This document shows positions 1-64,000 of a stretch of DNA of 64,000 nucleotides, piece by piece (within the stretch, counting starts at the first letter, position 1; each line of letters begins with the position of its first letter). Position numbers and translations under genes: made by a program. The notes under the pieces were generated by a model. It was not told where the DNA came from, did not search any database, and saw only the letters and a list, made by a program, of their open reading frames with translations. Source of the DNA: an uncultured Lachnospiraceae bacterium (lineage in GTDB: Bacteria; Bacillota; Clostridia; Lachnospirales; Lachnospiraceae); contig CANOFW010000001.1 in the NCBI GenBank assembly GCA_947565425.1, forward strand, positions 124,001 to 188,000. The letters are read 5' to 3'.

Positions 1-498
1 CCCCAATAGTTCTGCCGCCTCCTTAACGCACTGTCCAAGTTCATAATGTTTGGCAAATGAAAGCCCGGACAAGCCAATGCGGACCAGCCGATATTGCCGG
101 AAATATTGGTTCATAAAATACAACGGCACCATCGTTCCATGGTCAAGCTGTCTTTTCCTCTCCCCCTCCGTGCCCGCCGGCAAGCCCTTCAAAGTGGTTA
201 AACGGCACAATTTCTCTACAAACTCCGTATCGTACGTTGCCTCAATCTTCGTTCTTCCCGCACCAAACTGCCCGAAATTCCCCTCGGCGCCTTTGCCCGG
301 CGATATATGGAAATAATCGGCGTACATCACCTGATGCGGCGATATGAGAACAATTGTCTCCGGTAAAAGCGCTGCAACCCTGCGCACCGCCTCCTGATAA
401 GCGTCAATTGTCCGCTGAATTTTGTGCTCTTCCCCTTTCCCCACATCCGGTATAATCAACGGCGGATGCGGAACCATGATTGCTCCTAAAATTCCCAT
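1..498 (-). CDS. Class III extradiol dioxygenase/MEMO-like domain protein (partial)
   Basis: Reads leftward off the window edge, so only the first 166 residues are visible. The ATG at 498 follows a GGAGGT ribosome site. The protein begins MGILGAIMVPHPPLI and carries histidines in PHPPLI, ISPH and LDHGT, the arrangement seen in the LigB/MEMO1 metal-dependent fold. In Clostridia this domain often forms the first half of a longer protein ending in an AMMECR1 domain (the AmmeMemoRadiSam gene group); that second half would lie outside the window, so the fusion is inferred. No substrate can be assigned. It is followed on the same strand, upstream, by a metallophosphoesterase about 100 bp away. Confidence 0.7.
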   Translation of the reverse strand, partial: MGILGAIMVPHPPLIIPDVGKGEEHKIQRTIDAYQEAVRRVAALLPETIVLISPHQVMYADYFHISPGKGAEGNFGQFGAGRTKIEATYDTEFVEKLCRLTTLKGLPAGTEGERKRQLDHGTMVPLYFMNQYFRQYRLVRIGLSGLSFAKHYELGQCVKEAAELLG

Positions 499-602
499 AA
501 TCTACCTCCAATCCTTGCGCTAGCGTGGCTAAACCACCTCACCAAAGACGCCTTTGTCACTCGCATCTGATATGTGTCTTCCCACAGTTAAGCTCTGATA
601 TA

Positions 603-1475
603 CTATCCTCGCCTCTGCGGTACAAATTCCACTGCCAAAAGTTCCGCCCGGTTAAACACCCGTACATGAAAAGTGTGGGTGCCCAGCCCGCGGCTGACAA
701 TCACAAAACGTCCCTTCAACTCAAACTTCCCTGCATCGTATTTGGGAAATAACGTCCATTGTGGAGAAACCAGGCTGCCAATTCCGGGAATGCGGACAAG
801 ACCGCCATGATTATGTCCGCAAAACGTAACATCCGCTCCCCACTCGGCATAATGCTCTGCATAGGCGGGGTTGTGAGCAAGTAGAATCTGAAACTTCTCT
901 GCATCCACAAGCGACAGATGCTCTCGCATATAAGATGCTTCCAGGGGTACGATAGAACCTTTTTCATAATAATCCAATTCCAATTCCAAAGCGGACAGCA
1001 TAACCTGGTTTTCCCCCAGAGTAATGCTGCGCGTCTCCGTACCCATCACTGTCACACCCAGCGCGCGTACGTTCTGCATATACTGTTCAAACAATTCGTG
1101 ATTGACGCACTCTTCCTCCCGCAACCGGCTCTCATGATTGCCATAACTGTAATATACGGGAGCAATTTTCACGAGCTCCGTCAGGGTTTCAAGGACGGTT
1201 CTATAAGTGTGCGGATATTTACTCACCAACAAATCGCCGGGTATAAAAATTGCCTTGGGTTTTATCTTCGCCGTCTCTTCCAGCAGTTTGTGATTTTGCT
1301 CCCCATAAGAGAAGCCATGTAAATCCGAAATTACAGCCACCGAAAGCGGAGATTTTATTTTTGCTGAGGGAACGGTGTAATGGGTAACCTCAAATTTGCC
1401 AAGCTCCCAACGCTGCCAGAAAATAGAAACAAGTACTACAAATAAAATTATCACCAAAATTATCATATCGTCCAT
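603..1475 (-). CDS. Membrane-anchored metallophosphoesterase
   Basis: A 290-residue calcineurin-like phosphoesterase. One hydrophobic segment at residues 4-19 anchors the N-terminus, with the catalytic domain probably outside the membrane. The two-metal site is complete: SDLHG (50-54), GDLL (80-83), GNHES (112-116), AHNP (200-203) and GHNHGG (220-225). The family resembles the YkuE/YaeI group that acts on phosphodiesters or lipid phosphates; the true substrate here is unknown. It is transcribed divergently from the carboxypeptidase gene that starts at 1565, with about 90 bp between them. Confidence 0.85.
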   Translation of the reverse strand: MDDMIILVIILFVVLVSIFWQRWELGKFEVTHYTVPSAKIKSPLSVAVISDLHGFSYGEQNHKLLEETAKIKPKAIFIPGDLLVSKYPHTYRTVLETLTELVKIAPVYYSYGNHESRLREEECVNHELFEQYMQNVRALGVTVMGTETRSITLGENQVMLSALELELDYYEKGSIVPLEASYMREHLSLVDAEKFQILLAHNPAYAEHYAEWGADVTFCGHNHGGLVRIPGIGSLVSPQWTLFPKYDAGKFELKGRFVIVSRGLGTHTFHVRVFNRAELLAVEFVPQRRG

Positions 1476-1564
1476 GCCCTTCGCTTACACTGTAATATAT
1501 TATTATGAGGGTGTTTGCAAAACAGTGAATACTTTGCAGCAGCCTCATTCCCGGAGGTTATGCC

Positions 1565-2176
1565 ATGCGTTGTATTTTATCTTTCCTGTTATCAATCACT
1601 CTGCTGTTTTCCTCTCTGCTGTCCGCCGCCCCTTCCGGGAGCGAACCCGGTACAGAAACTGGAACAAACGCTAGTACGGAAACCGAAACACAATCTCAAA
1701 CGGATACGGAAGCTGGCGCCGAAAACAAAACCGCAACGGCGGAACTCTCCGTCTCCGCCCCTTCCGTAGTGCTGATGGAAGCCTCCACCGGCCAAGTCAT
1801 CTACGAAAAAGAGCCTGACATGCAACGGCACCCGGCAAGCATCACCAAAATCATGACTATGATTCTGATTTTTGACGCCCTGGAAGAAGGAAAAATATCT
1901 TTGGACGACACAGTGACAGTTTCCGAATATGCCGCCAGTATGGGTGGCTCACAGGTATTTTTAGAGCCTGGCGAGACACAGACTGTTGACACCATGCTCA
2001 AATGTATCTCGGTTGCCAGTGCCAACGACGCCTGCGCTTCCTATAGAATAGGGAACCATCACACGGAAATCAATTTTCAAAATATCCTTGCAATCATCCG
2101 TCTATCTCTATACAGCCAGAACTTTCTATATAAGCCTGCTGCACTCACTAAGGATGATGAAACTTATAGTAAATAG
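1565..2176 (+). pseudogene. dacF: 5' half of split D-alanyl-D-alanine carboxypeptidase (DacF type)
   Basis: Family S11 penicillin-binding protein, N-terminal part. It has a signal peptide (residues 1-21), a Thr/Glu-rich linker, the catalytic SITK tetrad (92-95) and the second motif SAN (152-154). Homology stops at Cys157, whose codon (2033-2035) is cut by the integrated element. From there the frame runs 46 unrelated codons into the element, to a stop at 2174-2176, and overlaps the 3' end of the convergent recombinase gene. The missing KTG motif and C-terminal domain lie at 13884-14691. Joining 1565..2034 to 13884..14691 gives an uninterrupted 426-codon gene, the usual family length. The enzyme would trim the terminal D-Ala from peptidoglycan stem peptides outside the cell. 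As it stands the product lacks KTG and should be inactive. Confidence 0.9.
2021..2057. other. attL: left junction of the serine-recombinase element
   Basis: The carboxypeptidase sequence ends at the dinucleotide TG (2033-2034), taken as the crossover core. The element-side arm (2035-2057) matches 13 of 23 positions of the reverse complement of the right-hand element arm (13859-13881), with TAT.GAA.A.GGA shared. This is how the two arms of an attP site behave. The chromosomal arm holds TGCCA, which pairs symmetrically around the core with TGGCA of the right junction, as expected for attB. Confidence 0.75.
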
Positions 2177-3701
2177 TTAAGCTTCCATCCACCGCAACTT
2201 CAATCTTATCAATCAATTCTAAGATTACACGCCTGTCTAACTTATCCATCGTTTCTGTCATCACATCCTGCCGTCCGCCATCACTAATTTGAGAAAGCGC
2301 CCGCATGTGATGTTCCAGCTCCATAAGCTGCCTGTCATACTGTTCCATATATTGTCTGTATTCAACTTCCATTATAACATTGTCAAGGTATTTTTCAAAA
2401 GCCCCTTTCTTATATTTCTGTATTTTCTCCATTTGGCTTCGTAATATTTCAATTTGTTCTGAAGTACTGTCTCTGTGCAGGTCTGCCGTTGCAAACTGCC
2501 GCAGTTCTTGCTTGTCACTGTCCGTAAGAATATTCATCACTTCATCTTTTAGGGAAGAGTATACTGCCCGTTCCAATTCCTCCTTTAAAATCTTGTGGCT
2601 CTCACAAAACTGCTTCCCCTGTTTTTTATATGTTTTACAGACATAGCCGATAAACCCGCGCTCCCCGCGCCTGGCATACTGCCGCTCCATAGATTTCTTA
2701 CAGTCTGCGCAGAACAGTTTCCCGGAAAACAAACCGTTGGGCACCGTATGTACCGCCTTCGTTCGCTGCCCTGACAATTCCTGAACCAAGGCAAATGTAT
2801 GTTTGTCAATAATCGGCTCATGGGTATTTTCTGCAATAATCCATGATTCTTCGGGCATCCTTTTTTTTCGCTTGTCCTTATAAGACAATTTATTGTATTT
2901 ATTCTGTACAAGCGTTCCTGTATAGACCGGATTTCCCAGGATCGTATGTATTGTCTGGTAAGACCACGCCTTTGTCTGGGGCAGCAATTTACTGTTGCTG
3001 TAAGCGATTCCCAGCACTTCCTGTTTGTAGCGCGTGGGAATCAATACTCCCTCAGCGGACAGCATGGCGGCAATTTTGCTCTTTCCGTAACCCTCCAGGT
3101 ACAGGGCAAAAATTCTGCGCACAATGGACGCTGCATACGCGTCGACCAGCAAATGGTTGTGATTTTCCGGGTCTTTGCGGTAGCCGTAAGGACAGGAAGA
3201 ACCCAAAAACTGCCCCGCTTTCATTTTCGCTTTAAACACAGAGCGGATATTGTCGGACAAGTCCTCGCAGTACCACTCATTGACAAGTCCATTGATTTGT
3301 CTCGCCTTCTTATTGCCCGCATTTTCGGTATCTGCATTGTCCGCCACGCCGATAAAGCGTATCCCCAGCAAGGGGAAATCATGGTGCAGATACTTCTCAA
3401 TATGCTCCATATTACGGGAAAACCTCGACTGGCTCTTAGCAATCACAAGATCAAATTTGCCCAACCTGGCATCTTCCATCATCCGTTCAAAACCCGGCCG
3501 GTTTTCGTACAATCCACTCTCATCATCATCGGAATAAACGTCCGTAATCTGATACCCCATTGCCAGTGCATAATCTGTAAGCATTAGCCGTTGATTTTTG
3601 ATGCTGGCGCTTTCGTCCCCTTCGCTTATCTTGTGCAAATCTTCCTTGGAAAGCCTTACGTACAATACCGCCCTTTTGCCGTGATTACTTGTTTCAGGCA
3701 T
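2148..3701 (-). CDS. Large serine recombinase (site-specific integrase)
   Basis: 517 residues, the usual size for a large serine recombinase. The N-terminal resolvase domain (about 10-150) contains YVRLSKE, SIKNQ, SDDDESG and KSQSRFSRN. The Recombinase domain follows (about 170-290, with GSSCPYGY), then a zinc ribbon with four cysteines (CADC...C...C, about 325-370) and a C-terminal coiled coil. Such enzymes integrate and excise DNA at short attB/attP sites with a 2-bp core. Its position 113 bp from the left junction and the split host gene make it the likely driver of the insertion. A GGAGGT site lies 12 bases before the ATG, rather far. The gene converges on the truncated dacF reading frame. 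Confidence 0.93.
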   Translation of the reverse strand: MPETSNHGKRAVLYVRLSKEDLHKISEGDESASIKNQRLMLTDYALAMGYQITDVYSDDDESGLYENRPGFERMMEDARLGKFDLVIAKSQSRFSRNMEHIEKYLHHDFPLLGIRFIGVADNADTENAGNKKARQINGLVNEWYCEDLSDNIRSVFKAKMKAGQFLGSSCPYGYRKDPENHNHLLVDAYAASIVRRIFALYLEGYGKSKIAAMLSAEGVLIPTRYKQEVLGIAYSNSKLLPQTKAWSYQTIHTILGNPVYTGTLVQNKYNKLSYKDKRKKRMPEESWIIAENTHEPIIDKHTFALVQELSGQRTKAVHTVPNGLFSGKLFCADCKKSMERQYARRGERGFIGYVCKTYKKQGKQFCESHKILKEELERAVYSSLKDEVMNILTDSDKQELRQFATADLHRDSTSEQIEILRSQMEKIQKYKKGAFEKYLDNVIMEVEYRQYMEQYDRQLMELEHHMRALSQISDGGRQDVMTETMDKLDRRVILELIDKIEVAVDGSLTIYYKFHHP

Positions 3702-3918
3702 TCTTTCAGCGACACCTCCCCATAAACTACATTTACTTTCAGTCGGCGTACCCCGCTGTTTTTTCTGCCGCGTAAATTCTCACTTTCTTTCTGCAAACGC
3801 TCGCTTCCCTTACGTTTCTTCCATCTATACTTATGTCAGGAATGTCCGGCTTATGATAGAAATACCCTACGGAAAACAAAACAAAGCGCACAAAAATTTC
3901 ACCGTCATCCGCTTCCAC
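3702..3918. other. Recombinase upstream region
   Basis: About 217 bp without a gene between the recombinase start and the end of the next gene. It holds the recombinase ribosome site near 3716-3721. I see no clear terminator or sigma-A promoter in it. Confidence 0.4.
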
Positions 3919-4737
3919 TTACTGCAAAGGTATTTTTACCGTTTCTCCTAATTTATCATAAGAAGCATCTTTCTTATATTGGATCAATGTCAGCCCTATT
4001 TCCTTACATCCTTCCGGCAGTGCCGTATAATTGTATTCCTGATCACCGCCGCCCAAACACTGTAAGGCTGTTGCGGATTCATCCGTAACTTCCCACCCAT
4101 ATAAATTCATCATGAAGTCTTCCTTTGCTCCCCGGTCCATATAATGTACGTCCGTATAAAACGGAGAAATATCTACCGATTCTACGACAACCGTGCCTCC
4201 TTTATACGTAAATTCCTGATTAATTTCCACAGTTTTACATGGAAACACTTTTTCAACTGTCACAGGAAACGTCATTTGCAAGCCGGAATGGAACTCCGCC
4301 CCATAAAGTGATTCAAATACAACCGTAACCTCTCCGCCCACATCGTCCTGAGAAAAGGAACCCTCTTCCATTTCTAAATATGCAATCATACGCTTTTCCT
4401 TCGGCTTCTCCTCTACCGCAAAGCCGGACGCCGCCCCTCCCATGCCTTTCTCCTCAAATCCGAGAATGACAATGACATCCTCATATTTTGACAAATCAGA
4501 TGATTTCATGGTATAGTCAAAAATGACACGATGTTCCTCAAACACGACGCGATTAAGCTCGATAGCCAAATCCTTGTATTCTTTCTGCACATGGAGTGCT
4601 GTAATATCTTCCCGCTCAAGCGGAGCATATATCTTCGCCGACGCCTCCTTTTGCCGATAATTTGAACTACCTCCAACACTCAGGAAAAACAACGCCATGG
4701 AAAATAACCATACTGCTAAAACCCTGATTTCTTTCAT
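3919..4737 (-). CDS. Secreted/anchored protein, DUF4179/DUF5643-like
   Basis: 272 residues. A short N-terminal hydrophobic segment (6-24) acts as signal peptide or anchor. The rest is beta-rich, with alternating hydrophobic and acidic strands, such as HRVIFDYTM and GEVTVVFESLYG, and a final domain recalling the DUF5643 region found C-terminal to anti-sigma-factor-like DUF4179 proteins. I cannot give a function. The ATG directly follows AAAGGAGGAAAGGT, one of two identical ribosome-site copies. It is the last gene behind the thioredoxin-fold gene at 4784-5470 and is probably cotranscribed with it. Confidence 0.6.
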   Translation of the reverse strand: MKEIRVLAVWLFSMALFFLSVGGSSNYRQKEASAKIYAPLEREDITALHVQKEYKDLAIELNRVVFEEHRVIFDYTMKSSDLSKYEDVIVILGFEEKGMGGAASGFAVEEKPKEKRMIAYLEMEEGSFSQDDVGGEVTVVFESLYGAEFHSGLQMTFPVTVEKVFPCKTVEINQEFTYKGGTVVVESVDISPFYTDVHYMDRGAKEDFMMNLYGWEVTDESATALQCLGGGDQEYNYTALPEGCKEIGLTLIQYKKDASYDKLGETVKIPLQ

Positions 4738-4785
4738 ACCTTTCCTCCTTTTAACGTAACCTTTCCTCCTTTTAACGTAACCTTT
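4738..4785 (-). repeat. Tandem duplication of a 21-bp ribosome-site unit
   Basis: Two perfect copies of a 21-bp unit (4738-4758 and 4759-4779) plus the first six bases of a third. Each copy carries AAAGGAGGAAA on the minus strand, so the downstream gene (start 4737) has one Shine-Dalgarno at normal spacing and a second 21 bases further upstream, next to the stop codon of the preceding gene (4784-4786). Confidence 0.9.
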
Positions 4786-5470
4786 ACTTCAAATACGATT
4801 CTATCTCCCCAATGCCGTCAAGGGGATTCTCCCATTTGTGTAAAATCTTTCCTTTACTGACAAGAAACACACAGGGAACAGACTCTATGCCATAGAACGC
4901 TAAAAATTGCTCCCGCTCTTTTGGGCTTTCCCCCTCGCCGTTTTGATCTGTAAAATAAGTAGGCGTGATCACTGAATATTTTTCAAGAATTGCGGAAAAA
5001 GCCGCTTCAAATTTCCTGCATTCTTCGCTGTCCTCTCGTCCAATGTAAATCATAACGTCATCCTCCGCCTCCGCCAATAATTCCTTTACATCCTCCAGGC
5101 TGATTCCTTCCAACCACTCGTTTTCAACATAATCTTTGTCTCCGCCAATCTTGTATTCACTGGCAAAGCTATAAAATGAGTAAGAAAATATGGCGTTGCC
5201 CACAAAGCATATCAGAAATGACGCAAGTAGTATTCCGGAAAAATTACGGCATTCTTTTTTTGCGGCATTCTTTGCCACAAGATAAAGCACATTGCCTGCA
5301 ACAAGGAAAACATTCAACGCGAATACGAGCCACACGCCCGTCTCTGCCCATACAGGCATATCAATATCCATATTTGCGTCCCGCAGATAGCCGCTGTAAA
5401 TCAAAAATCCCGCCGAGAGGCACAGCAATAAAAAACTTAAAATTCCTACAATATAATCTCTGTTCTTCAT
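4784..5470 (-). CDS. Membrane protein with extracytoplasmic thioredoxin-like domain
   Basis: 228 residues from the ATG at 5470, chosen because GGAGG lies just upstream; a longer in-frame reading only translates the hairpin repeat at 5499-5604. Three membrane segments (about 5-27, 40-60 and 72-95) precede a thioredoxin-fold domain (about 130-228) with the pattern YIGREDSEECRKF and a cis-Pro loop SVPCVF. This resembles the bacteriocin accessory (Bta/PedC-like) branch of thioredoxins, where CxxC is usual. Here the first cysteine is replaced, leaving SEEC, so normal disulfide exchange is unlikely. It sits downstream of an AgrC/AgrA-like pair, which would suit peptide maturation or sensing, but that is inference. 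Confidence 0.65.
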   Translation of the reverse strand: MKNRDYIVGILSFLLLCLSAGFLIYSGYLRDANMDIDMPVWAETGVWLVFALNVFLVAGNVLYLVAKNAAKKECRNFSGILLASFLICFVGNAIFSYSFYSFASEYKIGGDKDYVENEWLEGISLEDVKELLAEAEDDVMIYIGREDSEECRKFEAAFSAILEKYSVITPTYFTDQNGEGESPKEREQFLAFYGIESVPCVFLVSKGKILHKWENPLDGIGEIESYLK

Positions 5471-5498
5471 AGTTTCCTCCTTCATGAACAAAGTGTGC

Positions 5499-5604
5499 TT
5501 GCACACTTTGATGCGCCGAGCACAATTGCAAAGCAATATTTTCCTTTTGTGCGAGTGCGCATAATTGTTTTTTCTATCATAGGAAATGCGAAGCACTTAC
5601 CTAA
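5499..5604 (-). repeat. Terminator-associated hairpin repeat, copy A
   Basis: About 88 bp (5499-5586) closely match copy B at 37796-37884, followed by a short shared tail. It folds as a long stem, with GCGCC.AGCACA pairing to TTGTGCGAGTGCGC, capped by a small hairpin. The cap differs between copies but keeps pairing (ATTGC/GCAAT here, TCGCT/AGCGA in B). It lies immediately downstream of the terminator of the kinase/regulator operon. Confidence 0.7.
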
Positions 5605-5610
5605 TGATAT

Positions 5611-5641
5611 AAAAAAGACTGCTTAATTATATTAGCAGTCT
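5611..5641 (-). terminator. Rho-independent terminator after the histidine kinase gene
   Basis: Minus-strand stem AGACTGC / GCAGTCT followed by TTTTTT. It ends the rightward-lying kinase/response-regulator operon and separates it from the thioredoxin-fold gene, which must have its own promoter in or after repeat A. Confidence 0.85.
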
Positions 5642-5708
5642 ATTACAAAAGATTTTCTTTTTCAACCGCCAACCATGTGAACGGTCGTACAGCTATGTGA
5701 ACGGTCAG

Positions 5709-6986
5709 TTATATAAAAATATCCACCATATAACGATGGTTCTCTATGTTGAAGCTATAACTGCCCTGATACTTCTCCACAATACTTCTCACATTTATCA
5801 GCCCAAGCCCATGGCTTCTCTTATCCGCTTTCGTAGTAACGGGGATCCCACCTTTCATTTTAACCTCCCCCTCCAGCGTATTTTCCAGATGGATGTTTAA
5901 CGATTTCTCCCCCTGGCAGACTTTAAACAGGATTTCCCTGTGTTGATTTTGCACACGTTCCACAGCCTCCGTTGCATTTTTCACAAGATTCGAGACAATG
6001 ATACATAAATCTCTCTGGGAAACTGTTTGTTCCTCCTGCATATATCCTCTCACTTTAATCTCACACGACTCCCGAATTGGCAGGAAATAATAATTGATAA
6101 TTGTATTTACAATATTGTTTCCCACATCGTACTGCCGTTTGCTGATAGCGGAAATTTCGCCAAGCATCTCGGACAGATAATTGTTCAGCTTTTCATATTC
6201 TCTTTCCTCGGCATAATTTTTCAGTTCCAGCAGCTCTGCAATCAGGTCATGGCGGAATTGCCTTGTATCCTGTTCTTTTTTCAGCATCTGCTCAAAATAC
6301 TCCCGCTGCTGTTCATTCTGCCTCACCAGTAATTCCGCCTGCATAGAATATTCCTGTGTGGCGTTAAACGAATAAATTAACGAAAACAAGAGCACGCAGA
6401 CAGCGACGCTTCCCAGAAACAAAAATATTTCCCCTACCCTTGCCGCCTTATATTCCACATATTCAAAAAGCAGAAAGCTCATAAGATTCATCACCAACAC
6501 CAACACAACCGCCATAATGCCGACAATTACCTTAATGCGCCGTGGCAGGCGGAACATATCCATATTCAGTTTTCTCCCAATCAAACCGTGGTATATCCAC
6601 AGCAAAGCAATCACACATGTCTGATAAATGAACAACGTATCGTTTACGCCGACGTTGAGGAACACACGGATAAAATTATCCATCATCCCTTCTACCAACA
6701 CTAAAAATATCAGCGCCGCCAGCCACAGCTTGAAATTATCTATTACGGAGACCTGAAACAGGCATAACATCACAAAAAAACTGACCAGATAGACCAAACC
6801 TATATCTAGCATCCACTCCTGCCAAAATACACACGCTAACATTAAGAGTAGCAAGACAGACGCCAGCCCTCTTGCCTTTCGTTTCGTAATCAACAATCCT
6901 TTTTTATAGATTACATAATAAAAAGAAAAGTATTCCAACAGCGTCAATATGCTAAACATTGTCGCCCATATACGCTCCATGTCCAT
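5709..6986 (-). CDS. AgrC-like sensor histidine kinase (GHKL type)
   Basis: 425 residues. Six or seven membrane segments fill residues 8-208. A dimerisation helix follows with the phospho-acceptor in FRHDLIAEL (His246), then the GHKL ATPase domain with N-box VSNLVKNATEAV (about 331-342) and G-box SHGLGL. This is the layout of AgrC/ComD/BlpH-type receptors for secreted peptides. It pairs with the LytTR regulator 50 bp upstream. No pheromone precursor or AgrB-like protease is visible nearby, so the ligand is unknown. Confidence 0.88.
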   Translation of the reverse strand: MDMERIWATMFSILTLLEYFSFYYVIYKKGLLITKRKARGLASVLLLLMLACVFWQEWMLDIGLVYLVSFFVMLCLFQVSVIDNFKLWLAALIFLVLVEGMMDNFIRVFLNVGVNDTLFIYQTCVIALLWIYHGLIGRKLNMDMFRLPRRIKVIVGIMAVVLVLVMNLMSFLLFEYVEYKAARVGEIFLFLGSVAVCVLLFSLIYSFNATQEYSMQAELLVRQNEQQREYFEQMLKKEQDTRQFRHDLIAELLELKNYAEEREYEKLNNYLSEMLGEISAISKRQYDVGNNIVNTIINYYFLPIRESCEIKVRGYMQEEQTVSQRDLCIIVSNLVKNATEAVERVQNQHREILFKVCQGEKSLNIHLENTLEGEVKMKGGIPVTTKADKRSHGLGLINVRSIVEKYQGSYSFNIENHRYMVDIFI

Positions 6987-7036
6987 CCCCCATCCAGCAA
7001 TTCGTTATGCGAGGCTCTCCTAAAAGACTGCGTCCC

Positions 7037-7747
7037 TTACCGCCTTTTCGTATCAAATATCATAAAAGACTGCTGCAAATCTGCACGTTTCCTTCTCGCA
7101 ACCGGCACTTTTTCCCCGCTGGTAAGGATCGCCAAATCCTTCTCAATCTCCGCAATTTTCCCAAGATTTATGATATAACTCCTGTGGCACATAAAAAACA
7201 TGCGTTCATCCAGTTCTTTCGCCCATTCTTTGAGCGGCTTTTCACTTCGATACTCCTCATGTTTTGTAAAAATCCGCACCGCATTGCCATCCGCCATCAA
7301 GTAGAGAATATCCCGCTGCACAACTTCATACAAAATGCCGTCCCGGTATGCCTGAATTTTTGCCATCCCAGTCATGCGCTCTCTTACCTCGTCCACCGCC
7401 TCAAAAAACTCCTCTGCCAAAATCGGCTTTGTCACAAAACGAAATGCGCCTATCTTAAATGCCTCCTTAAAACGTTCTGCTTTACTCGTGAGCATGACGA
7501 TTTTATAGTTGATTCCTCGTGCATTTAAGATACGCGCCGCCTCTATGCCATCCATTTTTGGCATATCAATATCCAGCAACAGGAAATCTATCTCTTCCTC
7601 AAAAGACAATAACTCCTGTGCTGAATAGATATGGTGCATTTCATAAGAAATGCCGTGTTGTTTTGCATAATTGTCCATCAATTTCTGAACTGTGCCATGT
7701 ATATGACGCTCATCGTCACAGATTGCAGCTTTTACACTTACTTCCAT
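7037..7747 (-). CDS. LytTR-family response regulator (AgrA/ComE-like)
   Basis: 236 residues. The receiver domain (1-125) has the acidic pair CDDE (10-13), the phospho-acceptor Asp59 in LLLDIDMP, and the conserved Lys in FVTKP. The LytTR DNA-binding domain follows (about 140-236), with FMCHRSYIINL and VPVARRKR. These proteins bind direct repeats upstream of their targets. The gene is first in the pair with the kinase, behind AGGGAG at good spacing. Its targets are not evident; the ior-paaK operon next door is one possibility. Confidence 0.9.
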   Translation of the reverse strand: MEVSVKAAICDDERHIHGTVQKLMDNYAKQHGISYEMHHIYSAQELLSFEEEIDFLLLDIDMPKMDGIEAARILNARGINYKIVMLTSKAERFKEAFKIGAFRFVTKPILAEEFFEAVDEVRERMTGMAKIQAYRDGILYEVVQRDILYLMADGNAVRIFTKHEEYRSEKPLKEWAKELDERMFFMCHRSYIINLGKIAEIEKDLAILTSGEKVPVARRKRADLQQSFMIFDTKRR

Positions 7748-7830
7748 TTCACTCCCTGCATTTTGCCAAGCAGCAAACTGATTTTATTCACTATTATTCC
7801 TACTGCCATACAGCAAACTTCCTACGTTGC

Positions 7831-9465
7831 TTACGTCTCATTCTGCTGTGCAACAAGATGTTCCACACCGTATTTCTTGCGAAGCGCTGGCTTCTCCAAC
7901 TTCCCGGTTGCATTCCTGGGAACGTCTGCAAAAATAATCTTTTTGGGTCGTTTGTATCTGGGAAGCTCTTTGCAAAATTCTTCAATTTCTTCCTGAGTAC
8001 ATTCCATACCTTTCTTGACAGAAATTATGGCGCCGGTAATCTCTCCTAAGCGCTCGTCCGGCAGTCCGATAACCGCCACATCCTGCACCTTCTCATAGGC
8101 GCTGAGGAAATTCTCAATCTGTACGGGATAGATATTCTCACCACCGCTGACAATCACATCTTTCTTACGGTCTACAAGAAAATAGAACCCGTCTGCGTCC
8201 TGTTTCGCCATATCGCCGGTGTAGAGCCAGCCGTCTTTTAAGGTCTCTTCCGTCGCCTTTGGATCATTGTAATAACAAGTCATGACGCCAGGGCCTTTCA
8301 CACAGAGCTCTCCAACTTCTCCCTGCGGCACTTCGCCGCCGTTTTCGTCCACAATCTTGCATTCCCAGCGATACCCCGGAACGCCAATCGCACCTACCTT
8401 ATGGATATTCTCTATGCCAAGATGCACACATCCCGGACCTGTCGATTCGGACAGCCCGTAATTTGTATCATACATATGCTCTGGGAAATACTCTTTCCAG
8501 TGTTTAATCAAAGACTGCGGCACTGGCTGCGCCCCAATATGCATAAGCCGCCACTGGCTGAGTTCATAATCCTCTAACTTAACATCTCCTCTGTCGAGAG
8601 CGCTCAAGATATCCTGCGCCCAGGGCACTAACAGCCACACAATCGTACAATGCTCTTTCGATACTGCATCAAGAATAATTTCCGGCGTCGCCCCTTTTAA
8701 GAGGACTGCCTTGCTCCCTGCACAGAGGCTTCCCATCCAATGAAATTTTGCGCCCGTATGATAGAGCGGCGGAATGCAAAGGAACACATCATCCCTATCC
8801 GTCAGATGATGCTTCTGCTCCATCTGCGCCGCCTGCATTAAGCTCTCGTGATTGTGTAAAATCGCTTTGGGAAATCCAGTCGTCCCTGATGAGAAATAGA
8901 TGGCGGCGTCATCTTCATCTTCCAGACGGACAAGCGGCGCCTGGCTCGAACAGTCCGCCACCAGTTCACGATAACCTTCTGCAAAAGTCGGGCAGCCGTC
9001 CCCCACATAGATAAGCAACCGCCCTTTACTGAGATTTTCCTCAATGGATTCGATTCGCCCAATAAATTCTGAACCGAAAAATAAGACATGCACTTCCGCC
9101 AAATCTGCACAGTACTGAATCTCTTCTGCGGAAAATCGGAAATTAAAGGGCACGGCAATAGCTCCGGTTTTTAAGATACCAAAATAAATCGGCAGCCACT
9201 CCAGACAGTTGAACATGAGAATTGCTACACGGTCACCCTTCTGGATGCCGCGGCTAATCAGCATATTTGCCACACGATTTGCCTTTTCGTCAAAGATGCT
9301 CCAGGTAATCTCCCTGCGATATGGCTGCGAAGAGGTCTGCTGTACAAGGTTATATTCCTTCCAGGTGGTTTTCCGCGTATCAGTCACGAGCGGATTCAGC
9401 TCTACCAAAGCTACCTCGTCACTGTATAGTTTATGATTTCTCTCCAGTAAATCTGTTACCGGCAT
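7831..9465 (-). CDS. AMP-forming acyl-CoA synthetase
   Basis: 544 residues, ANL superfamily. The P-loop-like motif YFSSGTTGFPKA, the YGLSESTGPG motif, the GWLYTGDMA adenylate motif, the hinge DRKKDVIVSGGENIYP and the catalytic lysine in PRNATGKLEKP are all present, so the enzyme should be active. It activates a carboxylic acid to acyl-CoA with ATP. It is the last gene of the run iorA-iorB-paaK-acs, which suggests an aryl or branched substrate related to amino-acid oxidation rather than ordinary fatty acids; the substrate itself cannot be read from the sequence. Confidence 0.9.
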   Translation of the reverse strand: MPVTDLLERNHKLYSDEVALVELNPLVTDTRKTTWKEYNLVQQTSSQPYRREITWSIFDEKANRVANMLISRGIQKGDRVAILMFNCLEWLPIYFGILKTGAIAVPFNFRFSAEEIQYCADLAEVHVLFFGSEFIGRIESIEENLSKGRLLIYVGDGCPTFAEGYRELVADCSSQAPLVRLEDEDDAAIYFSSGTTGFPKAILHNHESLMQAAQMEQKHHLTDRDDVFLCIPPLYHTGAKFHWMGSLCAGSKAVLLKGATPEIILDAVSKEHCTIVWLLVPWAQDILSALDRGDVKLEDYELSQWRLMHIGAQPVPQSLIKHWKEYFPEHMYDTNYGLSESTGPGCVHLGIENIHKVGAIGVPGYRWECKIVDENGGEVPQGEVGELCVKGPGVMTCYYNDPKATEETLKDGWLYTGDMAKQDADGFYFLVDRKKDVIVSGGENIYPVQIENFLSAYEKVQDVAVIGLPDERLGEITGAIISVKKGMECTQEEIEEFCKELPRYKRPKKIIFADVPRNATGKLEKPALRKKYGVEHLVAQQNET

Positions 9466-9548
9466 AATTCTGTTACTTCCTTTCCTTTGTTTTAATCACA
9501 AATACTGACGCATGAAATTGCGCCAGTATTAGAAACTCTATCACTTCT

Positions 9549-10853
9549 TTACTGATACAAATGTCTCTTATCAATCACACGGACAGCCTTGCCTTCGCTT
9601 CTTGCAATGCTCTTAGGCTCTACAACCTTAACGTCAGCTTTAATGCCAAGCATTGATTTTAGGCCGCTGACAATCTTCTTCTCTCTTTCCGGTATGGTCA
9701 AATTACTGTTCTTTTCCATCTCCGGCGTCAGCTCTACCTGAACTTCCATGGTATCATTATTACCGATACGGTCAACGACAATCTGATAATTTGCCTGATA
9801 GCCCTGATTCAACAGAACTGCCTCTATCTGGGACGGCCATACATTGACGCCCTTGACAACCATCATATCATCGCTTCTTCCCTTCGGCTTCATCATGCGT
9901 ACATGCGTACGCCCACAGGAGCAGCGCTTCCTGGTAAGGCGGCACAGATCGCGTGTACGGTAACGCAAAAGCGGGAATGCTTTCTTAGTGATACAAGTAA
10001 ATACCAGCTCCCCAACTTCACCCTCCGGGAGCACTTCACCTGTGCCTGGATTGATAATTTCCGCAATGAAATGGTCTTCCTGCACATGCATGCCTGCCTG
10101 TTCCTCACATTCAAACGACACGCCTGGACCGGAAATCTCTGTCAGCCCATAAATATCATATGCCTTGATGCCAAGAGACTGCTCAATATTTTTGCGCATC
10201 TGTTCTGTCCATGGTTCTGCGCCGAAAATTCCCGCTTTTAAGTGAATCTGATCTTTTAATCCTCGCTCATTTACTGCCTCGCCAAGATTTGCCGCATAAG
10301 ACGGCGTACAACAGAGGATTGTCGAGCCTAAATCCATCATAAACTGTAACTGCCGCTCTGTATTTCCCGAAGACATCGGCAACGTCAAACATCCCACCTT
10401 GTGAGAACCGCCGTTTAAGCCCGGTCCACCGGTGAAAAGACCATATCCATAGCAGACATGGCAGACATCCTCTTTCGAGCCGCCCGCAGCGACAATCGCC
10501 CGCGCACAGCACTCTTCCCAGACATCAATATCCTCCTGGGTATAAAAGGCTACCACTCGCCGGCCGGTTGTTCCGCTGGTGGACTGAATGCGCACGCATT
10601 CCTCAAGCGGCACGCCCAAAAGACCATACGGGTACTGATCGCGAAGGTCATCTTTGGTAATGAATGGCAGTTTATGTAAATCATCAATCCCTTTGATATC
10701 TGACGGTTTAACGCCTGCCTTATCCATTTTATCATGATAAAACTTCACATTATCATAGACAAACCGCACCTGTTTCACCAGTCTCTCGCTCTGAAGCTCC
10801 TGAAGTTGTTCCAATGGCATCGTTTCAATTTCTGGTTGGTAATAATTTTTCAT
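9549..10853 (-). CDS. paaK: Phenylacetate-CoA ligase family protein (PaaK)
   Basis: 434 residues from the ATG at 10853, chosen because GGAGACGGAA sits just upstream; an ATG four codons earlier has no good ribosome site. PaaK hallmarks are RIQSTSGTTGRRV, GPGLNGGSHKVG, YDIYGLTEISGPG, YRTRDLCRLT, CSCGRTHVRM and the GRSDDMMVVKGVNVWP hinge. Such enzymes interconvert an arylacetate, CoA and ATP with the arylacetyl-CoA. Directly downstream of iorBA, it may run toward ATP formation from the arylacetyl-CoA made by IOR, or recapture the acid; the direction is inference. Confidence 0.92.
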   Translation of the reverse strand: MKNYYQPEIETMPLEQLQELQSERLVKQVRFVYDNVKFYHDKMDKAGVKPSDIKGIDDLHKLPFITKDDLRDQYPYGLLGVPLEECVRIQSTSGTTGRRVVAFYTQEDIDVWEECCARAIVAAGGSKEDVCHVCYGYGLFTGGPGLNGGSHKVGCLTLPMSSGNTERQLQFMMDLGSTILCCTPSYAANLGEAVNERGLKDQIHLKAGIFGAEPWTEQMRKNIEQSLGIKAYDIYGLTEISGPGVSFECEEQAGMHVQEDHFIAEIINPGTGEVLPEGEVGELVFTCITKKAFPLLRYRTRDLCRLTRKRCSCGRTHVRMMKPKGRSDDMMVVKGVNVWPSQIEAVLLNQGYQANYQIVVDRIGNNDTMEVQVELTPEMEKNSNLTIPEREKKIVSGLKSMLGIKADVKVVEPKSIARSEGKAVRVIDKRHLYQ

Positions 10854-10916
10854 TTCCGTCTCCATTTCTTTTTATACATCCCGCCCGCCTCCAAACAGAG
10901 GCAAGCCATTTTTCTT

Positions 10917-11486
10917 TTACTCCCCGCGCCCAAGCAGGAATGCTTTCTGGTTCATTGCCGCAAATTTCGCCGGTACGCATTCTTCAATGGCTTTCTGCCA
11001 TTTCTCCACTGGAATGTCAAAATATTTCGATAGACGTCCCATCAACACGATATTCACTGCCTTGGCGGAACCTGCCTCCTCTGCAAGCGACAGACAGTCC
11101 ATGTCGTCAACCTGGATTCCTAACGCCTGCATTTTCTCAATCAAATTCTCAGGATAAGACGCTGCTCCGGTAATCACCGGCATAGGGTCAATCTCCTGCG
11201 TATTTACGACAATCCTGCCGCCTTCTTTCAAATATTCCACATAGCGCGCAGCTTCTAATTTCTCAAAGGAGACAATAAAATCTGCCTCCCCTTTGTCAAT
11301 AATCGGGGAGTACACTTTTTCTCCAAACCGCACATAAGTGACAACGCTTCCACCGCGCTGGCTCATGCCATGCACTTCGGACACTTTCACATCATACCCT
11401 TCCGAGAGAAGCAGATGCCCTAACAACTTACTGGCAAGCAGAGAGCCCTGGCCCCCCACGCCTACAATCATAATATTCTTCGTCAT
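10917..11486 (-). CDS. iorB: Indolepyruvate ferredoxin oxidoreductase, beta subunit
   Basis: 189 residues, the usual size for the gamma-type POR domain of two-subunit IOR. The N-terminus NIMIVGVGGQGSLLASKLL and the HGMSQRGGSVVTYVRFG motif are typical. It forms a heterodimer with IorA to oxidise aryl pyruvates (from Trp, Phe or Tyr) to aryl-acetyl-CoA with reduction of ferredoxin. Its ATG overlaps the iorA stop by 4 bp (11483-11486), giving tight coupling and equal dosage. Confidence 0.94.
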   Translation of the reverse strand: MTKNIMIVGVGGQGSLLASKLLGHLLLSEGYDVKVSEVHGMSQRGGSVVTYVRFGEKVYSPIIDKGEADFIVSFEKLEAARYVEYLKEGGRIVVNTQEIDPMPVITGAASYPENLIEKMQALGIQVDDMDCLSLAEEAGSAKAVNIVLMGRLSKYFDIPVEKWQKAIEECVPAKFAAMNQKAFLLGRGE

Positions 11487-13225
11487 TTCTGTACCTCCTC
11501 CGGCTGTAATGCGTCAAACTTACATAATTGCTCGCAGACACCGCAGCCCACACAGAGCGTATTGTCGATGACTACTTTCTGATTCTTCATGCTGATTGCC
11601 GGACAGCCAAGGCGCATACAGGATTTACAGCCCACACACTTATCTTCCAGCGCGCGGATTGGCGGCTTATGCTTCACATATTTAAGCAGAGCGCACGGAC
11701 GCCTGCTGATAATTACAGATGGCTCGTCTGCTGCAAGCTCTTCCTTGATGACTCTGTCACACTCTTCCAAATTGTAGGGGTCAATGACAGCTACGCGTTC
11801 AAAGCCCATAGCACGGCAAAGGCTTTCCAAATCTATCTTACCTGCCGGATCTCCCTTAATATTGTAACCGGTCGTAGGATTCTGCTGGTGCCCGGTCATA
11901 CCAGTAATGGAGTTATCTAATATAATCACGGTGGAATTACTCTGATTATAAGCAATATTGGCAAGCCCTGTCATGCCGGAATGCATAAACGTAGAATCGC
12001 CGATAACCGCTACTGTTTTCCCTTCGCTCTCTGTACCCAGCGCTTTATTAAATCCATGGATAGAGCTTATAGAGGCTCCCATGCACAGCGTCATTTCCAT
12101 AGCGCTAAGAGGCGCCACCGCGCCCAACGTATAACAACCGATATCTCCGAGAACCGTACACTTATTCTTCGCTAATATGTAAAACAATCCTCTGTGCGGA
12201 CAACCTGCACACATAACCGGCGGGCGTCCGGGCAGATTCTCCTCAAGGCTCTTATAGGCCGGCGTTTCTTTACCTAACTTCTCCGCTACCAAATTTTGTG
12301 AATACTCTCCTTCTAACGGAAGCACCTCTTTACCAGTCACAGTCAATCCCAATTTCTTACAATGGTCTTCAATCACTGGGTCTAGCTCTTCCACAATTGC
12401 CAGCTTGTCCACCTTCGCTGCAAAATCGAGAATCAATTGCTCAGGCAACGGGTAAATCATGCCTAGCTTCAAAATACACGCCTCGTCTCCAAACACTTCT
12501 TTCACATACTGGTAACTTGTAGAAGAAGTGATAATGCCTAATTTGGTATCTCCCATCTCCACGCGGTTAAAATCACAAGTATTGGCATATTCTGCCAGCC
12601 TCCTCGTACGCTCCTCTACCACCGGGTGGCGACGAATTGCATTGCCTGGCATCATCACATATTTCGCAATATTTTTCTCATAGGGATGCTGTTTGCCCTC
12701 TTGCCTCTTTCTCGTCTCTACAATACTCTGGGAATGCGCAACTCTTGTGCACATCTTGACGATAACCGGCGTATCGTATTCTTCCGAAAGGTCATACGCC
12801 TTTTTCACAAACTCACATGCCTCCGCGGAATCTGACGGCTCCAACATCGGAATCTTTGCTGCTGCCGCATAATGGCGGGAATCCTGTTCATTCTGTGAAG
12901 AATGCATGCCTGCATCATCCGCCACGCAAATTACCATGCCCGCGTTCACGCCTGTGTACGAACAGGTAAACAAAGGGTCTGCCGCAACATTCAAGCCCAC
13001 ATGCTTCATTCCACAAAAACTTCTCTTGCCTGCCAGGGAAGCGCCAAAGGCTGCCTCCATAGCCACTTTCTCATTGGGAGCCCACTCGCAGTATATCTCT
13101 TCATACTTAGCGGCTTCCTCTGTAACTTCTGTACTCGGCGTACCAGGATAACTTGACACAAACGCGCATCCTGCCTCATACAGTCCTCTTGCAAATGCCT
13201 GATTACCTAACATTAATTGTCTCAT
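11483..13225 (-). CDS. iorA: Indolepyruvate ferredoxin oxidoreductase, alpha subunit
   Basis: 580 residues. An N-terminal pyrimidine-binding domain (YPGTPSTEVTEE, EWAPNEKVAMEAA) and a TPP pyrophosphate-binding domain (GDIGCYTLGA, GDSTFMHSGMTGL, ILDNSITGMTGHQQNP) are followed by two 4Fe-4S sites at the C-terminus: CVGCKSCMRLGCP and CVGCGVCEQLC. All catalytic and cluster-binding elements are present. Together with IorB it decarboxylates aryl pyruvates from aromatic amino acids, sending electrons to ferredoxin. It is first in the operon, behind its own promoter at 13268-13296. The operon sits wholly inside the dacF element. Confidence 0.95.
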   Translation of the reverse strand: MRQLMLGNQAFARGLYEAGCAFVSSYPGTPSTEVTEEAAKYEEIYCEWAPNEKVAMEAAFGASLAGKRSFCGMKHVGLNVAADPLFTCSYTGVNAGMVICVADDAGMHSSQNEQDSRHYAAAAKIPMLEPSDSAEACEFVKKAYDLSEEYDTPVIVKMCTRVAHSQSIVETRKRQEGKQHPYEKNIAKYVMMPGNAIRRHPVVEERTRRLAEYANTCDFNRVEMGDTKLGIITSSTSYQYVKEVFGDEACILKLGMIYPLPEQLILDFAAKVDKLAIVEELDPVIEDHCKKLGLTVTGKEVLPLEGEYSQNLVAEKLGKETPAYKSLEENLPGRPPVMCAGCPHRGLFYILAKNKCTVLGDIGCYTLGAVAPLSAMEMTLCMGASISSIHGFNKALGTESEGKTVAVIGDSTFMHSGMTGLANIAYNQSNSTVIILDNSITGMTGHQQNPTTGYNIKGDPAGKIDLESLCRAMGFERVAVIDPYNLEECDRVIKEELAADEPSVIISRRPCALLKYVKHKPPIRALEDKCVGCKSCMRLGCPAISMKNQKVVIDNTLCVGCGVCEQLCKFDALQPEEVQK

Positions 13226-13267
13226 AATTGATAGACATCCTTTCCGTAACCTAAATTTCCGTCTACC

Positions 13268-13296
13268 ATCATATCATTTTTTGCCCAATTAGTAAA
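13268..13296 (-). promoter_or_regulatory. Sigma-A-type promoter of the ior operon
   Basis: Minus strand TTTACT (-35, 13291-13296), 17-bp spacer, TATGAT (-10, 13268-13273), about 43 bp before the iorA start. Confidence 0.65.
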
Positions 13297-13337
13297 TAGT
13301 GTACTTAAAAAGCGTCTGTTGCTTTGTATCTATTCAG

Positions 13338-13666
13338 CCTTAATTTTTATATAACAGCCTTATTCCACAGAACTTTTTATACTGTTGTGCAAAAATACTT
13401 ATGGGCAATATATATTTTTTTACAGATTCCCCCTCCATGCTGCCATAAGGGAAACATTTGAGGGATTTTGTGCATCCCTTGTCTCCGGGAGATGGACGGG
13501 AATTAATAGAATCCGTCCATCCCCAGAGCTAGGGACGCTAAAAATCCAGTCACGTTTCCCGGTGGCTGTATGGAGGGGGAATCTGCTGGAAACAAATGGT
13601 TCCCATAAGTATTTTTATATTCTATAATATAAAAGTTCTATGGAATAAGGCTGTACAAAAAATTAA
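13338..13666. repeat. ~330-bp imperfect palindromic element
   Basis: Two arms of about 115 bp (13338-13454 and 13554-13666) are related as an inverted repeat, sharing blocks such as CAGCCTTATTCCA, AAAAATACTTATGGG and AGATTCCCCCTCCAT. The middle (13455-13553) holds further small stems: GATGGACGG / CCGTCCATC, and GGGAT / ATCCC. No protein is encoded. It could be a MITE-like insertion or a large structured RNA; nothing in the sequence decides. Confidence 0.75.
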
Positions 13667-13667
13667 G

Positions 13668-13857
13668 GGGCTGTCGCACTAACATAAATTACAAGCTTTA
13701 GTTTCGTTTAAAAGGTTTACATTGCAGAGCAATGTAAACAACATGCACAAAAAATATCTTGGGAAGCTAGCTTCCCAGAGTAATTTTTGTGCATTCTGTC
13801 TTTGCCGCATAAGCGGCAAGACCTTTTAAACGAGTAAATATATTAGTGCGACAGCCC
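13668..13857. repeat. 190-bp MITE-like palindrome with terminal inverted repeats
   Basis: Ends are GGGCTGTCGCACTAA at 13668 and its complement ending at 13857. A second pair, GTTTAAAAGGT / ACCTTTTAAAC, lies inside. Within these are three hairpins: TTTACATTGC / GCAATGTAAA, GGGAAGC / GCTTCCC, and TGCCGC / GCGGCA. Termini of this kind are, from memory, like those of IS1182-family elements, so a non-autonomous derivative is likely. It lies 24 bp inside the right end of the dacF element and directly abuts the larger palindrome. Confidence 0.75.
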
Positions 13858-13858
13858 T

Positions 13859-13902
13859 GTCTCCTTTTTCGATATGCCACATGTGTAGCCATGGCAGAAC
13901 AC
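13859..13902. other. attR: right junction of the serine-recombinase element
   Basis: Carboxypeptidase homology resumes after the TG core at 13882-13883. The element-side arm (13859-13881) mirrors the left arm; the chromosomal side includes TGGCA, the counterpart of TGCCA at the left junction. With this core the host codons rejoin as GCC-TGT-GTA, giving Ala-Cys-Val, the expected family sequence. Confidence 0.75.
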
Positions 13903-14691
13903 ATTTATGGCAGCGAACAGGAATTTGTCGCGCGCATGAATCAGCGCGCCAAGGACCTTGGCATGAACAACACCAATTTTGTCAACTGCTGCGGACTTGA
14001 TGTGGATGGCCATATGACAACCGCTAAGGACGTCGCGCTGATGTCGCGGGAACTGATTCGCAAATATCCGCAAATCCATGATTACTGCACAATCTGGATG
14101 GAGAATATTACACATGTGACAAAACGCGGTTCCTCAGAGTTCGGCCTCACCAACACAAATAAGCTGATTAAACAGTATGCCTACGCCACCGGATTAAAAA
14201 CCGGCTCCACTGACCAGGCAAAATACTGCGTCTCCGCTACCGCAAAAAAAGACGACTTAGAGCTGATTGCCGTCGTCATGGGCGCGCCCGACCATAAAAT
14301 CCGTTTTGACGACGCCACCTCGCTGCTCAACTATGGTTTTGGTAAATGCCAGGTATACACGGACACCGCCAAAGAACAGCTCCCCAAACTTTCCGTACAA
14401 GGCGGCGTTGAAGAACAGGTTACGCTTGCCTATGAATCTGATTTCTCCTATATGGATGTAACCGGAGCCGACTTTTCACAGATTACCAAAGAATTAGAAC
14501 TGCCGGAAACTGCCGTCGCACCAGTGACAAAAGGAGACGTCGCCGGACGGCTCGTCTATAAGCTAAACGGCAAAGAAATTGGCTCCGTCAATGTACTGTA
14601 TGATGAAGATGTGAAAAAAGCTTTGTTCAAAGATTATTTTATGAAAACGTTAGGTGAATTTTGCATGAAGGGAGAAAAAGAAATGCCATAG
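13884..14691 (+). pseudogene. dacF: 3' half of split D-alanyl-D-alanine carboxypeptidase (DacF type)
   Basis: In-frame continuation of the gene begun at 1565. It starts with VAMAEHIYGS, continues through NFVNCCGLD and HMTTAKDVALMSREL, reaches the third catalytic motif GLKTGST, and ends in a PBP5-like C-terminal beta domain (about the last 100 residues) with a short amphipathic tail. The frame is open upstream to 13846, but those codons belong to the element, and no ribosome site for independent expression is visible. Excision of 2035-13883 would rebuild a 425-residue enzyme. Without excision this half lacks a signal peptide and the SxxK serine. Confidence 0.9.
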
Positions 14692-14761
14692 ACTTTACAC
14701 CGTGCTTATGGTATACTGAAATCAACTCCAATACATTTTTCAATCAATGGGAGGTGGAAAT

Positions 14762-14953
14762 ATGCCCAGTAATGCAGAAATCGCCAGAGACACAATTGAA
14801 CAATTCAAAAAAATCCAGCGGTATATGACCGCAGCCAAGAAAGAACATGCCAGCGAAACATATGCTATTTTAAAAGAAGAATATTTATCTTTAAAGGCAT
14901 TGCTGAATGTTATCGGGGTAAACTTGATAGACATTGATATAATCAAAGAATAA
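14762..14953 (+). CDS. Small conserved-looking hypothetical protein
   Basis: 63 residues from the ATG at 14762, behind GGGAGGTGG. It is mostly helical and charged (RDTIEQFKKIQ, AAKKEHASET), with a hydrophobic stretch near the C-terminus (LLNVIGVNLIDIDII). No signal peptide, cysteine pair or known motif is seen. It lies 70 bp after the dacF 3' half, possibly with its own promoter, and ends just before a strong terminator. Function not recognised. Confidence 0.6.
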   Translation: MPSNAEIARDTIEQFKKIQRYMTAAKKEHASETYAILKEEYLSLKALLNVIGVNLIDIDIIKE

Positions 14954-14956
14954 TCT

Positions 14957-14986
14957 AAAGGGGCTGCCGTGAAACACAGCCCCTTT
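14957..14986 (+). terminator. Terminator, probably bidirectional
   Basis: Ten-base-pair stem AAAGGGGCTG / CAGCCCCTTT with a 10-base loop, ending in TTTATAAT. It lies between the convergent small gene (14762) and the cardiolipin synthase gene (15016). Confidence 0.8.
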
Positions 14987-15015
14987 ATAATGTCTGCATA
15001 TTCCATACATCCTGT

Positions 15016-16554
15016 TTACATCAAGGGTGCAAATAGACGCACTACGCCAAGGAACGGACGGATAACGGCGGGCCGCTTTCGGCAAAATTCCATATTGATC
15101 TCTTCGGATTCCGCCATGGTTCGCAGCATATCTTCCTTCACTGTAAGGACGGCAGAGGACTGATACATCCAGACGCCGCACTCAAAATGAAGATAGAGAC
15201 TGCGGTAATCCATATTGATGCTGCCCACGGTCGCCACAACATCATCACTGACAAAACATTTTGCATGAAGAAATCCAGGCGTATACTGGTAAATTTTCAC
15301 GCCGCATTCAATCAACGGTTCATAGTAAGACTGACTGACCCAAAAGACAATTTTCTTGTCTGGTATGCCAGGCATAATAATGCGTACGTCTACACCGCTC
15401 TTGGCCGCATTTTGCAGGGCCTTTATCATCACATTATCTGGTATCAAATACGGCGTGAAAATATATACATAATCCTTGGCGCGGCTTATCATATTCATGT
15501 AAATATTCTCCCCAGTTGTTTCACCGTCTAATGGACTGTCTGCATACGGCTGCACATAACCGTCACTGGCAAACGACGCTTTCTGATATTTCTCGGGACG
15601 AAATTTCTCCAAATCAGTTTCCACAGTGCGGTTGATATAACACCACATCTCCAAAAACATCACCGTAAAACTCCAAACGGCTTCCCCTTCCAGACGAATG
15701 CCGGTATCTTTCCAATAACCGAAACGCTCCACCTTATTGATGTACTCGTCTGCCAGATTAATTCCTCCGGTAAACCCAACTTCACCGTCTACCACAAGAA
15801 TCTTCCTATGGTCACGGTTGTTCATCAGTACGGACATCAGAGGATACAACGGATTGAAACGCACGCATTGAATCCCCATTTCCTGCATGGTCTGATAATA
15901 TTTGGAGGGAAGCGTCGTCACACAACCAAAATCATCATAGATAAAGCGCACATCTACGCCCTCTTTGGCCTTTCGCTGCAATATGTCCCGGATTTTGCCA
16001 AACATCTCTCCATCTTCCACAATAAAAAATTCCATAAAAATAAAATGCTGCGCGCTCTCCAACGCCTCAATCATATCTGGGAACATTTCTTCTCCTCTGG
16101 TATAATATTTCGTCGCTGTGCGCTCATAAACCGGAAAATGTGCCCAATCTCTGACATATTTCGACTGTCGGTAAATTGTCTTATCCTCATGGGAAAGCTT
16201 CGTCAAAATTTCCTCATTTGAAGGAAACTCCTGCTCCAACTGTTGATTGATCGCTTCCATACGTTTCCGTGTGGGACGAACTAACCCTGAACGTCCAAAA
16301 ATCATATAAACCACAAGCCCAACAAGCGGAAGCGCCAAAATCACTACCGTCCAGGCAATAATATAAGACGGATTGCTCCTTTTATTGACAATGACAAGCA
16401 CCACGAAGATTGCAATAATATCAATCAATGTATTGACAAACGAATAGCGAATCAAAAACCCTTGTAAAAACGACCATATCCAACATAATTGAAGCAAAAT
16501 CGCTAATCCCACAATCGTTGCCCTTCCCAATAAGAATTTCTTGACTTTTTTCAT
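15016..16554 (-). CDS. cls: Cardiolipin synthase (phospholipase D family)
   Basis: About 512 residues from the ATG at 16554 (MKKVKKFLL), which has GAGAGG at workable spacing; a start three codons earlier is also possible. Two or three N-terminal membrane segments are followed by two phospholipase D domains with HKD motifs: HRKILVVD (with FTGGINLAD) and HAKCFVSD (with GSINMDYRSL). It condenses two phosphatidylglycerols, or PG with another lipid, to cardiolipin at the membrane. It stands 46 bp after the subtilase gene on the same strand. Confidence 0.93.
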   Translation of the reverse strand: MKKVKKFLLGRATIVGLAILLQLCWIWSFLQGFLIRYSFVNTLIDIIAIFVVLVIVNKRSNPSYIIAWTVVILALPLVGLVVYMIFGRSGLVRPTRKRMEAINQQLEQEFPSNEEILTKLSHEDKTIYRQSKYVRDWAHFPVYERTATKYYTRGEEMFPDMIEALESAQHFIFMEFFIVEDGEMFGKIRDILQRKAKEGVDVRFIYDDFGCVTTLPSKYYQTMQEMGIQCVRFNPLYPLMSVLMNNRDHRKILVVDGEVGFTGGINLADEYINKVERFGYWKDTGIRLEGEAVWSFTVMFLEMWCYINRTVETDLEKFRPEKYQKASFASDGYVQPYADSPLDGETTGENIYMNMISRAKDYVYIFTPYLIPDNVMIKALQNAAKSGVDVRIIMPGIPDKKIVFWVSQSYYEPLIECGVKIYQYTPGFLHAKCFVSDDVVATVGSINMDYRSLYLHFECGVWMYQSSAVLTVKEDMLRTMAESEEINMEFCRKRPAVIRPFLGVVRLFAPLM

Positions 16555-16600
16555 TCCATTCATCCTCTCGTACCGTAAATCGTTCCCTTTTTCTATCTTA

Positions 16601-17488
16601 TCATAGCAGCCTGCCAATGTCTACCATCCCCCACCCCTGTTTGGATTGGGGAAGCCCTAAATCCAGCGTCCGCTGGTAAAGGCGCAGCTTCACCTCTGCC
16701 GGCGTAAAAAACGAATATTTACTGAGCAAAAGCGCAATACTTCCGCTCACCATCGGCGCTGCCATGGACGTCCCGCTCTTTCTCGTGTAACCGCCCGGCT
16801 GATTGGCGCAACTTGTCACATTCGTCCCCGGCACCACCAATTCCGGCTTCACAATACAGTGTTCCGTTGGTCCCTGCCCGGAATATTCCGGCTTGAGCAT
16901 CGACCTGCCAATTCTCTCCTTCGTATCGTCAAAACATCCCACCGTAATCACCTTGCGGCTGATACCCGGAACCGTGATGCTATTCTCCCCCGGCCCGTTG
17001 TTCCCTGCTGCCGCCACTACCACAAGATTATGGTCCCAGGCATATTCCACCGCTTTTAGCAAGCGAATCCGCTCGCGGCTTTCCGCCTGCAAAACCATAC
17101 CGATCGAAATATTGACGATGCGTATCTGATATTCCTCCTTGCGACGCACCAGCCATTCAATTGCCTGTACCACATTTTCCGTATTTCCATTTCCTTTTTT
17201 ATCGAGAATTTTTAATATGATAAAATGGCAGCTCGGAGCTATGCCTCTATATTTTCTGTTAGAAGCCGTTCCGTCTCCGCCAATAATCCCTGCAATATGT
17301 GTTCCATGCCCATTGTCATCATATACGCCTCGTCTGCCGTTCACATAATCCTTAAAAAACGCAATGCGCCTCCCGAAATCCACATGGGGAAAAATCCCGG
17401 TATCAAGGATCGCCACACCAATATTTTCTCCAAAATACCCACGCTTATATGCAGCCTCTGCATTGATAATTTTTCTGACCCTGTCCAT
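16601..17488 (-). CDS. Intracellular-type subtilisin-like serine protease
   Basis: 295 residues from the ATG at 17488 (MDRVRKIINA); longer readings add only unlikely sequence. The catalytic triad is complete: Asp in AILDTGIFPHVDF, His in DNGHGTHIAG, Ser in SGTSMAAP, with the oxyanion Asn in AAAGNNGPG. There is no signal peptide or long propeptide, which matches the intracellular S8 peptidases of Firmicutes rather than secreted subtilisins. It probably turns over cytoplasmic proteins. It is downstream of pnp by about 90 bp and upstream of cls. Confidence 0.9.
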   Translation of the reverse strand: MDRVRKIINAEAAYKRGYFGENIGVAILDTGIFPHVDFGRRIAFFKDYVNGRRGVYDDNGHGTHIAGIIGGDGTASNRKYRGIAPSCHFIILKILDKKGNGNTENVVQAIEWLVRRKEEYQIRIVNISIGMVLQAESRERIRLLKAVEYAWDHNLVVVAAAGNNGPGENSITVPGISRKVITVGCFDDTKERIGRSMLKPEYSGQGPTEHCIVKPELVVPGTNVTSCANQPGGYTRKSGTSMAAPMVSGSIALLLSKYSFFTPAEVKLRLYQRTLDLGLPQSKQGWGMVDIGRLL

Positions 17489-17579
17489 AAAACTGCATCT
17501 TTCTTTTTTGTTACTATATGCAGAAAACTTGTTCTTAGACAATAGAAGGGCGAAGCACATGCTCCACCCTTGCCATGCA

Positions 17580-19679
17580 TTATTTATTTTCTTCTTTCGG
17601 CACATCCTTCATGGAAAAACTGATTCTTCCCATTCTGTCCTTGCCCATACATACAACTTTCACCATGTCGCCCAGAGTCAATACGTCCTCCACACGATTA
17701 ATTCGCTGCTTGGAAATCTTAGAAATATGAACCATTCCCTCTTTGCCGGGAGCAAACTCAAGAAAGGCTCCAAACTCTTTAATACTGATGACTTTTCCTA
17801 CGAAAATCTGTCCTGCCTCAAAATCTGTAGTGATAATTTCGATCAGTTCAACAGCCTTGTCCATCATTTTTTTGTCCGTACCGCATACGGACACAGCGCC
17901 CTCATCGCTGATATCAATCTTCACACCCGTCTGCTCAATAATCGCATTGATCGTCTTGCCTTTCTGCCCAACAACGTCGCCAATCTTTGCGGGATCAATC
18001 TGAATCTGTATAATCTTCGGCGCAAGTTCTCCGACTTCTTTTCTCGGTTCTGCAATCGCCTTAGACATTACCTCATCCATGATATACAATCTTGCTTCCC
18101 TTGTCCTGCGAATGGCTTCTTCCACAATCGGCCTGGTAAGTCCATGAATCTTAATATCCATCTGAATTGCCGTTATTCCATCATGCGTACCGGTCACCTT
18201 AAAATCCATGTCGCCGAAGAAATCTTCCAATCCTTGAATATCGGTAAGTACAATATAATCATCGTCTGTATCCCCTGTCACCAAACCGCAGGAAATACCA
18301 GCAACCATCTTCTTAATCGGCACACCGGCCGCCATCAGAGACATGCAGGAAGCGCATGTAGACGCCATAGAGGTAGAACCGTTGGACTCAAACGTCTCAG
18401 ACACCGCACGGATTGCGTAGGGAAATTCTTCCTCAGAAGGAAGCACCGGCATCAAAGCACGCTCTGCTAGCGCGCCATGTCCGATCTCACGTCGTCCCGG
18501 CCCTCTGCTGGGCTTGGTTTCTCCTACAGAGTAAGATGGGAAATTATAGTGATGCATGTAACGCTTATTGACTTCATTTTCATCTAGACCGTCAATTCTC
18601 TGAACCTCCGACAACGGAGCAAGCGTAACTACATCGCAAATCTGTGTCTGCCCACGCGTAAACATCGCAGAACCATGCACCCGGGGAATGATGTCTATTT
18701 CTGCTGCCAGCGGACGAATTTGGTCAATCGCACGTCCATCCGGCCTCTTATGATCTTTTAAAATCATCTTGCGCACGGTTTTCTTCTGATACTGGTAAAT
18801 TGCCTCTCCCAATACTTCCAACCATTCTTCATTCTCTGCGAACGCCTCTTCCAGCTTTTCTGTAATCTTGCGGATATTCTCTTCACGCACCTGTTTCTCA
18901 TCGGTAAAGACTGCTTCCTCCATCTCCTGAGGCGGAACCAGCCCACGGATTGCCGCAAACAGTTCTTCTGGCACAGCACAGCTTGTATATTCGTGTTTCG
19001 CTTTTCCAACTTCCGCTACAATTTGATTGATAAACGCAATAATCTGCTGGTTGACTTCATGCGCTTTGTAGATTGCCTCAAGCATCTTTTCTTCGGGAAT
19101 CTCATTGGCGCCCGCCTCAATCATGATAACCTTCTCACTGGTAGATGCCACTGTTAAATTCAGATCTCCATTCTTCCACTGCTCCTGCGACGGGTTAATG
19201 ATCAATTCCCCATCCATCATCCCTACCTGGGTCGTCGCACAGGGACCTGCAAATGGAATATCAGAAATGCTGGTCGCAATCGCAGAGCCAAGCATTGCCA
19301 CCAATTCCGGGCGGCACTGCGGATCCACACTCATGACCAGATTATTCAGGGTAACATCATTGCGGTAATCTTTGGGGAACAATGGACGCATCGGGCGGTC
19401 AATTACACGCGCAGTCAGAACTGCATTCTCAGACGCCTTGCCTTCCCTTTTATTAAATCCGCCAGGAATCTTTCCCACCGAATACAGCTTCTCTTCAAAT
19501 TCTACACTTAACGGAAAAAAATCAATTCCTTCACGCGGTTTATCAGACGCCGTTGCCGTAGACAGTACAACCGTATCGCCATAATGCATAAATGCAGCGC
19601 CGTTTGCCTGTGCAGCTACTCTGCCGATATCAATTCGCAGGGTCCTTCCTGCCAGTTCCATAGTAAACTGTTTGTACAT
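17580..19679 (-). CDS. pnp: Polyribonucleotide nucleotidyltransferase (PNPase)
   Basis: 699 residues from the ATG at 19679 behind AGAAGGAG. Two RNase PH domains flank a helical linker, then a KH domain with IGDVVGQKGKTINAII and an S1 domain near the C-terminus (GQIFVGKVISIKEFGAF). It degrades RNA 3' to 5' with phosphate, releasing nucleoside diphosphates. The rpsO-pnp order, with rpsO just upstream, is conserved in bacteria, and both are probably served by the promoter at 20211-20239. Confidence 0.97.
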   Translation of the reverse strand: MYKQFTMELAGRTLRIDIGRVAAQANGAAFMHYGDTVVLSTATASDKPREGIDFFPLSVEFEEKLYSVGKIPGGFNKREGKASENAVLTARVIDRPMRPLFPKDYRNDVTLNNLVMSVDPQCRPELVAMLGSAIATSISDIPFAGPCATTQVGMMDGELIINPSQEQWKNGDLNLTVASTSEKVIMIEAGANEIPEEKMLEAIYKAHEVNQQIIAFINQIVAEVGKAKHEYTSCAVPEELFAAIRGLVPPQEMEEAVFTDEKQVREENIRKITEKLEEAFAENEEWLEVLGEAIYQYQKKTVRKMILKDHKRPDGRAIDQIRPLAAEIDIIPRVHGSAMFTRGQTQICDVVTLAPLSEVQRIDGLDENEVNKRYMHHYNFPSYSVGETKPSRGPGRREIGHGALAERALMPVLPSEEEFPYAIRAVSETFESNGSTSMASTCASCMSLMAAGVPIKKMVAGISCGLVTGDTDDDYIVLTDIQGLEDFFGDMDFKVTGTHDGITAIQMDIKIHGLTRPIVEEAIRRTREARLYIMDEVMSKAIAEPRKEVGELAPKIIQIQIDPAKIGDVVGQKGKTINAIIEQTGVKIDISDEGAVSVCGTDKKMMDKAVELIEIITTDFEAGQIFVGKVISIKEFGAFLEFAPGKEGMVHISKISKQRINRVEDVLTLGDMVKVVCMGKDRMGRISFSMKDVPKEENK

Positions 19680-19735
19680 ATTTTTCTCCTTCTGAGAAAA
19701 TAGAGCGGAGAACCGCTCTATTTCCGACATAAATA

Positions 19736-20002
19736 CTATTTTCTGATTCCTAAACGCTCAATTAACGAACGATACCGCTCAATATCTATCTTCTTCAAAT
19801 AAGCCAGCAGACCACGTCTCTGACCTACCATTTTCAAAAGGCCGCGCCTGGAATGGTGATCCTTGGGATGCTCTTTCAAATGATCTGTTAATTCACGGAT
19901 TCTAGCTGTCAGTATGGCAATCTGAACCTCCGGTGAACCTGTGTCGCCTGGCGTCCTTGCATATTCTTCGATAATCTGCTGTTTCTTTTCCTTTGCTATC
20001 AT
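19736..20002 (-). CDS. rpsO: Ribosomal protein S15
   Basis: 88 residues, full length. S15 signatures include [27 protein letters not shown] and [11 protein letters not shown] strong AAGGAGG precedes the ATG. S15 binds 16S rRNA early in assembly of the small subunit and, in several bacteria, represses its own mRNA through a leader structure. A leader of about 200 nt with a stable hairpin lies upstream here. Confidence 0.98.
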
Positions 20003-20179
20003 TGTGATAACCTCCTTAAATTATAAATAGTATCGCCCAGCCTGCCATTTCTATGCGAATAAAAACACCTGAACGCTCTGGCATTTTCCTTCTCTTTGCA
20101 GACTCTTCTATCGCCCAGAAAGATATTAAGTAATGGTCGGAGTATCCGGTTACTGAATACGGGCTGTTTCATGGTTCTG

Positions 20180-20206
20180 GCGAGTGCCGTAAAAACACTC
20201 GCCGGA
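20180..20206 (-). promoter_or_regulatory. Hairpin at the start of the rpsO leader
   Basis: Stem GGCGAGTG / CACTCGCC at the very start of the transcript from the promoter at 20211-20239. No T-run follows, so it is not a normal terminator. It may protect the 5' end or be part of an S15-responsive leader. The remaining ~175 nt before rpsO show no other strong feature by eye. Confidence 0.5.
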
Positions 20207-20210
20207 AAAC

Positions 20211-20239
20211 ATTATAACATATGCATTTTCGCTTGTAAA
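20211..20239 (-). promoter_or_regulatory. Sigma-A promoter of rpsO-pnp
   Basis: Minus strand TTTACA (20234-20239), 17-bp spacer, perfect TATAAT (20211-20216). It begins only 5 bp after the stop codon of the galactanase gene, which has no obvious terminator of its own, so some read-through into rpsO is possible. Confidence 0.8.
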
Positions 20240-20243
20240 GAAA

Positions 20244-23200
20244 TTATTTCCTAATCGTTACCTTCTTTGCTGCACCATACTTCCCATAGACCTTGCCCTT
20301 TTTGGAATCCAGTTTGTATGCGCACACTCTTACATAATAAGTACGTCCTTTTTTCAATCCACTGAGCGTAATCGTTCTCTTGGTTGTGCTCTTTGATTTT
20401 ACGCCTTTTTTAAACTTCTTGCTGGTACAATACTGAACCTTATATCCTTTCGCACCTGACACTTTCTTGATGATTACTTTCGCTTTCTTCTTGCCGCTAT
20501 TCGTTACTTTCTGCACAGCAGCCTTTTTCACGCTTACTTTCTGCCATTTTGCATAAAGGATGATATCCTTCCTACTTGTCTGGGCAATGCTTGTCACTTT
20601 ATTTTTAAATTTACTGTCCGTATACCAGCCGCCAAACGTATAATTCTTTCTCGTAGGATTTTTTAAGGTTATTTTGCGGTTATAGTATTCGGACGGATTG
20701 CTCTTATTGTTCGTTCCACCGTTCAGCTTGTAAGCAATCTTATAGGGAACGGTAATTGTACAGGAAGCTTTCACTCCGCTTCCATCGGTTGCTCGTAAGG
20801 TAATGACCGCCTGACCGGAACCTACCGCTTTGACCACGCCGTTTGTTACTGTCGCCACCTTCGCATTGGATGTTTCCCAGGTAACTGCCTCCTTGTCTGC
20901 GCTTTCCGGTGCGATGACTGCCGCCAATGTGAGTGTCTTACCAGTTTGCAGTGTCGCCTTCCCGGGAGTTACGGTAATACTTGAAATCTTATCTTTTTCC
21001 ACCGGCTGAGTGGTATTTTCCTTCCACTTTGCGTAGAGTTCCTGGTCGCCGGTAGTGTCTTTGGCAATTTTGTCAACTTTATTCGTAAATGCGCTGTCTG
21101 TAAACCAGCCTTCAAATGTGTAACCTTCACGCGTAGGCGCTGCCAGTACAATGTCCTTCGTTCCATCATAAGTTGCCGGATTCGGATTCTTTGCGCCTTC
21201 CATATTATGATAAGTAATTGTGTAATAAGACGCCGCCTCTTTCTGATACAGATACACATCGTCGATACTGCCCCAGCTTCCCGCTGTTCCCGTGATCGTA
21301 ATTTTCACTGTCAACGTATCGCCGACTGCCGCCGGAACAAATTCTCCAACCGAAGGCATCTGCCATACGACCCATCCGCGTGCTCCTGCTTCTGCTTCCG
21401 AAGACACAGACTGCGTATCATTGGATAATTGAATCTTTGCCTTCACAGCATCGTCGGCGTCGCCGCCCTGCATAAACATAAACGCGCCGAACGTGCCTGG
21501 CTTTTCTACCGTAATTGACTGAGAAACCGTCAGCTCGTACGCCTGTTCCAGCCAAAAAGCCACACAATATTTTCCGCTTCTCGGATTCTCTGTGGTCTTG
21601 CTGTTAAGCCCTGTTCCCTCAATTTTCCACTTGTCGCGCCCCTCTTCAAAATCTCCCTGAAGCAATAGATTTTCTGGATAATACTCTACCTTACAGATCG
21701 CGTTTACCGTAACCGCTTCTCCTTCCTGCGGTGTATAAGTAACCGTTCCATTAATGGTATGCGTGCCAAAATCTTTAATCGCTGCAATATCATCCTTGCT
21801 CCATGTTACATTTGATACCTGCTCTTTTGAGCTGTCATTGAATACTCCTGTTACCGTAGTTGGAAGCTTAGAAGCAATGTCGTCCAGCGTTGATATCGTC
21901 GCGCTGGACTCTTCCACGCTAATCAGTTTCTTTTGTCCTTTGGCGCCTGAGTATACATACTTATATACATTCAGGGAAGGAAGGGGATTTCCCTCGAAAT
22001 CAAACATCGCCTGGTTATCCCACTCAGAACCGCCATAGTTATTTTCATTTACATTCGGGTCGTAATCAATACTGTAACTGGAGGCCCATCCAGAACCGTA
22101 AGTCTCCCAGGCCGCTTTATTTGCCGCCAACACTTCGCTCGCGTCTGCTGCATCTTTATTATATACATGAACGGGAAGCCATGCCGGTTCCCAATACATA
22201 ACGCCGATTCCAGCCTCGCCCACATTGGCTACTGCCTGTATTACATCGCGCACCTCGCTTGCCTGTCCCTGCGGGCTTGCAGAATATTCAGAAGTATCAT
22301 CATTCTGCCCCACGCGCACAACGTTCGGCTGACCGTCTCCATCCTCAAATGTCCTTGCCCAGGATGTCTCTGCAACCATTACTTTCTTATTATATTTGTC
22401 TGCCACATATTTTAATACGCTTGTAAGATTCTCCCTTGTGCCATGCCAATATGGATAGTAAGAAGAAGCGAACACATCATAATCTACCGCGGAAGTGTTC
22501 AATTTGTCGGCAAATCCTTTCATCGTACTTGTCTTTTCCGGATTAGTAAAATGCAATGCCCGCAAGATATCAGGATCCACTTCTTTCACAGCCGCACATC
22601 CAGCTTTGAAAATCTTTACCATATCATCCCAATTTCTCAGCCCGCAAACAGACGAGGTCGTCTCATTGCCCACCTGTACCATGCCAACATCTGCGCCCGC
22701 TGCGATAATTGTTTGCAAACTCTCTTTTGTAAATGTTTTTACTGCCTCTGCCTTCTGGTCAGCCGTAAAGTTCTTCCAAGCCTTAGGAGCCACCTGTCTT
22801 CCGGGATCTGCCCAGAAATCAGAATAATGGAAGTCAATCATTACTCTCAATCCTGCCTGTGTTGCCCATGCGCCCATCTGCGCAGCTTTCGCCACATCAC
22901 AATTGCCGGCGCCATATCCCTGCTTCTTTTCTGCGTCTGCATAAGGATCATTCCACACGCGGATACGCACATAATTCACGCCAGCGCTCTTTAATAATTG
23001 AAAGAATCCCACTTCATCTAAGACATTGCCGTCCCAATCTCTAAACTTGACGCCACTGTCGATCAAGCTCTTATATGTAGAAATATCTACCCCGCGGACG
23101 AAATCTTCGGCTAGATTCTCCACTTTCTCTACAAAAATGCCTGCATCCTCCGGCATCACACTACAAATCAAATTATCCTTTGCCGCCTGCAATTTCTTAT

Positions 23201-23951
23201 GCGCTGCTATAATTTCCTCTTTTGTCTTGCTGGCCGCAGTGTTATACACGCCTTGTGCCGTTTTGATTTCTGCCTGTAACGCCTGAAAACCATTTGGCAA
23301 ATAATCGCTTTGTTTGAAAGCTTTGCATTCGGCAATCAAAGCTGATAAGTCGTTTAAAGCTGCATTTTTCTCTTCTTCTTCATTCATTACATGAATGAGC
23401 TTAATATTATCTAAATCACACCAACCTTCTTTTAGAGAATCCAGCATAATCGTAAATGTCACATCTGATGTATCTGTAAGTGTAAGCAGATCTGACTGTG
23501 TTGTGGTAAAAATACTCCACTGCGTACTAAATTCAATATCTTTATCTACGGTATCTGTGCCATTGGTGATGCTGATTTTACCACTGATATTTCCGCCGTC
23601 AGCATCTATGGACGCCTTATATTGCCCTGCCTTCAATCCGCTGATGGTCCTGGTAATCGTCAGTACATTAGCCGCTTTTTCAGTCTTAACCGACCACCAG
23701 ACAGTCTTGTTGGCATTCGCATCCGTTGCCCATTGATTCGCTGCCCGCTCCTCTGTTCCTTGGTTTGCTTCATCCTGCCAGACAAGATTCCACCCCGATT
23801 CTGCCGTTGTCTTGTCTTCCATGTCATCAACGAAAACAACCGTTTCCAAATCGGCAGCCTGCGCCGTTATACTTGGAAACTGAATGCCCGTCAGCAGCAT
23901 TGCCGCCGATAATGCCATTGCCAGCCCCCGCTGCAATATCCTTTTCCTCAT
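20244..23951 (-). CDS. Secreted modular endo-beta-1,4-galactanase (GH53)
   Basis: 1235 residues. Signal peptide (1-32), N-terminal carbohydrate-binding beta domain (about 35-188), FIVAR-like helical module (about 196-262), then the GH53 catalytic domain (about 280-655) with acid/base Glu430 in QVGNETT and nucleophile Glu528 in VAETSWA. After it come a Big_4-like Ig module, a CBM61-like module starting NLLLQGDFEEGRDKW, an InlB-type repeat (YTFEGWFTDS), a Big_2 domain, a second InlB-type repeat (YTFGGWYTDS) and a lysine-rich Fn3-like end. It cleaves galactan side chains of plant pectin (type I arabinogalactan) at the cell surface. It has no LPxTG or SLH motif. Expression is probably controlled through the TTGCGCAA cluster upstream. 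Confidence 0.93.
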   Translation of the reverse strand: MRKRILQRGLAMALSAAMLLTGIQFPSITAQAADLETVVFVDDMEDKTTAESGWNLVWQDEANQGTEERAANQWATDANANKTVWWSVKTEKAANVLTITRTISGLKAGQYKASIDADGGNISGKISITNGTDTVDKDIEFSTQWSIFTTTQSDLLTLTDTSDVTFTIMLDSLKEGWCDLDNIKLIHVMNEEEEKNAALNDLSALIAECKAFKQSDYLPNGFQALQAEIKTAQGVYNTAASKTKEEIIAAHKKLQAAKDNLICSVMPEDAGIFVEKVENLAEDFVRGVDISTYKSLIDSGVKFRDWDGNVLDEVGFFQLLKSAGVNYVRIRVWNDPYADAEKKQGYGAGNCDVAKAAQMGAWATQAGLRVMIDFHYSDFWADPGRQVAPKAWKNFTADQKAEAVKTFTKESLQTIIAAGADVGMVQVGNETTSSVCGLRNWDDMVKIFKAGCAAVKEVDPDILRALHFTNPEKTSTMKGFADKLNTSAVDYDVFASSYYPYWHGTRENLTSVLKYVADKYNKKVMVAETSWARTFEDGDGQPNVVRVGQNDDTSEYSASPQGQASEVRDVIQAVANVGEAGIGVMYWEPAWLPVHVYNKDAADASEVLAANKAAWETYGSGWASSYSIDYDPNVNENNYGGSEWDNQAMFDFEGNPLPSLNVYKYVYSGAKGQKKLISVEESSATISTLDDIASKLPTTVTGVFNDSSKEQVSNVTWSKDDIAAIKDFGTHTINGTVTYTPQEGEAVTVNAICKVEYYPENLLLQGDFEEGRDKWKIEGTGLNSKTTENPRSGKYCVAFWLEQAYELTVSQSITVEKPGTFGAFMFMQGGDADDAVKAKIQLSNDTQSVSSEAEAGARGWVVWQMPSVGEFVPAAVGDTLTVKITITGTAGSWGSIDDVYLYQKEAASYYTITYHNMEGAKNPNPATYDGTKDIVLAAPTREGYTFEGWFTDSAFTNKVDKIAKDTTGDQELYAKWKENTTQPVEKDKISSITVTPGKATLQTGKTLTLAAVIAPESADKEAVTWETSNAKVATVTNGVVKAVGSGQAVITLRATDGSGVKASCTITVPYKIAYKLNGGTNNKSNPSEYYNRKITLKNPTRKNYTFGGWYTDSKFKNKVTSIAQTSRKDIILYAKWQKVSVKKAAVQKVTNSGKKKAKVIIKKVSGAKGYKVQYCTSKKFKKGVKSKSTTKRTITLSGLKKGRTYYVRVCAYKLDSKKGKVYGKYGAAKKVTIRK

Positions 23952-24038
23952 AAGAATCCTCCTTCATCATCCCTCTGCGCCACTCTCATCACCTTCCATT
24001 TTCTTATCTATGAAAGAGTGGACAACAAGTTATTTTAG

Positions 24039-24187
24039 TTGCGCATTTTTTTCATAACTTCATTATATACTATTCTTATTATTTTGCGCAATCGACAATA
24101 CCTCCAGTATTATTTATAATATTTTATCTATATTGCACAATTATTTGCGCTATCTTTTTAAAACGGGTGTGCACAACATTTGCGCAA
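24039..24187. promoter_or_regulatory. Cluster of six TTGCGCAA-like operator candidates
   Basis: Sites start at 24039 (TTGCGCAT), 24084 (TTGCGCAA), 24133 (TTGCACAA), 24145 (TTGCGCTA), 24168 (TGTGCACA) and 24180 (TTGCGCAA). Two pairs, 24133/24145 and 24168/24180, are spaced by exactly 12 bp. The 24084 site overlaps the -35 of the galactanase promoter. The cluster lies in the AT-rich divergent region between the galactanase and a small gene. Confidence 0.6.
24062..24091 (-). promoter_or_regulatory. Candidate promoter of the GH53 galactanase gene
   Basis: Minus strand TTGCGC (24086-24091), 18-bp spacer, TATAAT (24062-24067), about 110 bp before the start codon. The -35 is embedded in a TTGCGCAA palindrome, so a bound regulator would block or replace normal polymerase contact. 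A second possible promoter (TTGTGC, 16 bp, TATAAA) lies near 24110-24140. Confidence 0.55.
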
Positions 24188-24284
24188 CAGGATGTTATCG
24201 TAGACAATTCAATAGACTTCACACTCTGGATATGATATACTTCTCCATAACAGATAATACAATCACACAACGGAGCGTGATACA

Positions 24285-24569
24285 GTGACAGATAATGAAT
24301 TATTACTTGCTATAGCTGATATAATGGATAAAAAAATCAGATCAGAGTTACAGGCAGAATTGCGACCGTTAAAAGATGATATACGAGATATTAAACTACA
24401 TCTTGAAAATATCACAGATAAAAACATTCAGTTACTTGCTGAAAATTATGTACCAGCAGCAAAACGGTATGAAAAAGCTACTGCACAGATTGAAGCAATG
24501 CAGACTGACATTGACGTAATGAAAAGCGTAATCAGGGAACACAGCGAGAAGCTACAAAAGATTTCATAA
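24285..24569 (+). CDS. Small coiled-coil hypothetical protein
   Basis: 94 residues with a GTG start at 24285, behind GGAGCG. The whole protein is helical with heptad-like spacing (IRSELQAELRPLKDDIRDIKLHL; AQIEAMQTDIDVMKSVIREH), so it probably forms a dimeric coiled coil. No membrane segment, signal or catalytic motif. A possible -10 (TATGAT, 24231-24236) lies upstream. It diverges from the galactanase gene across the TTGCGCAA cluster. Function not recognised. Confidence 0.6.
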   Translation: MTDNELLLAIADIMDKKIRSELQAELRPLKDDIRDIKLHLENITDKNIQLLAENYVPAAKRYEKATAQIEAMQTDIDVMKSVIREHSEKLQKIS

Positions 24570-24635
24570 TCATAACCCCAACCGCATAATAGCACACCAA
24601 CAAAGAGTGTAAGGGGGCTGCCTTTTCTGCAAAAA

Positions 24636-24670
24636 CACTTTCACGCTTTCGCGTGACAAGGTCTTCCTAA
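24636..24670 (-). repeat. Terminator-associated hairpin repeat, partial copy C
   Basis: Matches the 37887-37921 part of copy B: CACTTTCAC, a variable hairpin, GTGACAAGGTCTT.CTAA. The hairpin tip differs from copy B but stays paired (ACGC/GCGT here, ACAC/GTGT in B). As with the other copies it lies immediately after the terminator of a minus-strand gene. Confidence 0.6.
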
Positions 24671-24676
24671 TAAAAG

Positions 24677-24714
24677 AAAAAACCGGCCTATGGAATCCCA
24701 TAAGCCGGTTTTTT
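24677..24714 (-). terminator. Bidirectional Rho-independent terminator
   Basis: Stem AAAAAACCGGC.TATGG / CCATA.GCCGGTTTTTT, with runs of T in both directions. It serves the leftward NlpC/P60 gene (24733) and may also end transcription from the small gene at 24285. Confidence 0.9.
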
Positions 24715-24732
24715 CTAAAATATTTTATTGTA

Positions 24733-25767
24733 CTAGTCGTTAATCAATCTCGTCACACAAATCGGTGTACGGTAGAATGCGTTGGAAATCTTAATACCCG
24801 TTCTTGCCGAACTTGCGTGTACCACTTGTCCATTACCAATATACATTGCCACATGGTTGATACCGCTTCCACTTCCGTAGAAGAACAAATCTCCAGGTTT
24901 TGCCTCAGATGCATTTACTCTTGTCCCATAACCGGACTGCGCGCTGGAGGAATGCGGCAGGTAAATCCCGTACTTCTCATAAATCTTCATGGTAAATCCA
25001 GAACAGTCAACGCCGTTGGTAAGGCTTGTCCCGCCCCAAACGTAACGGTTGCCGACAAACTGGCACGCATACTGTACCATATCAACGCGGACATCTGAAA
25101 TGCCTTCTCCATAGCGAATTTCCGTCATTGTCATCGCTTTGGGAAGCTGTTCCGAAACTTCCACAAACTCAGAAGCGATATAACATTCGTCTCCATCTAC
25201 ATCTACCTTGAGCCATTCGCCCATATCTTCAATCACATGAAGGGATTCCCCTTCTGCAATCATCGTCCAGATGTTACAGTCTGTGTTCGGCTCTACCCTG
25301 GCATTCAGCGTCTGCGTTACAGAGGTTGCCATAATAGACTTCACTTCCTCAGCCCGCGCTGCTGCTGCCTCGCCAGTAAGCAGGAACTCACCCTTCACAT
25401 AGCCGCTCACCTTACCAGACTCAATCTGAAACCACTCGCCCTCCTGGGACAAAATCTCACAGCCGGCATCCACCGGGAGCGCACCTACAAGCTCGGTATC
25501 TTCCCCGGCACCTTCGCGTATATTCAAATGATTCTCCACGCTGGCGATGCCAAGATTCGTATAACCGCAAATTGTCTTGGGCTCAGACGCCATGGAAACA
25601 CCATTCTCAAGCTTCACTGTATCAGCATCATTGACTAGGCACTCACTGAGCAGCGTGGAAACACCCGCACTGGCATGGGTTGCCGCTTCCGTTGTTATCT
25701 GGCTCATTCCAAAAACTGCTGCACCTGCCAAACATCCTATCATCAATTTTGTCCACTGTATTCTCAT
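24733..25767 (-). CDS. Secreted SH3 / NlpC-P60 cell-wall hydrolase
   Basis: 344 residues. Signal peptide (1-28), two bacterial SH3 domains (about 75-130 and 150-205), and a C-terminal NlpC/P60 peptidase (about 225-344). Catalytic Cys is in GVDCSGF, catalytic His in INHVAMYIG, third residue His in VVHASS. It probably cuts gamma-D-Glu-diamino-acid bonds in peptidoglycan stem peptides. It is a single gene with a near-perfect promoter (25818-25846) and its own terminator. Confidence 0.93.
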   Translation of the reverse strand: MRIQWTKLMIGCLAGAAVFGMSQITTEAATHASAGVSTLLSECLVNDADTVKLENGVSMASEPKTICGYTNLGIASVENHLNIREGAGEDTELVGALPVDAGCEILSQEGEWFQIESGKVSGYVKGEFLLTGEAAAARAEEVKSIMATSVTQTLNARVEPNTDCNIWTMIAEGESLHVIEDMGEWLKVDVDGDECYIASEFVEVSEQLPKAMTMTEIRYGEGISDVRVDMVQYACQFVGNRYVWGGTSLTNGVDCSGFTMKIYEKYGIYLPHSSSAQSGYGTRVNASEAKPGDLFFYGSGSGINHVAMYIGNGQVVHASSARTGIKISNAFYRTPICVTRLIND

Positions 25768-25817
25768 TTGTTTAACCTCCCGGATAAAACTGCTTCATTT
25801 CTGATTCATTTTTTGCC

Positions 25818-25846
25818 ATTATATCAAGGAGTTATTACGTTGTCAA
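25818..25846 (-). promoter_or_regulatory. Sigma-A promoter of the NlpC/P60 gene
   Basis: Minus strand TTGACA (25841-25846), 17-bp spacer, TATAAT (25818-25823); consensus in both boxes and about 50 bp before the ATG. Confidence 0.85.
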
Positions 25847-25872
25847 TACCATGCGTAACATTTATGTAATAT

Positions 25873-27513
25873 TTATTGTAATTCCTCTTCGGGATCTCCC
25901 TCCAGGATAGAAAACGCGATATTCGTCGCATGGTCCGCCACACGCTCCAGTCCCGTCACCAAATCGGTGAAAAGAATTCCCGTCATCGGCAGGCACTTGC
26001 CTTTTGCCATACGCCGCACATGATTCTGCTGAAGCTCGCGCTCCATGGTATCAATACTGTTTTCCAGTTCCAGAATATCCGGCAGGTTCTTCTTATCTAA
26101 AGTTGTAAACATCTCCATTGCTTCCTCAAGGATCTGCAACGTCTTTTGATGCATTTCCCGAATTTCCTTTTCGCCCTTCTTTGTAAATTTGAGGTTTTCT
26201 TCATGGCTCTTGTTCGCCGCATCCGCCATATTTTCCGCATGGTCGCCAATGCGTTCAATATCGCTCACCACATGAAAGAGCGCACCGATACGTTTTGCGT
26301 CCACAACAGGCAACTGCAACTGATTAATCTTTACAAGATAATCTGTAATCTCTTTGCTCAGGAAATCAATCTGATTCTCCACCTCATAAACCCGGTTGAT
26401 TTTGTTCTGGTCCCCATCAAAAAATGCTTCCATAGCAATTCCAAGATTCTCTCTCGCCATCTTACCCATGCGCTCAATCTCCTGCGTAGTCTCCACAACC
26501 GCCGTGGACGGCGAGAAAATATTCTGCTTTCCAATGTAGAGCAGTTGGTACTCCTTCTCTTCCTGATCCGCTCCCGGAATCAAACGACGGCTCATCGCCA
26601 CGAACTGCGCAGACAAGGGAAGGAAAATAATCGTCTGGAAAATCTTAAAGAAGGTATCTGCATTTGCCACACAGCGGCCCACATCGGCGCCGGACACACG
26701 CAAAATAAATCCTTCAAAGTACTTCATGCCAAACGCCAGCAAAATCCCAATAATCACCATACCCAGCACGTTAAACATCACATGGATAAATGCAGCGCAT
26801 TTCGCATCTTTCTTGGCATTCAAACTTGCCAGAACCGCCGGTGTGCAAGAACCGATGTTACAGCCCAGGATCACATAAAAGCAGACAGGCAGATCAATCA
26901 ACCCCTGGCTTGCCATCAACAAGAGGATGCTGACTGTAACCGAAGAACTTTGCACAACAACGGTAATCGCCGTGCCAAATAAGATGCCTACAATCGGGTT
27001 ATCCATACTTCCCAGCGCATCCATCACTGCCTGATAGTTTTTCAGATCCGCCATAGCATCTTTCATCAAACTGATTCCCATGAACAGCGCACCGAATCCT
27101 AAGAGCACCTCGCCCACCTTCTTGAGCATAGGCTTTTTGCCAAACATTACAAATACCGCACCGACAAACAGGATAATCGGCGCAACGCCGGTGAGGTTAA
27201 ACGCTACGAGCTGGGAAGTGATAGTCGTACCAATATTCGCACCGAAGATAATTCCTACAGACTGTGTCAGGCTCATAATTCCTGTGTTTACGAAACTTAC
27301 CACCATAACCGTAGTGGCACCGGAGGACTGTATAATCGCCGTGAACAACGCACCGAACAATACTGCTATAATCTTATTCTTTGTCATGGCTTCCAAAATA
27401 GAGCGAAGCCGCGCGCCCGCTGCCTTTTGCAGACCCTGGCTCATAAAATTCATACCAAACAAAAACAGCCCAAGACCACCTAACAAATCAACGATCAATT
27501 CCATGATATTCAC
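25873..27513 (-). CDS. Na+/phosphate cotransporter with PhoU domain
   Basis: 546 residues. Two related membrane halves of the Na_Pi_cotrans family, with the paired QSSGATTV and QSSSVTVS motifs and GANIGTT / GCNIGSC, are followed by a cytoplasmic PhoU-like helical domain (about 340-546, containing ERIGDHAENMA and ERVADHATNIA). It imports, or possibly exports, inorganic phosphate with sodium. It begins 3 bp after the ribF stop and so is the last gene of the infB operon. Confidence 0.93.
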   Translation of the reverse strand: MNIMELIVDLLGGLGLFLFGMNFMSQGLQKAAGARLRSILEAMTKNKIIAVLFGALFTAIIQSSGATTVMVVSFVNTGIMSLTQSVGIIFGANIGTTITSQLVAFNLTGVAPIILFVGAVFVMFGKKPMLKKVGEVLLGFGALFMGISLMKDAMADLKNYQAVMDALGSMDNPIVGILFGTAITVVVQSSSVTVSILLLMASQGLIDLPVCFYVILGCNIGSCTPAVLASLNAKKDAKCAAFIHVMFNVLGMVIIGILLAFGMKYFEGFILRVSGADVGRCVANADTFFKIFQTIIFLPLSAQFVAMSRRLIPGADQEEKEYQLLYIGKQNIFSPSTAVVETTQEIERMGKMARENLGIAMEAFFDGDQNKINRVYEVENQIDFLSKEITDYLVKINQLQLPVVDAKRIGALFHVVSDIERIGDHAENMADAANKSHEENLKFTKKGEKEIREMHQKTLQILEEAMEMFTTLDKKNLPDILELENSIDTMERELQQNHVRRMAKGKCLPMTGILFTDLVTGLERVADHATNIAFSILEGDPEEELQ

Positions 27514-27516
27514 CCT

Positions 27517-28464
27517 TTAGTTCTTTTGAACTCCTTTTCCCATGTTAAAATATGTTTTGCCGTATTCTATATCCTGCTGCATCTGCTTCTTTAACGCTTC
27601 TAAAGAGGGAAAACGCTGTTCCTCCCTCACATGTTCCAAGAAGCTGACGCGGACTTTCTCTCCGTACAAATCCTGTGACACATCAAATAGATGCGTCTCT
27701 ACGCCAATTGGGTTCTCTCCCTCCACCGTAGGCTTGCAGCCGACATTGGTAATTCCTGGATAACGCTTTCCCCGCCATTCCGTCTCTGTGACATAAACGC
27801 CAAACGGAGGCAACAGCTTGTCCTCCGGCGGAATCAGATTAATCGTGGGAACATGTAATATTTTCTCTCCCATCTTCCTGCCGTGAAGCACCGTTCCTTC
27901 CACAAAAAATGCATAGCCCAGTAAGCGATTTGCTTTTTCAATATTGCCAGCCACAATTTCCTCACGCACAAAAGTACTGCTAATGTCTCTACCATCCTCC
28001 CTGATTTTGTCTACCACCTCGACTTCATAACCATACTGCGCAGCAAACTGCCTGAGCATCCGGTAATCCCCGCGCCGCTTATAGCCAAAGTGAAAATCTG
28101 TTCCCACTACCATATATTTGACATGACAGGCTGTGGCGATTTTGTGGATAAACGTTTCTGGCTCCATACACATCACCTGCCTGGTAAACGGATATTCGAT
28201 CACATAGTCAATCCCCACGCTTGCAAAAAGCCGTTCTTTCTCCGCGCCTGTCGTGATCACCTGCGCCTGAATATCCTGCACTCTTTCCCGGGGCGGGATG
28301 TCAAATGTGAAAATAGCGGCTTTCAAGCCTTTTACCTCCCGTTTCTTTCTCGCCATGTATTGCATCAATAGTTCATGCCCGCGGTGCAGCCCATCGAACT
28401 TTCCCAGAGAAAGTACGGTCGGTCCTTCTATTTCAAATGTCATACTCTGCCTTATGTATTCCAT
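27517..28464 (-). CDS. ribF: Bifunctional riboflavin kinase / FAD synthetase
   Basis: 315 residues from an ATG at 28464 (MEYIRQSM); starts at 28533 or 28440 are possible, as no strong ribosome site decides. The N-terminal adenylyltransferase domain has GKFDGLHRGHELL and VVGTDFHFGYKRRG; the C-terminal flavokinase domain has GRKMGEKILHVPTINL and GITNVGCKPTV. It makes FMN and then FAD from riboflavin. It follows truB, the order common in Firmicutes. Confidence 0.94.
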   Translation of the reverse strand: MEYIRQSMTFEIEGPTVLSLGKFDGLHRGHELLMQYMARKKREVKGLKAAIFTFDIPPRERVQDIQAQVITTGAEKERLFASVGIDYVIEYPFTRQVMCMEPETFIHKIATACHVKYMVVGTDFHFGYKRRGDYRMLRQFAAQYGYEVEVVDKIREDGRDISSTFVREEIVAGNIEKANRLLGYAFFVEGTVLHGRKMGEKILHVPTINLIPPEDKLLPPFGVYVTETEWRGKRYPGITNVGCKPTVEGENPIGVETHLFDVSQDLYGEKVRVSFLEHVREEQRFPSLEALKKQMQQDIEYGKTYFNMGKGVQKN

Positions 28465-28499
28465 AACTTCTGTCCTATCTACATCCGTTTCCTGTCCTA

Positions 28500-29435
28500 T
28501 TATTCCATAAAAATCTTGATTGGGCGTATACATCTACGCCCATTGTCCCAATGGTAAATACCTGCGAAATTCTCTCTCGCGTCATAAACACGCAGCGTCG
28601 TTGTACGGTAAGCATCCTTCCAGTCCAGAAGGCAGCGCGCCTCTAGTGGATTGCCATTATACAGCAATTTAGAAAACTCCTCCCTAACACAAACGCCTGG
28701 ATATTGCAGAAATACACTGTCTGTATTACTGATTAACGCTACAAAATCTTCCCTCGCCAACTCTTTACCTGCCGCTTTTGCACGGACAACCTGAACCTCT
28801 TCCTCAATCTCTGTAAGCTTCTTCGCCTCCCCAATATGAAACTCTGCCACCCTGGTACGCAACAGCGACTCCATGCAGCCGCCACAGCCTGCTTTACTGC
28901 CGATATCATGGCATAAGGCACGGATATAAGTACCCTTGGAACAATGCACACGCATCTTTACACGGGGCAGCGAGACCTCCAAAATATCAATGGAAAAAAT
29001 TTGCACATCACGCGCCGCGCGCTCCACACTGACGCCTGCGCGTGCCAAATCACAGAGCTTCTTTCCATTCACTTTAAGCGCAGAATACATGGGGGGAATC
29101 TGGGCATATGTGCCCACAAAGCCGGCGATAATTTTCCTAATTTCCTCTTCTTGGCAAGTAACTGGACTTTCGCTTGTCACTTTACCGGTAATATCCTGTG
29201 TGTCAGTGGTCTTTCCTAACAGCAAAACTGTCTCATACTCTTTATCCTTATCCGTAAGTAAATCGCAGACTTTCGTGGCCTTACCCAGACACACGGGAAG
29301 CACGCCTTCTGCATCGGGATCCAAGGTTCCGGTATGCCCTATCTTTTTCTGCTGAAAGATTCCACGAAGTTTTGCCACTACATCATGCGAGGTAAACCCT
29401 TTTTCCTTATAAACATTGATGATTCCACTAATCAT
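28500..29435 (-). CDS. truB: tRNA pseudouridine-55 synthase
   Basis: 311 residues from the ATG at 29435, behind GAGAGG. The catalytic Asp lies in HTGTLDPDAEGVLP; KEYETVLLLGKTTDTQD and CSKGTYIRALCHDIG are typical. It converts U55 of the tRNA T-loop to pseudouridine. The start overlaps the end of nrnA by 8 bp, which indicates translational coupling. Confidence 0.95.
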   Translation of the reverse strand: MISGIINVYKEKGFTSHDVVAKLRGIFQQKKIGHTGTLDPDAEGVLPVCLGKATKVCDLLTDKDKEYETVLLLGKTTDTQDITGKVTSESPVTCQEEEIRKIIAGFVGTYAQIPPMYSALKVNGKKLCDLARAGVSVERAARDVQIFSIDILEVSLPRVKMRVHCSKGTYIRALCHDIGSKAGCGGCMESLLRTRVAEFHIGEAKKLTEIEEEVQVVRAKAAGKELAREDFVALISNTDSVFLQYPGVCVREEFSKLLYNGNPLEARCLLDWKDAYRTTTLRVYDARENFAGIYHWDNGRRCIRPIKIFME

Positions 29436-30381
29436 GAAGCTGCCTCTCAATTTCTACGCAAAGCCTGTCAAAAATTTCTTCCGGTGCGCCCTCCATGGTG
29501 GCTCCCGCCGCCATCACATGGCCGCCGCCTTGATATTTCATGGCAATCTCAGCCACATTTACCTTCCCATTGGAGCGCATACTAACCTTCCAAGTGCCAT
29601 CTTCATTTTCATAAAGGAAAATTGCCGCTTGCACGCCCTTTGTCACTCTGAGCTGATTGACAATACCGTCAAGATGCTTGGGCAACACAGCAAAATGCTC
29701 CATTTCCTCCCTGCTGATGGATGTACCTATCGCCGCCCCATCCAGCAAAAGCCTACTATTCAATAACGCCTGCCCTAAAATCTTATTCTGTCCAAAGGTT
29801 TTCGTATAAAATGTGTCGTCCACAATCCTGGAAAAATCAATGCCTTTTTCCATGAGAACACCGGCTGCATTCATCGTCTTTGCAGAAGTGCTTGAATATT
29901 GAAAAACCCCGGTATCATGAACCATGCCCACATAAATGCACTCGGCAATCTCTTTCGTAACATGCTCCTCTCCAATCAGCTCAAAAACCAATTCTGAGGT
30001 GGAACTCGCCTGTGGGAAAATATAATTCTCATCTGCAAAATTGTCATTACTCACATGATGGTCAATACAGATGGTCTTCTTTGCCGTCTCAAAATATTTT
30101 ACGGCTTCTCCCAACCGCCCTGTATCCCCGCAGTCCTGCACAATACACAAGTCATACGTCTGGTCATTGTCACAGGAATGCTTTATTTTATCTGCGTTTT
30201 TCAAAAATTTAAATATATTGGGGATGGGCTCCAGATAAACATCTACCTGTATTTGCGGAAACCAGGTCTTGATATAATTATACGTTGCCAGGCAGGAACC
30301 CACACAGTCGCCGTCAGGTCTGACATGGCCTGCAATGGCAACTGTTTTTACCTGTGCCAGTTGAGACGCTAACTCTCTCAT
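29428..30381 (-). CDS. nrnA: DHH-DHHA1 phosphoesterase (nanoRNase / pAp phosphatase)
   Basis: 317 residues from the ATG at 30381, 8 bp after AAGGAG; a GTG three codons earlier is less likely. Metal-binding motifs are GHVRPDGDCVGS, QDCGDTGR, IDHHVSND and GMVHDTGVF; the C-terminal DHHA1 motif is GGGHVMAAGA. It degrades 2-5-mer RNA and dephosphorylates pAp. The rbfA-nrnA-truB order is typical for Firmicutes. Confidence 0.93.
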   Translation of the reverse strand: MRELASQLAQVKTVAIAGHVRPDGDCVGSCLATYNYIKTWFPQIQVDVYLEPIPNIFKFLKNADKIKHSCDNDQTYDLCIVQDCGDTGRLGEAVKYFETAKKTICIDHHVSNDNFADENYIFPQASSTSELVFELIGEEHVTKEIAECIYVGMVHDTGVFQYSSTSAKTMNAAGVLMEKGIDFSRIVDDTFYTKTFGQNKILGQALLNSRLLLDGAAIGTSISREEMEHFAVLPKHLDGIVNQLRVTKGVQAAIFLYENEDGTWKVSMRSNGKVNVAEIAMKYQGGGHVMAAGATMEGAPEEIFDRLCVEIERQLHD

Positions 30382-30393
30382 ATTGAACACTCC

Positions 30394-30747
30394 TTACTGA
30401 TGATTCACGTCATCTATCAGTTTTGACATATTCACGCCATATTCAATAGACTGGTCTAAGATAAAGCGGATTTCCGGTGTGTTCCTCAAATTGATATTCT
30501 GCGCCAACTGCCTGCGGATGTAACCTTCCGCACTCTTTAATCCTTCCACCGTATCTTGCTGCACTTTCTCATCTCCCAGCACACTGATATATGCTTTACA
30601 ACTTTTTAAATCCGGCGCGACCTCAACGGAAACTACCGAGGTGAACGGCGCAATCCTGGGGTCTTTGATCTCCCCTCTAATAATATTGCTCAGTTCACGC
30701 TGTACTTCACCGTTGATTCTTGTATTCTTAATGCTGTTCTTTCTCAT
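30394..30747 (-). CDS. rbfA: 30S ribosome-binding factor A
   Basis: 117 residues with the type II KH fold of RbfA: INGEVQRELSNIIRGEIKDPRI near the N-terminus, VSVEVAPDLKSCKAYISVLG in the middle and LRNTPEIRFILDQS toward the end. It assists late 30S maturation at the 5' end of 16S rRNA. It lies between infB and nrnA with about 30 bp on the infB side. Confidence 0.95.
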   Translation of the reverse strand: MRKNSIKNTRINGEVQRELSNIIRGEIKDPRIAPFTSVVSVEVAPDLKSCKAYISVLGDEKVQQDTVEGLKSAEGYIRRQLAQNINLRNTPEIRFILDQSIEYGVNMSKLIDDVNHQ

Positions 30748-30777
30748 ATACTGCCTTACTCCTTCTTCACCAAACGC

Positions 30778-33774
30778 TTAGCGTGGCACCTCTACCATCG
30801 TATAGGCTTCTACCACGTCAAGCTCCTGAATTTCGTTAAAGCCGTCAAATACCAGCCCACATTCATAGCCTGCCCGAACTTCCTTCACATCATCCTTAAA
30901 ACGTTTCAAAGATGCAAGATCTCCCTCAAAAATCTGCTCGCCCTCTCTGGAAATACGCACCTTGCATCCTCTCTGGAACGTACCGTCCAGCACATAGGAA
31001 CCTGCAATATTGCCCACACCGGAAGCTTTGAAAATCTGGCGGATTTCTGCATGGCCAAGTACTTTCTCCTCAAATACGGGGTCAAGCATTCCTTTCATAG
31101 CCGCCTGCACATCTTCAATGGCATTATAGATAACCTTATACAGCCTCATGTCTACGCCTTCGCGGTCTGCCGTGGCCTTGGCCGTAGCATCAGGGCGAAC
31201 ATTAAAGCCAATAATAATCGCATTGGAGGCGGATGCCAGGCTTACGTCCGACTCATTGATTGCGCCCACGCCACCATGGATAACCTTGACCATGACTTCC
31301 TCATTTGACAGTTTCACCAAACTTTGCTTTACTGCCTCCACGGAACCCTGAACATCTGCTTTTACGATAATTGGAAGCTCTTTGATATTTCCTGATTGAA
31401 TCTGTGAGAACAAATCATCCAGGGACATTCTGGATTTCGTGTCTTCGAGCATCCGCTCACGCCCCTCAGAAATAAAGGTATCTGCAAAGCTTTTTGCCTC
31501 ACGCTCAGAATCGGTACATACAAAGACTTCCCCAGCATTTGGCACATTATTCAAGCCTAAAATTTCCACTGGTGTGGAAGGAGATGCCTCTTTTACACGC
31601 CTTCCTTTATCATCAATCATCGCTCTCACTTTACCGTAACAACTTCCACAAGCAATAGGCTGACCTACTTTTAACGTTCCTTTCTGTACCAGAACTGTTG
31701 CCACAGAACCACGTCCCTTATCAAGCTGCGCTTCGATGACAAGCCCACGTGCATTACGCTTGGGATTGGCTTTCAATTCACTTACTTCCGCTGTCAGCAA
31801 TACCATCTCTAACAGCGATTCAATTCCTTCATGTGTGTGCGCCGATACCGGTACAAAAATGGTGCTGCCGCCCCAATCTTCCGGAATCAGTTCATGTTCT
31901 GCAAGTTCTTGTTTCACACGCTCAATATTGGCGCTTGGCTTATCTATCTTATTGATTGCGACTATAATCTCAACACCTGCTGCCTTAGCATGGCTGATTG
32001 CCTCCACAGTCTGCGGCATCACACCGTCGTCAGCAGCAACCACCAAGATTGCAATATCTGTAGCATTTGCCCCACGCATACGCATAGCTGTAAATGCTTC
32101 ATGGCCCGGAGTATCTAAAAACGTGATTTTCTCTCCGTTACACTCAACCATGTACGCACCGATGTGCTGCGTAATTCCGCCTGCCTCTTTATCAATCACA
32201 TGTGTGTCGCGGATTGCATCCAACAGCGAGGTCTTACCGTGATCTACATGACCCATAACGCAGACAACCGGCGGCCGTTTTACCATAACTGCCTCATCTT
32301 CCTCCTCTTCTTTGAGAAGTTCGGCAATGACATCTATTTTCTCTTCCATCTCACAAATGCAGTTGAACTCCAAGGCAATCTCTTCCGCAGTTGCAAAATC
32401 AATCTCATTGTTTACCGTTACAATATTACCTTGCAAAAACAGCTTCTTAATAATCACGGAAGCCTGCACTTTCATACGGTCTGCAAATTCTTTGATCGTC
32501 ATCTTCTCCGGCAATGTAATCGTCTTAATCGTATCTTCTTCTTTCTTCTGCGGCTGCGGTGCAGGCTGCTGGTTCTTCTTCCCCCTGGTCTTCTTCTCCA
32601 GGTTATCAAATCTCTCCTTCTTCCTGCCCATCAACTCTTTTTCATGTCTCTGGCTATTTCCCTTACGATTATCGCGCTCCCTGCTCTCTTTTCCTCTGCT
32701 TTCTTCTAAGGATGATGGACTGTTCTGATTCAGTTTATTGATTTCTTGCTCAAAACGACTCTTTTGCGGAGAGCGGTTATTCTGGAAATTCCTGTTATTG
32801 CGATCCCCTTGCGGCCTTCTATTGCGGTCTCCCTGCGGTCTTGCATTGCGGTCTCCCTGGAACCTGTTATTGCGATCCCCCTGCGGTCTTGCATTGCGGT
32901 CCCCTTGCGGCCTTCCGTTACGATCTCCCTGCGGCCTGCCATTGCGATCTCCCTGGAACCTGTTATTGCGATCTCCCTGTGGTCTTGCATTGCGGTCTCC
33001 CTGCGGCCTGCCATTGCGGTCCCCTTGCGGCCTGCCATTGCGGTCTCCCTGCGGCCTTGCGTTTCGATCTCCTTGTGGCCGTACGTCCCTATCTCCTTGT
33101 GGCTTCGCTGTGTGATCCTGCGGTCTTGCCGGCTGTTCACTCTGTGCTTTGATTACATTTTCCGCCTGCTCACGTACCGGACGTTCTGACAGATTCTTCA
33201 AACTCTCCTGCGGCTTCACAGATGCTTCTCCCTGCGGCCTGCTGTTTCGCTCTCCCTGCGGTCTTGCATTGCGGTCCCCCTGAGGGCTTGCGTTTCGACC
33301 TCCCTGCGTTCTGCCATTTCGATCTCCCTGCGGCCTCGCCGGACGCTTCTGTGCCGTCTTGCTATTCTGCGGATTGAACACAGCCGTAATGCTGGCTTTT
33401 TTCTTCGGGCGTTCCTGAGGTTTTTTGGACTCTTGAGATGATGAATTTGCCGTTTCCTCCTGAATTGGCTCCTTTGTCGGCGCTGTCTGCGTCGATGATT
33501 TCGCCGCCTCCGCCTGTGCTGATTCTTTTGCTGCCGCCTCTACCTTAGGAGAAGCCTGCTGCGCCGCTTCCCGGGAAACTTCCTTTCTGTCCGCTTTACG
33601 TGCCGGCTCTGAATTCCTTCCTGAAAATTTATTTCTCACCATTTCGATAGTCTCATCCTCCACGGAACTGCTTGCTACTTTACCGGTAATATCCTTTTCC
33701 GCCAGAAACTTAATAATTTCCTTTGATTCTATGTTCAATTCATTCGCAAGTGCATATATTCTCATTTTTGCCAT
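30778..33774 (-). CDS. infB: Translation initiation factor IF-2 with long repeat-rich N-terminus
   Basis: 998 residues. An IF2_N domain (1-55) is followed by about 440 residues of low-complexity sequence: Ala/Glu/Lys-rich stretches, then an Arg/Gln/Gly/Asp/Asn repeat array (about residues 140-330), then charged linker. The conserved part begins near residue 420 with a second IF2_N-like domain ([21 protein letters not shown]). The GTPase domain has [20 protein letters not shown] and NKIDKPSAN, and domains II-IV end the protein. It brings fMet-tRNA to the 30S subunit. The extra N-terminal length is unusual for Firmicutes and probably disordered. Confidence 0.96.
32796..33107 (-). repeat. 13-unit, 24-bp tandem repeat inside infB
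   Basis: Codes for octapeptides of the form RPQGDRN(A/G/N), 13 in a row, with a higher-order pattern in which a RFQGDRN unit recurs every five units. Scattered related units continue to about 33350. The 24-bp period keeps several antisense frames open; those are shadows. Copy number is likely to vary between strains. Confidence 0.9.
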
Positions 33775-33790
33775 ACTTTTACTACCTCCG

Positions 33791-34117
33791 CTATTCTGTT
33801 ATTCCGTTTTCTCTGTTAATCAATTTTTCCTCCAGGCTCTTGGCAAAGCCTTCATCAAGCACTGCAAGGGATGCCCGAAACTGCTTCCCTATTGCATTTC
33901 CCAATGCTTCTTTTGAAGCATACGCATAGATGGGGACCTGATAAAAGGAACATTTATCGTGAAACATCTTTTTCGTATTTTCCGAGGCTTCCTCAGACAC
34001 AATCACAAGAAATGCACTGCCGGATTTTACCGCTTTCTCTGTTGAAAATTCTCCGCTTGCAATCTTTCCCGCTTTGGCTGCCAGACCAAGCATGGATAAT
34101 ATTCTATCCCTTTGCAA
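33791..34117 (-). CDS. ylxQ: L7Ae-family RNA-binding protein YlxQ
   Basis: 108 residues of the L7Ae/L30e/S12e fold: [37 protein letters not shown] and a C-terminal [17 protein letters not shown]. It binds kink-turn RNA in related proteins; the cellular role is still unclear. It overlaps the end of ylxR by 14 bp and lies between nusA-ylxR and infB, the standard position. Confidence 0.9.
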
Positions 34118-34376
34118 TAATTTTCATCTCCTTTGTCAGATCCTCAATTACTTCCTGAGGAATTGCCATTTTCAATGACCGCTCCAAACCTCTGCTTTTG
34201 ATTGCCTGCGCAAGACATTCCTCATTCGGGCATATATAAGCCCCTCTGCCGTTTTTCTTACCGGTGGCATCCAAAAGTATCTCATTCTCAGCCGTCTTAA
34301 TCACCCGCAGCAACTCCTTCTTGCCTTTCATCTCCCTGCACCCGACGCATTGGCGCATAGGAACCTTCTTATTCAT
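34104..34376 (-). CDS. ylxR: YlxR family RNA-binding protein (DUF448)
   Basis: 90 residues from the ATG at 34376 (MNKKVPMRQ), which overlaps the end of nusA by 8 bp. The signatures are RQCVGCREMKGKKELLRVI and GRGAYICPNEECLAQA. A YlxR/RnpM protein in B. subtilis has been linked to RNase P. Longer readings upstream lie inside nusA. Confidence 0.92.
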   Translation of the reverse strand: MNKKVPMRQCVGCREMKGKKELLRVIKTAENEILLDATGKKNGRGAYICPNEECLAQAIKSRGLERSLKMAIPQEVIEDLTKEMKIIAKG

Positions 34377-35589
34377 TGGACCGTTCCTCGTAATCATCCG
34401 CAGCGGCCTCCTCATACTCATTTAAAGGCGCTTCTTCAAAATCGTCCGCAGCAGATTGCTCGTAATCTTCTTCGTAGTTCCCCTCTTCATACGATTCCTC
34501 TTCGTATTCATCATACTCCTCATAATCGTTCTCATAATCCATGAAATCCCCGGCTTCTCTCGCCTGCGTCTCACTCTTAATGTCAATCTTAAATCCGGTC
34601 AGCCTTGCTGCCAGCCTTGCATTCTGTCCTTCTTTTCCAATTGCAAGAGATAACTGGTAATCCGGCACGACAACCTTTGCCGTTTTCTCTTCCGCATCGG
34701 CAATAACAGAAATAACTTTCGCCGGGCTCAATGCATTCTCAATCAACATAGCTGCATTATCGCTCCAATTAATAATATCTATCTTTTCTCCCCTAAGCTC
34801 ATTGACAATCGCATTTACTCTTGCCCCGTTCATTCCCACGCACGCCCCCACCGGGTCAACGTCGGGATCGTTACTCCAGACCGCAATTTTCGTCCTGCTT
34901 CCTGCTTCTCTGGAAATACTTTTAATTTCTACAATTCCGTCTTTCACCTCTGTAACCTCTGATTCAAAAAGACGTTTTACCAGCTCTGGGTGTGTTCTGG
35001 ACACCAAAATTTTGGGGCCTTTCGAGGTAGACTTGACTTCCAAAATATAAAGCTTGATTCGCTCTGTGGGCTGAAAAACCTCACCCTTTATCTGCTCATT
35101 CTCGCTCAAAATGGCATCTACTTTCCCAAGGTTAATGCTAATGTTTTTTCCTACATACCGCTGAACGATACCAGTCACCACATCTTTTTCTTTCTCGTAG
35201 TACTGGTCAAACAACACCTTACGCTCTTCCTCACGAATTTTTTGCAGAATGACATTTTTCGCATTCTGGGTAGCAATCCTGCCAAACTCCTTAGACTTGA
35301 CCTCAATATTGACGATATCGCCCACCTCATATTTGGAATCTATCATTCTGGCATTCCCCAAACTAATCTGCGTTACATCATCCTCTACTTCCTCCACGAC
35401 GGTTTTTTCCGCATATACGTGGTATTCACAAGTCTCAGGATTCATATCTACTTTGATATTATCCGACTTGCCAAAATGATTCTTACATGCCGTAATCAGT
35501 GAATTCTCAATGGCTTCGAGCAACGTCTCTTTACTGATGTCTTTCTCCTTCTCCAATATATTTAACGCTTCTAATAACTCATTGTTCAT
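34369..35589 (-). CDS. nusA: Transcription termination/antitermination factor NusA
   Basis: 406 residues. N-terminal RNA polymerase-binding domain (1-125), S1 domain (about 135-200, [19 protein letters not shown]), and two KH domains ([50 protein letters not shown]). The last 55 residues are a strongly acidic, Tyr/Glu-rich tail ([13 protein letters not shown]) in place of the repeat domains of proteobacterial NusA. It follows rimP by about 40 bp. Confidence 0.96.
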
Positions 35590-35630
35590 TTTTTTATCCT
35601 CCTGAATAGTTTACTGTTATTTGACGCATA

Positions 35631-36098
35631 TCAAAAGTCAAAGGCAAGACGAATCAATGCAATTTCAGATTTTTCAAAAGTCTTTTTTGCCCCATCATCC
35701 ATTTCTATAGTTACAGTCTTATCATCATACGAATCCAAAACACCATAAAATTCCTTCTCTTTCTCAATCGCACGGTAAGTCCGAATTTCGATATCTTTGC
35801 CGACACTCCTTGCATAATCTTTTTCTTTCTTCAACGGCCTGCCCAACCCCGGGGAACTCACTTCAAATATATAGGAACCTTCGACATAATCTTTTTCGTC
35901 CAACAAGACGCTCATTCTTCGGCTCACGAGCTCGCAGTCATCTACCGTAATTCCCCCTGCTTTATCTATATAGGCCCGTAAATACCAGTTACTGCCTTCC
36001 TTTACATACTCAACGTCTACCAGTTCAAACCCGTACTCTTCCATCATAGGCTCCAGAAGTTTTTCTGTTTCCTGCTCATAAAATTCTCTCCTTGACAT
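35631..36098 (-). CDS. rimP: Ribosome maturation factor RimP
   Basis: 155 residues. The N-terminal alpha/beta domain has GFELVDVEYVKEGSNWYLRAYID and SPGLGRPLKKEKD; the C-terminal SH3-like domain contains GVLDSYDDKTVTIEMDD. It helps 30S assembly. It is the first gene of the nusA-infB operon, behind a leader of about 100 nt. Confidence 0.95.
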   Translation of the reverse strand: MSRREFYEQETEKLLEPMMEEYGFELVDVEYVKEGSNWYLRAYIDKAGGITVDDCELVSRRMSVLLDEKDYVEGSYIFEVSSPGLGRPLKKEKDYARSVGKDIEIRTYRAIEKEKEFYGVLDSYDDKTVTIEMDDGAKKTFEKSEIALIRLAFDF

Positions 36099-36150
36099 AT
36101 CACACCTGCCTTTCTTTCCAACATTCCTGTAAGCCCTTTACACAAAATTA

Positions 36151-36172
36151 AGAGTGGACGTATGCCCACTCT
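36151..36172 (-). promoter_or_regulatory. Leader hairpin before rimP
   Basis: Stem AGAGTGG / CCACTCT with TTAATTTTG after it in the transcript, so it could act as a weak attenuator. The GAGAGTGG sequence recurs in the infC leader. Confidence 0.4.
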
Positions 36173-36196
36173 CAAGCCTCAGGTTATCTAGTTATC

Positions 36197-36219
36197 ATAT
36201 ATATAATAGCACTTGTCAA
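36197..36219 (-). promoter_or_regulatory. Candidate promoter of the rimP-nusA-infB operon
   Basis: Minus strand TTGACA (36214-36219), with an AT-rich stretch holding TATGAT and TGATAA 14-16 bp downstream. The -35 is perfect; the exact -10 is uncertain. Confidence 0.55.
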
Positions 36220-36314
36220 ATAAAAAAGCAAGAAAAAAATACCGGAAGTACCTCTTACATCCTGTATTGAAATGCTTACGCCTGTTTTTGACAGCTTTGC
36301 AAGGAAGGGATGTT

Positions 36315-36690
36315 CTAGCTTATCGTATATTTTCCACTCAGCTTTATTTCTAAATAACGGAATATGATCAGGGCGATAAAACAGGTGATGAAATGAGCTA
36401 GGATGCGGTCTTGCCTCTTTACGTATACAGGGCGGGCTTCGAAATCCGTTTTCATGATGCGGAAGCATTCTCCAATCTCCCCGCGCCGTTTGTTTCCCCT
36501 TACTATGGTTTCTGGTTTATCATAAAGGTTTGTGCAGACGGCATAGAAACCGTCATACTGCTCCTCGTATTCAATTACGCTCCGGTCTATATAGCTTGCA
36601 GACCGTTCTGTCGTCTCACCGTTTGCCGTTGCATGGTCTGTTCAGATGAACCGTTTCGTGTCGTTCTGTCTTTTCTTCGTACAGGCAGAT
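36315..36690 (-). pseudogene. IS1634-like transposase remnant
   Basis: About 108 open codons (36315-36641) read SYIDRSVIEYEEQYDGFY, AVCTNLYDK, GEIGECFRIMKTDFEARPVY and HFITCFIALIIFRYLE. This is the C-terminal part of DDE transposases of the IS1634/IS4-like group, with the catalytic Glu region (GECFRIMKT). The same frame continues upstream through a stop at 36642-36644 into NDTKRFI, which also fits the transposase, so a nonsense mutation is present. The N-terminal two-thirds and both inverted repeats are missing. It is inactive. Confidence 0.8.
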
Positions 36691-37157
36691 TCCCCATTTT
36701 GTACCATTTTTTCTGTGATATGCTTTAGCTGTTCACAAGGGTTACTAACAATTTGCGGGAAATCTTTTAAATTACCATTTTTTATTTCTGACAACTTCTT
36801 CTTCAATGTTATATACTTGTTATCACATATTCTGTTGATTTCAATATCCATATGCTCTAATACAAATAATTTTCTTTTATCTTTATCTGTATTAAGCTTA
36901 GAATATTCATAATATCTTTGTGCTGTTACAAGCAAAAAAGAAAAGCCAACTATTATTGTAGTAAAAATAACACCTATAATAGTAAATTGCCTTTTCCCAT
37001 TTATGTCCACTCCAATCAGATGTAATTTTTCACCCCAAAAACTTAATATCAGTGAAAACCAAATACTAGAAGTAGACAACAAAACAGATACAATAAGCCA
37101 CTGTCTTTGTACCCATTCATGTAATCTTATAAGTGATTTTTTTATCCATCGTTTCAT
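36642..37157 (-). CDS. Two-helix membrane protein, 3' end replaced by IS sequence
   Basis: 171 residues. Two membrane segments (about 20-40 and 58-78) are followed by a charged cytoplasmic helical region with EYSKLNTDKDKRKLF and EINRICDN. The last ~15 residues (CTKKRQNDTKRFI) appear to come from the transposase remnant, so the native C-terminus was probably lost when the IS inserted. The gene is AT-rich compared with its neighbours and stands alone, with no recognised partner. No function can be given; a truncated accessory gene is the likeliest reading. Confidence 0.45.
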   Translation of the reverse strand: MKRWIKKSLIRLHEWVQRQWLIVSVLLSTSSIWFSLILSFWGEKLHLIGVDINGKRQFTIIGVIFTTIIVGFSFLLVTAQRYYEYSKLNTDKDKRKLFVLEHMDIEINRICDNKYITLKKKLSEIKNGNLKDFPQIVSNPCEQLKHITEKMVQNGESACTKKRQNDTKRFI

Positions 37158-37644
37158 GTTTTTATAATTTACTGATACCTAAAACACAAATATTATCTTT
37201 AGGTATCCTTGTTTCCTTTTTATACTTCTGTTTGCCTAAAATATTGTCAAATGCCACTTTTAATGTTAATATTCTCTTCAACATAATTAAGCCTTGTCCT
37301 ACTTTCTTCCATTTTTTTCTAAGCATTATACCCTCTTTTTATAATTTTGTAAATCATTTTTTGTATTTATATGTTTATATTCATTTTTTTATTCATTTTT
37401 TTATTCTTTGAAATCTGATAATCAACTAAAATACGTCTTACTCCGTTCCTTCTTTACCGATTTAATCTCCTAATCCATCAATCTCCTATTCTGCTCCATA
37501 GAAACATCCAATGATTTACTATCTGCATTTCTATCTGCATTCCTGATACCTCTGTTTATAGCACTCTTCATTTCTTTTGTCCTGTACGCATCTTCTGATT
37601 TTCTCTGTATACTCTGATTATGGATATTGATAGATTCAGGCACT
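37158..37644. other. AT-rich stretch with no convincing gene
   Basis: Runs of T and A (for example 37375-37405), far lower in GC than the flanks. A 62-codon frame at 37470-37658 (TTG start within a terminator arm; NIHNQSIQRKSED...) has no ribosome site and no recognisable similarity. The stretch is probably a remnant of acquired DNA. Confidence 0.5.
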
Positions 37645-37691
37645 AAAAAAGCCCACAACTGATAAATTTATTAAATCAGTTATGGACTTTT
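37645..37691 (-). terminator. Rho-independent terminator
   Basis: Long minus-strand stem AAAAGTCCATAACTGAT / ATCAGTTGTGGGC, followed by TTTTTT. It would stop leftward transcription entering the AT-rich remnant. Confidence 0.75.
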
Positions 37692-37795
37692 GATAATGTC
37701 CGAGTGTTTAGTTTTACGATATACAAAATTATTCCTTTCTTAGATGCTTACTAAGTGGAGGTCCGTTTAGCACGAACCGAAGCGAAGCGTAGACC

Positions 37796-37921
37796 TTGCA
37801 CACTTTGACGCGCCCAGCACAGTCGCTTTAGCGATATATTTCCTCTTGTGCGAGTGCGCATAATTGTTTTTGTATTATAGGAAAGGCACTTTCACACGTT
37901 AGTGTGACAAGGTCTTTCTAA
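37796..37921 (-). repeat. Terminator-associated hairpin repeat, copy B
   Basis: The fullest copy. Positions 37796-37884 match copy A, and 37887-37921 match copy C. Paired segments are TTGTGCGAGTGCGC with GCGC..AGCACA, the inner TCGCT/AGCGA, and TTCACAC/GTGTGA. It directly follows the terminator of the tRNA-Glu transcript. Confidence 0.7.
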
Positions 37922-37924
37922 GAT

Positions 37925-37965
37925 AAAAAAATACTGCAAACCGCCTAATTTCAAGGTTTCCAGTA
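37925..37965 (-). terminator. Terminator after tRNA-Glu
   Basis: Minus-strand stem TACTG.AAACC / GGTTT.CAGTA followed by TTTTTTT, about 35 bp beyond the tRNA 3' end. Confidence 0.85.
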
Positions 37966-38000
37966 CTTTCCGGGTTGGGCTATTCAATTAAAATAGCAAG

Positions 38001-38072
38001 TAGCCCGTAGGGGAATCGAACCCCTGTTTCCGCCGTGAGAGGGCGGCGTCTTAACCGCTTGACCAACGAGCC
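38001..38072 (-). tRNA. tRNA-Glu (anticodon CUC)
   Basis: 72 nt read on the minus strand. The acceptor arms GGCTCGT / ACGGGCT pair, the anticodon stem is CCGCC / GGCGG with loop CTCTCAC (anticodon CTC), and the T-arm is CAGGGG-TTCGATT-CCCCT. CCA is not encoded. Discriminator base A. It has its own promoter and terminator. Confidence 0.95.
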
Positions 38073-38108
38073 TTATACTTGTTTGCTTTCTCAAACTCAA
38101 CAATAGTG

Positions 38109-38137
38109 ATTATACATGCTGGGTTCGAGAAAGTCAA
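38109..38137 (-). promoter_or_regulatory. Promoter of tRNA-Glu
   Basis: Minus strand TTGACT (38132-38137), 17-bp spacer, TATAAT (38109-38114), about 36 bp before the tRNA 5' end. Confidence 0.85.
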
Positions 38138-38171
38138 GTACTTTTTTAAAAAAAATGAAAATTTTTGTAAT

Positions 38172-38534
38172 TTATGCTGCTTCCACTTTACTCTGCGCCA
38201 GTTTTGCAAGTGTAGCAAAACCCTCTGCATCATTAACTGCCATCTCTGCAAGCATCTTGCGGTTCACTTCTACGCCTGCCAGCTTCAATCCATACATAAA
38301 CTTACTATAAGAAAGACCATTCATTCTTGCCGCTGCGTTAATACGAGCAATCCAAAGTCTTCTGAACTGTCTCTTTCTCTCTTTCCTACCTCTATAGGAC
38401 GTTGCTAAAGCTCTCATGACAGACTGTTTTGCCACTCTGTACTGTTTAGAACGCGCTCCTCTATAACCCTTTGCCAGTTTTAATACTCTGTTATGTTTCT
38501 TTCTAGCATTTAATCCGCCTTTAATTCTTGCCAT
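38172..38534 (-). CDS. rplT: Ribosomal protein L20
   Basis: 120 residues, full length, starting [18 protein letters not shown], with [15 protein letters not shown] and [14 protein letters not shown]20 is needed early in 50S assembly and in several bacteria represses its own operon at the leader or at rpmI. It is last in infC-rpmI-rplT. Confidence 0.98.
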
Positions 38535-38629
38535 GTCTTCTATTCCTCCTTAACTCTATCAATGGAAAATAACCTGTCCGACTGGGCGGCATATAAAATA
38601 TGCCCTCCATGCAACAGTTATAATCATTC

Positions 38630-38827
38630 TTACAGATACGGTAAAATTTTCTTCATATTCTTAACGTTTGTAGCATCTGTAATCGCCGGCTTTCTCAGAT
38701 TCCTCTTTCTCTTCGCAGACTTCTTTGTCAAGATATGGCTTTTGTAAGCTTTATTTCTTTTTAATTTCCCAGTTCCTGTTTTTTTGAAGCGCTTTGCTGC
38801 CGCTCTGCATGTTTTCATTTTTGGCAT
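38630..38827 (-). CDS. rpmI: Ribosomal protein L35
   Basis: 65 residues: [37 protein letters not shown], and a C-terminus MKKILPYL, all typical. It lies 24 bp after infC and about 95 bp before rplT. Confidence 0.98.
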
Positions 38828-38851
38828 CTTAAATTCCTCCTTAATATCCAG

Positions 38852-39358
38852 CTATTTTTTCTCCGCCAGCACAATACTCATGCTGCGCCCTTCCAGCTTA
38901 GGTGCCTTCTCCACCATCGCAATATCTGACAGTTCCTCCGCAAAATCATCCAAAATATGCTTGCTGTTATGGATGTGCGCCATCTCCCTGCCACGAAAAC
39001 GTAAAGTAATCTTTACTTTATTGCCTTTTGTAATAAATTTTTTTGCTGCATTAATTTTGGTATTGAGATCGTTGCTCTCAATGTTGGGGGACAGACGAAT
39101 TTCTTTCACTTCTACAGTCTTCTGTTTCTTCTTGGCCTCTTTCTCTTTGCGGACAAGTTCATACTTATACTTGCCATAATCAATAATCTTACATACTGGC
39201 GGTTTTGCCATTGGGGCAATTTTCACCAGGTCAAGCTCTGCTTCCACGGCAATCTTCATCGCCTCCCTCGCAGACATAATGCCAAGCTGCTCTCCGTCCT
39301 GTCCAATCAGACGAACTTCCTTATCTTTGATTTGTTCATTAATCATTAACTCGCTAAT
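38852..39358 (-). CDS. infC: Translation initiation factor IF-3, AUU start
   Basis: 168 residues if it starts at the ATT at 39358 (Ile-Ser-Glu-Leu-Met-Ile-Asn-Glu...). GGAGGT lies 8 bp before this ATT but 20 bp before the next ATG (39346), so ATT is the better start. The N-domain has INEQIKDKEVRLIGQDGEQLGI; the C-domain has KFITKGNKVKITLRFRGREMAH. IF-3 discriminates against non-AUG starts, so an AUU start allows it to repress itself, as in E. coli. It is first in infC-rpmI-rplT, behind a leader with an attenuator-like stem. Confidence 0.93.
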   Translation of the reverse strand: MSELMINEQIKDKEVRLIGQDGEQLGIMSAREAMKIAVEAELDLVKIAPMAKPPVCKIIDYGKYKYELVRKEKEAKKKQKTVEVKEIRLSPNIESNDLNTKINAAKKFITKGNKVKITLRFRGREMAHIHNSKHILDDFAEELSDIAMVEKAPKLEGRSMSIVLAEKK

Positions 39359-39430
39359 GGTCGTACACCTCCAAGATCAATTTAACATTTCATTCACTTT
39401 CCCAATTCCATCCATAAATGACTGCATTCA

Positions 39431-39457
39431 AAAAGTGGATAGGCAGGCTATCCACTT
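39431..39457 (-). terminator. Attenuator-like terminator in the infC leader
   Basis: Ten-bp stem AAGTGGATAG / CTATCCACTT with a 5-base loop, followed by TTT, about 75 bp before infC and downstream of the operon promoter. An upstream leader segment (39536-39542; ATCCACT in the RNA) is exactly complementary to AGTGGAT in the first arm and could form an antiterminator. L20-type leaders in Firmicutes work in a similar way. Confidence 0.65.
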
Positions 39458-39571
39458 CATATTCCCAAAAACACCACAGCAAAAAACTGTCGTTCTGAAT
39501 ATAAACCATTAGTCACGCGCTTGTGCTAAGGTGAGAGTGGATGCTCTACTTTGTTTTCATACAACGTTGTA

Positions 39572-39600
39572 ACTTTACCATGTTTTCTTCTGTTCGTCAA
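39572..39600 (-). promoter_or_regulatory. Promoter of infC-rpmI-rplT
   Basis: Minus strand TTGACG (39595-39600), 17-bp spacer, TAAAGT (39572-39577). It would give a leader of a little over 200 nt before infC. Confidence 0.6.
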
Positions 39601-39604
39601 GGAC

Positions 39605-39633
39605 TTTTTTTCTTTACTATTATATGGTATAAT
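39605..39633 (+). promoter_or_regulatory. Extended -10 promoter of the Ig-repeat surface protein gene
   Basis: TGGTATAAT (39625-39633) is an extended -10; only a T-run is at the -35 position (39605-39610). It lies about 140 bp before the start codon at 39776. Confidence 0.5.
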
Positions 39634-39688
39634 TTTACTCGACACCGGGGTTTGCAAATCGCAGTATTTATACATATTTTCTGTATTA

Positions 39689-39704
39689 TCTGTCACATGA
39701 CAGA
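39689..39704 (+). promoter_or_regulatory. Perfect palindrome in the leader of the surface protein gene
   Basis: TCTGTCA-ca-TGACAGA, 7-bp arms. It suits a dimeric repressor operator downstream of the promoter, or a small RNA hairpin. No regulator gene is adjacent. Confidence 0.45.
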
Positions 39705-39775
39705 TTCTATGAGCGGTATATAACAATACTTCTGCAATCCCCCAGATAACCATACCAGAAATGGAGGCGTATAAA

Positions 39776-42232
39776 ATGAGGAACAAACAACTATTACAAA
39801 AAGCCGGCGCCTGGATATTAAGCGCAGCGCTGGCAGTAACCTGCTTTTCCGGCGTACCGGCAGCAGACGCAGCAGCGGCAGGCAACGCACCTGCAAATTG
39901 GAAAACGGAACTGTACATTGACTTTGGCACGGGGCTGAATGCCAGCGAAGGCGTCGACAGCGACTTAGCGGGCAACTTCCTGCTTCCCGACCAGATAAGC
40001 AAAACACCTTCAGAAGACCTGATCGCAGGCTATGGAAACTGGCTGTATGACAGCACAAATGTTGGAACTGTTTACGGCGGGGAAGCAACCACACAGAAAA
40101 TCGGCTTTGACCGCAAGATGCCGGCAGGCGTAACCTCTGCGGGTGGAGAATACTTCCGTGACTGGATCTTCAGTCCTGACGGAGAAGCATACACCTTTTC
40201 CGTAGACCTGCCAGTTGGACAGTATTATGTTTATGCCTATACCGGCAACAAAACCGGAGGATACAATAATACGTCCTTCATTTCTTTCTCCGACAATAAT
40301 TATAAAATTGTTTATGATCAAAGCAGCGCAGGCGGTGGACAATGCCAGCCGCCAACATGTATTTATGTGGTAAATGTCACCGAGAAATCTGCGGGCAGCG
40401 GTTATGGTACGCTGGGTATGCAGGTATCTGACAATACCATTAGCTACAAAGAAGACGGCAGCTATGACGATAACTACACATCATCCAATACTGTATTTTA
40501 TGGTACGGATGCAAACACAACTTTTATTGCCAATGACAATCCAAATGCCGTAGAAGGTAAAATTGTCACTGCCCGCCTGAATGGTATTGAGATTATGCCG
40601 GTGGATAGTCCCGTATACGCTGAGAGCGTTGCCGCTGGGGAAACAGGCACCAATATTTCCTTAGAAAAAGGACAGACCATTGCCTTGGCTGCAAAAGCTG
40701 CTCCTGAAACAACAACGGAACGTATCGAGTATTTCTCTTCCAATGAAAGCATCGTAAAAGTAAATGCTAAAACTGGAGAAGTTACCGGTATCGCCCCAGG
40801 AACAGCAACAATTACTGCGACGACCCCATCTCTTATCAATAATGCGCAGAAATCTGTCGTTTATAACGCAACGGTACATGAGGAAACGACGCTGACGCTT
40901 GATTCTTCCTCTGTCTCTCTCCAGGTAGGCGGCGCAGAAGGAACTGATACGAAGACCATCAAAGCAACATTCAACGCGGCAAATCTGACGGACGCACAGA
41001 GCGCACTTGTTACATCTGTTACCTCTTCCGTTGCTACCATCACTTTTGGCAACGTTACCGAGGTAACCGCTCCGGCTGAGGGCAGCAACGGCGTCTATAC
41101 ACAGGATATCACCATCAAGGCAACAGCCAAGGGCAGCGATACGATTTCCATTGCAAGAACAACGGGACGGACTGCTGAATTACGCATCAATGTCACCAAA
41201 CCGGTAACTTCCATCGCTTTCTATGATGAAGCTCAACAAGTGACAGACAAATACACCACAAGCGTAGGAAATACGCTTACTGTAAGTGCAAAAGCTTTGC
41301 CTGAAGATGCTTCCAACACAGCTGTAACTTACAAATTTAAAGAGAGCACAGACATTGCCACCATCACGGCAAACGGCAAAATTACGGCAAAGAAATCCGG
41401 TACAGCCATCATCTTAGCGACTTCCCGCTCAAACAGCGAAGTCATCGCTGAGGCAACTTTAACCATTACCCCTGGATTTACTATCTCTTACCGAGCAGCC
41501 GGAATAACCGTAGATGCAGGCAAAACTGCAACAAACCCGCTTACTATCCTCTATGATGAGAATGCAGATCAATCCGTGCTGAACACAAATATGAGCTATA
41601 CCTCTTCCAATCCAACCGTTGTAAGAGCTAACGCAAACGGCTCTGTCACTGGATTAAAACCTGGAACAGCAACCATCACTGCAACCGCAGAGGACGGCGG
41701 ACAGACAGCTTCTTACAAAGTTACTGTAAAACAGCCGGCTACCTCCGTAAAAGTTAATAAGAAAAGCATCACCTTAAACATCAACAACAAGAAGACGAAA
41801 ACTGCTAAGATTTCGGCGTCCCTGCTTCCTTCTAACAGCACGGATTCCATTACTTATACGTCGAAGAACCCCAAGATTGCCAAGGTTGACAAAAACGGCA
41901 AAGTTACCGCGCTCAAGACCGGTAAAACGACCATCACGGTAAAAGCGACAAGCGGCAAGAGCCAGACGGTTACCGTTAATGTAACTTCCCCGGCAACCAA
42001 AGTAAAAATCAAAGGTAAAGCCAAACTCACTATGACTACAGGTGCAAAGAAAACCTTAAAGGCAACCGTCACCCCCAAAAAGAGCACCGATAAAGTAAAA
42101 TGGAGCTCAAGCAAAAAGAAAATTGCCACGGTTTCGCAAAAGGGTGTGGTAACGGCGAAAAAGAAAGGCACTGTTACAATTACCGCCAAAGCTGGTAAGA
42201 AAAAAGCAACCGTTAAGATTACGATAAAATAA
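39776..42232 (+). CDS. Secreted surface protein with bacterial Ig-like (Big_2) repeats
   Basis: 818 residues from the ATG at 39776 behind GGAGG. Signal peptide (1-33, ending AADAAAAG). The N-terminal third (about 40-290) is a beta-rich domain opening YIDFGTGLNASEG, with ADVGQYYVYAYTG-like strands (LPVGQYYVYAYTG) and a Gly/Tyr/Asn-rich middle, resembling carbohydrate-binding domains of pectin-active enzymes. After it come five to six Big_2-type Ig modules with the recurring S(N/K)xxI(A/V)xVxxxGxVTxxKxGTATITA pattern. The C-terminus is lysine-rich and ends VKITIK, with no LPxTG. A glycan-binding or adhesive role is inferred; no catalytic motif is seen. It is monocistronic with a strong terminator. 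Confidence 0.8.
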   Translation: MRNKQLLQKAGAWILSAALAVTCFSGVPAADAAAAGNAPANWKTELYIDFGTGLNASEGVDSDLAGNFLLPDQISKTPSEDLIAGYGNWLYDSTNVGTVYGGEATTQKIGFDRKMPAGVTSAGGEYFRDWIFSPDGEAYTFSVDLPVGQYYVYAYTGNKTGGYNNTSFISFSDNNYKIVYDQSSAGGGQCQPPTCIYVVNVTEKSAGSGYGTLGMQVSDNTISYKEDGSYDDNYTSSNTVFYGTDANTTFIANDNPNAVEGKIVTARLNGIEIMPVDSPVYAESVAAGETGTNISLEKGQTIALAAKAAPETTTERIEYFSSNESIVKVNAKTGEVTGIAPGTATITATTPSLINNAQKSVVYNATVHEETTLTLDSSSVSLQVGGAEGTDTKTIKATFNAANLTDAQSALVTSVTSSVATITFGNVTEVTAPAEGSNGVYTQDITIKATAKGSDTISIARTTGRTAELRINVTKPVTSIAFYDEAQQVTDKYTTSVGNTLTVSAKALPEDASNTAVTYKFKESTDIATITANGKITAKKSGTAIILATSRSNSEVIAEATLTITPGFTISYRAAGITVDAGKTATNPLTILYDENADQSVLNTNMSYTSSNPTVVRANANGSVTGLKPGTATITATAEDGGQTASYKVTVKQPATSVKVNKKSITLNINNKKTKTAKISASLLPSNSTDSITYTSKNPKIAKVDKNGKVTALKTGKTTITVKATSGKSQTVTVNVTSPATKVKIKGKAKLTMTTGAKKTLKATVTPKKSTDKVKWSSSKKKIATVSQKGVVTAKKKGTVTITAKAGKKKATVKITIK

Positions 42233-42287
42233 TTTTACATCTCAGGAGCAATTTTGAGAGCCATGTGTTAGATCATTCTAACCATAC

Positions 42288-42325
42288 AAAAACCACTGAA
42301 CATAAATTTCTGTTCAGTGGTTTTT
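42288..42325 (+). terminator. Rho-independent terminator after the surface protein gene
   Basis: Stem AAAAACCACTGAAC / GTTCAGTGGTTTTT, with T- and A-runs that let it work in both directions, between this gene and the convergent CAP-domain gene. Confidence 0.92.
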
Positions 42326-42410
42326 GTATGCCGGTTATTCTGAAATAATATTTTCTATTGCCCTTTCAGTACCTTTGCACATAGCGTATGAGTGTTACGA
42401 GATTCCCTGG

Positions 42411-43358
42411 CTATTTTCTGGTAATCTTGAATTGTTTTTTCACGGTGCCGCTGTATTTGCCCTTTCCGGTGATTATCATCGTCGCTTTGCCCTTTTTCTT
42501 ATTATTCTTATAGGAAATCGTGTAATCTCTGTTCTTTTTCAGTGTTTTCCCTTTCAGCGTTACCTTAGGCTTTTGTGTCTGCGCCTTTCCATTATATTTT
42601 TTATTTTTAACATTCGTTATTTTTGCCTTACTGATATCAATCCCCTTGAGGTTAATCTGAAATGAGGTGCTCTTTCCCCGGTAACGCACCGTAATCTTTT
42701 TTGTTCCAGAAGTACTGCGGTTAAATTTGCTGCACATCTTGCTTGTTAATGGCAAATAGCTTGTTCCATGCTGGCATCTCACGCTTAATACCCTGTTCAT
42801 CGCCTCAATAGTGGTACCACACTTATAGGATAAAGTCTTGTTTCCCTTCTCCACAGATATAGACGTTGGACTACAGCTTCCAATAAACATCTGTGTCCAG
42901 TGGTGCCTATAACCCGATCCATTATAATAATAACCGATACCCATATGCGAAAAATTGCCATTTAGAATATTCGCCTTGTGACCCGGACTATTCATCCATC
43001 CCGTCATTACTTCTTCCGGTGAGATATAGCCCACGGCAATATTCTCACCTGCCAAATTATAATTGATACCCTGCAAGGCGGTAAAACAACTGCTCCCATC
43101 CGGCCTCGTATGGGAATAATAGGTAAAGAGCTCTTTCGCCCTTGTCTTACCTGCCGACTGCATACTCTTGGTAACGCTCAAAGGCTCCAAGCCTTTGTCT
43201 GTTCGCTCTTTATTGACAAGTTTCAGTACTTCCCATTCCTGCTCACTGCAAATGTTTACCGGGGACTTCGCCTCTGCCTGCATGACGGTAGGTGCGGATA
43301 ATGCAAGGCTTATTGCTAACAGTGAAACCCCTAATCTTTTGAAAATTTTTAATTTCAT
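42411..43358 (-). CDS. Secreted CAP/SCP-domain protein
   Basis: 315 residues from the ATG at 43358 (MKLKIFKRL), with AAGGG at 8 bp. Signal peptide (1-29). CAP domain at about 40-165 with LVNKERTDKGLEPL, YYSHTRPDGSS, NLAGENIAVGY, SPGHKANILN and HHWTQMFIG; the His and Glu of the CAP cavity are kept. The C-terminal ~80 residues form a lysine-rich beta module (KYNGKAQTQKPKVTLKGKTL; ITGKGKYSGT) common in clostridial surface proteins. Function of bacterial CAP proteins is poorly known; wall or lipid binding is possible. Promoter at 43406-43433. Confidence 0.9.
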   Translation of the reverse strand: MKLKIFKRLGVSLLAISLALSAPTVMQAEAKSPVNICSEQEWEVLKLVNKERTDKGLEPLSVTKSMQSAGKTRAKELFTYYSHTRPDGSSCFTALQGINYNLAGENIAVGYISPEEVMTGWMNSPGHKANILNGNFSHMGIGYYYNGSGYRHHWTQMFIGSCSPTSISVEKGNKTLSYKCGTTIEAMNRVLSVRCQHGTSYLPLTSKMCSKFNRSTSGTKKITVRYRGKSTSFQINLKGIDISKAKITNVKNKKYNGKAQTQKPKVTLKGKTLKKNRDYTISYKNNKKKGKATMIITGKGKYSGTVKKQFKITRK

Positions 43359-43405
43359 CCTATCAACCCTTTTCATATTTTGTATTTTTTGTTACACTAT
43401 ATCAT

Positions 43406-43433
43406 ATTATAACAACTTACATCAAATTTGCAA
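43406..43433 (-). promoter_or_regulatory. Promoter of the CAP-domain gene
   Basis: Minus strand TTGCAA (43428-43433), 16-bp spacer, TATAAT (43406-43411), 48 bp before the start codon. It shares the short divergent gap with the PHP gene. Confidence 0.7.
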
Positions 43434-43447
43434 TAGAAAGGATTTTT

Positions 43448-44320
43448 ATGACAGAATTATCAGGTAAACGAATTGATTTGCACACACATTCCACAGAATC
43501 GGATGGAACGTTGACTCCGCAGGAATTAATGGAACATGCCAAAGAAATCGGATTATCCGCCATCGCACTCACTGACCACGACTGCATTCACGGCATCGCT
43601 AAGGCACGCCCTGTTGCGGAATCGCTGGGCCTGGAATTGGTGCCGGGCGTGGAACTCTCCACCGACTATGAGGGAAGAGAAGTCCATATCTTGGGATATT
43701 ATATTGATGAAAACAACCGTACCTTCCTCGCCAAGCTCCACGATTTCGTGGACGGCAGAGACATACGCAATGAGAAAATGGTTGCTCTTTTAAGAAAAGA
43801 AGGTTTTGACATTACCATGAAAGGACTTTACGAGAAATACCCTGACAGTGTAATCACGCGGGCACATTTTGCGGGCTATCTGGTAGATAACGGTTTTGTC
43901 AAAGACCGCAAAACCGTCTTCGACAAATACCTGGGAGACGACTGCCGCTGCTATGTCCCCCGTGAAAAAATTACACCGTTTGAAGCCGTCAGGCTCATCC
44001 ACCTGGGCGGTGGACTTGCCTTTTTTGCTCATCCGGTACTATGCCATATGAATAATGACAAGCTGCGCGCCTTTATCCGGGATTTGAAAGCGGAAGGCTT
44101 GACGGGAATGGAGGCTATTTATTCCATGAACACACCGGGCGATGAAGCAAACATGCTCGCACTGGCGCGCGAATTTGACTTATTAGTCAGTGGCGGTTCC
44201 GACTTCCACGGTTCCAACAAACCTCATATCCGCCTGGGAAGCGGAAAAGGAAACCTAAATATTCCCTATGACATCCTTGCCAAAATCAAGGAATATCACC
44301 AAACTCTCACGCAAGAATAA
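43448..44320 (+). CDS. PHP-domain phosphoesterase (YciV/TrpH-like)
   Basis: 290 residues. PHP metal-site motifs are LHTHSTESDGTLTP, ALTDHDCIHG, PGVELSTDY, HILGYYI, RAHFAGYL, FFAHPVL and SGGSDFHGSN. Related enzymes are the 3',5'-nucleoside bisphosphate phosphatase / 5'-3' RNase AM. Probably a cytoplasmic nuclease or phosphatase using three metals. AAAGGA lies before the ATG. Its last 14 bp overlap the end of the convergent HAD gene. Confidence 0.9.
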   Translation: MTELSGKRIDLHTHSTESDGTLTPQELMEHAKEIGLSAIALTDHDCIHGIAKARPVAESLGLELVPGVELSTDYEGREVHILGYYIDENNRTFLAKLHDFVDGRDIRNEKMVALLRKEGFDITMKGLYEKYPDSVITRAHFAGYLVDNGFVKDRKTVFDKYLGDDCRCYVPREKITPFEAVRLIHLGGGLAFFAHPVLCHMNNDKLRAFIRDLKAEGLTGMEAIYSMNTPGDEANMLALAREFDLLVSGGSDFHGSNKPHIRLGSGKGNLNIPYDILAKIKEYHQTLTQE

Positions 44321-45119
44321 ATTTATCAATTACTTCCGCCACAGCGCCATGCGAACTGTCATGGCTGGTAATATAATCTGCCGCTTCTTTTATTTCCGGG
44401 TGGCTGTTCTTCACTGCCACCCCCACATGCGCTGCCTGTATCATAGGAATATCGTTGCGCTCGTCTCCAACCGCTACCGTATGTTCCGGCAGAACCCCTA
44501 AAAACCGGGTAATATAAGCGACCGCACTTCCCTTATCTGTATCTTTGGGGCAGATTTCCAGATACTCATTGCGCGAAAAGAAACTATTGGTATGCTCCTG
44601 GAATCTTTCGTGACTTTTTTGGAATTCCTGCAATTTTCCCTGCCCCTGCAAATCAATCATCAAAATCTTATTCGGCTCCGTCTGCAATCTACTGTAGATA
44701 TCGGGAACCAACTGATATTCCATCTTGACCTTGCTGAGATAAAAATCAAGCTCCGGGCTGTGCTTCTCTGTCAAGATAATATCCGACTGGTAGCTATGTA
44801 CATAAATTCCTGCTTTATGCGCCTCATCAATAATCTCTTTTGCCATAAATAATGGAATTGTGCGCTGGGCAAGCACTCTTTGCGCCGCACAGTCATAGAT
44901 AACCGCCCCATTAAACGCCGCCATGTAACAGCCTGGCATCGTAAGCCCCAGTTCTCTGACAACAATTTTGCCCGTCGCCGTCGGCCGCCCGGTCGTAATT
45001 ACAAAATAATGCCCCTGTTCCAGCATCTTTTTGATCTTCTCCCGGTTTTCCTGACAAATAGCCTTATCTTCATCCAATAGTGTATCATCTAAATCCGTAA
45101 ACAGGATTTTGCTTGTCAT
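44307..45119 (-). CDS. HAD-family phosphatase (Cof-like)
   Basis: 270 residues from the ATG at 45119 behind AAGGAGG. HAD motifs: nucleophile in FTDLDDTLLD, motif II ITTGRPTA, motif III Lys, and motif IV VAVGDERNDIPMI. The C2-type cap places it with sugar- or nucleotide-phosphate phosphatases of the Cof group; substrate unknown. It is the last gene of the pheA-ppx-ppk run, 14 bp after ppk. Confidence 0.9.
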   Translation of the reverse strand: MTSKILFTDLDDTLLDEDKAICQENREKIKKMLEQGHYFVITTGRPTATGKIVVRELGLTMPGCYMAAFNGAVIYDCAAQRVLAQRTIPLFMAKEIIDEAHKAGIYVHSYQSDIILTEKHSPELDFYLSKVKMEYQLVPDIYSRLQTEPNKILMIDLQGQGKLQEFQKSHERFQEHTNSFFSRNEYLEICPKDTDKGSAVAYITRFLGVLPEHTVAVGDERNDIPMIQAAHVGVAVKNSHPEIKEAADYITSHDSSHGAVAEVIDKFILA

Positions 45120-45133
45120 AATGTCCTCCTTAC

Positions 45134-47266
45134 TCAATCCACAGGCTCTGCCGGAATGAATACCCTCTCCTGGTACACATTTGCCTTCTTGGGCACGGCA
45201 AGTTTTGCTTCCTCGCAAAACTGCTGCTGTGAATTTATCAGCCTCTTCCCTCGTTTATCAATCTTTTCATATTTTCCACCCGGCTGTAAAATATTAGCCT
45301 TCGTATTATCCGCGAGCTGTGTCTCCAGGACATGGCGTACGGCATCCATCAACTTCTCATCCTCCACCGGGAACATAATTTCCACCCGTCGATCAAGATT
45401 TCTGGGCATCCAGTCCGCGCTTCCCATATAGATTTCTTCCTGCCCGTCATTGTGGAACCAGAAAATACGGCTATGCTCTAAGAAATTGCCGACGATAGAA
45501 CATACCGTAATATTTTCGCTAATTCCCGGAATCCCTGTCTTGAGACAGCAGATGCCACGCACAACTAGTTCAATCTTCACCCCCGCTGCGGATGCTTCAT
45601 ACAATGCCGCAATAATATCTCGGTCACAGAGAGAATTCATCTTGGCCTTGATGAATGCCTGTTTTCCAGATTGGGCATGTTTGATCTCCCGCCGAATCAG
45701 CTTGAGAAAACGCTTGCGTAACCAAATAGGCGCTACTACCAGCTTATTCCAGGTAAGGGGTTCGGAATAGCCAGAGAGCATGTTAAATACTGCCGTAGCA
45801 TCTTCACCAATCGCTTCGGAACAAGTAAACATCCCGAGGTCCGTATACAGTTTTGCCGTAGAATCATTATAATTACCTGTCCCAAGATGCACATATCTGC
45901 GGATTCCATCTTCCTCCCTGCGCACCACCAGCGCAATCTTGCTATGCGTCTTGAGCCCTACCAGTCCATAGATAACATGGCAGCCTGCCTTTTCCAGTTT
46001 CTTTGCCCATACAATATTATTCTCTTCATCAAAACGCGCTTTCAATTCCACGAGCACAGATACTTGTTTGCCGTTCTCGGCTGCCTGCGCCAACGAAGCG
46101 ATAATCGGAGAATTGCCGCTGACACGGTACAAGGTCTGCTTAATCGCCAGCACATCCGGATCTTTGGACGCCTGACGGATAAAGTCAACCACCGGATCAA
46201 AAGTCTGGTAAGGGTGGTGCAGCAATATATCGCCTTTGCGAATCTGAGCAAAGATATCGCTCCCCGGAGCAATCTGCGGAACCTGCTGCGGTTTATATGG
46301 CGGATAGCGCAGTTCATCCCCATCCTCAATCCCATACATTTTCATCAAAAATGTCAAATCCAAGGGGCCGCTGATTTTATAAATATCTTCCTGTGCAATA
46401 TGTAAATCCTCTTTTAAAATCGCCAACAGCCGCTTATCCACCTTCTCTTCTACCTCTAAGCGAATGACCTCGCCCCACTGACGTCTTTTTAACTGTTTTT
46501 GAATTTCCTGAAGCAAGTCTTCTGCCTCATCTTCATCAATGCTTAAATCTGCATTACGCATAATTCGGTAGGGATAAGCACAGAGCACATCATAATTCAA
46601 GAATAACTGCTGGATATTGCGCTCAATAATCTGCTCCAACAGTAGAAACGTCTTAACGCCTTCCTCACTTGACGGTATTCTTACTATCCTTGGAAGCACC
46701 GAAGGCACCTGGACAGTGGCAAACTCTGTCTCACCCTTCTTGTCTTCTTTTTTTGTCAAAAGCGCGGCAATATTCAGCGATTTATTACGAATTAGCGGAA
46801 ATGGGCGGGAAGCATCCACTGCCATCGGCGTAAGCACCGGATAGACATTATCGTGAAAATAATGATCTACAAACTCCGCCTGTTTGGACGTCAGATCCTC
46901 ATGAGCGGCAATAATCTCAATCCCATGCTGGTGAAGGAGCGGCAAAAGGGAGCGGTTATACGTAGAATATTGCAGTTCTACCAAGGCATGCGTATCCTTG
47001 TTTATCGCATCTAATTGTTCCTGTGCCGTCATGCCCGCAATATCTTTCTTCTTATAGCCTGCATGCACCATATCTTTCAAAGACGCCACACGCACCATAA
47101 AGAATTCGTCCAAATTGGAGGATGTGATACTGACGAATTTTAATCGCTCCAACAGAGGAATTGTCTTATCTCTGGCTTCATTCAAAACACGCTGGTTAAA
47201 TTTCAGCCAGCTCAGCTCCCGATTTTCATAATACTCCGAATTGAGGAAATCTTTTTCTTTTTCCAT
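45134..47266 (-). CDS. ppk: Polyphosphate kinase 1
   Basis: 710 residues, full length. N-terminal domain with NRELSWLKFNQRVL; head domain with YPVLTPMAVD; catalytic C1/C2 domains with HHPYQTFDPVVDFI, KQTLYRVSG, ELKARFDEENNI, the phospho-histidine in KTHSKIALVVRR, HLGTGNYND and a second site LEHSRIFWFHN. It polymerises ATP gamma-phosphate into polyphosphate, or runs in reverse. The ATG follows AGGAGG. It lies with ppx upstream, giving a make-and-break pair in one operon. Confidence 0.97.
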   Translation of the reverse strand: MEKEKDFLNSEYYENRELSWLKFNQRVLNEARDKTIPLLERLKFVSITSSNLDEFFMVRVASLKDMVHAGYKKKDIAGMTAQEQLDAINKDTHALVELQYSTYNRSLLPLLHQHGIEIIAAHEDLTSKQAEFVDHYFHDNVYPVLTPMAVDASRPFPLIRNKSLNIAALLTKKEDKKGETEFATVQVPSVLPRIVRIPSSEEGVKTFLLLEQIIERNIQQLFLNYDVLCAYPYRIMRNADLSIDEDEAEDLLQEIQKQLKRRQWGEVIRLEVEEKVDKRLLAILKEDLHIAQEDIYKISGPLDLTFLMKMYGIEDGDELRYPPYKPQQVPQIAPGSDIFAQIRKGDILLHHPYQTFDPVVDFIRQASKDPDVLAIKQTLYRVSGNSPIIASLAQAAENGKQVSVLVELKARFDEENNIVWAKKLEKAGCHVIYGLVGLKTHSKIALVVRREEDGIRRYVHLGTGNYNDSTAKLYTDLGMFTCSEAIGEDATAVFNMLSGYSEPLTWNKLVVAPIWLRKRFLKLIRREIKHAQSGKQAFIKAKMNSLCDRDIIAALYEASAAGVKIELVVRGICCLKTGIPGISENITVCSIVGNFLEHSRIFWFHNDGQEEIYMGSADWMPRNLDRRVEIMFPVEDEKLMDAVRHVLETQLADNTKANILQPGGKYEKIDKRGKRLINSQQQFCEEAKLAVPKKANVYQERVFIPAEPVD

Positions 47267-47335
47267 ATGCTGCCTCCTTGCAATATTTTCTTCTCTATCC
47301 TCTCAGGTTACCCTCTGCTGACACGCAGACGTAAC

Positions 47336-48868
47336 TTAAAACACTCTCTTCTCTTTAATCTTAGGCATGATACTGAATACCTCCTCAAACGACTCCGCAT
47401 AGGAGGAAAACAATCCCTTCTCCAGCACCGTATTTTCCTTCGTTTCAATCGTGATAATCAATTCTTTCCCTTTTAATGATGCCCGGATATTTTCAAATTT
47501 TTGCTTATGGCTGCGGTCCATTGCATTAGCTATCTTTAAGATTGCCGTGAGCTTAGATACAATGACATAGCTGTCTTTGTCCATCTTATCACGCAAACTC
47601 TCATATGGCGGCCTGGGCAGCGAATTGTATTTTACAGTACTTGCCACAATCTCTCGCTCAATATCTTTAAGCCCGATAATCTCTGAAGCCATGATAATCT
47701 GATAAGAACACACAAACTGGTTCGTCAGGCTGACATACCGCCCGCAATCATGAAGAATGGACGCTACCTGTAACAGCAGGCGTTCTCTTTTGCTCATGCC
47801 ATGCACCTTCTTCATGGCGTCAAAAATCACCGTACTTGTAGACAACACCGACTCCGTATGGCCGGAATAACTCTGATAACGTTCGGCAAGGTTTTTAGAA
47901 GCCGCCAGTACATCCTTATCGAGATCATGCAGAAAACGAATCATATGGTTCTTCTGCGCATAATCGCAGACAATTCCATCACCGATGCTGACTCCGGGCA
48001 CCCACACAAAGTCCGCGTTCATTTCCTCTGTCAGACGCTTATACAAGACAACAGAAGGCAAGATTAAAGGGTCGTTCTCATTGACAAGATTCAATTCAAT
48101 GGCAATCTCTTTCGGCGATTTCTTGTGCCATTTATTCAGCAACTTTAAGAAACGTTCCGTCTCGATTGTGCCGTCCTCCTTCTTCTTGGAGAACCCTTTC
48201 ACCATTTCGCCGATATAATCCCCCATGAGTATCACATACTGTATGTCTTTTCCCTCCAAATACAAGCGTTTAAAGATTTCCAGCTCCTTATCAATCAGCT
48301 CCTGAATCTGTGTCTCATAATGGGAAACCATATTGCGTATTTTGGATAATTTCTCCCAGATACGCATAATTCCCAGGTCGATGCGCTGGGTCGTCACAGC
48401 CGTCCCTTTCTGGAACAGTGTAATCTGCATACTTCCGCCGCCCACATCTACCACAACGGCTCCCTGCCCAATCATCTTCTCAAATTCCGGGGACGCTGCC
48501 AGAGATTCATAGCTCAAAAAACGTAATTGAGAATTACTAACCACAGTGACTTCTATTTCGGTGCGTATACGGATCTGGTCTAAAATAAACAGCCCATTAC
48601 TCACCGTACGCAGCATATTCCCCGCATATGCCTTATATGTATCCACCTTATAGCCATCCATAATGGAATGGAATTCTTTGAGCACCTGGCAGAGATCTTC
48701 CACCAGCTCATAGCCAATCACACCCTTACTATAGGCATCCAGCCCCAACTCCAGACGGCTGCGCACATAGTCTATAAGCCGAATTTTTCTGCCCGGGCGA
48801 ATCTCAAACACCTTCATGCTCACTTCATAGGAGCCGATATAAATTGCTGCAAATGTCGTAATTTTCAT
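47336..48868 (-). CDS. ppx: Exopolyphosphatase/GppA family with HD domain
   Basis: 510 residues from the ATG at 48868, behind GGAAGGTGG. An actin-like ASKHA fold (1-300) contains IYIGSYEVSMKVFE and VDVGGGSMQITLFQKG; a C-terminal HD-type helical domain (about 320-500) has SILHDCGRYVSLTNQF. It should remove terminal phosphates from polyphosphate and possibly pppGpp. The usual DxGS in the first motif is YIGS here, which could affect activity. It is coupled with ppk in one operon. Confidence 0.88.
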   Translation of the reverse strand: MKITTFAAIYIGSYEVSMKVFEIRPGRKIRLIDYVRSRLELGLDAYSKGVIGYELVEDLCQVLKEFHSIMDGYKVDTYKAYAGNMLRTVSNGLFILDQIRIRTEIEVTVVSNSQLRFLSYESLAASPEFEKMIGQGAVVVDVGGGSMQITLFQKGTAVTTQRIDLGIMRIWEKLSKIRNMVSHYETQIQELIDKELEIFKRLYLEGKDIQYVILMGDYIGEMVKGFSKKKEDGTIETERFLKLLNKWHKKSPKEIAIELNLVNENDPLILPSVVLYKRLTEEMNADFVWVPGVSIGDGIVCDYAQKNHMIRFLHDLDKDVLAASKNLAERYQSYSGHTESVLSTSTVIFDAMKKVHGMSKRERLLLQVASILHDCGRYVSLTNQFVCSYQIIMASEIIGLKDIEREIVASTVKYNSLPRPPYESLRDKMDKDSYVIVSKLTAILKIANAMDRSHKQKFENIRASLKGKELIITIETKENTVLEKGLFSSYAESFEEVFSIMPKIKEKRVF

Positions 48869-48902
48869 TCTTCCACCTTCCCGCTTGTTTGTACCCCACA
48901 AC

Positions 48903-50210
48903 TTACTGTGAAGTATGTAAATCCTTTCCCAGCAAATAATTGATAAATTGCTGCGCCGTCCTCCCAGAACGCCCGCCATGATGCAATTCCCATCTGTCCG
49001 CCTCTAAATACAGCTCTTCTTCCCCTATCTGTATGTTATTTGCCTCCGCAAGATTTTTGACAATGTGATGGTATTCTTTCTTATCGGGAGCTCCAAAATA
49101 TATGGTTACTCCGAATCTTGCCACCAGAGACAATTTCTCCTGTACGGTATCGTTCGTATGCAGCTCGTCATCGCGCTCCTGCTTGTCGCTGAACTTCTCG
49201 CGCACCAGATGCCTGCGGTTGGACGTCGCATAAATCAGCACATTATCCGGCTTTTTTTCCAATCCTCCCTCAATGACAGCTTTCAGATACTTATACTCAA
49301 TCTCAAATTCCTCAAAAGAAAGGTCATCCATATATATGATAAATTTATAATTGCGATTCTTAATTTGGGAAATTACAGAATTTAGATCTTGGAACTGGTG
49401 CTTATACACCTCTATCATACGTAGTCCCTCATCGTAATACTGGTTGATGATGGCTTTGATACTGGAAGATTTACCAGTTCCGGCATCGCCGAACAATAGA
49501 CAATTGTTCGCCTGCTTGCCTCGCACAAATGCCTGCGTGTTATCAATCAATTTCTGTTTGGCAAGTTCATACCCTACCAAATCCGTAAGATGCACATGGG
49601 CAATGTTGGTAATCGGCACAATCCTAGCCCCTTGTCCCTCATGCTCAATGCGAAACGCTTTATGCAATCCCAGCTTGCCCACGCCAAATTCCCGATAAAA
49701 TTCCGTGACTTCTTCCTGAAACTGTGCAACTGTTTGGGCCTGTTCTAACTGGACGCTCAAACGACAGATACGATCGCGGATTCTACGGTTGAATACCTTC
49801 CCACTCTGTTCCGAGCGGCGATAATTCCCAAGCAGCCGCAGTTTTGGTATCTTCAAACTCTCAATTAGTTTCTCAAACTCATAGCCAAAAAGCTCCTTAA
49901 AAATTGCAAAATCATGTTCCGCCAGTTCGTTGATGCTGCCGGTAATCCTGCCTTTGATTTCACATGCCGTACTGTAAGCATTCTCGTTGTTCACCATCAG
50001 ATACGTCAGATAATTATGCCATAAGTTCCCCTCAAACCCATGGCTTGCCGAGAGCTCAATAAGGTCGTGAAAGCTCTCATAACATAAAGCCCTGACATCT
50101 TCACGGTTATAATACTCACTCTCATAGTGTTCCATAATCCAGGTCATATTCTCAAAAATATGCCCCTGTTCCAAATCACGGTACAATATCATATTTGCTG
50201 CATTACTCAT
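48903..50210 (-). CDS. AAA+ ATPase, DUF815 family
   Basis: 435 residues from the ATG at 50210 (MSNAANMIL). A helical N-terminal part (1-215) is followed by an AAA+ module with Walker A LLFGDAGTGKSSSIK and Walker B FIIYMDDLSFEEFE, sensor region IYATSNRRHLVREKF and a lid near the C-terminus (GGRSGRTAQQFINYLLG). The family is widespread but lacks a firm function. It lies between pheA and ppx on the same strand, with gaps of 16 and 34 bp. Confidence 0.9.
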   Translation of the reverse strand: MSNAANMILYRDLEQGHIFENMTWIMEHYESEYYNREDVRALCYESFHDLIELSASHGFEGNLWHNYLTYLMVNNENAYSTACEIKGRITGSINELAEHDFAIFKELFGYEFEKLIESLKIPKLRLLGNYRRSEQSGKVFNRRIRDRICRLSVQLEQAQTVAQFQEEVTEFYREFGVGKLGLHKAFRIEHEGQGARIVPITNIAHVHLTDLVGYELAKQKLIDNTQAFVRGKQANNCLLFGDAGTGKSSSIKAIINQYYDEGLRMIEVYKHQFQDLNSVISQIKNRNYKFIIYMDDLSFEEFEIEYKYLKAVIEGGLEKKPDNVLIYATSNRRHLVREKFSDKQERDDELHTNDTVQEKLSLVARFGVTIYFGAPDKKEYHHIVKNLAEANNIQIGEEELYLEADRWELHHGGRSGRTAQQFINYLLGKDLHTSQ

Positions 50211-50226
50211 CTGCCAAAACCTCACT

Positions 50227-51354
50227 TTAATAATTTCCCAGGACCTTCATGGAAAGGGATTCTTCCAGCAGTCCTTGCAGAGCGTTCTGCATGGCCTCAT
50301 CCCTGAGATTTCCTTCCAAATCCACAAAAAAGCGGTATTCAAAGCTCTTGTCCTTGATGGGCCGCGATTCAATCTTAACCATGTTCAGTCCGTTAAACAT
50401 GAAGTGCGAAAGCATACGATACAAGGAACCGCTCTCATGAGCCGCCTCAAAACAAATACTGACCTTATTGGCAGCTTTTGTTTTGATTCTCTCCCCGCCC
50501 ACAATGATAAAACGCGTGCTGTTCTCCTCGCTGTAATTGATATTGTTCTTTAAAATCTTCAGTCCATAAAGACCGGCTGTCACTTCGCTGGCAATCGCCG
50601 CCTGATCTTTCTTTTGTTCCTTCACTACTTGTTTGGCGGCAATCGCCGTGTTTTTTACAGAAATCCGCTCCCACTCGCTATGCTCGTCTAAAAAATCGAC
50701 GCTTTGCATCAATGCCTGCGGGTGTGAATAAACTGTCTTAATATCGGAAATCTCTGCTTCCGGGAGTCCCAATAGCGCATGTTCAATCTTAATGGTCTGT
50801 TCTGCCACAATATAATTGTCATATTCCAGCATTAAATCAAAATTCTCTCCCACAATTCCCGCAGAGGAATTTTCAATAGGAAGTACGGCGTAATCCGCCT
50901 CTCCTCTCTTGATTGCCTCCATCGCCTCCCGCCAGGTATCGACGTGATATCCTTCCGTCTCCTCCCCAAAGTATGCCTTCATAGCAAGCTGGCTATAGGC
51001 TCCTTGTGTGCCCTGATAGACAATGTTCCTTGTGTAAAAGGGAAGTTCCTCTACCTGCGTAAAACCGAAATCCTGCGCCTGTCCAAATTGGCGCAAAAGC
51101 TGATACTGGCGTTTCCTACTCATTGCCATAATCTGCTCAAACAGTTCTCCTACACCGTAACGATTTTCCTCTTTCGCCTGTTCCCTGACACACTTTAGCT
51201 TCTCACGCTCACGTTGTTTATCAAGCACCTGTTTGCCCACGGAAATTTTGTATTCCGCCACCTCCGTAGTACGCTGCATACGCTCCTCATACAAACGGAC
51301 AATCTTGCCGTCTATTTCATCTATCTCCTCACGAACTATCTGTAAATCTTTCAT
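50227..51354 (-). CDS. pheA: Bifunctional chorismate mutase / prephenate dehydratase
   Basis: 375 residues. Chorismate mutase domain (1-90: IVREEIDEIDGKIVRLYEER), prephenate dehydratase domain (about 108-285: YQGTQGAYSQLAM, PIENSSAGIVGENFDLM, NSTRFIIVGG) and a C-terminal ACT domain with the phenylalanine-binding ESRPIKDKSFEYRFFVD. It converts chorismate to phenylpyruvate, with Phe feedback through ACT. Phenylpyruvate is also a substrate type of the IorAB enzyme carried by the dacF element. Confidence 0.96.
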   Translation of the reverse strand: MKDLQIVREEIDEIDGKIVRLYEERMQRTTEVAEYKISVGKQVLDKQREREKLKCVREQAKEENRYGVGELFEQIMAMSRKRQYQLLRQFGQAQDFGFTQVEELPFYTRNIVYQGTQGAYSQLAMKAYFGEETEGYHVDTWREAMEAIKRGEADYAVLPIENSSAGIVGENFDLMLEYDNYIVAEQTIKIEHALLGLPEAEISDIKTVYSHPQALMQSVDFLDEHSEWERISVKNTAIAAKQVVKEQKKDQAAIASEVTAGLYGLKILKNNINYSEENSTRFIIVGGERIKTKAANKVSICFEAAHESGSLYRMLSHFMFNGLNMVKIESRPIKDKSFEYRFFVDLEGNLRDEAMQNALQGLLEESLSMKVLGNY

Positions 51355-51429
51355 CACATACTTCCCTTTCCTGCCCTATCGTCAATTGTCGGCTACTCTT
51401 CCGAATCCGCCTCATCCGCAAACAAGGTA

Positions 51430-52641
51430 CTAAATCGGCGGAATATAGATGTAATTGCAGCGAAAGACATCCGAACTCATACCATACTTATCAATTACAA
51501 TCACTGACAAGATATTATTTCCTTCCGGCGTCATAATGGGCTCCATATATTGTGAAGAATGCTCTGTGGGCGTTGTGCCATCCCAAGTGTAAAATGCCCG
51601 ACATCCTTCGGGTACCGATATCTTAATCTCTTGCGCTTCACTGAAACTGCCGCCGCTGGGCGACACCCAAGGCTTCCCGGGCTTTTGCATTTCCGCCTCA
51701 AATGTTCCTCTGATTTCATTACTATATAATTCATAGCTGTTTTTGGCAATCGCACGAATTTCTACGGCATTCCCGGGCTCAATTAAGATCGGTGTCTGAT
51801 ACTCCATTCCCTGTCTGGGATCTGAACCGTCCACCGTATAGTAAATACGATTTCCCTCCACCGTAAAAATCCCTACTGAAAATTCATTGATATATACGCC
51901 TTGTTCCGTGTCAAATTCCGGTTCAACTGGAAGATATTCTGAGAATAGTTCTAAAATATCCTCATTTTCAACCTCTTTGCTGAGCTTTTCAATCGCCTGA
52001 TAATCTTTCAGGCCATCATAAATATCGATCAGTTTTTGGTATGCCTCCCGGTTCTCTGAATGCTTACTGCACACCTGCTCTAATAACTCTGCCGCCTTGC
52101 GTTCCTCCCCGCGCAGCACATAGATATCTGCCAGAAGAAGCTTCGCTTCTAAGCTGTCTTCCTCTAATTCCAATGCATGCGCGGCGTAGTTCTCTGCCGC
52201 TCTGTAATCTTTCTCTTCCAGGCATATCCTTGCCTGATCCATCTGATAATCAAAAGAATTTGCTCTGCCATGATTCACCATCACTACCGTTACAACAATC
52301 AGTACAATCAGCAACACAATTGCCGCGACAGCGAAAATCAGACGTTTCTTAACCCTGCGTTTCTGTTTTGCGGACTTCCCTGCCTTCTCTGCCTGACTGC
52401 TCTTACTACTTCTTCCTCCCTGTTGCTCTTTCTTTTGAGAATGCTTTTCCTCTTTCTCCTCTCCCTGATGAATGTTTCTGACACTCTCCTGCCGAATTTT
52501 ATCTTCGCGTTCTTTTAACATAGCCCGGAGGAAATCATCTTCCAGCAAATTGTAATCGGATACAATCTGTGCTTCTTTCCCACAGACAGAGCAGTAAATA
52601 CATCCCACTTTCAGCTCCGCTCCACAATTAGCACACTTCAT
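51430..52641 (-). CDS. Zinc-ribbon / TPR membrane protein with chitobiase-like C-terminal repeats
   Basis: 403 residues. N-terminal zinc ribbon (CANCGAEL...CSVCGK), a charged Lys/Glu-rich linker, one membrane helix (about 102-123), then an extracellular part: TPR-like helices (about 130-225) and two CHB_HEX_C-type beta modules with IYYTVDGSDP and AFYTWDGTTPTEHSSQY. The layout recalls clostridial surface sensors. No enzymatic motif; function unknown. It starts 3 bp from the folD stop, so it is coexpressed with folate genes without an obvious functional link. Confidence 0.8.
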   Translation of the reverse strand: MKCANCGAELKVGCIYCSVCGKEAQIVSDYNLLEDDFLRAMLKEREDKIRQESVRNIHQGEEKEEKHSQKKEQQGGRSSKSSQAEKAGKSAKQKRRVKKRLIFAVAAIVLLIVLIVVTVVMVNHGRANSFDYQMDQARICLEEKDYRAAENYAAHALELEEDSLEAKLLLADIYVLRGEERKAAELLEQVCSKHSENREAYQKLIDIYDGLKDYQAIEKLSKEVENEDILELFSEYLPVEPEFDTEQGVYINEFSVGIFTVEGNRIYYTVDGSDPRQGMEYQTPILIEPGNAVEIRAIAKNSYELYSNEIRGTFEAEMQKPGKPWVSPSGGSFSEAQEIKISVPEGCRAFYTWDGTTPTEHSSQYMEPIMTPEGNNILSVIVIDKYGMSSDVFRCNYIYIPPI

Positions 52642-52643
52642 CC

Positions 52644-53486
52644 TTATCCCTCTTCTATACTTTGTACACAGTTATTCATCAGCATTGCAATCGTCATCGG
52701 CCCCACACCCCCGGGAACTGGGGTGATAGCTGAAGCAATTGGCTCCACTTCCGTATATATCACATCCCCGCAAAGCTTGTTGTTCTCATCGCGGTGAATG
52801 CCCACATCAATGACAACTGCACCCTCTTTGATGTACTCAGCGCCGATAAACTGCGGCTTTCCCATTGCCACAATCAGGATATCTGCCTGTCTGCACAATT
52901 CAGGCAAATTCCTAGTCTTCGAGTGTGTAACGGTTACTGTAGCATTTTCTCTGAGCATCAAAAGCGCCATTGGCTTACCCACAATATTGCTTCTGCCGAT
53001 AATCACGCAATGTTTTCCAGCAATCTCCACATCCGAGCGCTTTAGTAACTGAATAATGCCCGCCGGCGTACAAGATAAGAATCCCGGTTCCCCAATTGTC
53101 ATAGCCCCTACGCTCTGTGGATGAAAACCGTCTACATCTTTCTCCGGGCTGATTGCGCGAATCACCTTATCTTCGCTGATATGCTCCGGCAACGGAAGCT
53201 GCACCAGAATTCCCCTGACCTGCTCTTTGTCATTCAATTCCTCAATCAACAACAGTAACTCCTCCTCCGTTGTCTCCGTCGGCAATTCATATGCCAAAGA
53301 TTCAATGCCAATATAAGCGCAAGCGTTCTTCTTATTCCTTACATACACGCTAGACGCCGGATCTTCGCCCACTTGAATTACTGCAAGCGCTCCCGTCTTG
53401 CCCTGCTCTTTTAATTTCGCCACCTTCTCTTTCAGTTCATCCTTGATTTGCTGTGAAATCATTTTCCCATCTATTATCTTTGCCAT
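52644..53486 (-). CDS. folD: Methylenetetrahydrofolate dehydrogenase / methenyl-THF cyclohydrolase
   Basis: 280 residues. The active-site Lys region is SVYVRNKKNACAYIGIES; the dinucleotide-binding part is IIGRSNIVGKPMALLML; the C-terminal motif TPVPGGVGPMTIAMLM is complete. It interconverts methylene-THF and formyl-THF, in series with formate-THF ligase encoded just upstream. The ATG is preceded by GGAAGGAAGG. Confidence 0.97.
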   Translation of the reverse strand: MAKIIDGKMISQQIKDELKEKVAKLKEQGKTGALAVIQVGEDPASSVYVRNKKNACAYIGIESLAYELPTETTEEELLLLIEELNDKEQVRGILVQLPLPEHISEDKVIRAISPEKDVDGFHPQSVGAMTIGEPGFLSCTPAGIIQLLKRSDVEIAGKHCVIIGRSNIVGKPMALLMLRENATVTVTHSKTRNLPELCRQADILIVAMGKPQFIGAEYIKEGAVVIDVGIHRDENNKLCGDVIYTEVEPIASAITPVPGGVGPMTIAMLMNNCVQSIEEG

Positions 53487-53598
53487 GGCCTTCCTTCCTT
53501 TCCTTTATCCACGCTGCACCTTTGTTTGCCTTACAGCAAACCGCTGTATTGCCAATCATGCTTTATACCCTTCAACCGCTTTGCTGCCTCTGCCTGCC

Positions 53599-55269
53599 CT
53601 AAAAAAGTCCCTGAATAACGCCCGTGTCATCGACATCAATTCCATAAGCAGCCGGCGTCTTGCCAAGTCCTGGCATTGTCATAATAGCGCCGGTAACGGC
53701 TACCACAAAACCTGCGCCCGCCGATACATAGACTTCACGAACATTGACGGTAAACCCGCTGGGGCGTCCAAGTTTGCTCTGATCATCTGACAAAGAATAC
53801 TGCGTCTTTGCCATGCAGACAGGGAAATGCCCCATACCAAGCGCTTCTATGCGTTTTAGTTCTTTGGCCGCAGCCGGAGAATAGCTGACCCCATCCGCTC
53901 CATAGATTTCCTTTGCCACAGTTTCTATTTTATCCGTCAAAGGCAGTTCATCCGCATAGAGCGGCTGGAAATTGCTCTGTTTGTTTTCCAACGTCTCAAG
54001 TACTTTTTCCGCCAGGGCAATTCCGCCTTCGCCACCCTTTTCCCATACTTGAGAAAGCGCAAACTCACAACCTCGCTCATTACAAAACTGTTCCACAAAC
54101 GCTGTCTCCGCCTGCGTATCTGTGATAAAGGAATTGAGCGTAACAACTACTGGTACACCATATTTGTGCAAATTCTCAATATGCTTCTCCAGATTGACGA
54201 TACCCTTTTTCAACGCATCTAAATTCTCCGTGGAAAGTTCCGCTTTTGGCACGCCGCCATTGTATTTCAATGCACGCACCGTCGCCACCAGTACGACTGC
54301 ATCTGGCTTTAAGCCTGCCATCCGACACTTAATATCCAAAAACTTCTCCGCTCCTAAATCTGCACCGAAGCCCGCCTCCGTTACCACGTAATCCGCCAGC
54401 TTTAAGGCTGTTTTTGTCGCACGGACACTATTGCATCCATGGGCGATATTGGCAAACGGCCCGCCGTGTACGATTGCCGGCGTATGCTCCAACGTTTGAA
54501 TCAGATTCGGCTTTAACGCATCCCGCAAAAGCGCGGCCATCGCACCTGTCGCCTGTAAATCGTCCGCCGTTACCGGCTCTCCTGCAAAGTTATATGCCAC
54601 AATCATTCTGCCCAGGCGTTTCTTTAAGTCTGCCATATCATCCGCCAGACAGAGCACTGCCATAACCTCCGACGCCACAGTAATCACAAAATGGTCCTCT
54701 CTCACCATACCATCCAGCTTACTGCCAAGACCCACAACAATGTTGCGCAGCACACGGTCATTCATGTCCAGACAGCGCTTCCAAACTACTTGTCTGGGGT
54801 CAATCTGCAATTCATTCCCCTGCTGAATATGATTGTCCAGCAATGCGGCGAGCAGATTGTTTGCCGACGTAATCGCATGAAAATCACCAGTAAAATGCAG
54901 ATTCAAGTCTTCCATGGGAACTACCTGCGCATAGCCGCCTCCTGCCGCCCCACCCTTGATACCAAAACAGGGACCTAAGGACGGCTCTCGCAACGCAAGC
55001 ACTGCTTTCTTGCCCATCTTGCCAAATGCTTCTCCCAAGCCCACGCTGGTCGTAGTTTTTCCCTCTCCCGCCGGGGTGGGATTGATGGCCGTTACCAGAA
55101 TCAATTTACCATCCTTATGATCCGCCACCTTTGCCATGAGTTCATCGGAAAGCTTTGCTTTATACTTTCCATACAATTCCAAATCGTCTTCCGCAATTTC
55201 AAGCTGCGCCGCCACTTCACGAATTGGAAGCATCTGCGCTTCCTGTGCAATCTGAATGTCTGTTTTCAT
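53599..55269 (-). CDS. fhs: Formate-tetrahydrofolate ligase
   Basis: 556 residues, usual length. P-loop [18 protein letters not shown], then [48 protein letters not shown] and [19 protein letters not shown]. It makes 10-formyl-THF from formate, THF and ATP. With FolD downstream it gives the formate-assimilating C1 branch. Fhs is shared by acetogens and many fermenters; no other Wood-Ljungdahl gene is in the window. Confidence 0.97.
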
Positions 55270-55291
55270 ATGTTTTCCTCCTTAGGTCAAA

Positions 55292-57940
55292 CTACATCAC
55301 ATATTCATCTACATATTCTTCAAACTCCGTCAGAGACATGAGGATTTTACGCGGCTTCGTTCCCTCCTCGGGACCTACAACACCGGCTTCCTCCAACTGA
55401 TCCATTATTCTTGCTGCACGATTAAAACCAATCTTGAACATCCGCTGCAACATACCGATGGAACCTTTTTCTTTCTCAATAACAAACTTGCCTGCTTCCA
55501 CAAAATAAGCGTCCCGCTCATTGCCGCCTCCGCCGGAACCACCGGAAGATACGGAAACGGTATTCATCTTTTCTTCAATCTCTGTGTTATACACTACCGT
55601 GCTCTGCTTCTTTAAGAAATCCACAACTGCTTCCACCTCCGCATCAGAGACAAACGGTCCCTGAACTCTGAGCGGTTTCTGATAACCTTGCGGATAGAAA
55701 AGCATGTCTCCATTTCCCAACAATTTCTCCGCACCGACCATGTCTAAAATTGTTCTGGAATCAATACCAGAAGACACAGAAAAAGCAATTCTTGAGGGCA
55801 TATTTGCCTTAATCAGTCCGGTAATAACATCCACAGAGGGACGCTGCGTAGCGATAATCAAGTGAATACCCGCTGCCCGCGCTAACTGTGCAAGACGGCA
55901 AATTGCATCCTCCACATCCCCCGGCGCCACCATCATCAGGTCGGCAAGCTCATCCACAATAATCACTATCTGCGGCAATTTCTTAGGCTTCGTCTCATCC
56001 TGCACGTCGGCAATCGCCGCAACCTTCTGGTTATACCCTTTGAGATCACGCACCTGGTAATCAGCAAATTTCTGATAACGGTCTGTCATTTCCGCAACCG
56101 CCCAATGGAGCGCGCCCGCCGCTTTCTTAGGATCTGTGACTACCGGGATGAACAAATGCGGAATCCCATTATACACACTCAATTCCACAACCTTGGGGTC
56201 TATCAAAATCAGCTTGACGTCCTCGGGATTTGCTTTATATAAAATGCTCATAATAATCGTATTAATGCAGACTGATTTTCCGGAGCCTGTCGCCCCCGCA
56301 ATCAATAGATGCGGCATCTTCGCAATATCTGCTACAATTACCTGCCCGCCAATGTCCTTGCCCGCGGTAAAACAAATGCTTGACTTGTGCTTCTGAAACT
56401 CTGCATCCTCCACCATCTCGCGGAAACGCACCATAACGTTCTTCTTGTTGGGCACCTCAATTCCTACCGCTGCCTTTCCCGGAATCGGCGCTTCAATTCG
56501 GATGTCAGCCGCTGCCAGGTTCAATTTAATATCATCCGCAAGATTCACAATCTTACTCACCTTCACACCTAATTCCGGCTGTAATTCGTAACGCGTTACG
56601 CTGGGGCCGCAGCTCACATTGGTAATCGTAACATTGACGCCAAAATTCTTCAGTATTTGCTGCAACTGTATGGCCGTTTCCTGCAATTGCTGTTTGTTGT
56701 CACCCTGCTTGGAATCGCCTGGCTTTAACAGGGAAATTGGTGGAAACACGTAATCTGCGCCTTCCAAAAAACGTTCCTGTGCCGGCGCCGCCAAAATCTC
56801 TTGCGCCCCGTCCGAAGCCGTCGGTTGCTTTTGTGCAAAAGACTTTTGTGAATCTTCAGCTGTCAACTCTATCTCGTGCTGAGAATCTCCTTCCATCCAC
56901 AAAGCCTTCGCCTCATTTGCCAATTCATCTTCTGCCTGCTGCAATTCTTCTTCCAGCCCCGAAATCTGTATGTCCATCACAGATTCCTCTTGTAGAATCT
57001 GACTCTCCTGTGGAATCTGACTCTCCTTCGGCTTCCTATGTACCTTCTCCACTACCAGAGGCTCCGAAAATTGCTCCTGCGCTTCTTTCTCGGACTGCGG
57101 AAGTTCCCTGATTCCCGCTGATTTCTGCATTTGTACCACTTTCTTTGCGGGAGGTTTTAACTCGCTAATATTGTCAGAATGTTTCCCGGATATGGGATAT
57201 ATTTTCGTGTCCAACGCCACGCCCTCGACTTTTTTGTCCATGCGCCGCTGATTGCTTTCCCATTCTCTTTGTTCCTGCTCCCTTTTTTGCAGCTTCTGCT
57301 CTCTTTTTTGCAGCTTCTGTTCTTTCTTACGATTCTCCCGCGCTCCCTTGCGGTTTTCCCGTTCCCCTTTGCGGCGAACCGCGTCTACTTTTGCCGTATC
57401 ATATACCTTACGCCCTCCCTTCCGGAGTCCGCCCAGGAAAGAGCGTTCGGTTAGAAGCACCAAAGAAATAATCAGAACAATAACATCCAAAACATACGTT
57501 CCTGCCTTGCCAATAGCCGGACACAGCAGGAACGCGAAGATTCCTCCCAATGCGCCGCCGCCATTTTTGTGCTCTACCGCATACTGAAAAGAATCCTTGA
57601 CAGAATAGCTGTTCCCACTTCCTACTACCAATTCCACAAATAAACAGAGAAAAGATATAAATAATCCCCCGGCAATTAGCTTAATCAGTGCAATCCCATT
57701 GTCACGGTTCGAGATAAAAAATGCCGCTCCCACAAAAAAACAAATGGGGACGAGATAAGACATCATCCCAAAAAGTCCAAAACTCAGCGAACTTATTTTC
57801 TCTCCCACAAAACCGCCGATTCCAAAATGGCTGATAAACCATATGATGCATACTGCAAGAATCAGTAACAAAATTACTTCGCTGCGAAAGGGCACTGAGG
57901 TCTCATTTTTCTTCTTTGTATCTTTAGGCTTTGCTGCCAT
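55292..57940 (-). CDS. ftsK: DNA translocase FtsK/SpoIIIE
   Basis: 882 residues from the ATG at 57940, behind TAGGAGG. Four or five N-terminal membrane helices (about 20-180), a long charged linker rich in Arg/Lys/Glu/Gln (180-440), the motor domain with Walker A GATGSGKSVCINT and Walker B IVIIVDELADLMM, QRPSVDVITGLIKANMPSRIAF, and a C-terminal winged-helix gamma domain (KFVIEKEKGSIGMLQRMFKIGFNRAARIMDQLE). It pumps DNA through the division or sporulation septum. A Gly/Ser-rich hinge precedes the gamma domain. Confidence 0.95.
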   Translation of the reverse strand: MAAKPKDTKKKNETSVPFRSEVILLLILAVCIIWFISHFGIGGFVGEKISSLSFGLFGMMSYLVPICFFVGAAFFISNRDNGIALIKLIAGGLFISFLCLFVELVVGSGNSYSVKDSFQYAVEHKNGGGALGGIFAFLLCPAIGKAGTYVLDVIVLIISLVLLTERSFLGGLRKGGRKVYDTAKVDAVRRKGERENRKGARENRKKEQKLQKREQKLQKREQEQREWESNQRRMDKKVEGVALDTKIYPISGKHSDNISELKPPAKKVVQMQKSAGIRELPQSEKEAQEQFSEPLVVEKVHRKPKESQIPQESQILQEESVMDIQISGLEEELQQAEDELANEAKALWMEGDSQHEIELTAEDSQKSFAQKQPTASDGAQEILAAPAQERFLEGADYVFPPISLLKPGDSKQGDNKQQLQETAIQLQQILKNFGVNVTITNVSCGPSVTRYELQPELGVKVSKIVNLADDIKLNLAAADIRIEAPIPGKAAVGIEVPNKKNVMVRFREMVEDAEFQKHKSSICFTAGKDIGGQVIVADIAKMPHLLIAGATGSGKSVCINTIIMSILYKANPEDVKLILIDPKVVELSVYNGIPHLFIPVVTDPKKAAGALHWAVAEMTDRYQKFADYQVRDLKGYNQKVAAIADVQDETKPKKLPQIVIIVDELADLMMVAPGDVEDAICRLAQLARAAGIHLIIATQRPSVDVITGLIKANMPSRIAFSVSSGIDSRTILDMVGAEKLLGNGDMLFYPQGYQKPLRVQGPFVSDAEVEAVVDFLKKQSTVVYNTEIEEKMNTVSVSSGGSGGGGNERDAYFVEAGKFVIEKEKGSIGMLQRMFKIGFNRAARIMDQLEEAGVVGPEEGTKPRKILMSLTEFEEYVDEYVM

Positions 57941-58067
57941 AACATTTCCTCCTAAACTCCTGGTCATTCATCGGATGCGGCTTTCTAACCTGCCAAGCAT
58001 ACTGTTTATATTTTAGCACAATTAGCAGAAAATGTCATTACAACTTTTGCCTGGTTCTGTGTTTTCG

Positions 58068-58760
58068 TTACTTTTGCTTATCATCTTCAATCATCTGATG
58101 AAGTTTTTTCATCGCTTCGTCAATGCCGCCTACCTCATTGATAATCCCTTCTTCTACTGCCTGTCGCCCCACAAGGATCGTGCCCAAATCCTTTGTCAGC
58201 ATACTAGTATTCATCATCATTTGTTCTAAGCGTTCCTGCGAGATAAAGCAATGCTGCGCCACAAATCCCGTAATGCGATCCTGCATCTGCTGAAAATAGT
58301 CATAAGTCTGCGGCGCGCCTATCACCAGCCCATTCAGCCGCACGGGATGAATCACCATCGTCCCAGTAGGCACAATATAAGAATAGTCTGTAGATACCGC
58401 CAGGGGAACGCCAATGGAATGACTGCCTCCAAGCACTAAGGATACCGTAGGTTTACTCAAAGACGAAATCATTTCTGCAATCGCTAGGCCAGATTCCACA
58501 TCTCCACCCACTGTATTTAAAAGCAGCATTACGCCGTCCACTTTCTTGTCATCCTCAATTGCGGCAAGTTTGGGAAGCACATGTTCATATTTGGTTGTCT
58601 TAGCGCTGGGGGACAACGTCTCATGCCCCTCAATCTCTCCGATAATTGACATGAGATGAATTTTATGTCCCTCGTCCTGTTCCAACGTCAATTGCCCCAT
58701 ATCTTTAATCTGCTCATTCTCATTCTTATCCTTTTCCTGCTGTTCAAGTTTTGCTCCCAT
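58068..58760 (-). CDS. ClpP-like serine protease (TepA/YlzC-type)
   Basis: 230 residues from the ATG at 58760 behind CGGAGG. ClpP/crotonase fold with LLNTVGGDVESGLAIAEMI and the catalytic Ser region GGSHSIGVPLA, followed by MVIHPVRLNG with His. An acidic N-terminal tail lacks a signal peptide. The family (translocation-enhancing protein TepA) is often encoded directly before ftsK/spoIIIE, as here, and is thought to act as a cytoplasmic, Clp-ATPase-independent peptidase. Confidence 0.88.
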   Translation of the reverse strand: MGAKLEQQEKDKNENEQIKDMGQLTLEQDEGHKIHLMSIIGEIEGHETLSPSAKTTKYEHVLPKLAAIEDDKKVDGVMLLLNTVGGDVESGLAIAEMISSLSKPTVSLVLGGSHSIGVPLAVSTDYSYIVPTGTMVIHPVRLNGLVIGAPQTYDYFQQMQDRITGFVAQHCFISQERLEQMMMNTSMLTKDLGTILVGRQAVEEGIINEVGGIDEAMKKLHQMIEDDKQK

Positions 58761-58894
58761 AAAAAGAATCCTCCGTTTCTGCACATAATTCCTACATTTT
58801 CTGCCTTTGCAGACATACTCAGGTTCTTTTTAGTATGAAAGAGTTTCTCTATTTTTATTCAGGAACAAAAAGAATCTCTGCAATCTCAGACAAC

Positions 58895-58927
58895 AAAAAC
58901 AGCCTCCAAAATTTGGAGGCGGCTTTA
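58895..58927 (-). terminator. Terminator closing the macro-TIR / FRG / HExxH operon
   Basis: Nine-bp stem GCCTCCAAA / TTTGGAGGC followed on the minus strand by TGTTTTTG, 47 bp after the stop of the macro-TIR gene. It marks the 3' border of the acquired operon from the ClpP/FtsK genes. Confidence 0.85.
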
Positions 58928-58973
58928 TAAAATTATTTGTCTTTTACCAACATGTACGACTCTCTTGCCGACC

Positions 58974-59972
58974 TTATTTTTTCATTTTTTCTCTAATAAA
59001 CTGTGGAATCTTTCCAATTTCCGGCGTTATATCGCATTCAAAAATATTCAACAACAATTCTTTAAATCTTTCTTCTTCTATATCGTCTTCTGGAATTGAC
59101 AACGCATAACTTGTACGCATATAGGATGGAAGCGACAATTCTGGATTTTCCTCACGCATGATACAAATGTATTTATTACTGTCCTGATTCATCAACATGT
59201 CGCCCTGAATAATCATTGTTTCCCATCCCACACCGCCACGTTGGGAATCTATCTTAGATAAATAATATTTATCACAAATCATCAATACTTTATTTGCGAG
59301 ATCTATCTCATTTGTCATCCATTGCGGTAAGCTCTGTCCTAATTTGAGATGAAAAATATCACATCTTGCATCTACTCCGTTTTCCCGCAATTTTACGCAC
59401 AATTCCCTTACCCATTTTTTATTCCTTTCATCATATCCCGTATAGCTTATGAACACTCTAGGGTGGGTCTCCAGCTCCGTTTGTGATTGTAATTCTGATT
59501 GAGAATCTGACTTTTTCAATAACTCATATACGTTTTGCGAGAGGGCAAATATATTCGCCATAATATACGGTTCCTTATCAAAACACGCTCTAATAATATC
59601 AAAAGATTCCGAATAAGATAATCTACCCGCGCCAGCCCCCAATAAGGGAATATTTACAAAACGCAGCGCATTGTCCTTACAGTACGCAATAATCTGGCTG
59701 CAAATATTATGTAATATTTCGTTGCTAGATGACATCTGCATAAGTGACAGTTTCACTGATGCAGAATATCCAATCACGGAAGAGATTGTAAAGTGTTTGG
59801 GACATATTTTAAAATCAACTTGCCCGGGAGTAGTTATCTTAATGGATGTGGGCAGGCCATACGCCACTAAGTCATTTTTTATCGCAGAAGTCATTCCACC
59901 GTAATCATCACATGGGATGATTACCAGATCACATTTTTGATCAAAAATACTACCTTTCTTTAGTTGATACAT
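58974..59972 (-). CDS. Macro-domain / TIR-domain fusion protein
   Basis: 332 residues. The N-terminal macro-like domain (1-152) starts YQLKKGSIFDQKCDLVIIPCD and has the ligand-loop motif PLLGAGAGRLSY (109-120). A polar Ser/Gln/Glu linker (154-170) leads to a TIR/SEFIR-type domain (171-290): RVFISYTGYDERNKKWVREL, VDARCDIFHLKLGQ, and GGVGWETMII with Glu251 at the expected NADase position. Macro domains bind ADP-ribose compounds; bacterial TIR domains make or consume NAD-derived signals. One chain could thus join sensing of a cyclic ADP-ribose signal to NAD breakdown. It is the last gene behind the FRG protein, with AAGAGGAG before the ATG. Confidence 0.85.
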   Translation of the reverse strand: MYQLKKGSIFDQKCDLVIIPCDDYGGMTSAIKNDLVAYGLPTSIKITTPGQVDFKICPKHFTISSVIGYSASVKLSLMQMSSSNEILHNICSQIIAYCKDNALRFVNIPLLGAGAGRLSYSESFDIIRACFDKEPYIMANIFALSQNVYELLKKSDSQSELQSQTELETHPRVFISYTGYDERNKKWVRELCVKLRENGVDARCDIFHLKLGQSLPQWMTNEIDLANKVLMICDKYYLSKIDSQRGGVGWETMIIQGDMLMNQDSNKYICIMREENPELSLPSYMRTSYALSIPEDDIEEERFKELLLNIFECDITPEIGKIPQFIREKMKK

Positions 59973-60016
59973 TTATATTCTCCTCTTATTTGTCTTATAA
60001 AAATCATTTCTTTTAT

Positions 60017-61198
60017 TCACACAAAAAATTTTTCTGTCTCCAAATAATTTGCATATACTTGAATATCAGGATATATTTCCGGCCACCGTTCTCCTGCATA
60101 AATCAATTCTTTGGCTATCCTCACCGGATCACATAAACGAATATTACAAAAACAATCGTTGATGCCCTTTTGTGTTTCAAGTGCAATAACGTCCATTTTC
60201 GTTCCCGCAAATTGTTTGGCTTTGTCGCTCCTATAATAATTGGGAAAAATCGTAAACGTTCCCCTCTGCGCCCGGATCCGTTCACTGTGGTATGGCTGTA
60301 TGGATGCAAGCGGCGGAAGCAGTCCTTTATTCAATTCAGCTTCCACCGGCAGCGCGTCTGCATAGTACCTGACAAGTAAGTAAAAAAAGGGATTAAATTC
60401 CCGGCTTACAATCATATTTTCCAAATGCTCCGCATTATAATGGCAATATTCATCTAACACGCAAACGCTGACTATGCCATTTATCGCAACATCATGTATT
60501 TTGCTGTTATCAAAATTAAAATAAATGCTTTTTTGAGCTGTTAATTCTCGCTGTAATTCCTCTTTTATTTTCTTCCTTTTATTTCCATCCGGAAACAATT
60601 TCACAAGCGCTTTGCCAATAAAAGCATCATTATTAGCATCTGCAAAAAAATCGTATACATGCTCATTCATCCTGTATGGATCTACAACCCAGATTCCCGG
60701 CGTATTTATGGAACGTTTGTTTTGATTGTCCCAGGTATTCTTCGTATCAATATATGGTTCGAGTGCAAAATTAATCGCCGTTTCCAGTGATTCGCTCCAA
60801 TCCATAAACCGCGTTTTTCCAAAATGATGCTGCAACACTTCCTGCCATTCTACCCTGCTTTTAGGACCGGACTGCGTGAGATGGCTGACTCTGGCTGCAA
60901 AGTTTTGATGCCGGTATTCTTCCGCCAAAGAAAAAGTACTATAATACTTCGTCTTATTCTCCTCATTTTCCCGTTCTCGGTAGAGTGATGGAAGAAGCAT
61001 ATAATCCTCTCTTTCCTGTCCCCGAAACCAGAACGGCCTGCCAAAAGCCGCTCCGCTCCTCTGGAACACGTTCTGCCCAATGTCCTCCAAAATCTTATAC
61101 ACATCAGACATAGAATAAGCGCTGTAAGAATAAATATTCGTGCCGGAAACGTTCGATCTATAGTAGTTTATTAACGAATTGACCATATTTAAAGCCAT
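60017..61198 (-). CDS. FRG-domain protein
   Basis: 393 residues. The N-terminal FRG domain (about 30-165) has the name-giving RPFWFRGQEREDYMLLPSLYR (55-75) and LQHHFGKTRFMDWSES (122-137). The remainder is mixed alpha/beta with VVDPYRMNEHVYDFF and FTIFPNYYRSDK, also common in FRG proteins. FRG proteins occur in mobile and defence loci, and a fold relation to ADP-ribosyltransferases has been suggested; activity is unproven. The ATG follows the upstream stop with no gap (TAA-ATG) and its GAGGGAGGGG site lies inside the previous gene, giving tight coupling. Confidence 0.85.
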   Translation of the reverse strand: MALNMVNSLINYYRSNVSGTNIYSYSAYSMSDVYKILEDIGQNVFQRSGAAFGRPFWFRGQEREDYMLLPSLYRERENEENKTKYYSTFSLAEEYRHQNFAARVSHLTQSGPKSRVEWQEVLQHHFGKTRFMDWSESLETAINFALEPYIDTKNTWDNQNKRSINTPGIWVVDPYRMNEHVYDFFADANNDAFIGKALVKLFPDGNKRKKIKEELQRELTAQKSIYFNFDNSKIHDVAINGIVSVCVLDEYCHYNAEHLENMIVSREFNPFFYLLVRYYADALPVEAELNKGLLPPLASIQPYHSERIRAQRGTFTIFPNYYRSDKAKQFAGTKMDVIALETQKGINDCFCNIRLCDPVRIAKELIYAGERWPEIYPDIQVYANYLETEKFFV

Positions 61199-64000
61199 TT
61201 ACATCCCCTCCCTCTGGTAATATTCATCTATTACCTCAAACCATTGATTTATTTTCAAATTAACTTCCCCATCCTCACTAACATGAACATTTCTTTTTAT
61301 ATTATTGTAAGCATTCCTATATTCACAATAATTGTCAAAAATAAAATTGCACTGTGTAATAAAACCTTTGGTATATACCGTGTAATACCACTCAAACTTA
61401 TCTTCCACATCCTCAGGGCAATCCATATTATAAAACTGGCTGATCTCCGAGACACAGGGATCATTCTTAACAGCTTTTATTCCCTCGCCTTCCATCATAA
61501 TCCCTTCGATATGTTGAAAAAAGCCTCCAAACATATCCTTGGGAATATGGGAAAGTATATCTTCAGCTGCGAATAACTTCATAATATTGTGCACATGGAA
61601 CAAATATGCTTTTGCGACTACCAGTTTGTCTCTTTGGGCTGCGTCTTCGGTTATGTCTCTCTCATATTCATTTTCAATTAAATTAATTAAACTGCCAATG
61701 ATATCATCACGCCATTTAAGAAACGTTTCTTTGAAATCTTTCTGAAAAATCTCTGTCTCATCATTCTCCCGCTCTACACTTATCCTGTAGTCATCTTCCT
61801 GGACACGGTGGTATATTTCGGCCACTTCCCCTTTATCATAAATTAACTGAAGCATTTTACAAATCGACATAATCATGTCTATATCACATAGTTTTTGAAG
61901 AAATTCATTTAGTTTTTCAGTCCATTCTTTCTTCGTTGCTTTATGAAAAGACATTCCTATCACCGCGCGAATTCTGTCTGCCCGAAAATTCGCTTTTTCA
62001 ATTGCAGCATTCTCATCATGCACTAAATCATATACCGACAATCCAAACATACAATAACCGAACGGTTTAAATCCCATAGCGCAGCACATCCCGCAATCGG
62101 CATAAACTTCTTTAAACAATTCCGTCCTGTCATTTATAGTTTCTTCCACAAATTCATTATCACAGCTTGCAAATATCTTCGCAAAAACTTTTTTAAGGAT
62201 CACAGCGCTCTCTTCCAGAAATCCCAGCCGCATCAGCTGCTCTCTGTTCGACTTAGTAAACACCGCCTTAAATCCCTCTTTTTCCTCTTCTTTACGAATA
62301 TATTGTTTACATTCCCGATGGACGCTTTCTACAAATAGCTCCACCAGTTTCCCCGTGCCGTTACGATTGAGAAACTCATCCTTTAACAAATATTCCCTTA
62401 CCAAATACCTCACGACATTATTGATGCTGAGATAGACTTCATAATATTCACAGAACATTGCCTCCAGCAGGCTGCAATCATGCATAGAAGGCTTACTTCC
62501 GTCCTCCTGTTTCGTCACATAGCTCTTATATGCATCCGTAAGCATGTTGGAAAATTCTGACAAATTACTGTTATCAAAATAAACTATTAATTCATCACAA
62601 TATTTCTTCTCTGAAATCTCCTGCAAAAATTTATGGCGGTACTTCTCAAAAATTGCCCGCATAGCTGCTATCTGTACCACCGAAAATGCTATCACTAAAG
62701 AATCTTCCTGATCACGCGCAATACTTTTTACATGTTCATCCATATTTGTATCAGCACATTTCACAAACTTCTTAAAACGATACCATGCCAACTGCAAGAT
62801 TTCTTGTTCAACCACTTCTTTATCATCACTATTTATTTCTGTCTCTAAATTTTCCAGAAATCTTCCATCATATTGAGCCTTATATTTCTTATAAAATTCA
62901 GGATTAAATTCCAGATATAGCGTATTTATAAAATAGAATACTGCCGGTATGCTGCTTGCTTGCTCTGTAAAAACATAACATATTTCCTGAAATCCAAGTA
63001 CCTGCATAATATAATCAACATCTCTTTGGGTTCTATCTTTTATCTGTACAAACTGATTATACGATAATTTCTTTTCATGCACACACCTATCAAAAATACC
63101 AATATAAAAATCTTTACATTTTTCTCTAAGAATCTGGAATCCCCAACTTTCAAAACCCCCAATTTCTTCAAAAAATTTTTCTTGATGTGCACAAATAACA
63201 TGAAACACTCTCTCTTTTAGTATCTCAAGTAACACAGACGAGGTTGAAATCATAATCCCATCATTTACAACTTTAAGCATTTCGCGCGCGATTATCTCTG
63301 CAAAAAACCTATTTATATGGAAAACAACCGCCTGATTGCGTTCAATCATCTCGCCATAATTATGGGTATGGGAAGCTTCATGCATCAGCAAGGGAATGCT
63401 ATTCCATAAATCAGAAAAGTATTCTGAACTCGGGAAATGAACAGCAAAGATGCCGCGCACTTGCCGGTTCTCCAGTTTGGTTTTCTTCCTATATTGAGAG
63501 GAAAAAAAGACTCTTGCAATAATTTTTCTTTGGTTTAAATCGACAAGCGCCAAAGGCAAATTCTGTACGACTAGCTGTACATCCTTTTTTTCCTGATAAT
63601 ATAAGACAAAAAATTTATGTAGAAAGGAACAGTATGCCGCCATATACTTTTCCGAATTTACTTTCGATTGGATTTCGTAAATAGGAAAATTCACAGAATC
63701 CTGATTTAAAAACTGGAACTGTTTATTATATCCATTTAAATCACAGGCAATCCAATGCATGACCTCCAAAAAGTCCTCCACCGAAGATTCCAACAACACA
63801 TTATTGGGATGAACGCAATCTATTTCTTGTAATAATGTTTTGACTCCCTGAAGCGCCGCCATTAACTGGGTAAAGAAAACAAAACCATTTTCTGATGAAT
63901 TCTGATACCACAAATCCGAATATGCATAAACCAAATCTTTTATCAAACGAATTTCCCGCGTAAATATTTCTTTGTATTTATAAAGTTCTCTGTCATACTG
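61199..64000 (-). CDS. Giant HExxH-containing protein (partial at the N-terminus)
   Basis: At least 933 codons; the frame stays open to the right edge, so the true start lies outside. The first visible internal start candidate is a TTG at 63946. Almost entirely helical and charged, without membrane segments. One putative zinc site, LLMHEASHTHNYGE (codons for HEASH at 63368-63382), matches the HExxH pattern of metallopeptidases, with several downstream Glu as possible third ligand. No other domain is recognised. It is the first visible gene of the operon with the FRG and macro-TIR proteins. Protease, scaffold or sensor roles are all open. Confidence 0.7.
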   Translation of the reverse strand, partial: QYDRELYKYKEIFTREIRLIKDLVYAYSDLWYQNSSENGFVFFTQLMAALQGVKTLLQEIDCVHPNNVLLESSVEDFLEVMHWIACDLNGYNKQFQFLNQDSVNFPIYEIQSKVNSEKYMAAYCSFLHKFFVLYYQEKKDVQLVVQNLPLALVDLNQRKIIARVFFSSQYRKKTKLENRQVRGIFAVHFPSSEYFSDLWNSIPLLMHEASHTHNYGEMIERNQAVVFHINRFFAEIIAREMLKVVNDGIMISTSSVLLEILKERVFHVICAHQEKFFEEIGGFESWGFQILREKCKDFYIGIFDRCVHEKKLSYNQFVQIKDRTQRDVDYIMQVLGFQEICYVFTEQASSIPAVFYFINTLYLEFNPEFYKKYKAQYDGRFLENLETEINSDDKEVVEQEILQLAWYRFKKFVKCADTNMDEHVKSIARDQEDSLVIAFSVVQIAAMRAIFEKYRHKFLQEISEKKYCDELIVYFDNSNLSEFSNMLTDAYKSYVTKQEDGSKPSMHDCSLLEAMFCEYYEVYLSINNVVRYLVREYLLKDEFLNRNGTGKLVELFVESVHRECKQYIRKEEEKEGFKAVFTKSNREQLMRLGFLEESAVILKKVFAKIFASCDNEFVEETINDRTELFKEVYADCGMCCAMGFKPFGYCMFGLSVYDLVHDENAAIEKANFRADRIRAVIGMSFHKATKKEWTEKLNEFLQKLCDIDMIMSICKMLQLIYDKGEVAEIYHRVQEDDYRISVERENDETEIFQKDFKETFLKWRDDIIGSLINLIENEYERDITEDAAQRDKLVVAKAYLFHVHNIMKLFAAEDILSHIPKDMFGGFFQHIEGIMMEGEGIKAVKNDPCVSEISQFYNMDCPEDVEDKFEWYYTVYTKGFITQCNFIFDNYCEYRNAYNNIKRNVHVSEDGEVNLKINQWFEVIDEYYQREGM

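Follow-up and report, generated by a model that had tools for sequence, protein, structure and literature searches.

The strongly conserved unit at this locus, on the evidence of sequence comparison, appears to be a pair of genes and not a trio; the pair encodes a giant HExxH protein and an FRG-domain protein. We tentatively propose that the pair forms a horizontally moving immune-type module, probably directed against phages and found mainly in Lachnospiraceae, to which an exchangeable NAD-linked third gene, here encoding a macro-SEFIR fusion, has been added. Both the defence role of this module and its catalysis are what we infer.

Layout of the locus

The window is the whole 64,000-nucleotide stretch of DNA that was analyzed (G000:C1:124001-188000), and three leftward genes lie tightly coupled at its end (Table 1). 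The open reading frames, the junction at which the FRG ATG (61196-61198) abuts the giant stop codon (61199-61201), and the 44-bp gap between the FRG and macro-SEFIR genes are as described in an earlier note on this DNA. The region is also AT-richer than its flank, as claimed there, with a G+C content of 35–40% at 59–64 kb compared to 42–51% at 53–59 kb. Extension of the sequence past position 64,000 yielded the complete first gene (C1:185199-189107), which encodes 1302 amino acids from an ATG, or 1308 from a TTG, with its start codon at window-equivalent position 65107 (G000:C1:189107). The dedicated terminator proposed for the operon was upheld in part: a hairpin is present and its position fits a terminator after the macro-SEFIR gene, but such matches are common by chance, one being found in the region compared to 1.7 expected in shuffled sequence. 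A divergent MarR-like HTH gene (L002:9678-10634) was considered as a possible part of the system; no match to it was found among the neighbours at other giant loci, and one other of 150 family genomes contained a match (28% identity).

Table 1. Positions of features of the giant, FRG and macro-SEFIR genes within the window.
Feature	Position	Strand	Details
Giant gene	61199..64000	(-)	window holds residues 370-1302 and stop; 5' part beyond edge
HEASH, residues 576-580	63368..63382	(-)	HExxH candidate zinc/catalytic motif; conserved R590 N591 next to it
EVYAD, residues 1000-1004	62096..62110	(-)	ExxxD motif; candidate third zinc ligand and Asp
FRG protein gene	60017..61198	(-)	393 aa; PF08867 E=2e-16; adjoins giant stop
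FRG domain, residues 55-148	60755..61036	(-)	W57/R59 and TR..DW.E invariant, 29 rows
C-terminal conserved block PYHSERIRAQRGTF, residues 302-315	60254..60295	(-)	29 rows
Macro-SEFIR fusion gene	58974..59972	(-)	332 aa; accessory third gene
SEFIR domain, residues 171-312	59037..59462	(-)	PDB 5y8e E=6.9e-26
Candidate catalytic Glu251	59220-59222	(-)	E251 in 20/20 aligned SEFIR/TIR rows
Terminator-like hairpin, then T tract	58902..58920	(-)	3' of macro-SEFIR gene

The giant and its FRG partner

A motif scan of 84,980 species genomes identified 29 FRG loci. In 28 of these, either the giant or its C-terminal part or fragments of it were located just upstream of FRG, and the remaining locus (L042) is cut off where the giant would be. 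In all 28 pairs the genes overlap or are no more than 45 bp apart; 25 pairs overlap or abut when longest-ORF starts are used, and 21 when the start codon nearest the giant stop is used. The two proteins have also diverged together, with a Mantel r of 0.949 across 21 pairs that was not equalled in any of 10,000 permutations. Within the family, a strong match to the giant profile was found in 4 of 348 genomes, and the same four genomes contained a full-length FRG protein; one of the FRG proteins, that of genome G296, shares no more than 52% identity with each of 21 FRG proteins used for comparison. Giant-like and FRG parts may even be fused into one protein in one genome, based on a 1302-aa ORF that contains an HEIYH...EVSAD region and a C-terminal FRG domain; its motifs are just 180 residues apart and its match to the giant profile falls below threshold. 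Searches for further fused relatives with P0001 gave 10 matches in 249 phylum genomes, all in the FRG region, and FRG-region matches alone among the 25 of 294 plasmid records listed.

The HExxH motif noted earlier in the giant proved to be retained throughout, both His residues being found in 23 of 23 spanning giants and the Glu in 24 of 24, and the Glu and Asp of the ExxxD motif are kept in 25 of 25 spanning rows. All 23 giants that span both motifs retain both, at a spacing of 282–424 amino acids, and the motifs persist even where pairwise identity between giants drops to 13%. At the level of sequence motifs, the giant family thus keeps a split gluzincin-type zinc signature wherever this is testable, the HExxH and the Glu of ExxxD together constituting a candidate zinc site. 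Homology to gluzincins was not detectable by sequence. The giant of the window had no match in Pfam, NCBIfam, PADLOC or PDB, and the giant profile matched no peptidase in PDB up to an E-value of 10. When 25 giants were compared to Pfam, the peptidase names among 25 of 38 weak families listed were just DUF2268 and Tox-MPTase2, each for one giant (E=0.023 and 0.041, respectively). Profiles of both the giant and FRG proteins gave no significant match to known enzyme structures.

Hairpin-like motifs in the giant, such as SAGDF and GRYDF, had suggested that its N-terminal half might be nucleotide-cyclase-like (GGDEF) or an AsnC/RAM-like ligand domain. This idea was not supported, as hhalign probabilities against whole-ORF alignments of 30 GGDEF loci and 25 AsnC loci were all below 5%; the top result, for the second unit against AsnC, was 4.3% (P 0.0097, 31 columns). 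The two halves did not match each other.

The FRG domain recognized earlier is clear-cut, its match to PF08867 scoring 61.1 bits against a cut-off of 25. FRG partners of the giants are about 360–390 amino acids in length, and within the C-terminal block H304, R307, I308, Q311, G313 and F315 are invariant across the 29 rows. One published study describes FRG as an immune effector of the ADP-ribosyltransferase superfamily, possibly an NADase (PMC9503650).

Several observations suggest horizontal mobility of the module. The pair is inserted between glgA and clpP; at other loci, giants only 16–17% alike (L032 compared to L035 and L046) each lie downstream of a ppdK-looking gene; and integrase or transposase-family genes are found near L043 and L133. 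When the giant was sought outside the family, its profile matched the window's own giant alone among 169 phylum genomes, and no copy of the giant was found in phage, plasmid and viral collections. A search of viral contigs with the FRG alignment found no copy, and five plasmid records matched over 23–42% of the FRG query. Genes of defence type occur near some of the loci, with a SIR2_2 gene beside L045, ThsA_Macro near L037, and an SspB-like gene approximately 1 kb from the L019 giant. Most loci, as judged by eye, have housekeeping-looking flanks and no dense defence island, which counts against the module reading.

The third gene and how the locus may work

The third gene had been read as a macro-TIR fusion. 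Its C-terminal domain does match TIR_2 in Pfam (3.6e-11, with SEFIR at 3.3e-7), but bSEFIR is by far the top match in PADLOC (4e-51) and SEFIR is therefore the better name. The Macro match lies under the cut-off (E=0.024, 15 bits, cut-off 22). The Glu251 put forward as catalytic was kept in every row compared; L130 is absent from these rows, having matched the macro part alone. The sole full-length relative of macro-SEFIR that we found, in genome G149, is 50% identical and scores 13 bits for Macro (cut-off 22) and 3.4e-7 with the PADLOC DarG model.

An obligate three-part system, with all three proteins in one pathway, is very improbable. It would suit the way in which the genes are ordered and spaced in this single genome, but a tblastn search with macro-SEFIR gave no match at any of the 30 other loci of the pair (the 29 scanned plus G296); in three of these (L022, L024 and L040) the sequence visible downstream of FRG is shorter than 1 kb. 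The sister species G309 carries the pair at the same site without macro-SEFIR. The earlier note had itself named a lack of conserved co-occurrence of the three genes as grounds for refutation, and no such co-occurrence is seen at these loci. Macro-SEFIR could instead be a bSEFIR- or Thoeris-like defence gene that arrived by chance behind a separate giant-FRG system, an explanation that is possible though not probable. Besides the G309 site, this would account for the G149 relative, which directly follows an AbiH gene and has two ThsA_Macro genes and a SIR2-like gene nearby, no giant or FRG match being found in the 20-kb stretch around it. Against chance arrival, macro-SEFIR is probably co-transcribed with FRG, given its position close behind FRG and ahead of the hairpin, and a different NAD-type gene, SIR2-like, occupies the same slot at another locus; each of these two third-gene types was observed once.

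The tight linkage, co-divergence and possible fusion of the pair would suit a toxin and its neutralizer no less than an effector with its activator. A toxin-antitoxin-like arrangement, in which the giant restrains a toxic FRG and the zinc site is structural or serves to degrade the toxin, is nevertheless unlikely. The FRG frame is still open at L037 (not labelled a MAG), where the giant is in pieces, and at L022 (a MAG), where it is split over two ORFs; such tolerance of FRG without a whole giant is expected if the giant activates FRG. It would also be unusual, to our knowledge, for an antitoxin to be 1200 aa long and to bear strict catalytic-type motifs. Still less likely is a role outside defence, for example as genomic islets that carry a stress- or envelope-related protease together with an ADP-ribosylating partner. 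The many loci amid housekeeping-looking genes without recognized defence neighbours are consistent with such a role, but the patchy presence within the family, the varied insertion sites, and the company of FRG, SIR2 and SEFIR argue against it. The defence flavour ascribed to the locus in the earlier note appears to hold up.

According to the two-gene module that we favour, some cue of infection would be sensed by the giant, either with the conserved N-terminal half of the protein or with the long segment that separates its two motifs. Acting as a zinc peptidase, the giant would then cleave the FRG protein or unmask it. Once released, the FRG domain would consume NAD+ or ADP-ribosylate a target, and the infected cell would arrest before phage production. 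Macro-SEFIR would serve as an accessory module for NAD: the SEFIR domain probably cleaves NAD+ via Glu251, and the macro-like domain probably binds the ADP-ribose product. The toxicity of FRG and its cleavage by the giant are guesses. It is conceivable, though doubtful, that the pair represents a new immune family: the giant would be a zinc peptidase with a split site and would directly switch on an FRG effector of ADP-ribosyltransferase type, and NAD modules such as macro-SEFIR and SIR2-like proteins would be interchangeable behind it.

Significance and comparison with known systems

The pair combines strict catalytic-type motifs with an obligate-looking FRG partner, in a family whose member in the window matches no entry of Pfam, NCBIfam, PADLOC or PDB. 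The poorly understood FRG domain thereby gains a genetic partner and a possible route of activation. If the peptidase switches the FRG enzyme on, common gut bacteria would couple protease-triggered immunity with NAD-based arrest of the cell, and the possible fusion protein would offer a compact construct for structural work and assays. No paper listed in searches of the open-access PMC literature, which also covered SEFIR with macro, names an HExxH-FRG pair in its title or the start of its abstract.

The nearest FRG counterparts are the PDC-S15 candidate single-gene systems of PADLOC, several models of which match the window FRG (best 1.9e-22). These share the FRG domain; the matches are partial, and the protein described here differs in having a giant HExxH partner and a C-terminal block outside the domain. 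Gluzincin metallopeptidases, which are thermolysin-like, carry HExxH and ExxxD, as does every giant that spans both motifs, but in the giants the two are 282–424 residues apart and there is no significant match to solved peptidases. In PADLOC, bSEFIR is a single-gene anti-phage SEFIR protein. Macro-SEFIR shares with it a SEFIR domain with the conserved Glu, but aligns to positions 27–200 of 412 and has a macro-like N-terminus, so that the whole-length architecture differs. Separate ThsA and TIR ThsB genes, as in Thoeris, were not found: the giant, FRG and HTH proteins gave no PADLOC ThsA match, that of macro-SEFIR was just 0.022, and other neighbours were judged by eye. In Thoeris with a TM-macro ThsA, macro and TIR-type domains act within one defence pathway, according to one report (PMC11204291). 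Macro-SEFIR resembles this pathway in its combination of domains and in the clustering of its G149 relative with ThsA_Macro genes, but differs in that no transmembrane ThsA was recognized in the operon and both domains are carried on one polypeptide.

Gene layout and insertion site

The three minus-strand genes were all found where the earlier note had placed them, and the coupling it described holds: the ATG of the FRG gene abuts the stop codon of the gene for the giant HExxH protein, and 44 bp separate FRG from the macro-SEFIR gene (macro-TIR in that note). Reading past position 64,000, as the note had advised, gave a full giant of 1302 amino acids from its ATG. The reported AT-richness was likewise found, the island having a G+C content of 35–40% versus 42–51% in the 6 kb to its left.

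A clpP-like gene is present in 28 of 29 genomes of the same genus. A pattern search found a same-strand glgA beside it, 15–1018 bp away, in 13 of the 28 loci (the clpP pattern matched just 19 of the 28, and glgA was named by eye); by eye, the two genes adjoin in three further loci. The two genes, neighbors in those genomes, lie approximately 8 kb apart in the window genome, so the cluster is inserted DNA between them, which also holds a divergent MarR-like HTH gene. This HTH gene, divergent from the giant gene, has a match in 1 other genome of 150 in the family.

Coordinates of the genes discussed (positions without a locus prefix are those of the window, G000:C1:124001-188000)
Feature	Location	Strand	Remarks
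macro-SEFIR gene	58974-59972	minus	
FRG gene	60017-61198	minus	
giant gene	61199-64000	minus	open at window edge
MarR-like HTH gene	L002:9678-10634	+	318 aa; locus of the window's own cluster
possible fusion ORF	L134:2126-6034 (G225:C25)	minus	1302 aa; HEIYH, EVSAD, C-terminal FRG domain
giant in four ORF pieces	L037:2004-5292	+	three frames; open FRG gene behind
ThsA_Macro, AbiH, macro-SEFIR	L135:7509-10347	+	G149; second ThsA_Macro and SIR2-like gene further downstream
SIR2-like domain protein	L045:11178-13658	+	826 aa; 128 bp behind FRG
related HTH genes	L027:11249-11938, L028:11106-11792, L029:2489-3169	+	about 228 aa; directly behind FRG

The giant and FRG genes form a conserved pair

The conserved unit is the pair of giant and FRG. 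When the FRG protein was searched for in the genomes of 61 relatives, five matches beyond its own were obtained; the four long ones each have a giant, or the contig's remainder of one, immediately before them. The fifth match is a short FRG protein that lacks a giant neighbor. A search of 299 family genomes with the giant found one other genome, G184, in which an FRG gene follows. Scanning the GTDB collection with patterns built on the FRG alignment yielded 29 loci, 28 of which have a giant upstream of FRG, either whole, as its C-terminal part or in pieces; the remaining locus is cut at the contig end (L042). Among 28 pairs (27 of these loci plus the window), 25 have overlapping or abutting genes when longest-ORF starts are used, and 21 when the start codon closest to the stop of the giant is taken; the largest gap is 45 bp. 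Distances between giants and between FRG proteins are correlated (r 0.949, 21 pairs); none of 10,000 permutations reached this value.

The FRG profile matched 47 of 348 family genomes, just four above 400 bits, and the giant profile matched five, one marginally (17.5 bits, in-frame stop); the four strong giant genomes are the same four. These profiles were built from linked pairs in which G000 (the window's own genome), G184 and G225 are represented, and G296 is a fairer test of co-occurrence: none of 21 FRG proteins compared with its own exceeds 52% identity, and each profile picked up the pair. Many of the loci come from metagenome assemblies. One locus (L038) is labelled Nomurabacteria, which may be a binning error.

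Insertion sites of the pair vary. The L032 giant is 16–17% identical to those of L035 and L046, and all three lie downstream of related ppdK-like genes, a site that is probably an insertion hotspot. Defence-type neighbors occur at L045 (SIR2), L037 (ThsA_Macro, PDC-S31), L019 (SspB-like) and the window, a list from selective testing and not an enrichment count; six of ten neighbors tested in PADLOC had no match. A match of an L020 neighbor to PDC-S01 models, a candidate class, was given no weight.

Motifs and relatives of the giant protein

Twenty columns are invariant or nearly so in an alignment of 25 giants. In a 27-row alignment the HExxH residues are fully conserved (H576 23/23 rows, E577 24/24, H580 23/23), as are R590 and N591 (23/23 each) and E1000 and D1004 (25/25 each). 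The zinc signature of gluzincins is HExxH followed by ExxxD; in the giants these motifs are 282–424 residues apart, which suggests a large insert within the domain. The window's full giant had no match in Pfam up to E 10, in NCBIfam, or in the PDB up to E 1, and together with six other giants it had none in PADLOC up to E 1. No Pfam family was common to 25 members; the scan gave 38 weak families, and among the 25 shown no family was matched by more than two members (best E 0.0017). The giant profile matched helical bundles in the PDB at E 0.037 and worse. Hairpin-like motifs in the N-terminal half are reminiscent of cyclase or RAM domains, an identity for which hhalign gave no support.

G225 encodes a further ORF beside its own separate giant-FRG pair, with HEIYH at 534, EVSAD just 180 residues on at 714, and a strongly matching FRG domain at 1006–1097 (Pfam 4.2e-19). 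Its motif order would be consistent with a possible natural fusion of giant and FRG parts. The giant profile matched its N-terminal part weakly (-9.3 bits over the whole sequence, which is below threshold, and 3.9 bits with a conditional E of 6e-4 for the best stretch), and the ORF is probably a distant relative.

The slot behind FRG and a proposed function

The three-part operon proposed in the earlier note did not recur: none of 30 further giant-FRG loci gave a tblastn match to macro-SEFIR (in L022, L024 and L040 the sequence visible behind FRG is shorter than 1 kb). The sister species G309, with an FRG 82% identical, likewise has no macro-SEFIR in the interval from FRG to clpP. Matches occur in 20 of 299 family genomes, the window's among them, and just one other, G149, has a full-length relative (50% identity). 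That relative lies directly behind an AbiH gene and near two ThsA_Macro genes and one SIR2-like gene, possibly a Thoeris-like cluster; no giant or FRG match was found in this stretch. In neither protein does the Macro domain reach the Pfam cut-off (window E 0.024, G149 E 0.099), and the G149 relative matched DarG at 3.4e-7. At L045 the SIR2-like protein occupies the slot that macro-SEFIR has in the window. The HTH genes of L027, L028 and L029, whose further neighbors look different from one another, are possibly a regulator of that subgroup. Nothing was recognized in the slot at any other locus.

The make-up and linkage of the giant-FRG module are established; that its proteins sense, cleave, use NAD and protect against phage is inferred. 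The giant would sense infection and activate by proteolysis, FRG would carry out the NAD chemistry, and the gene behind FRG could serve as a backup or amplifying NAD module. Alternatively, the giant could be an antitoxin to FRG; FRG genes are open beside giants in pieces at L037 and L022, a mild point against this explanation. The scheme of sensing, activation and NAD chemistry draws on two published points: PMC9503650 places FRG in the ART superfamily as a proposed immune effector, perhaps an NADase, and PMC11204291 describes Thoeris macro effectors that bind ADP-ribose and related products.
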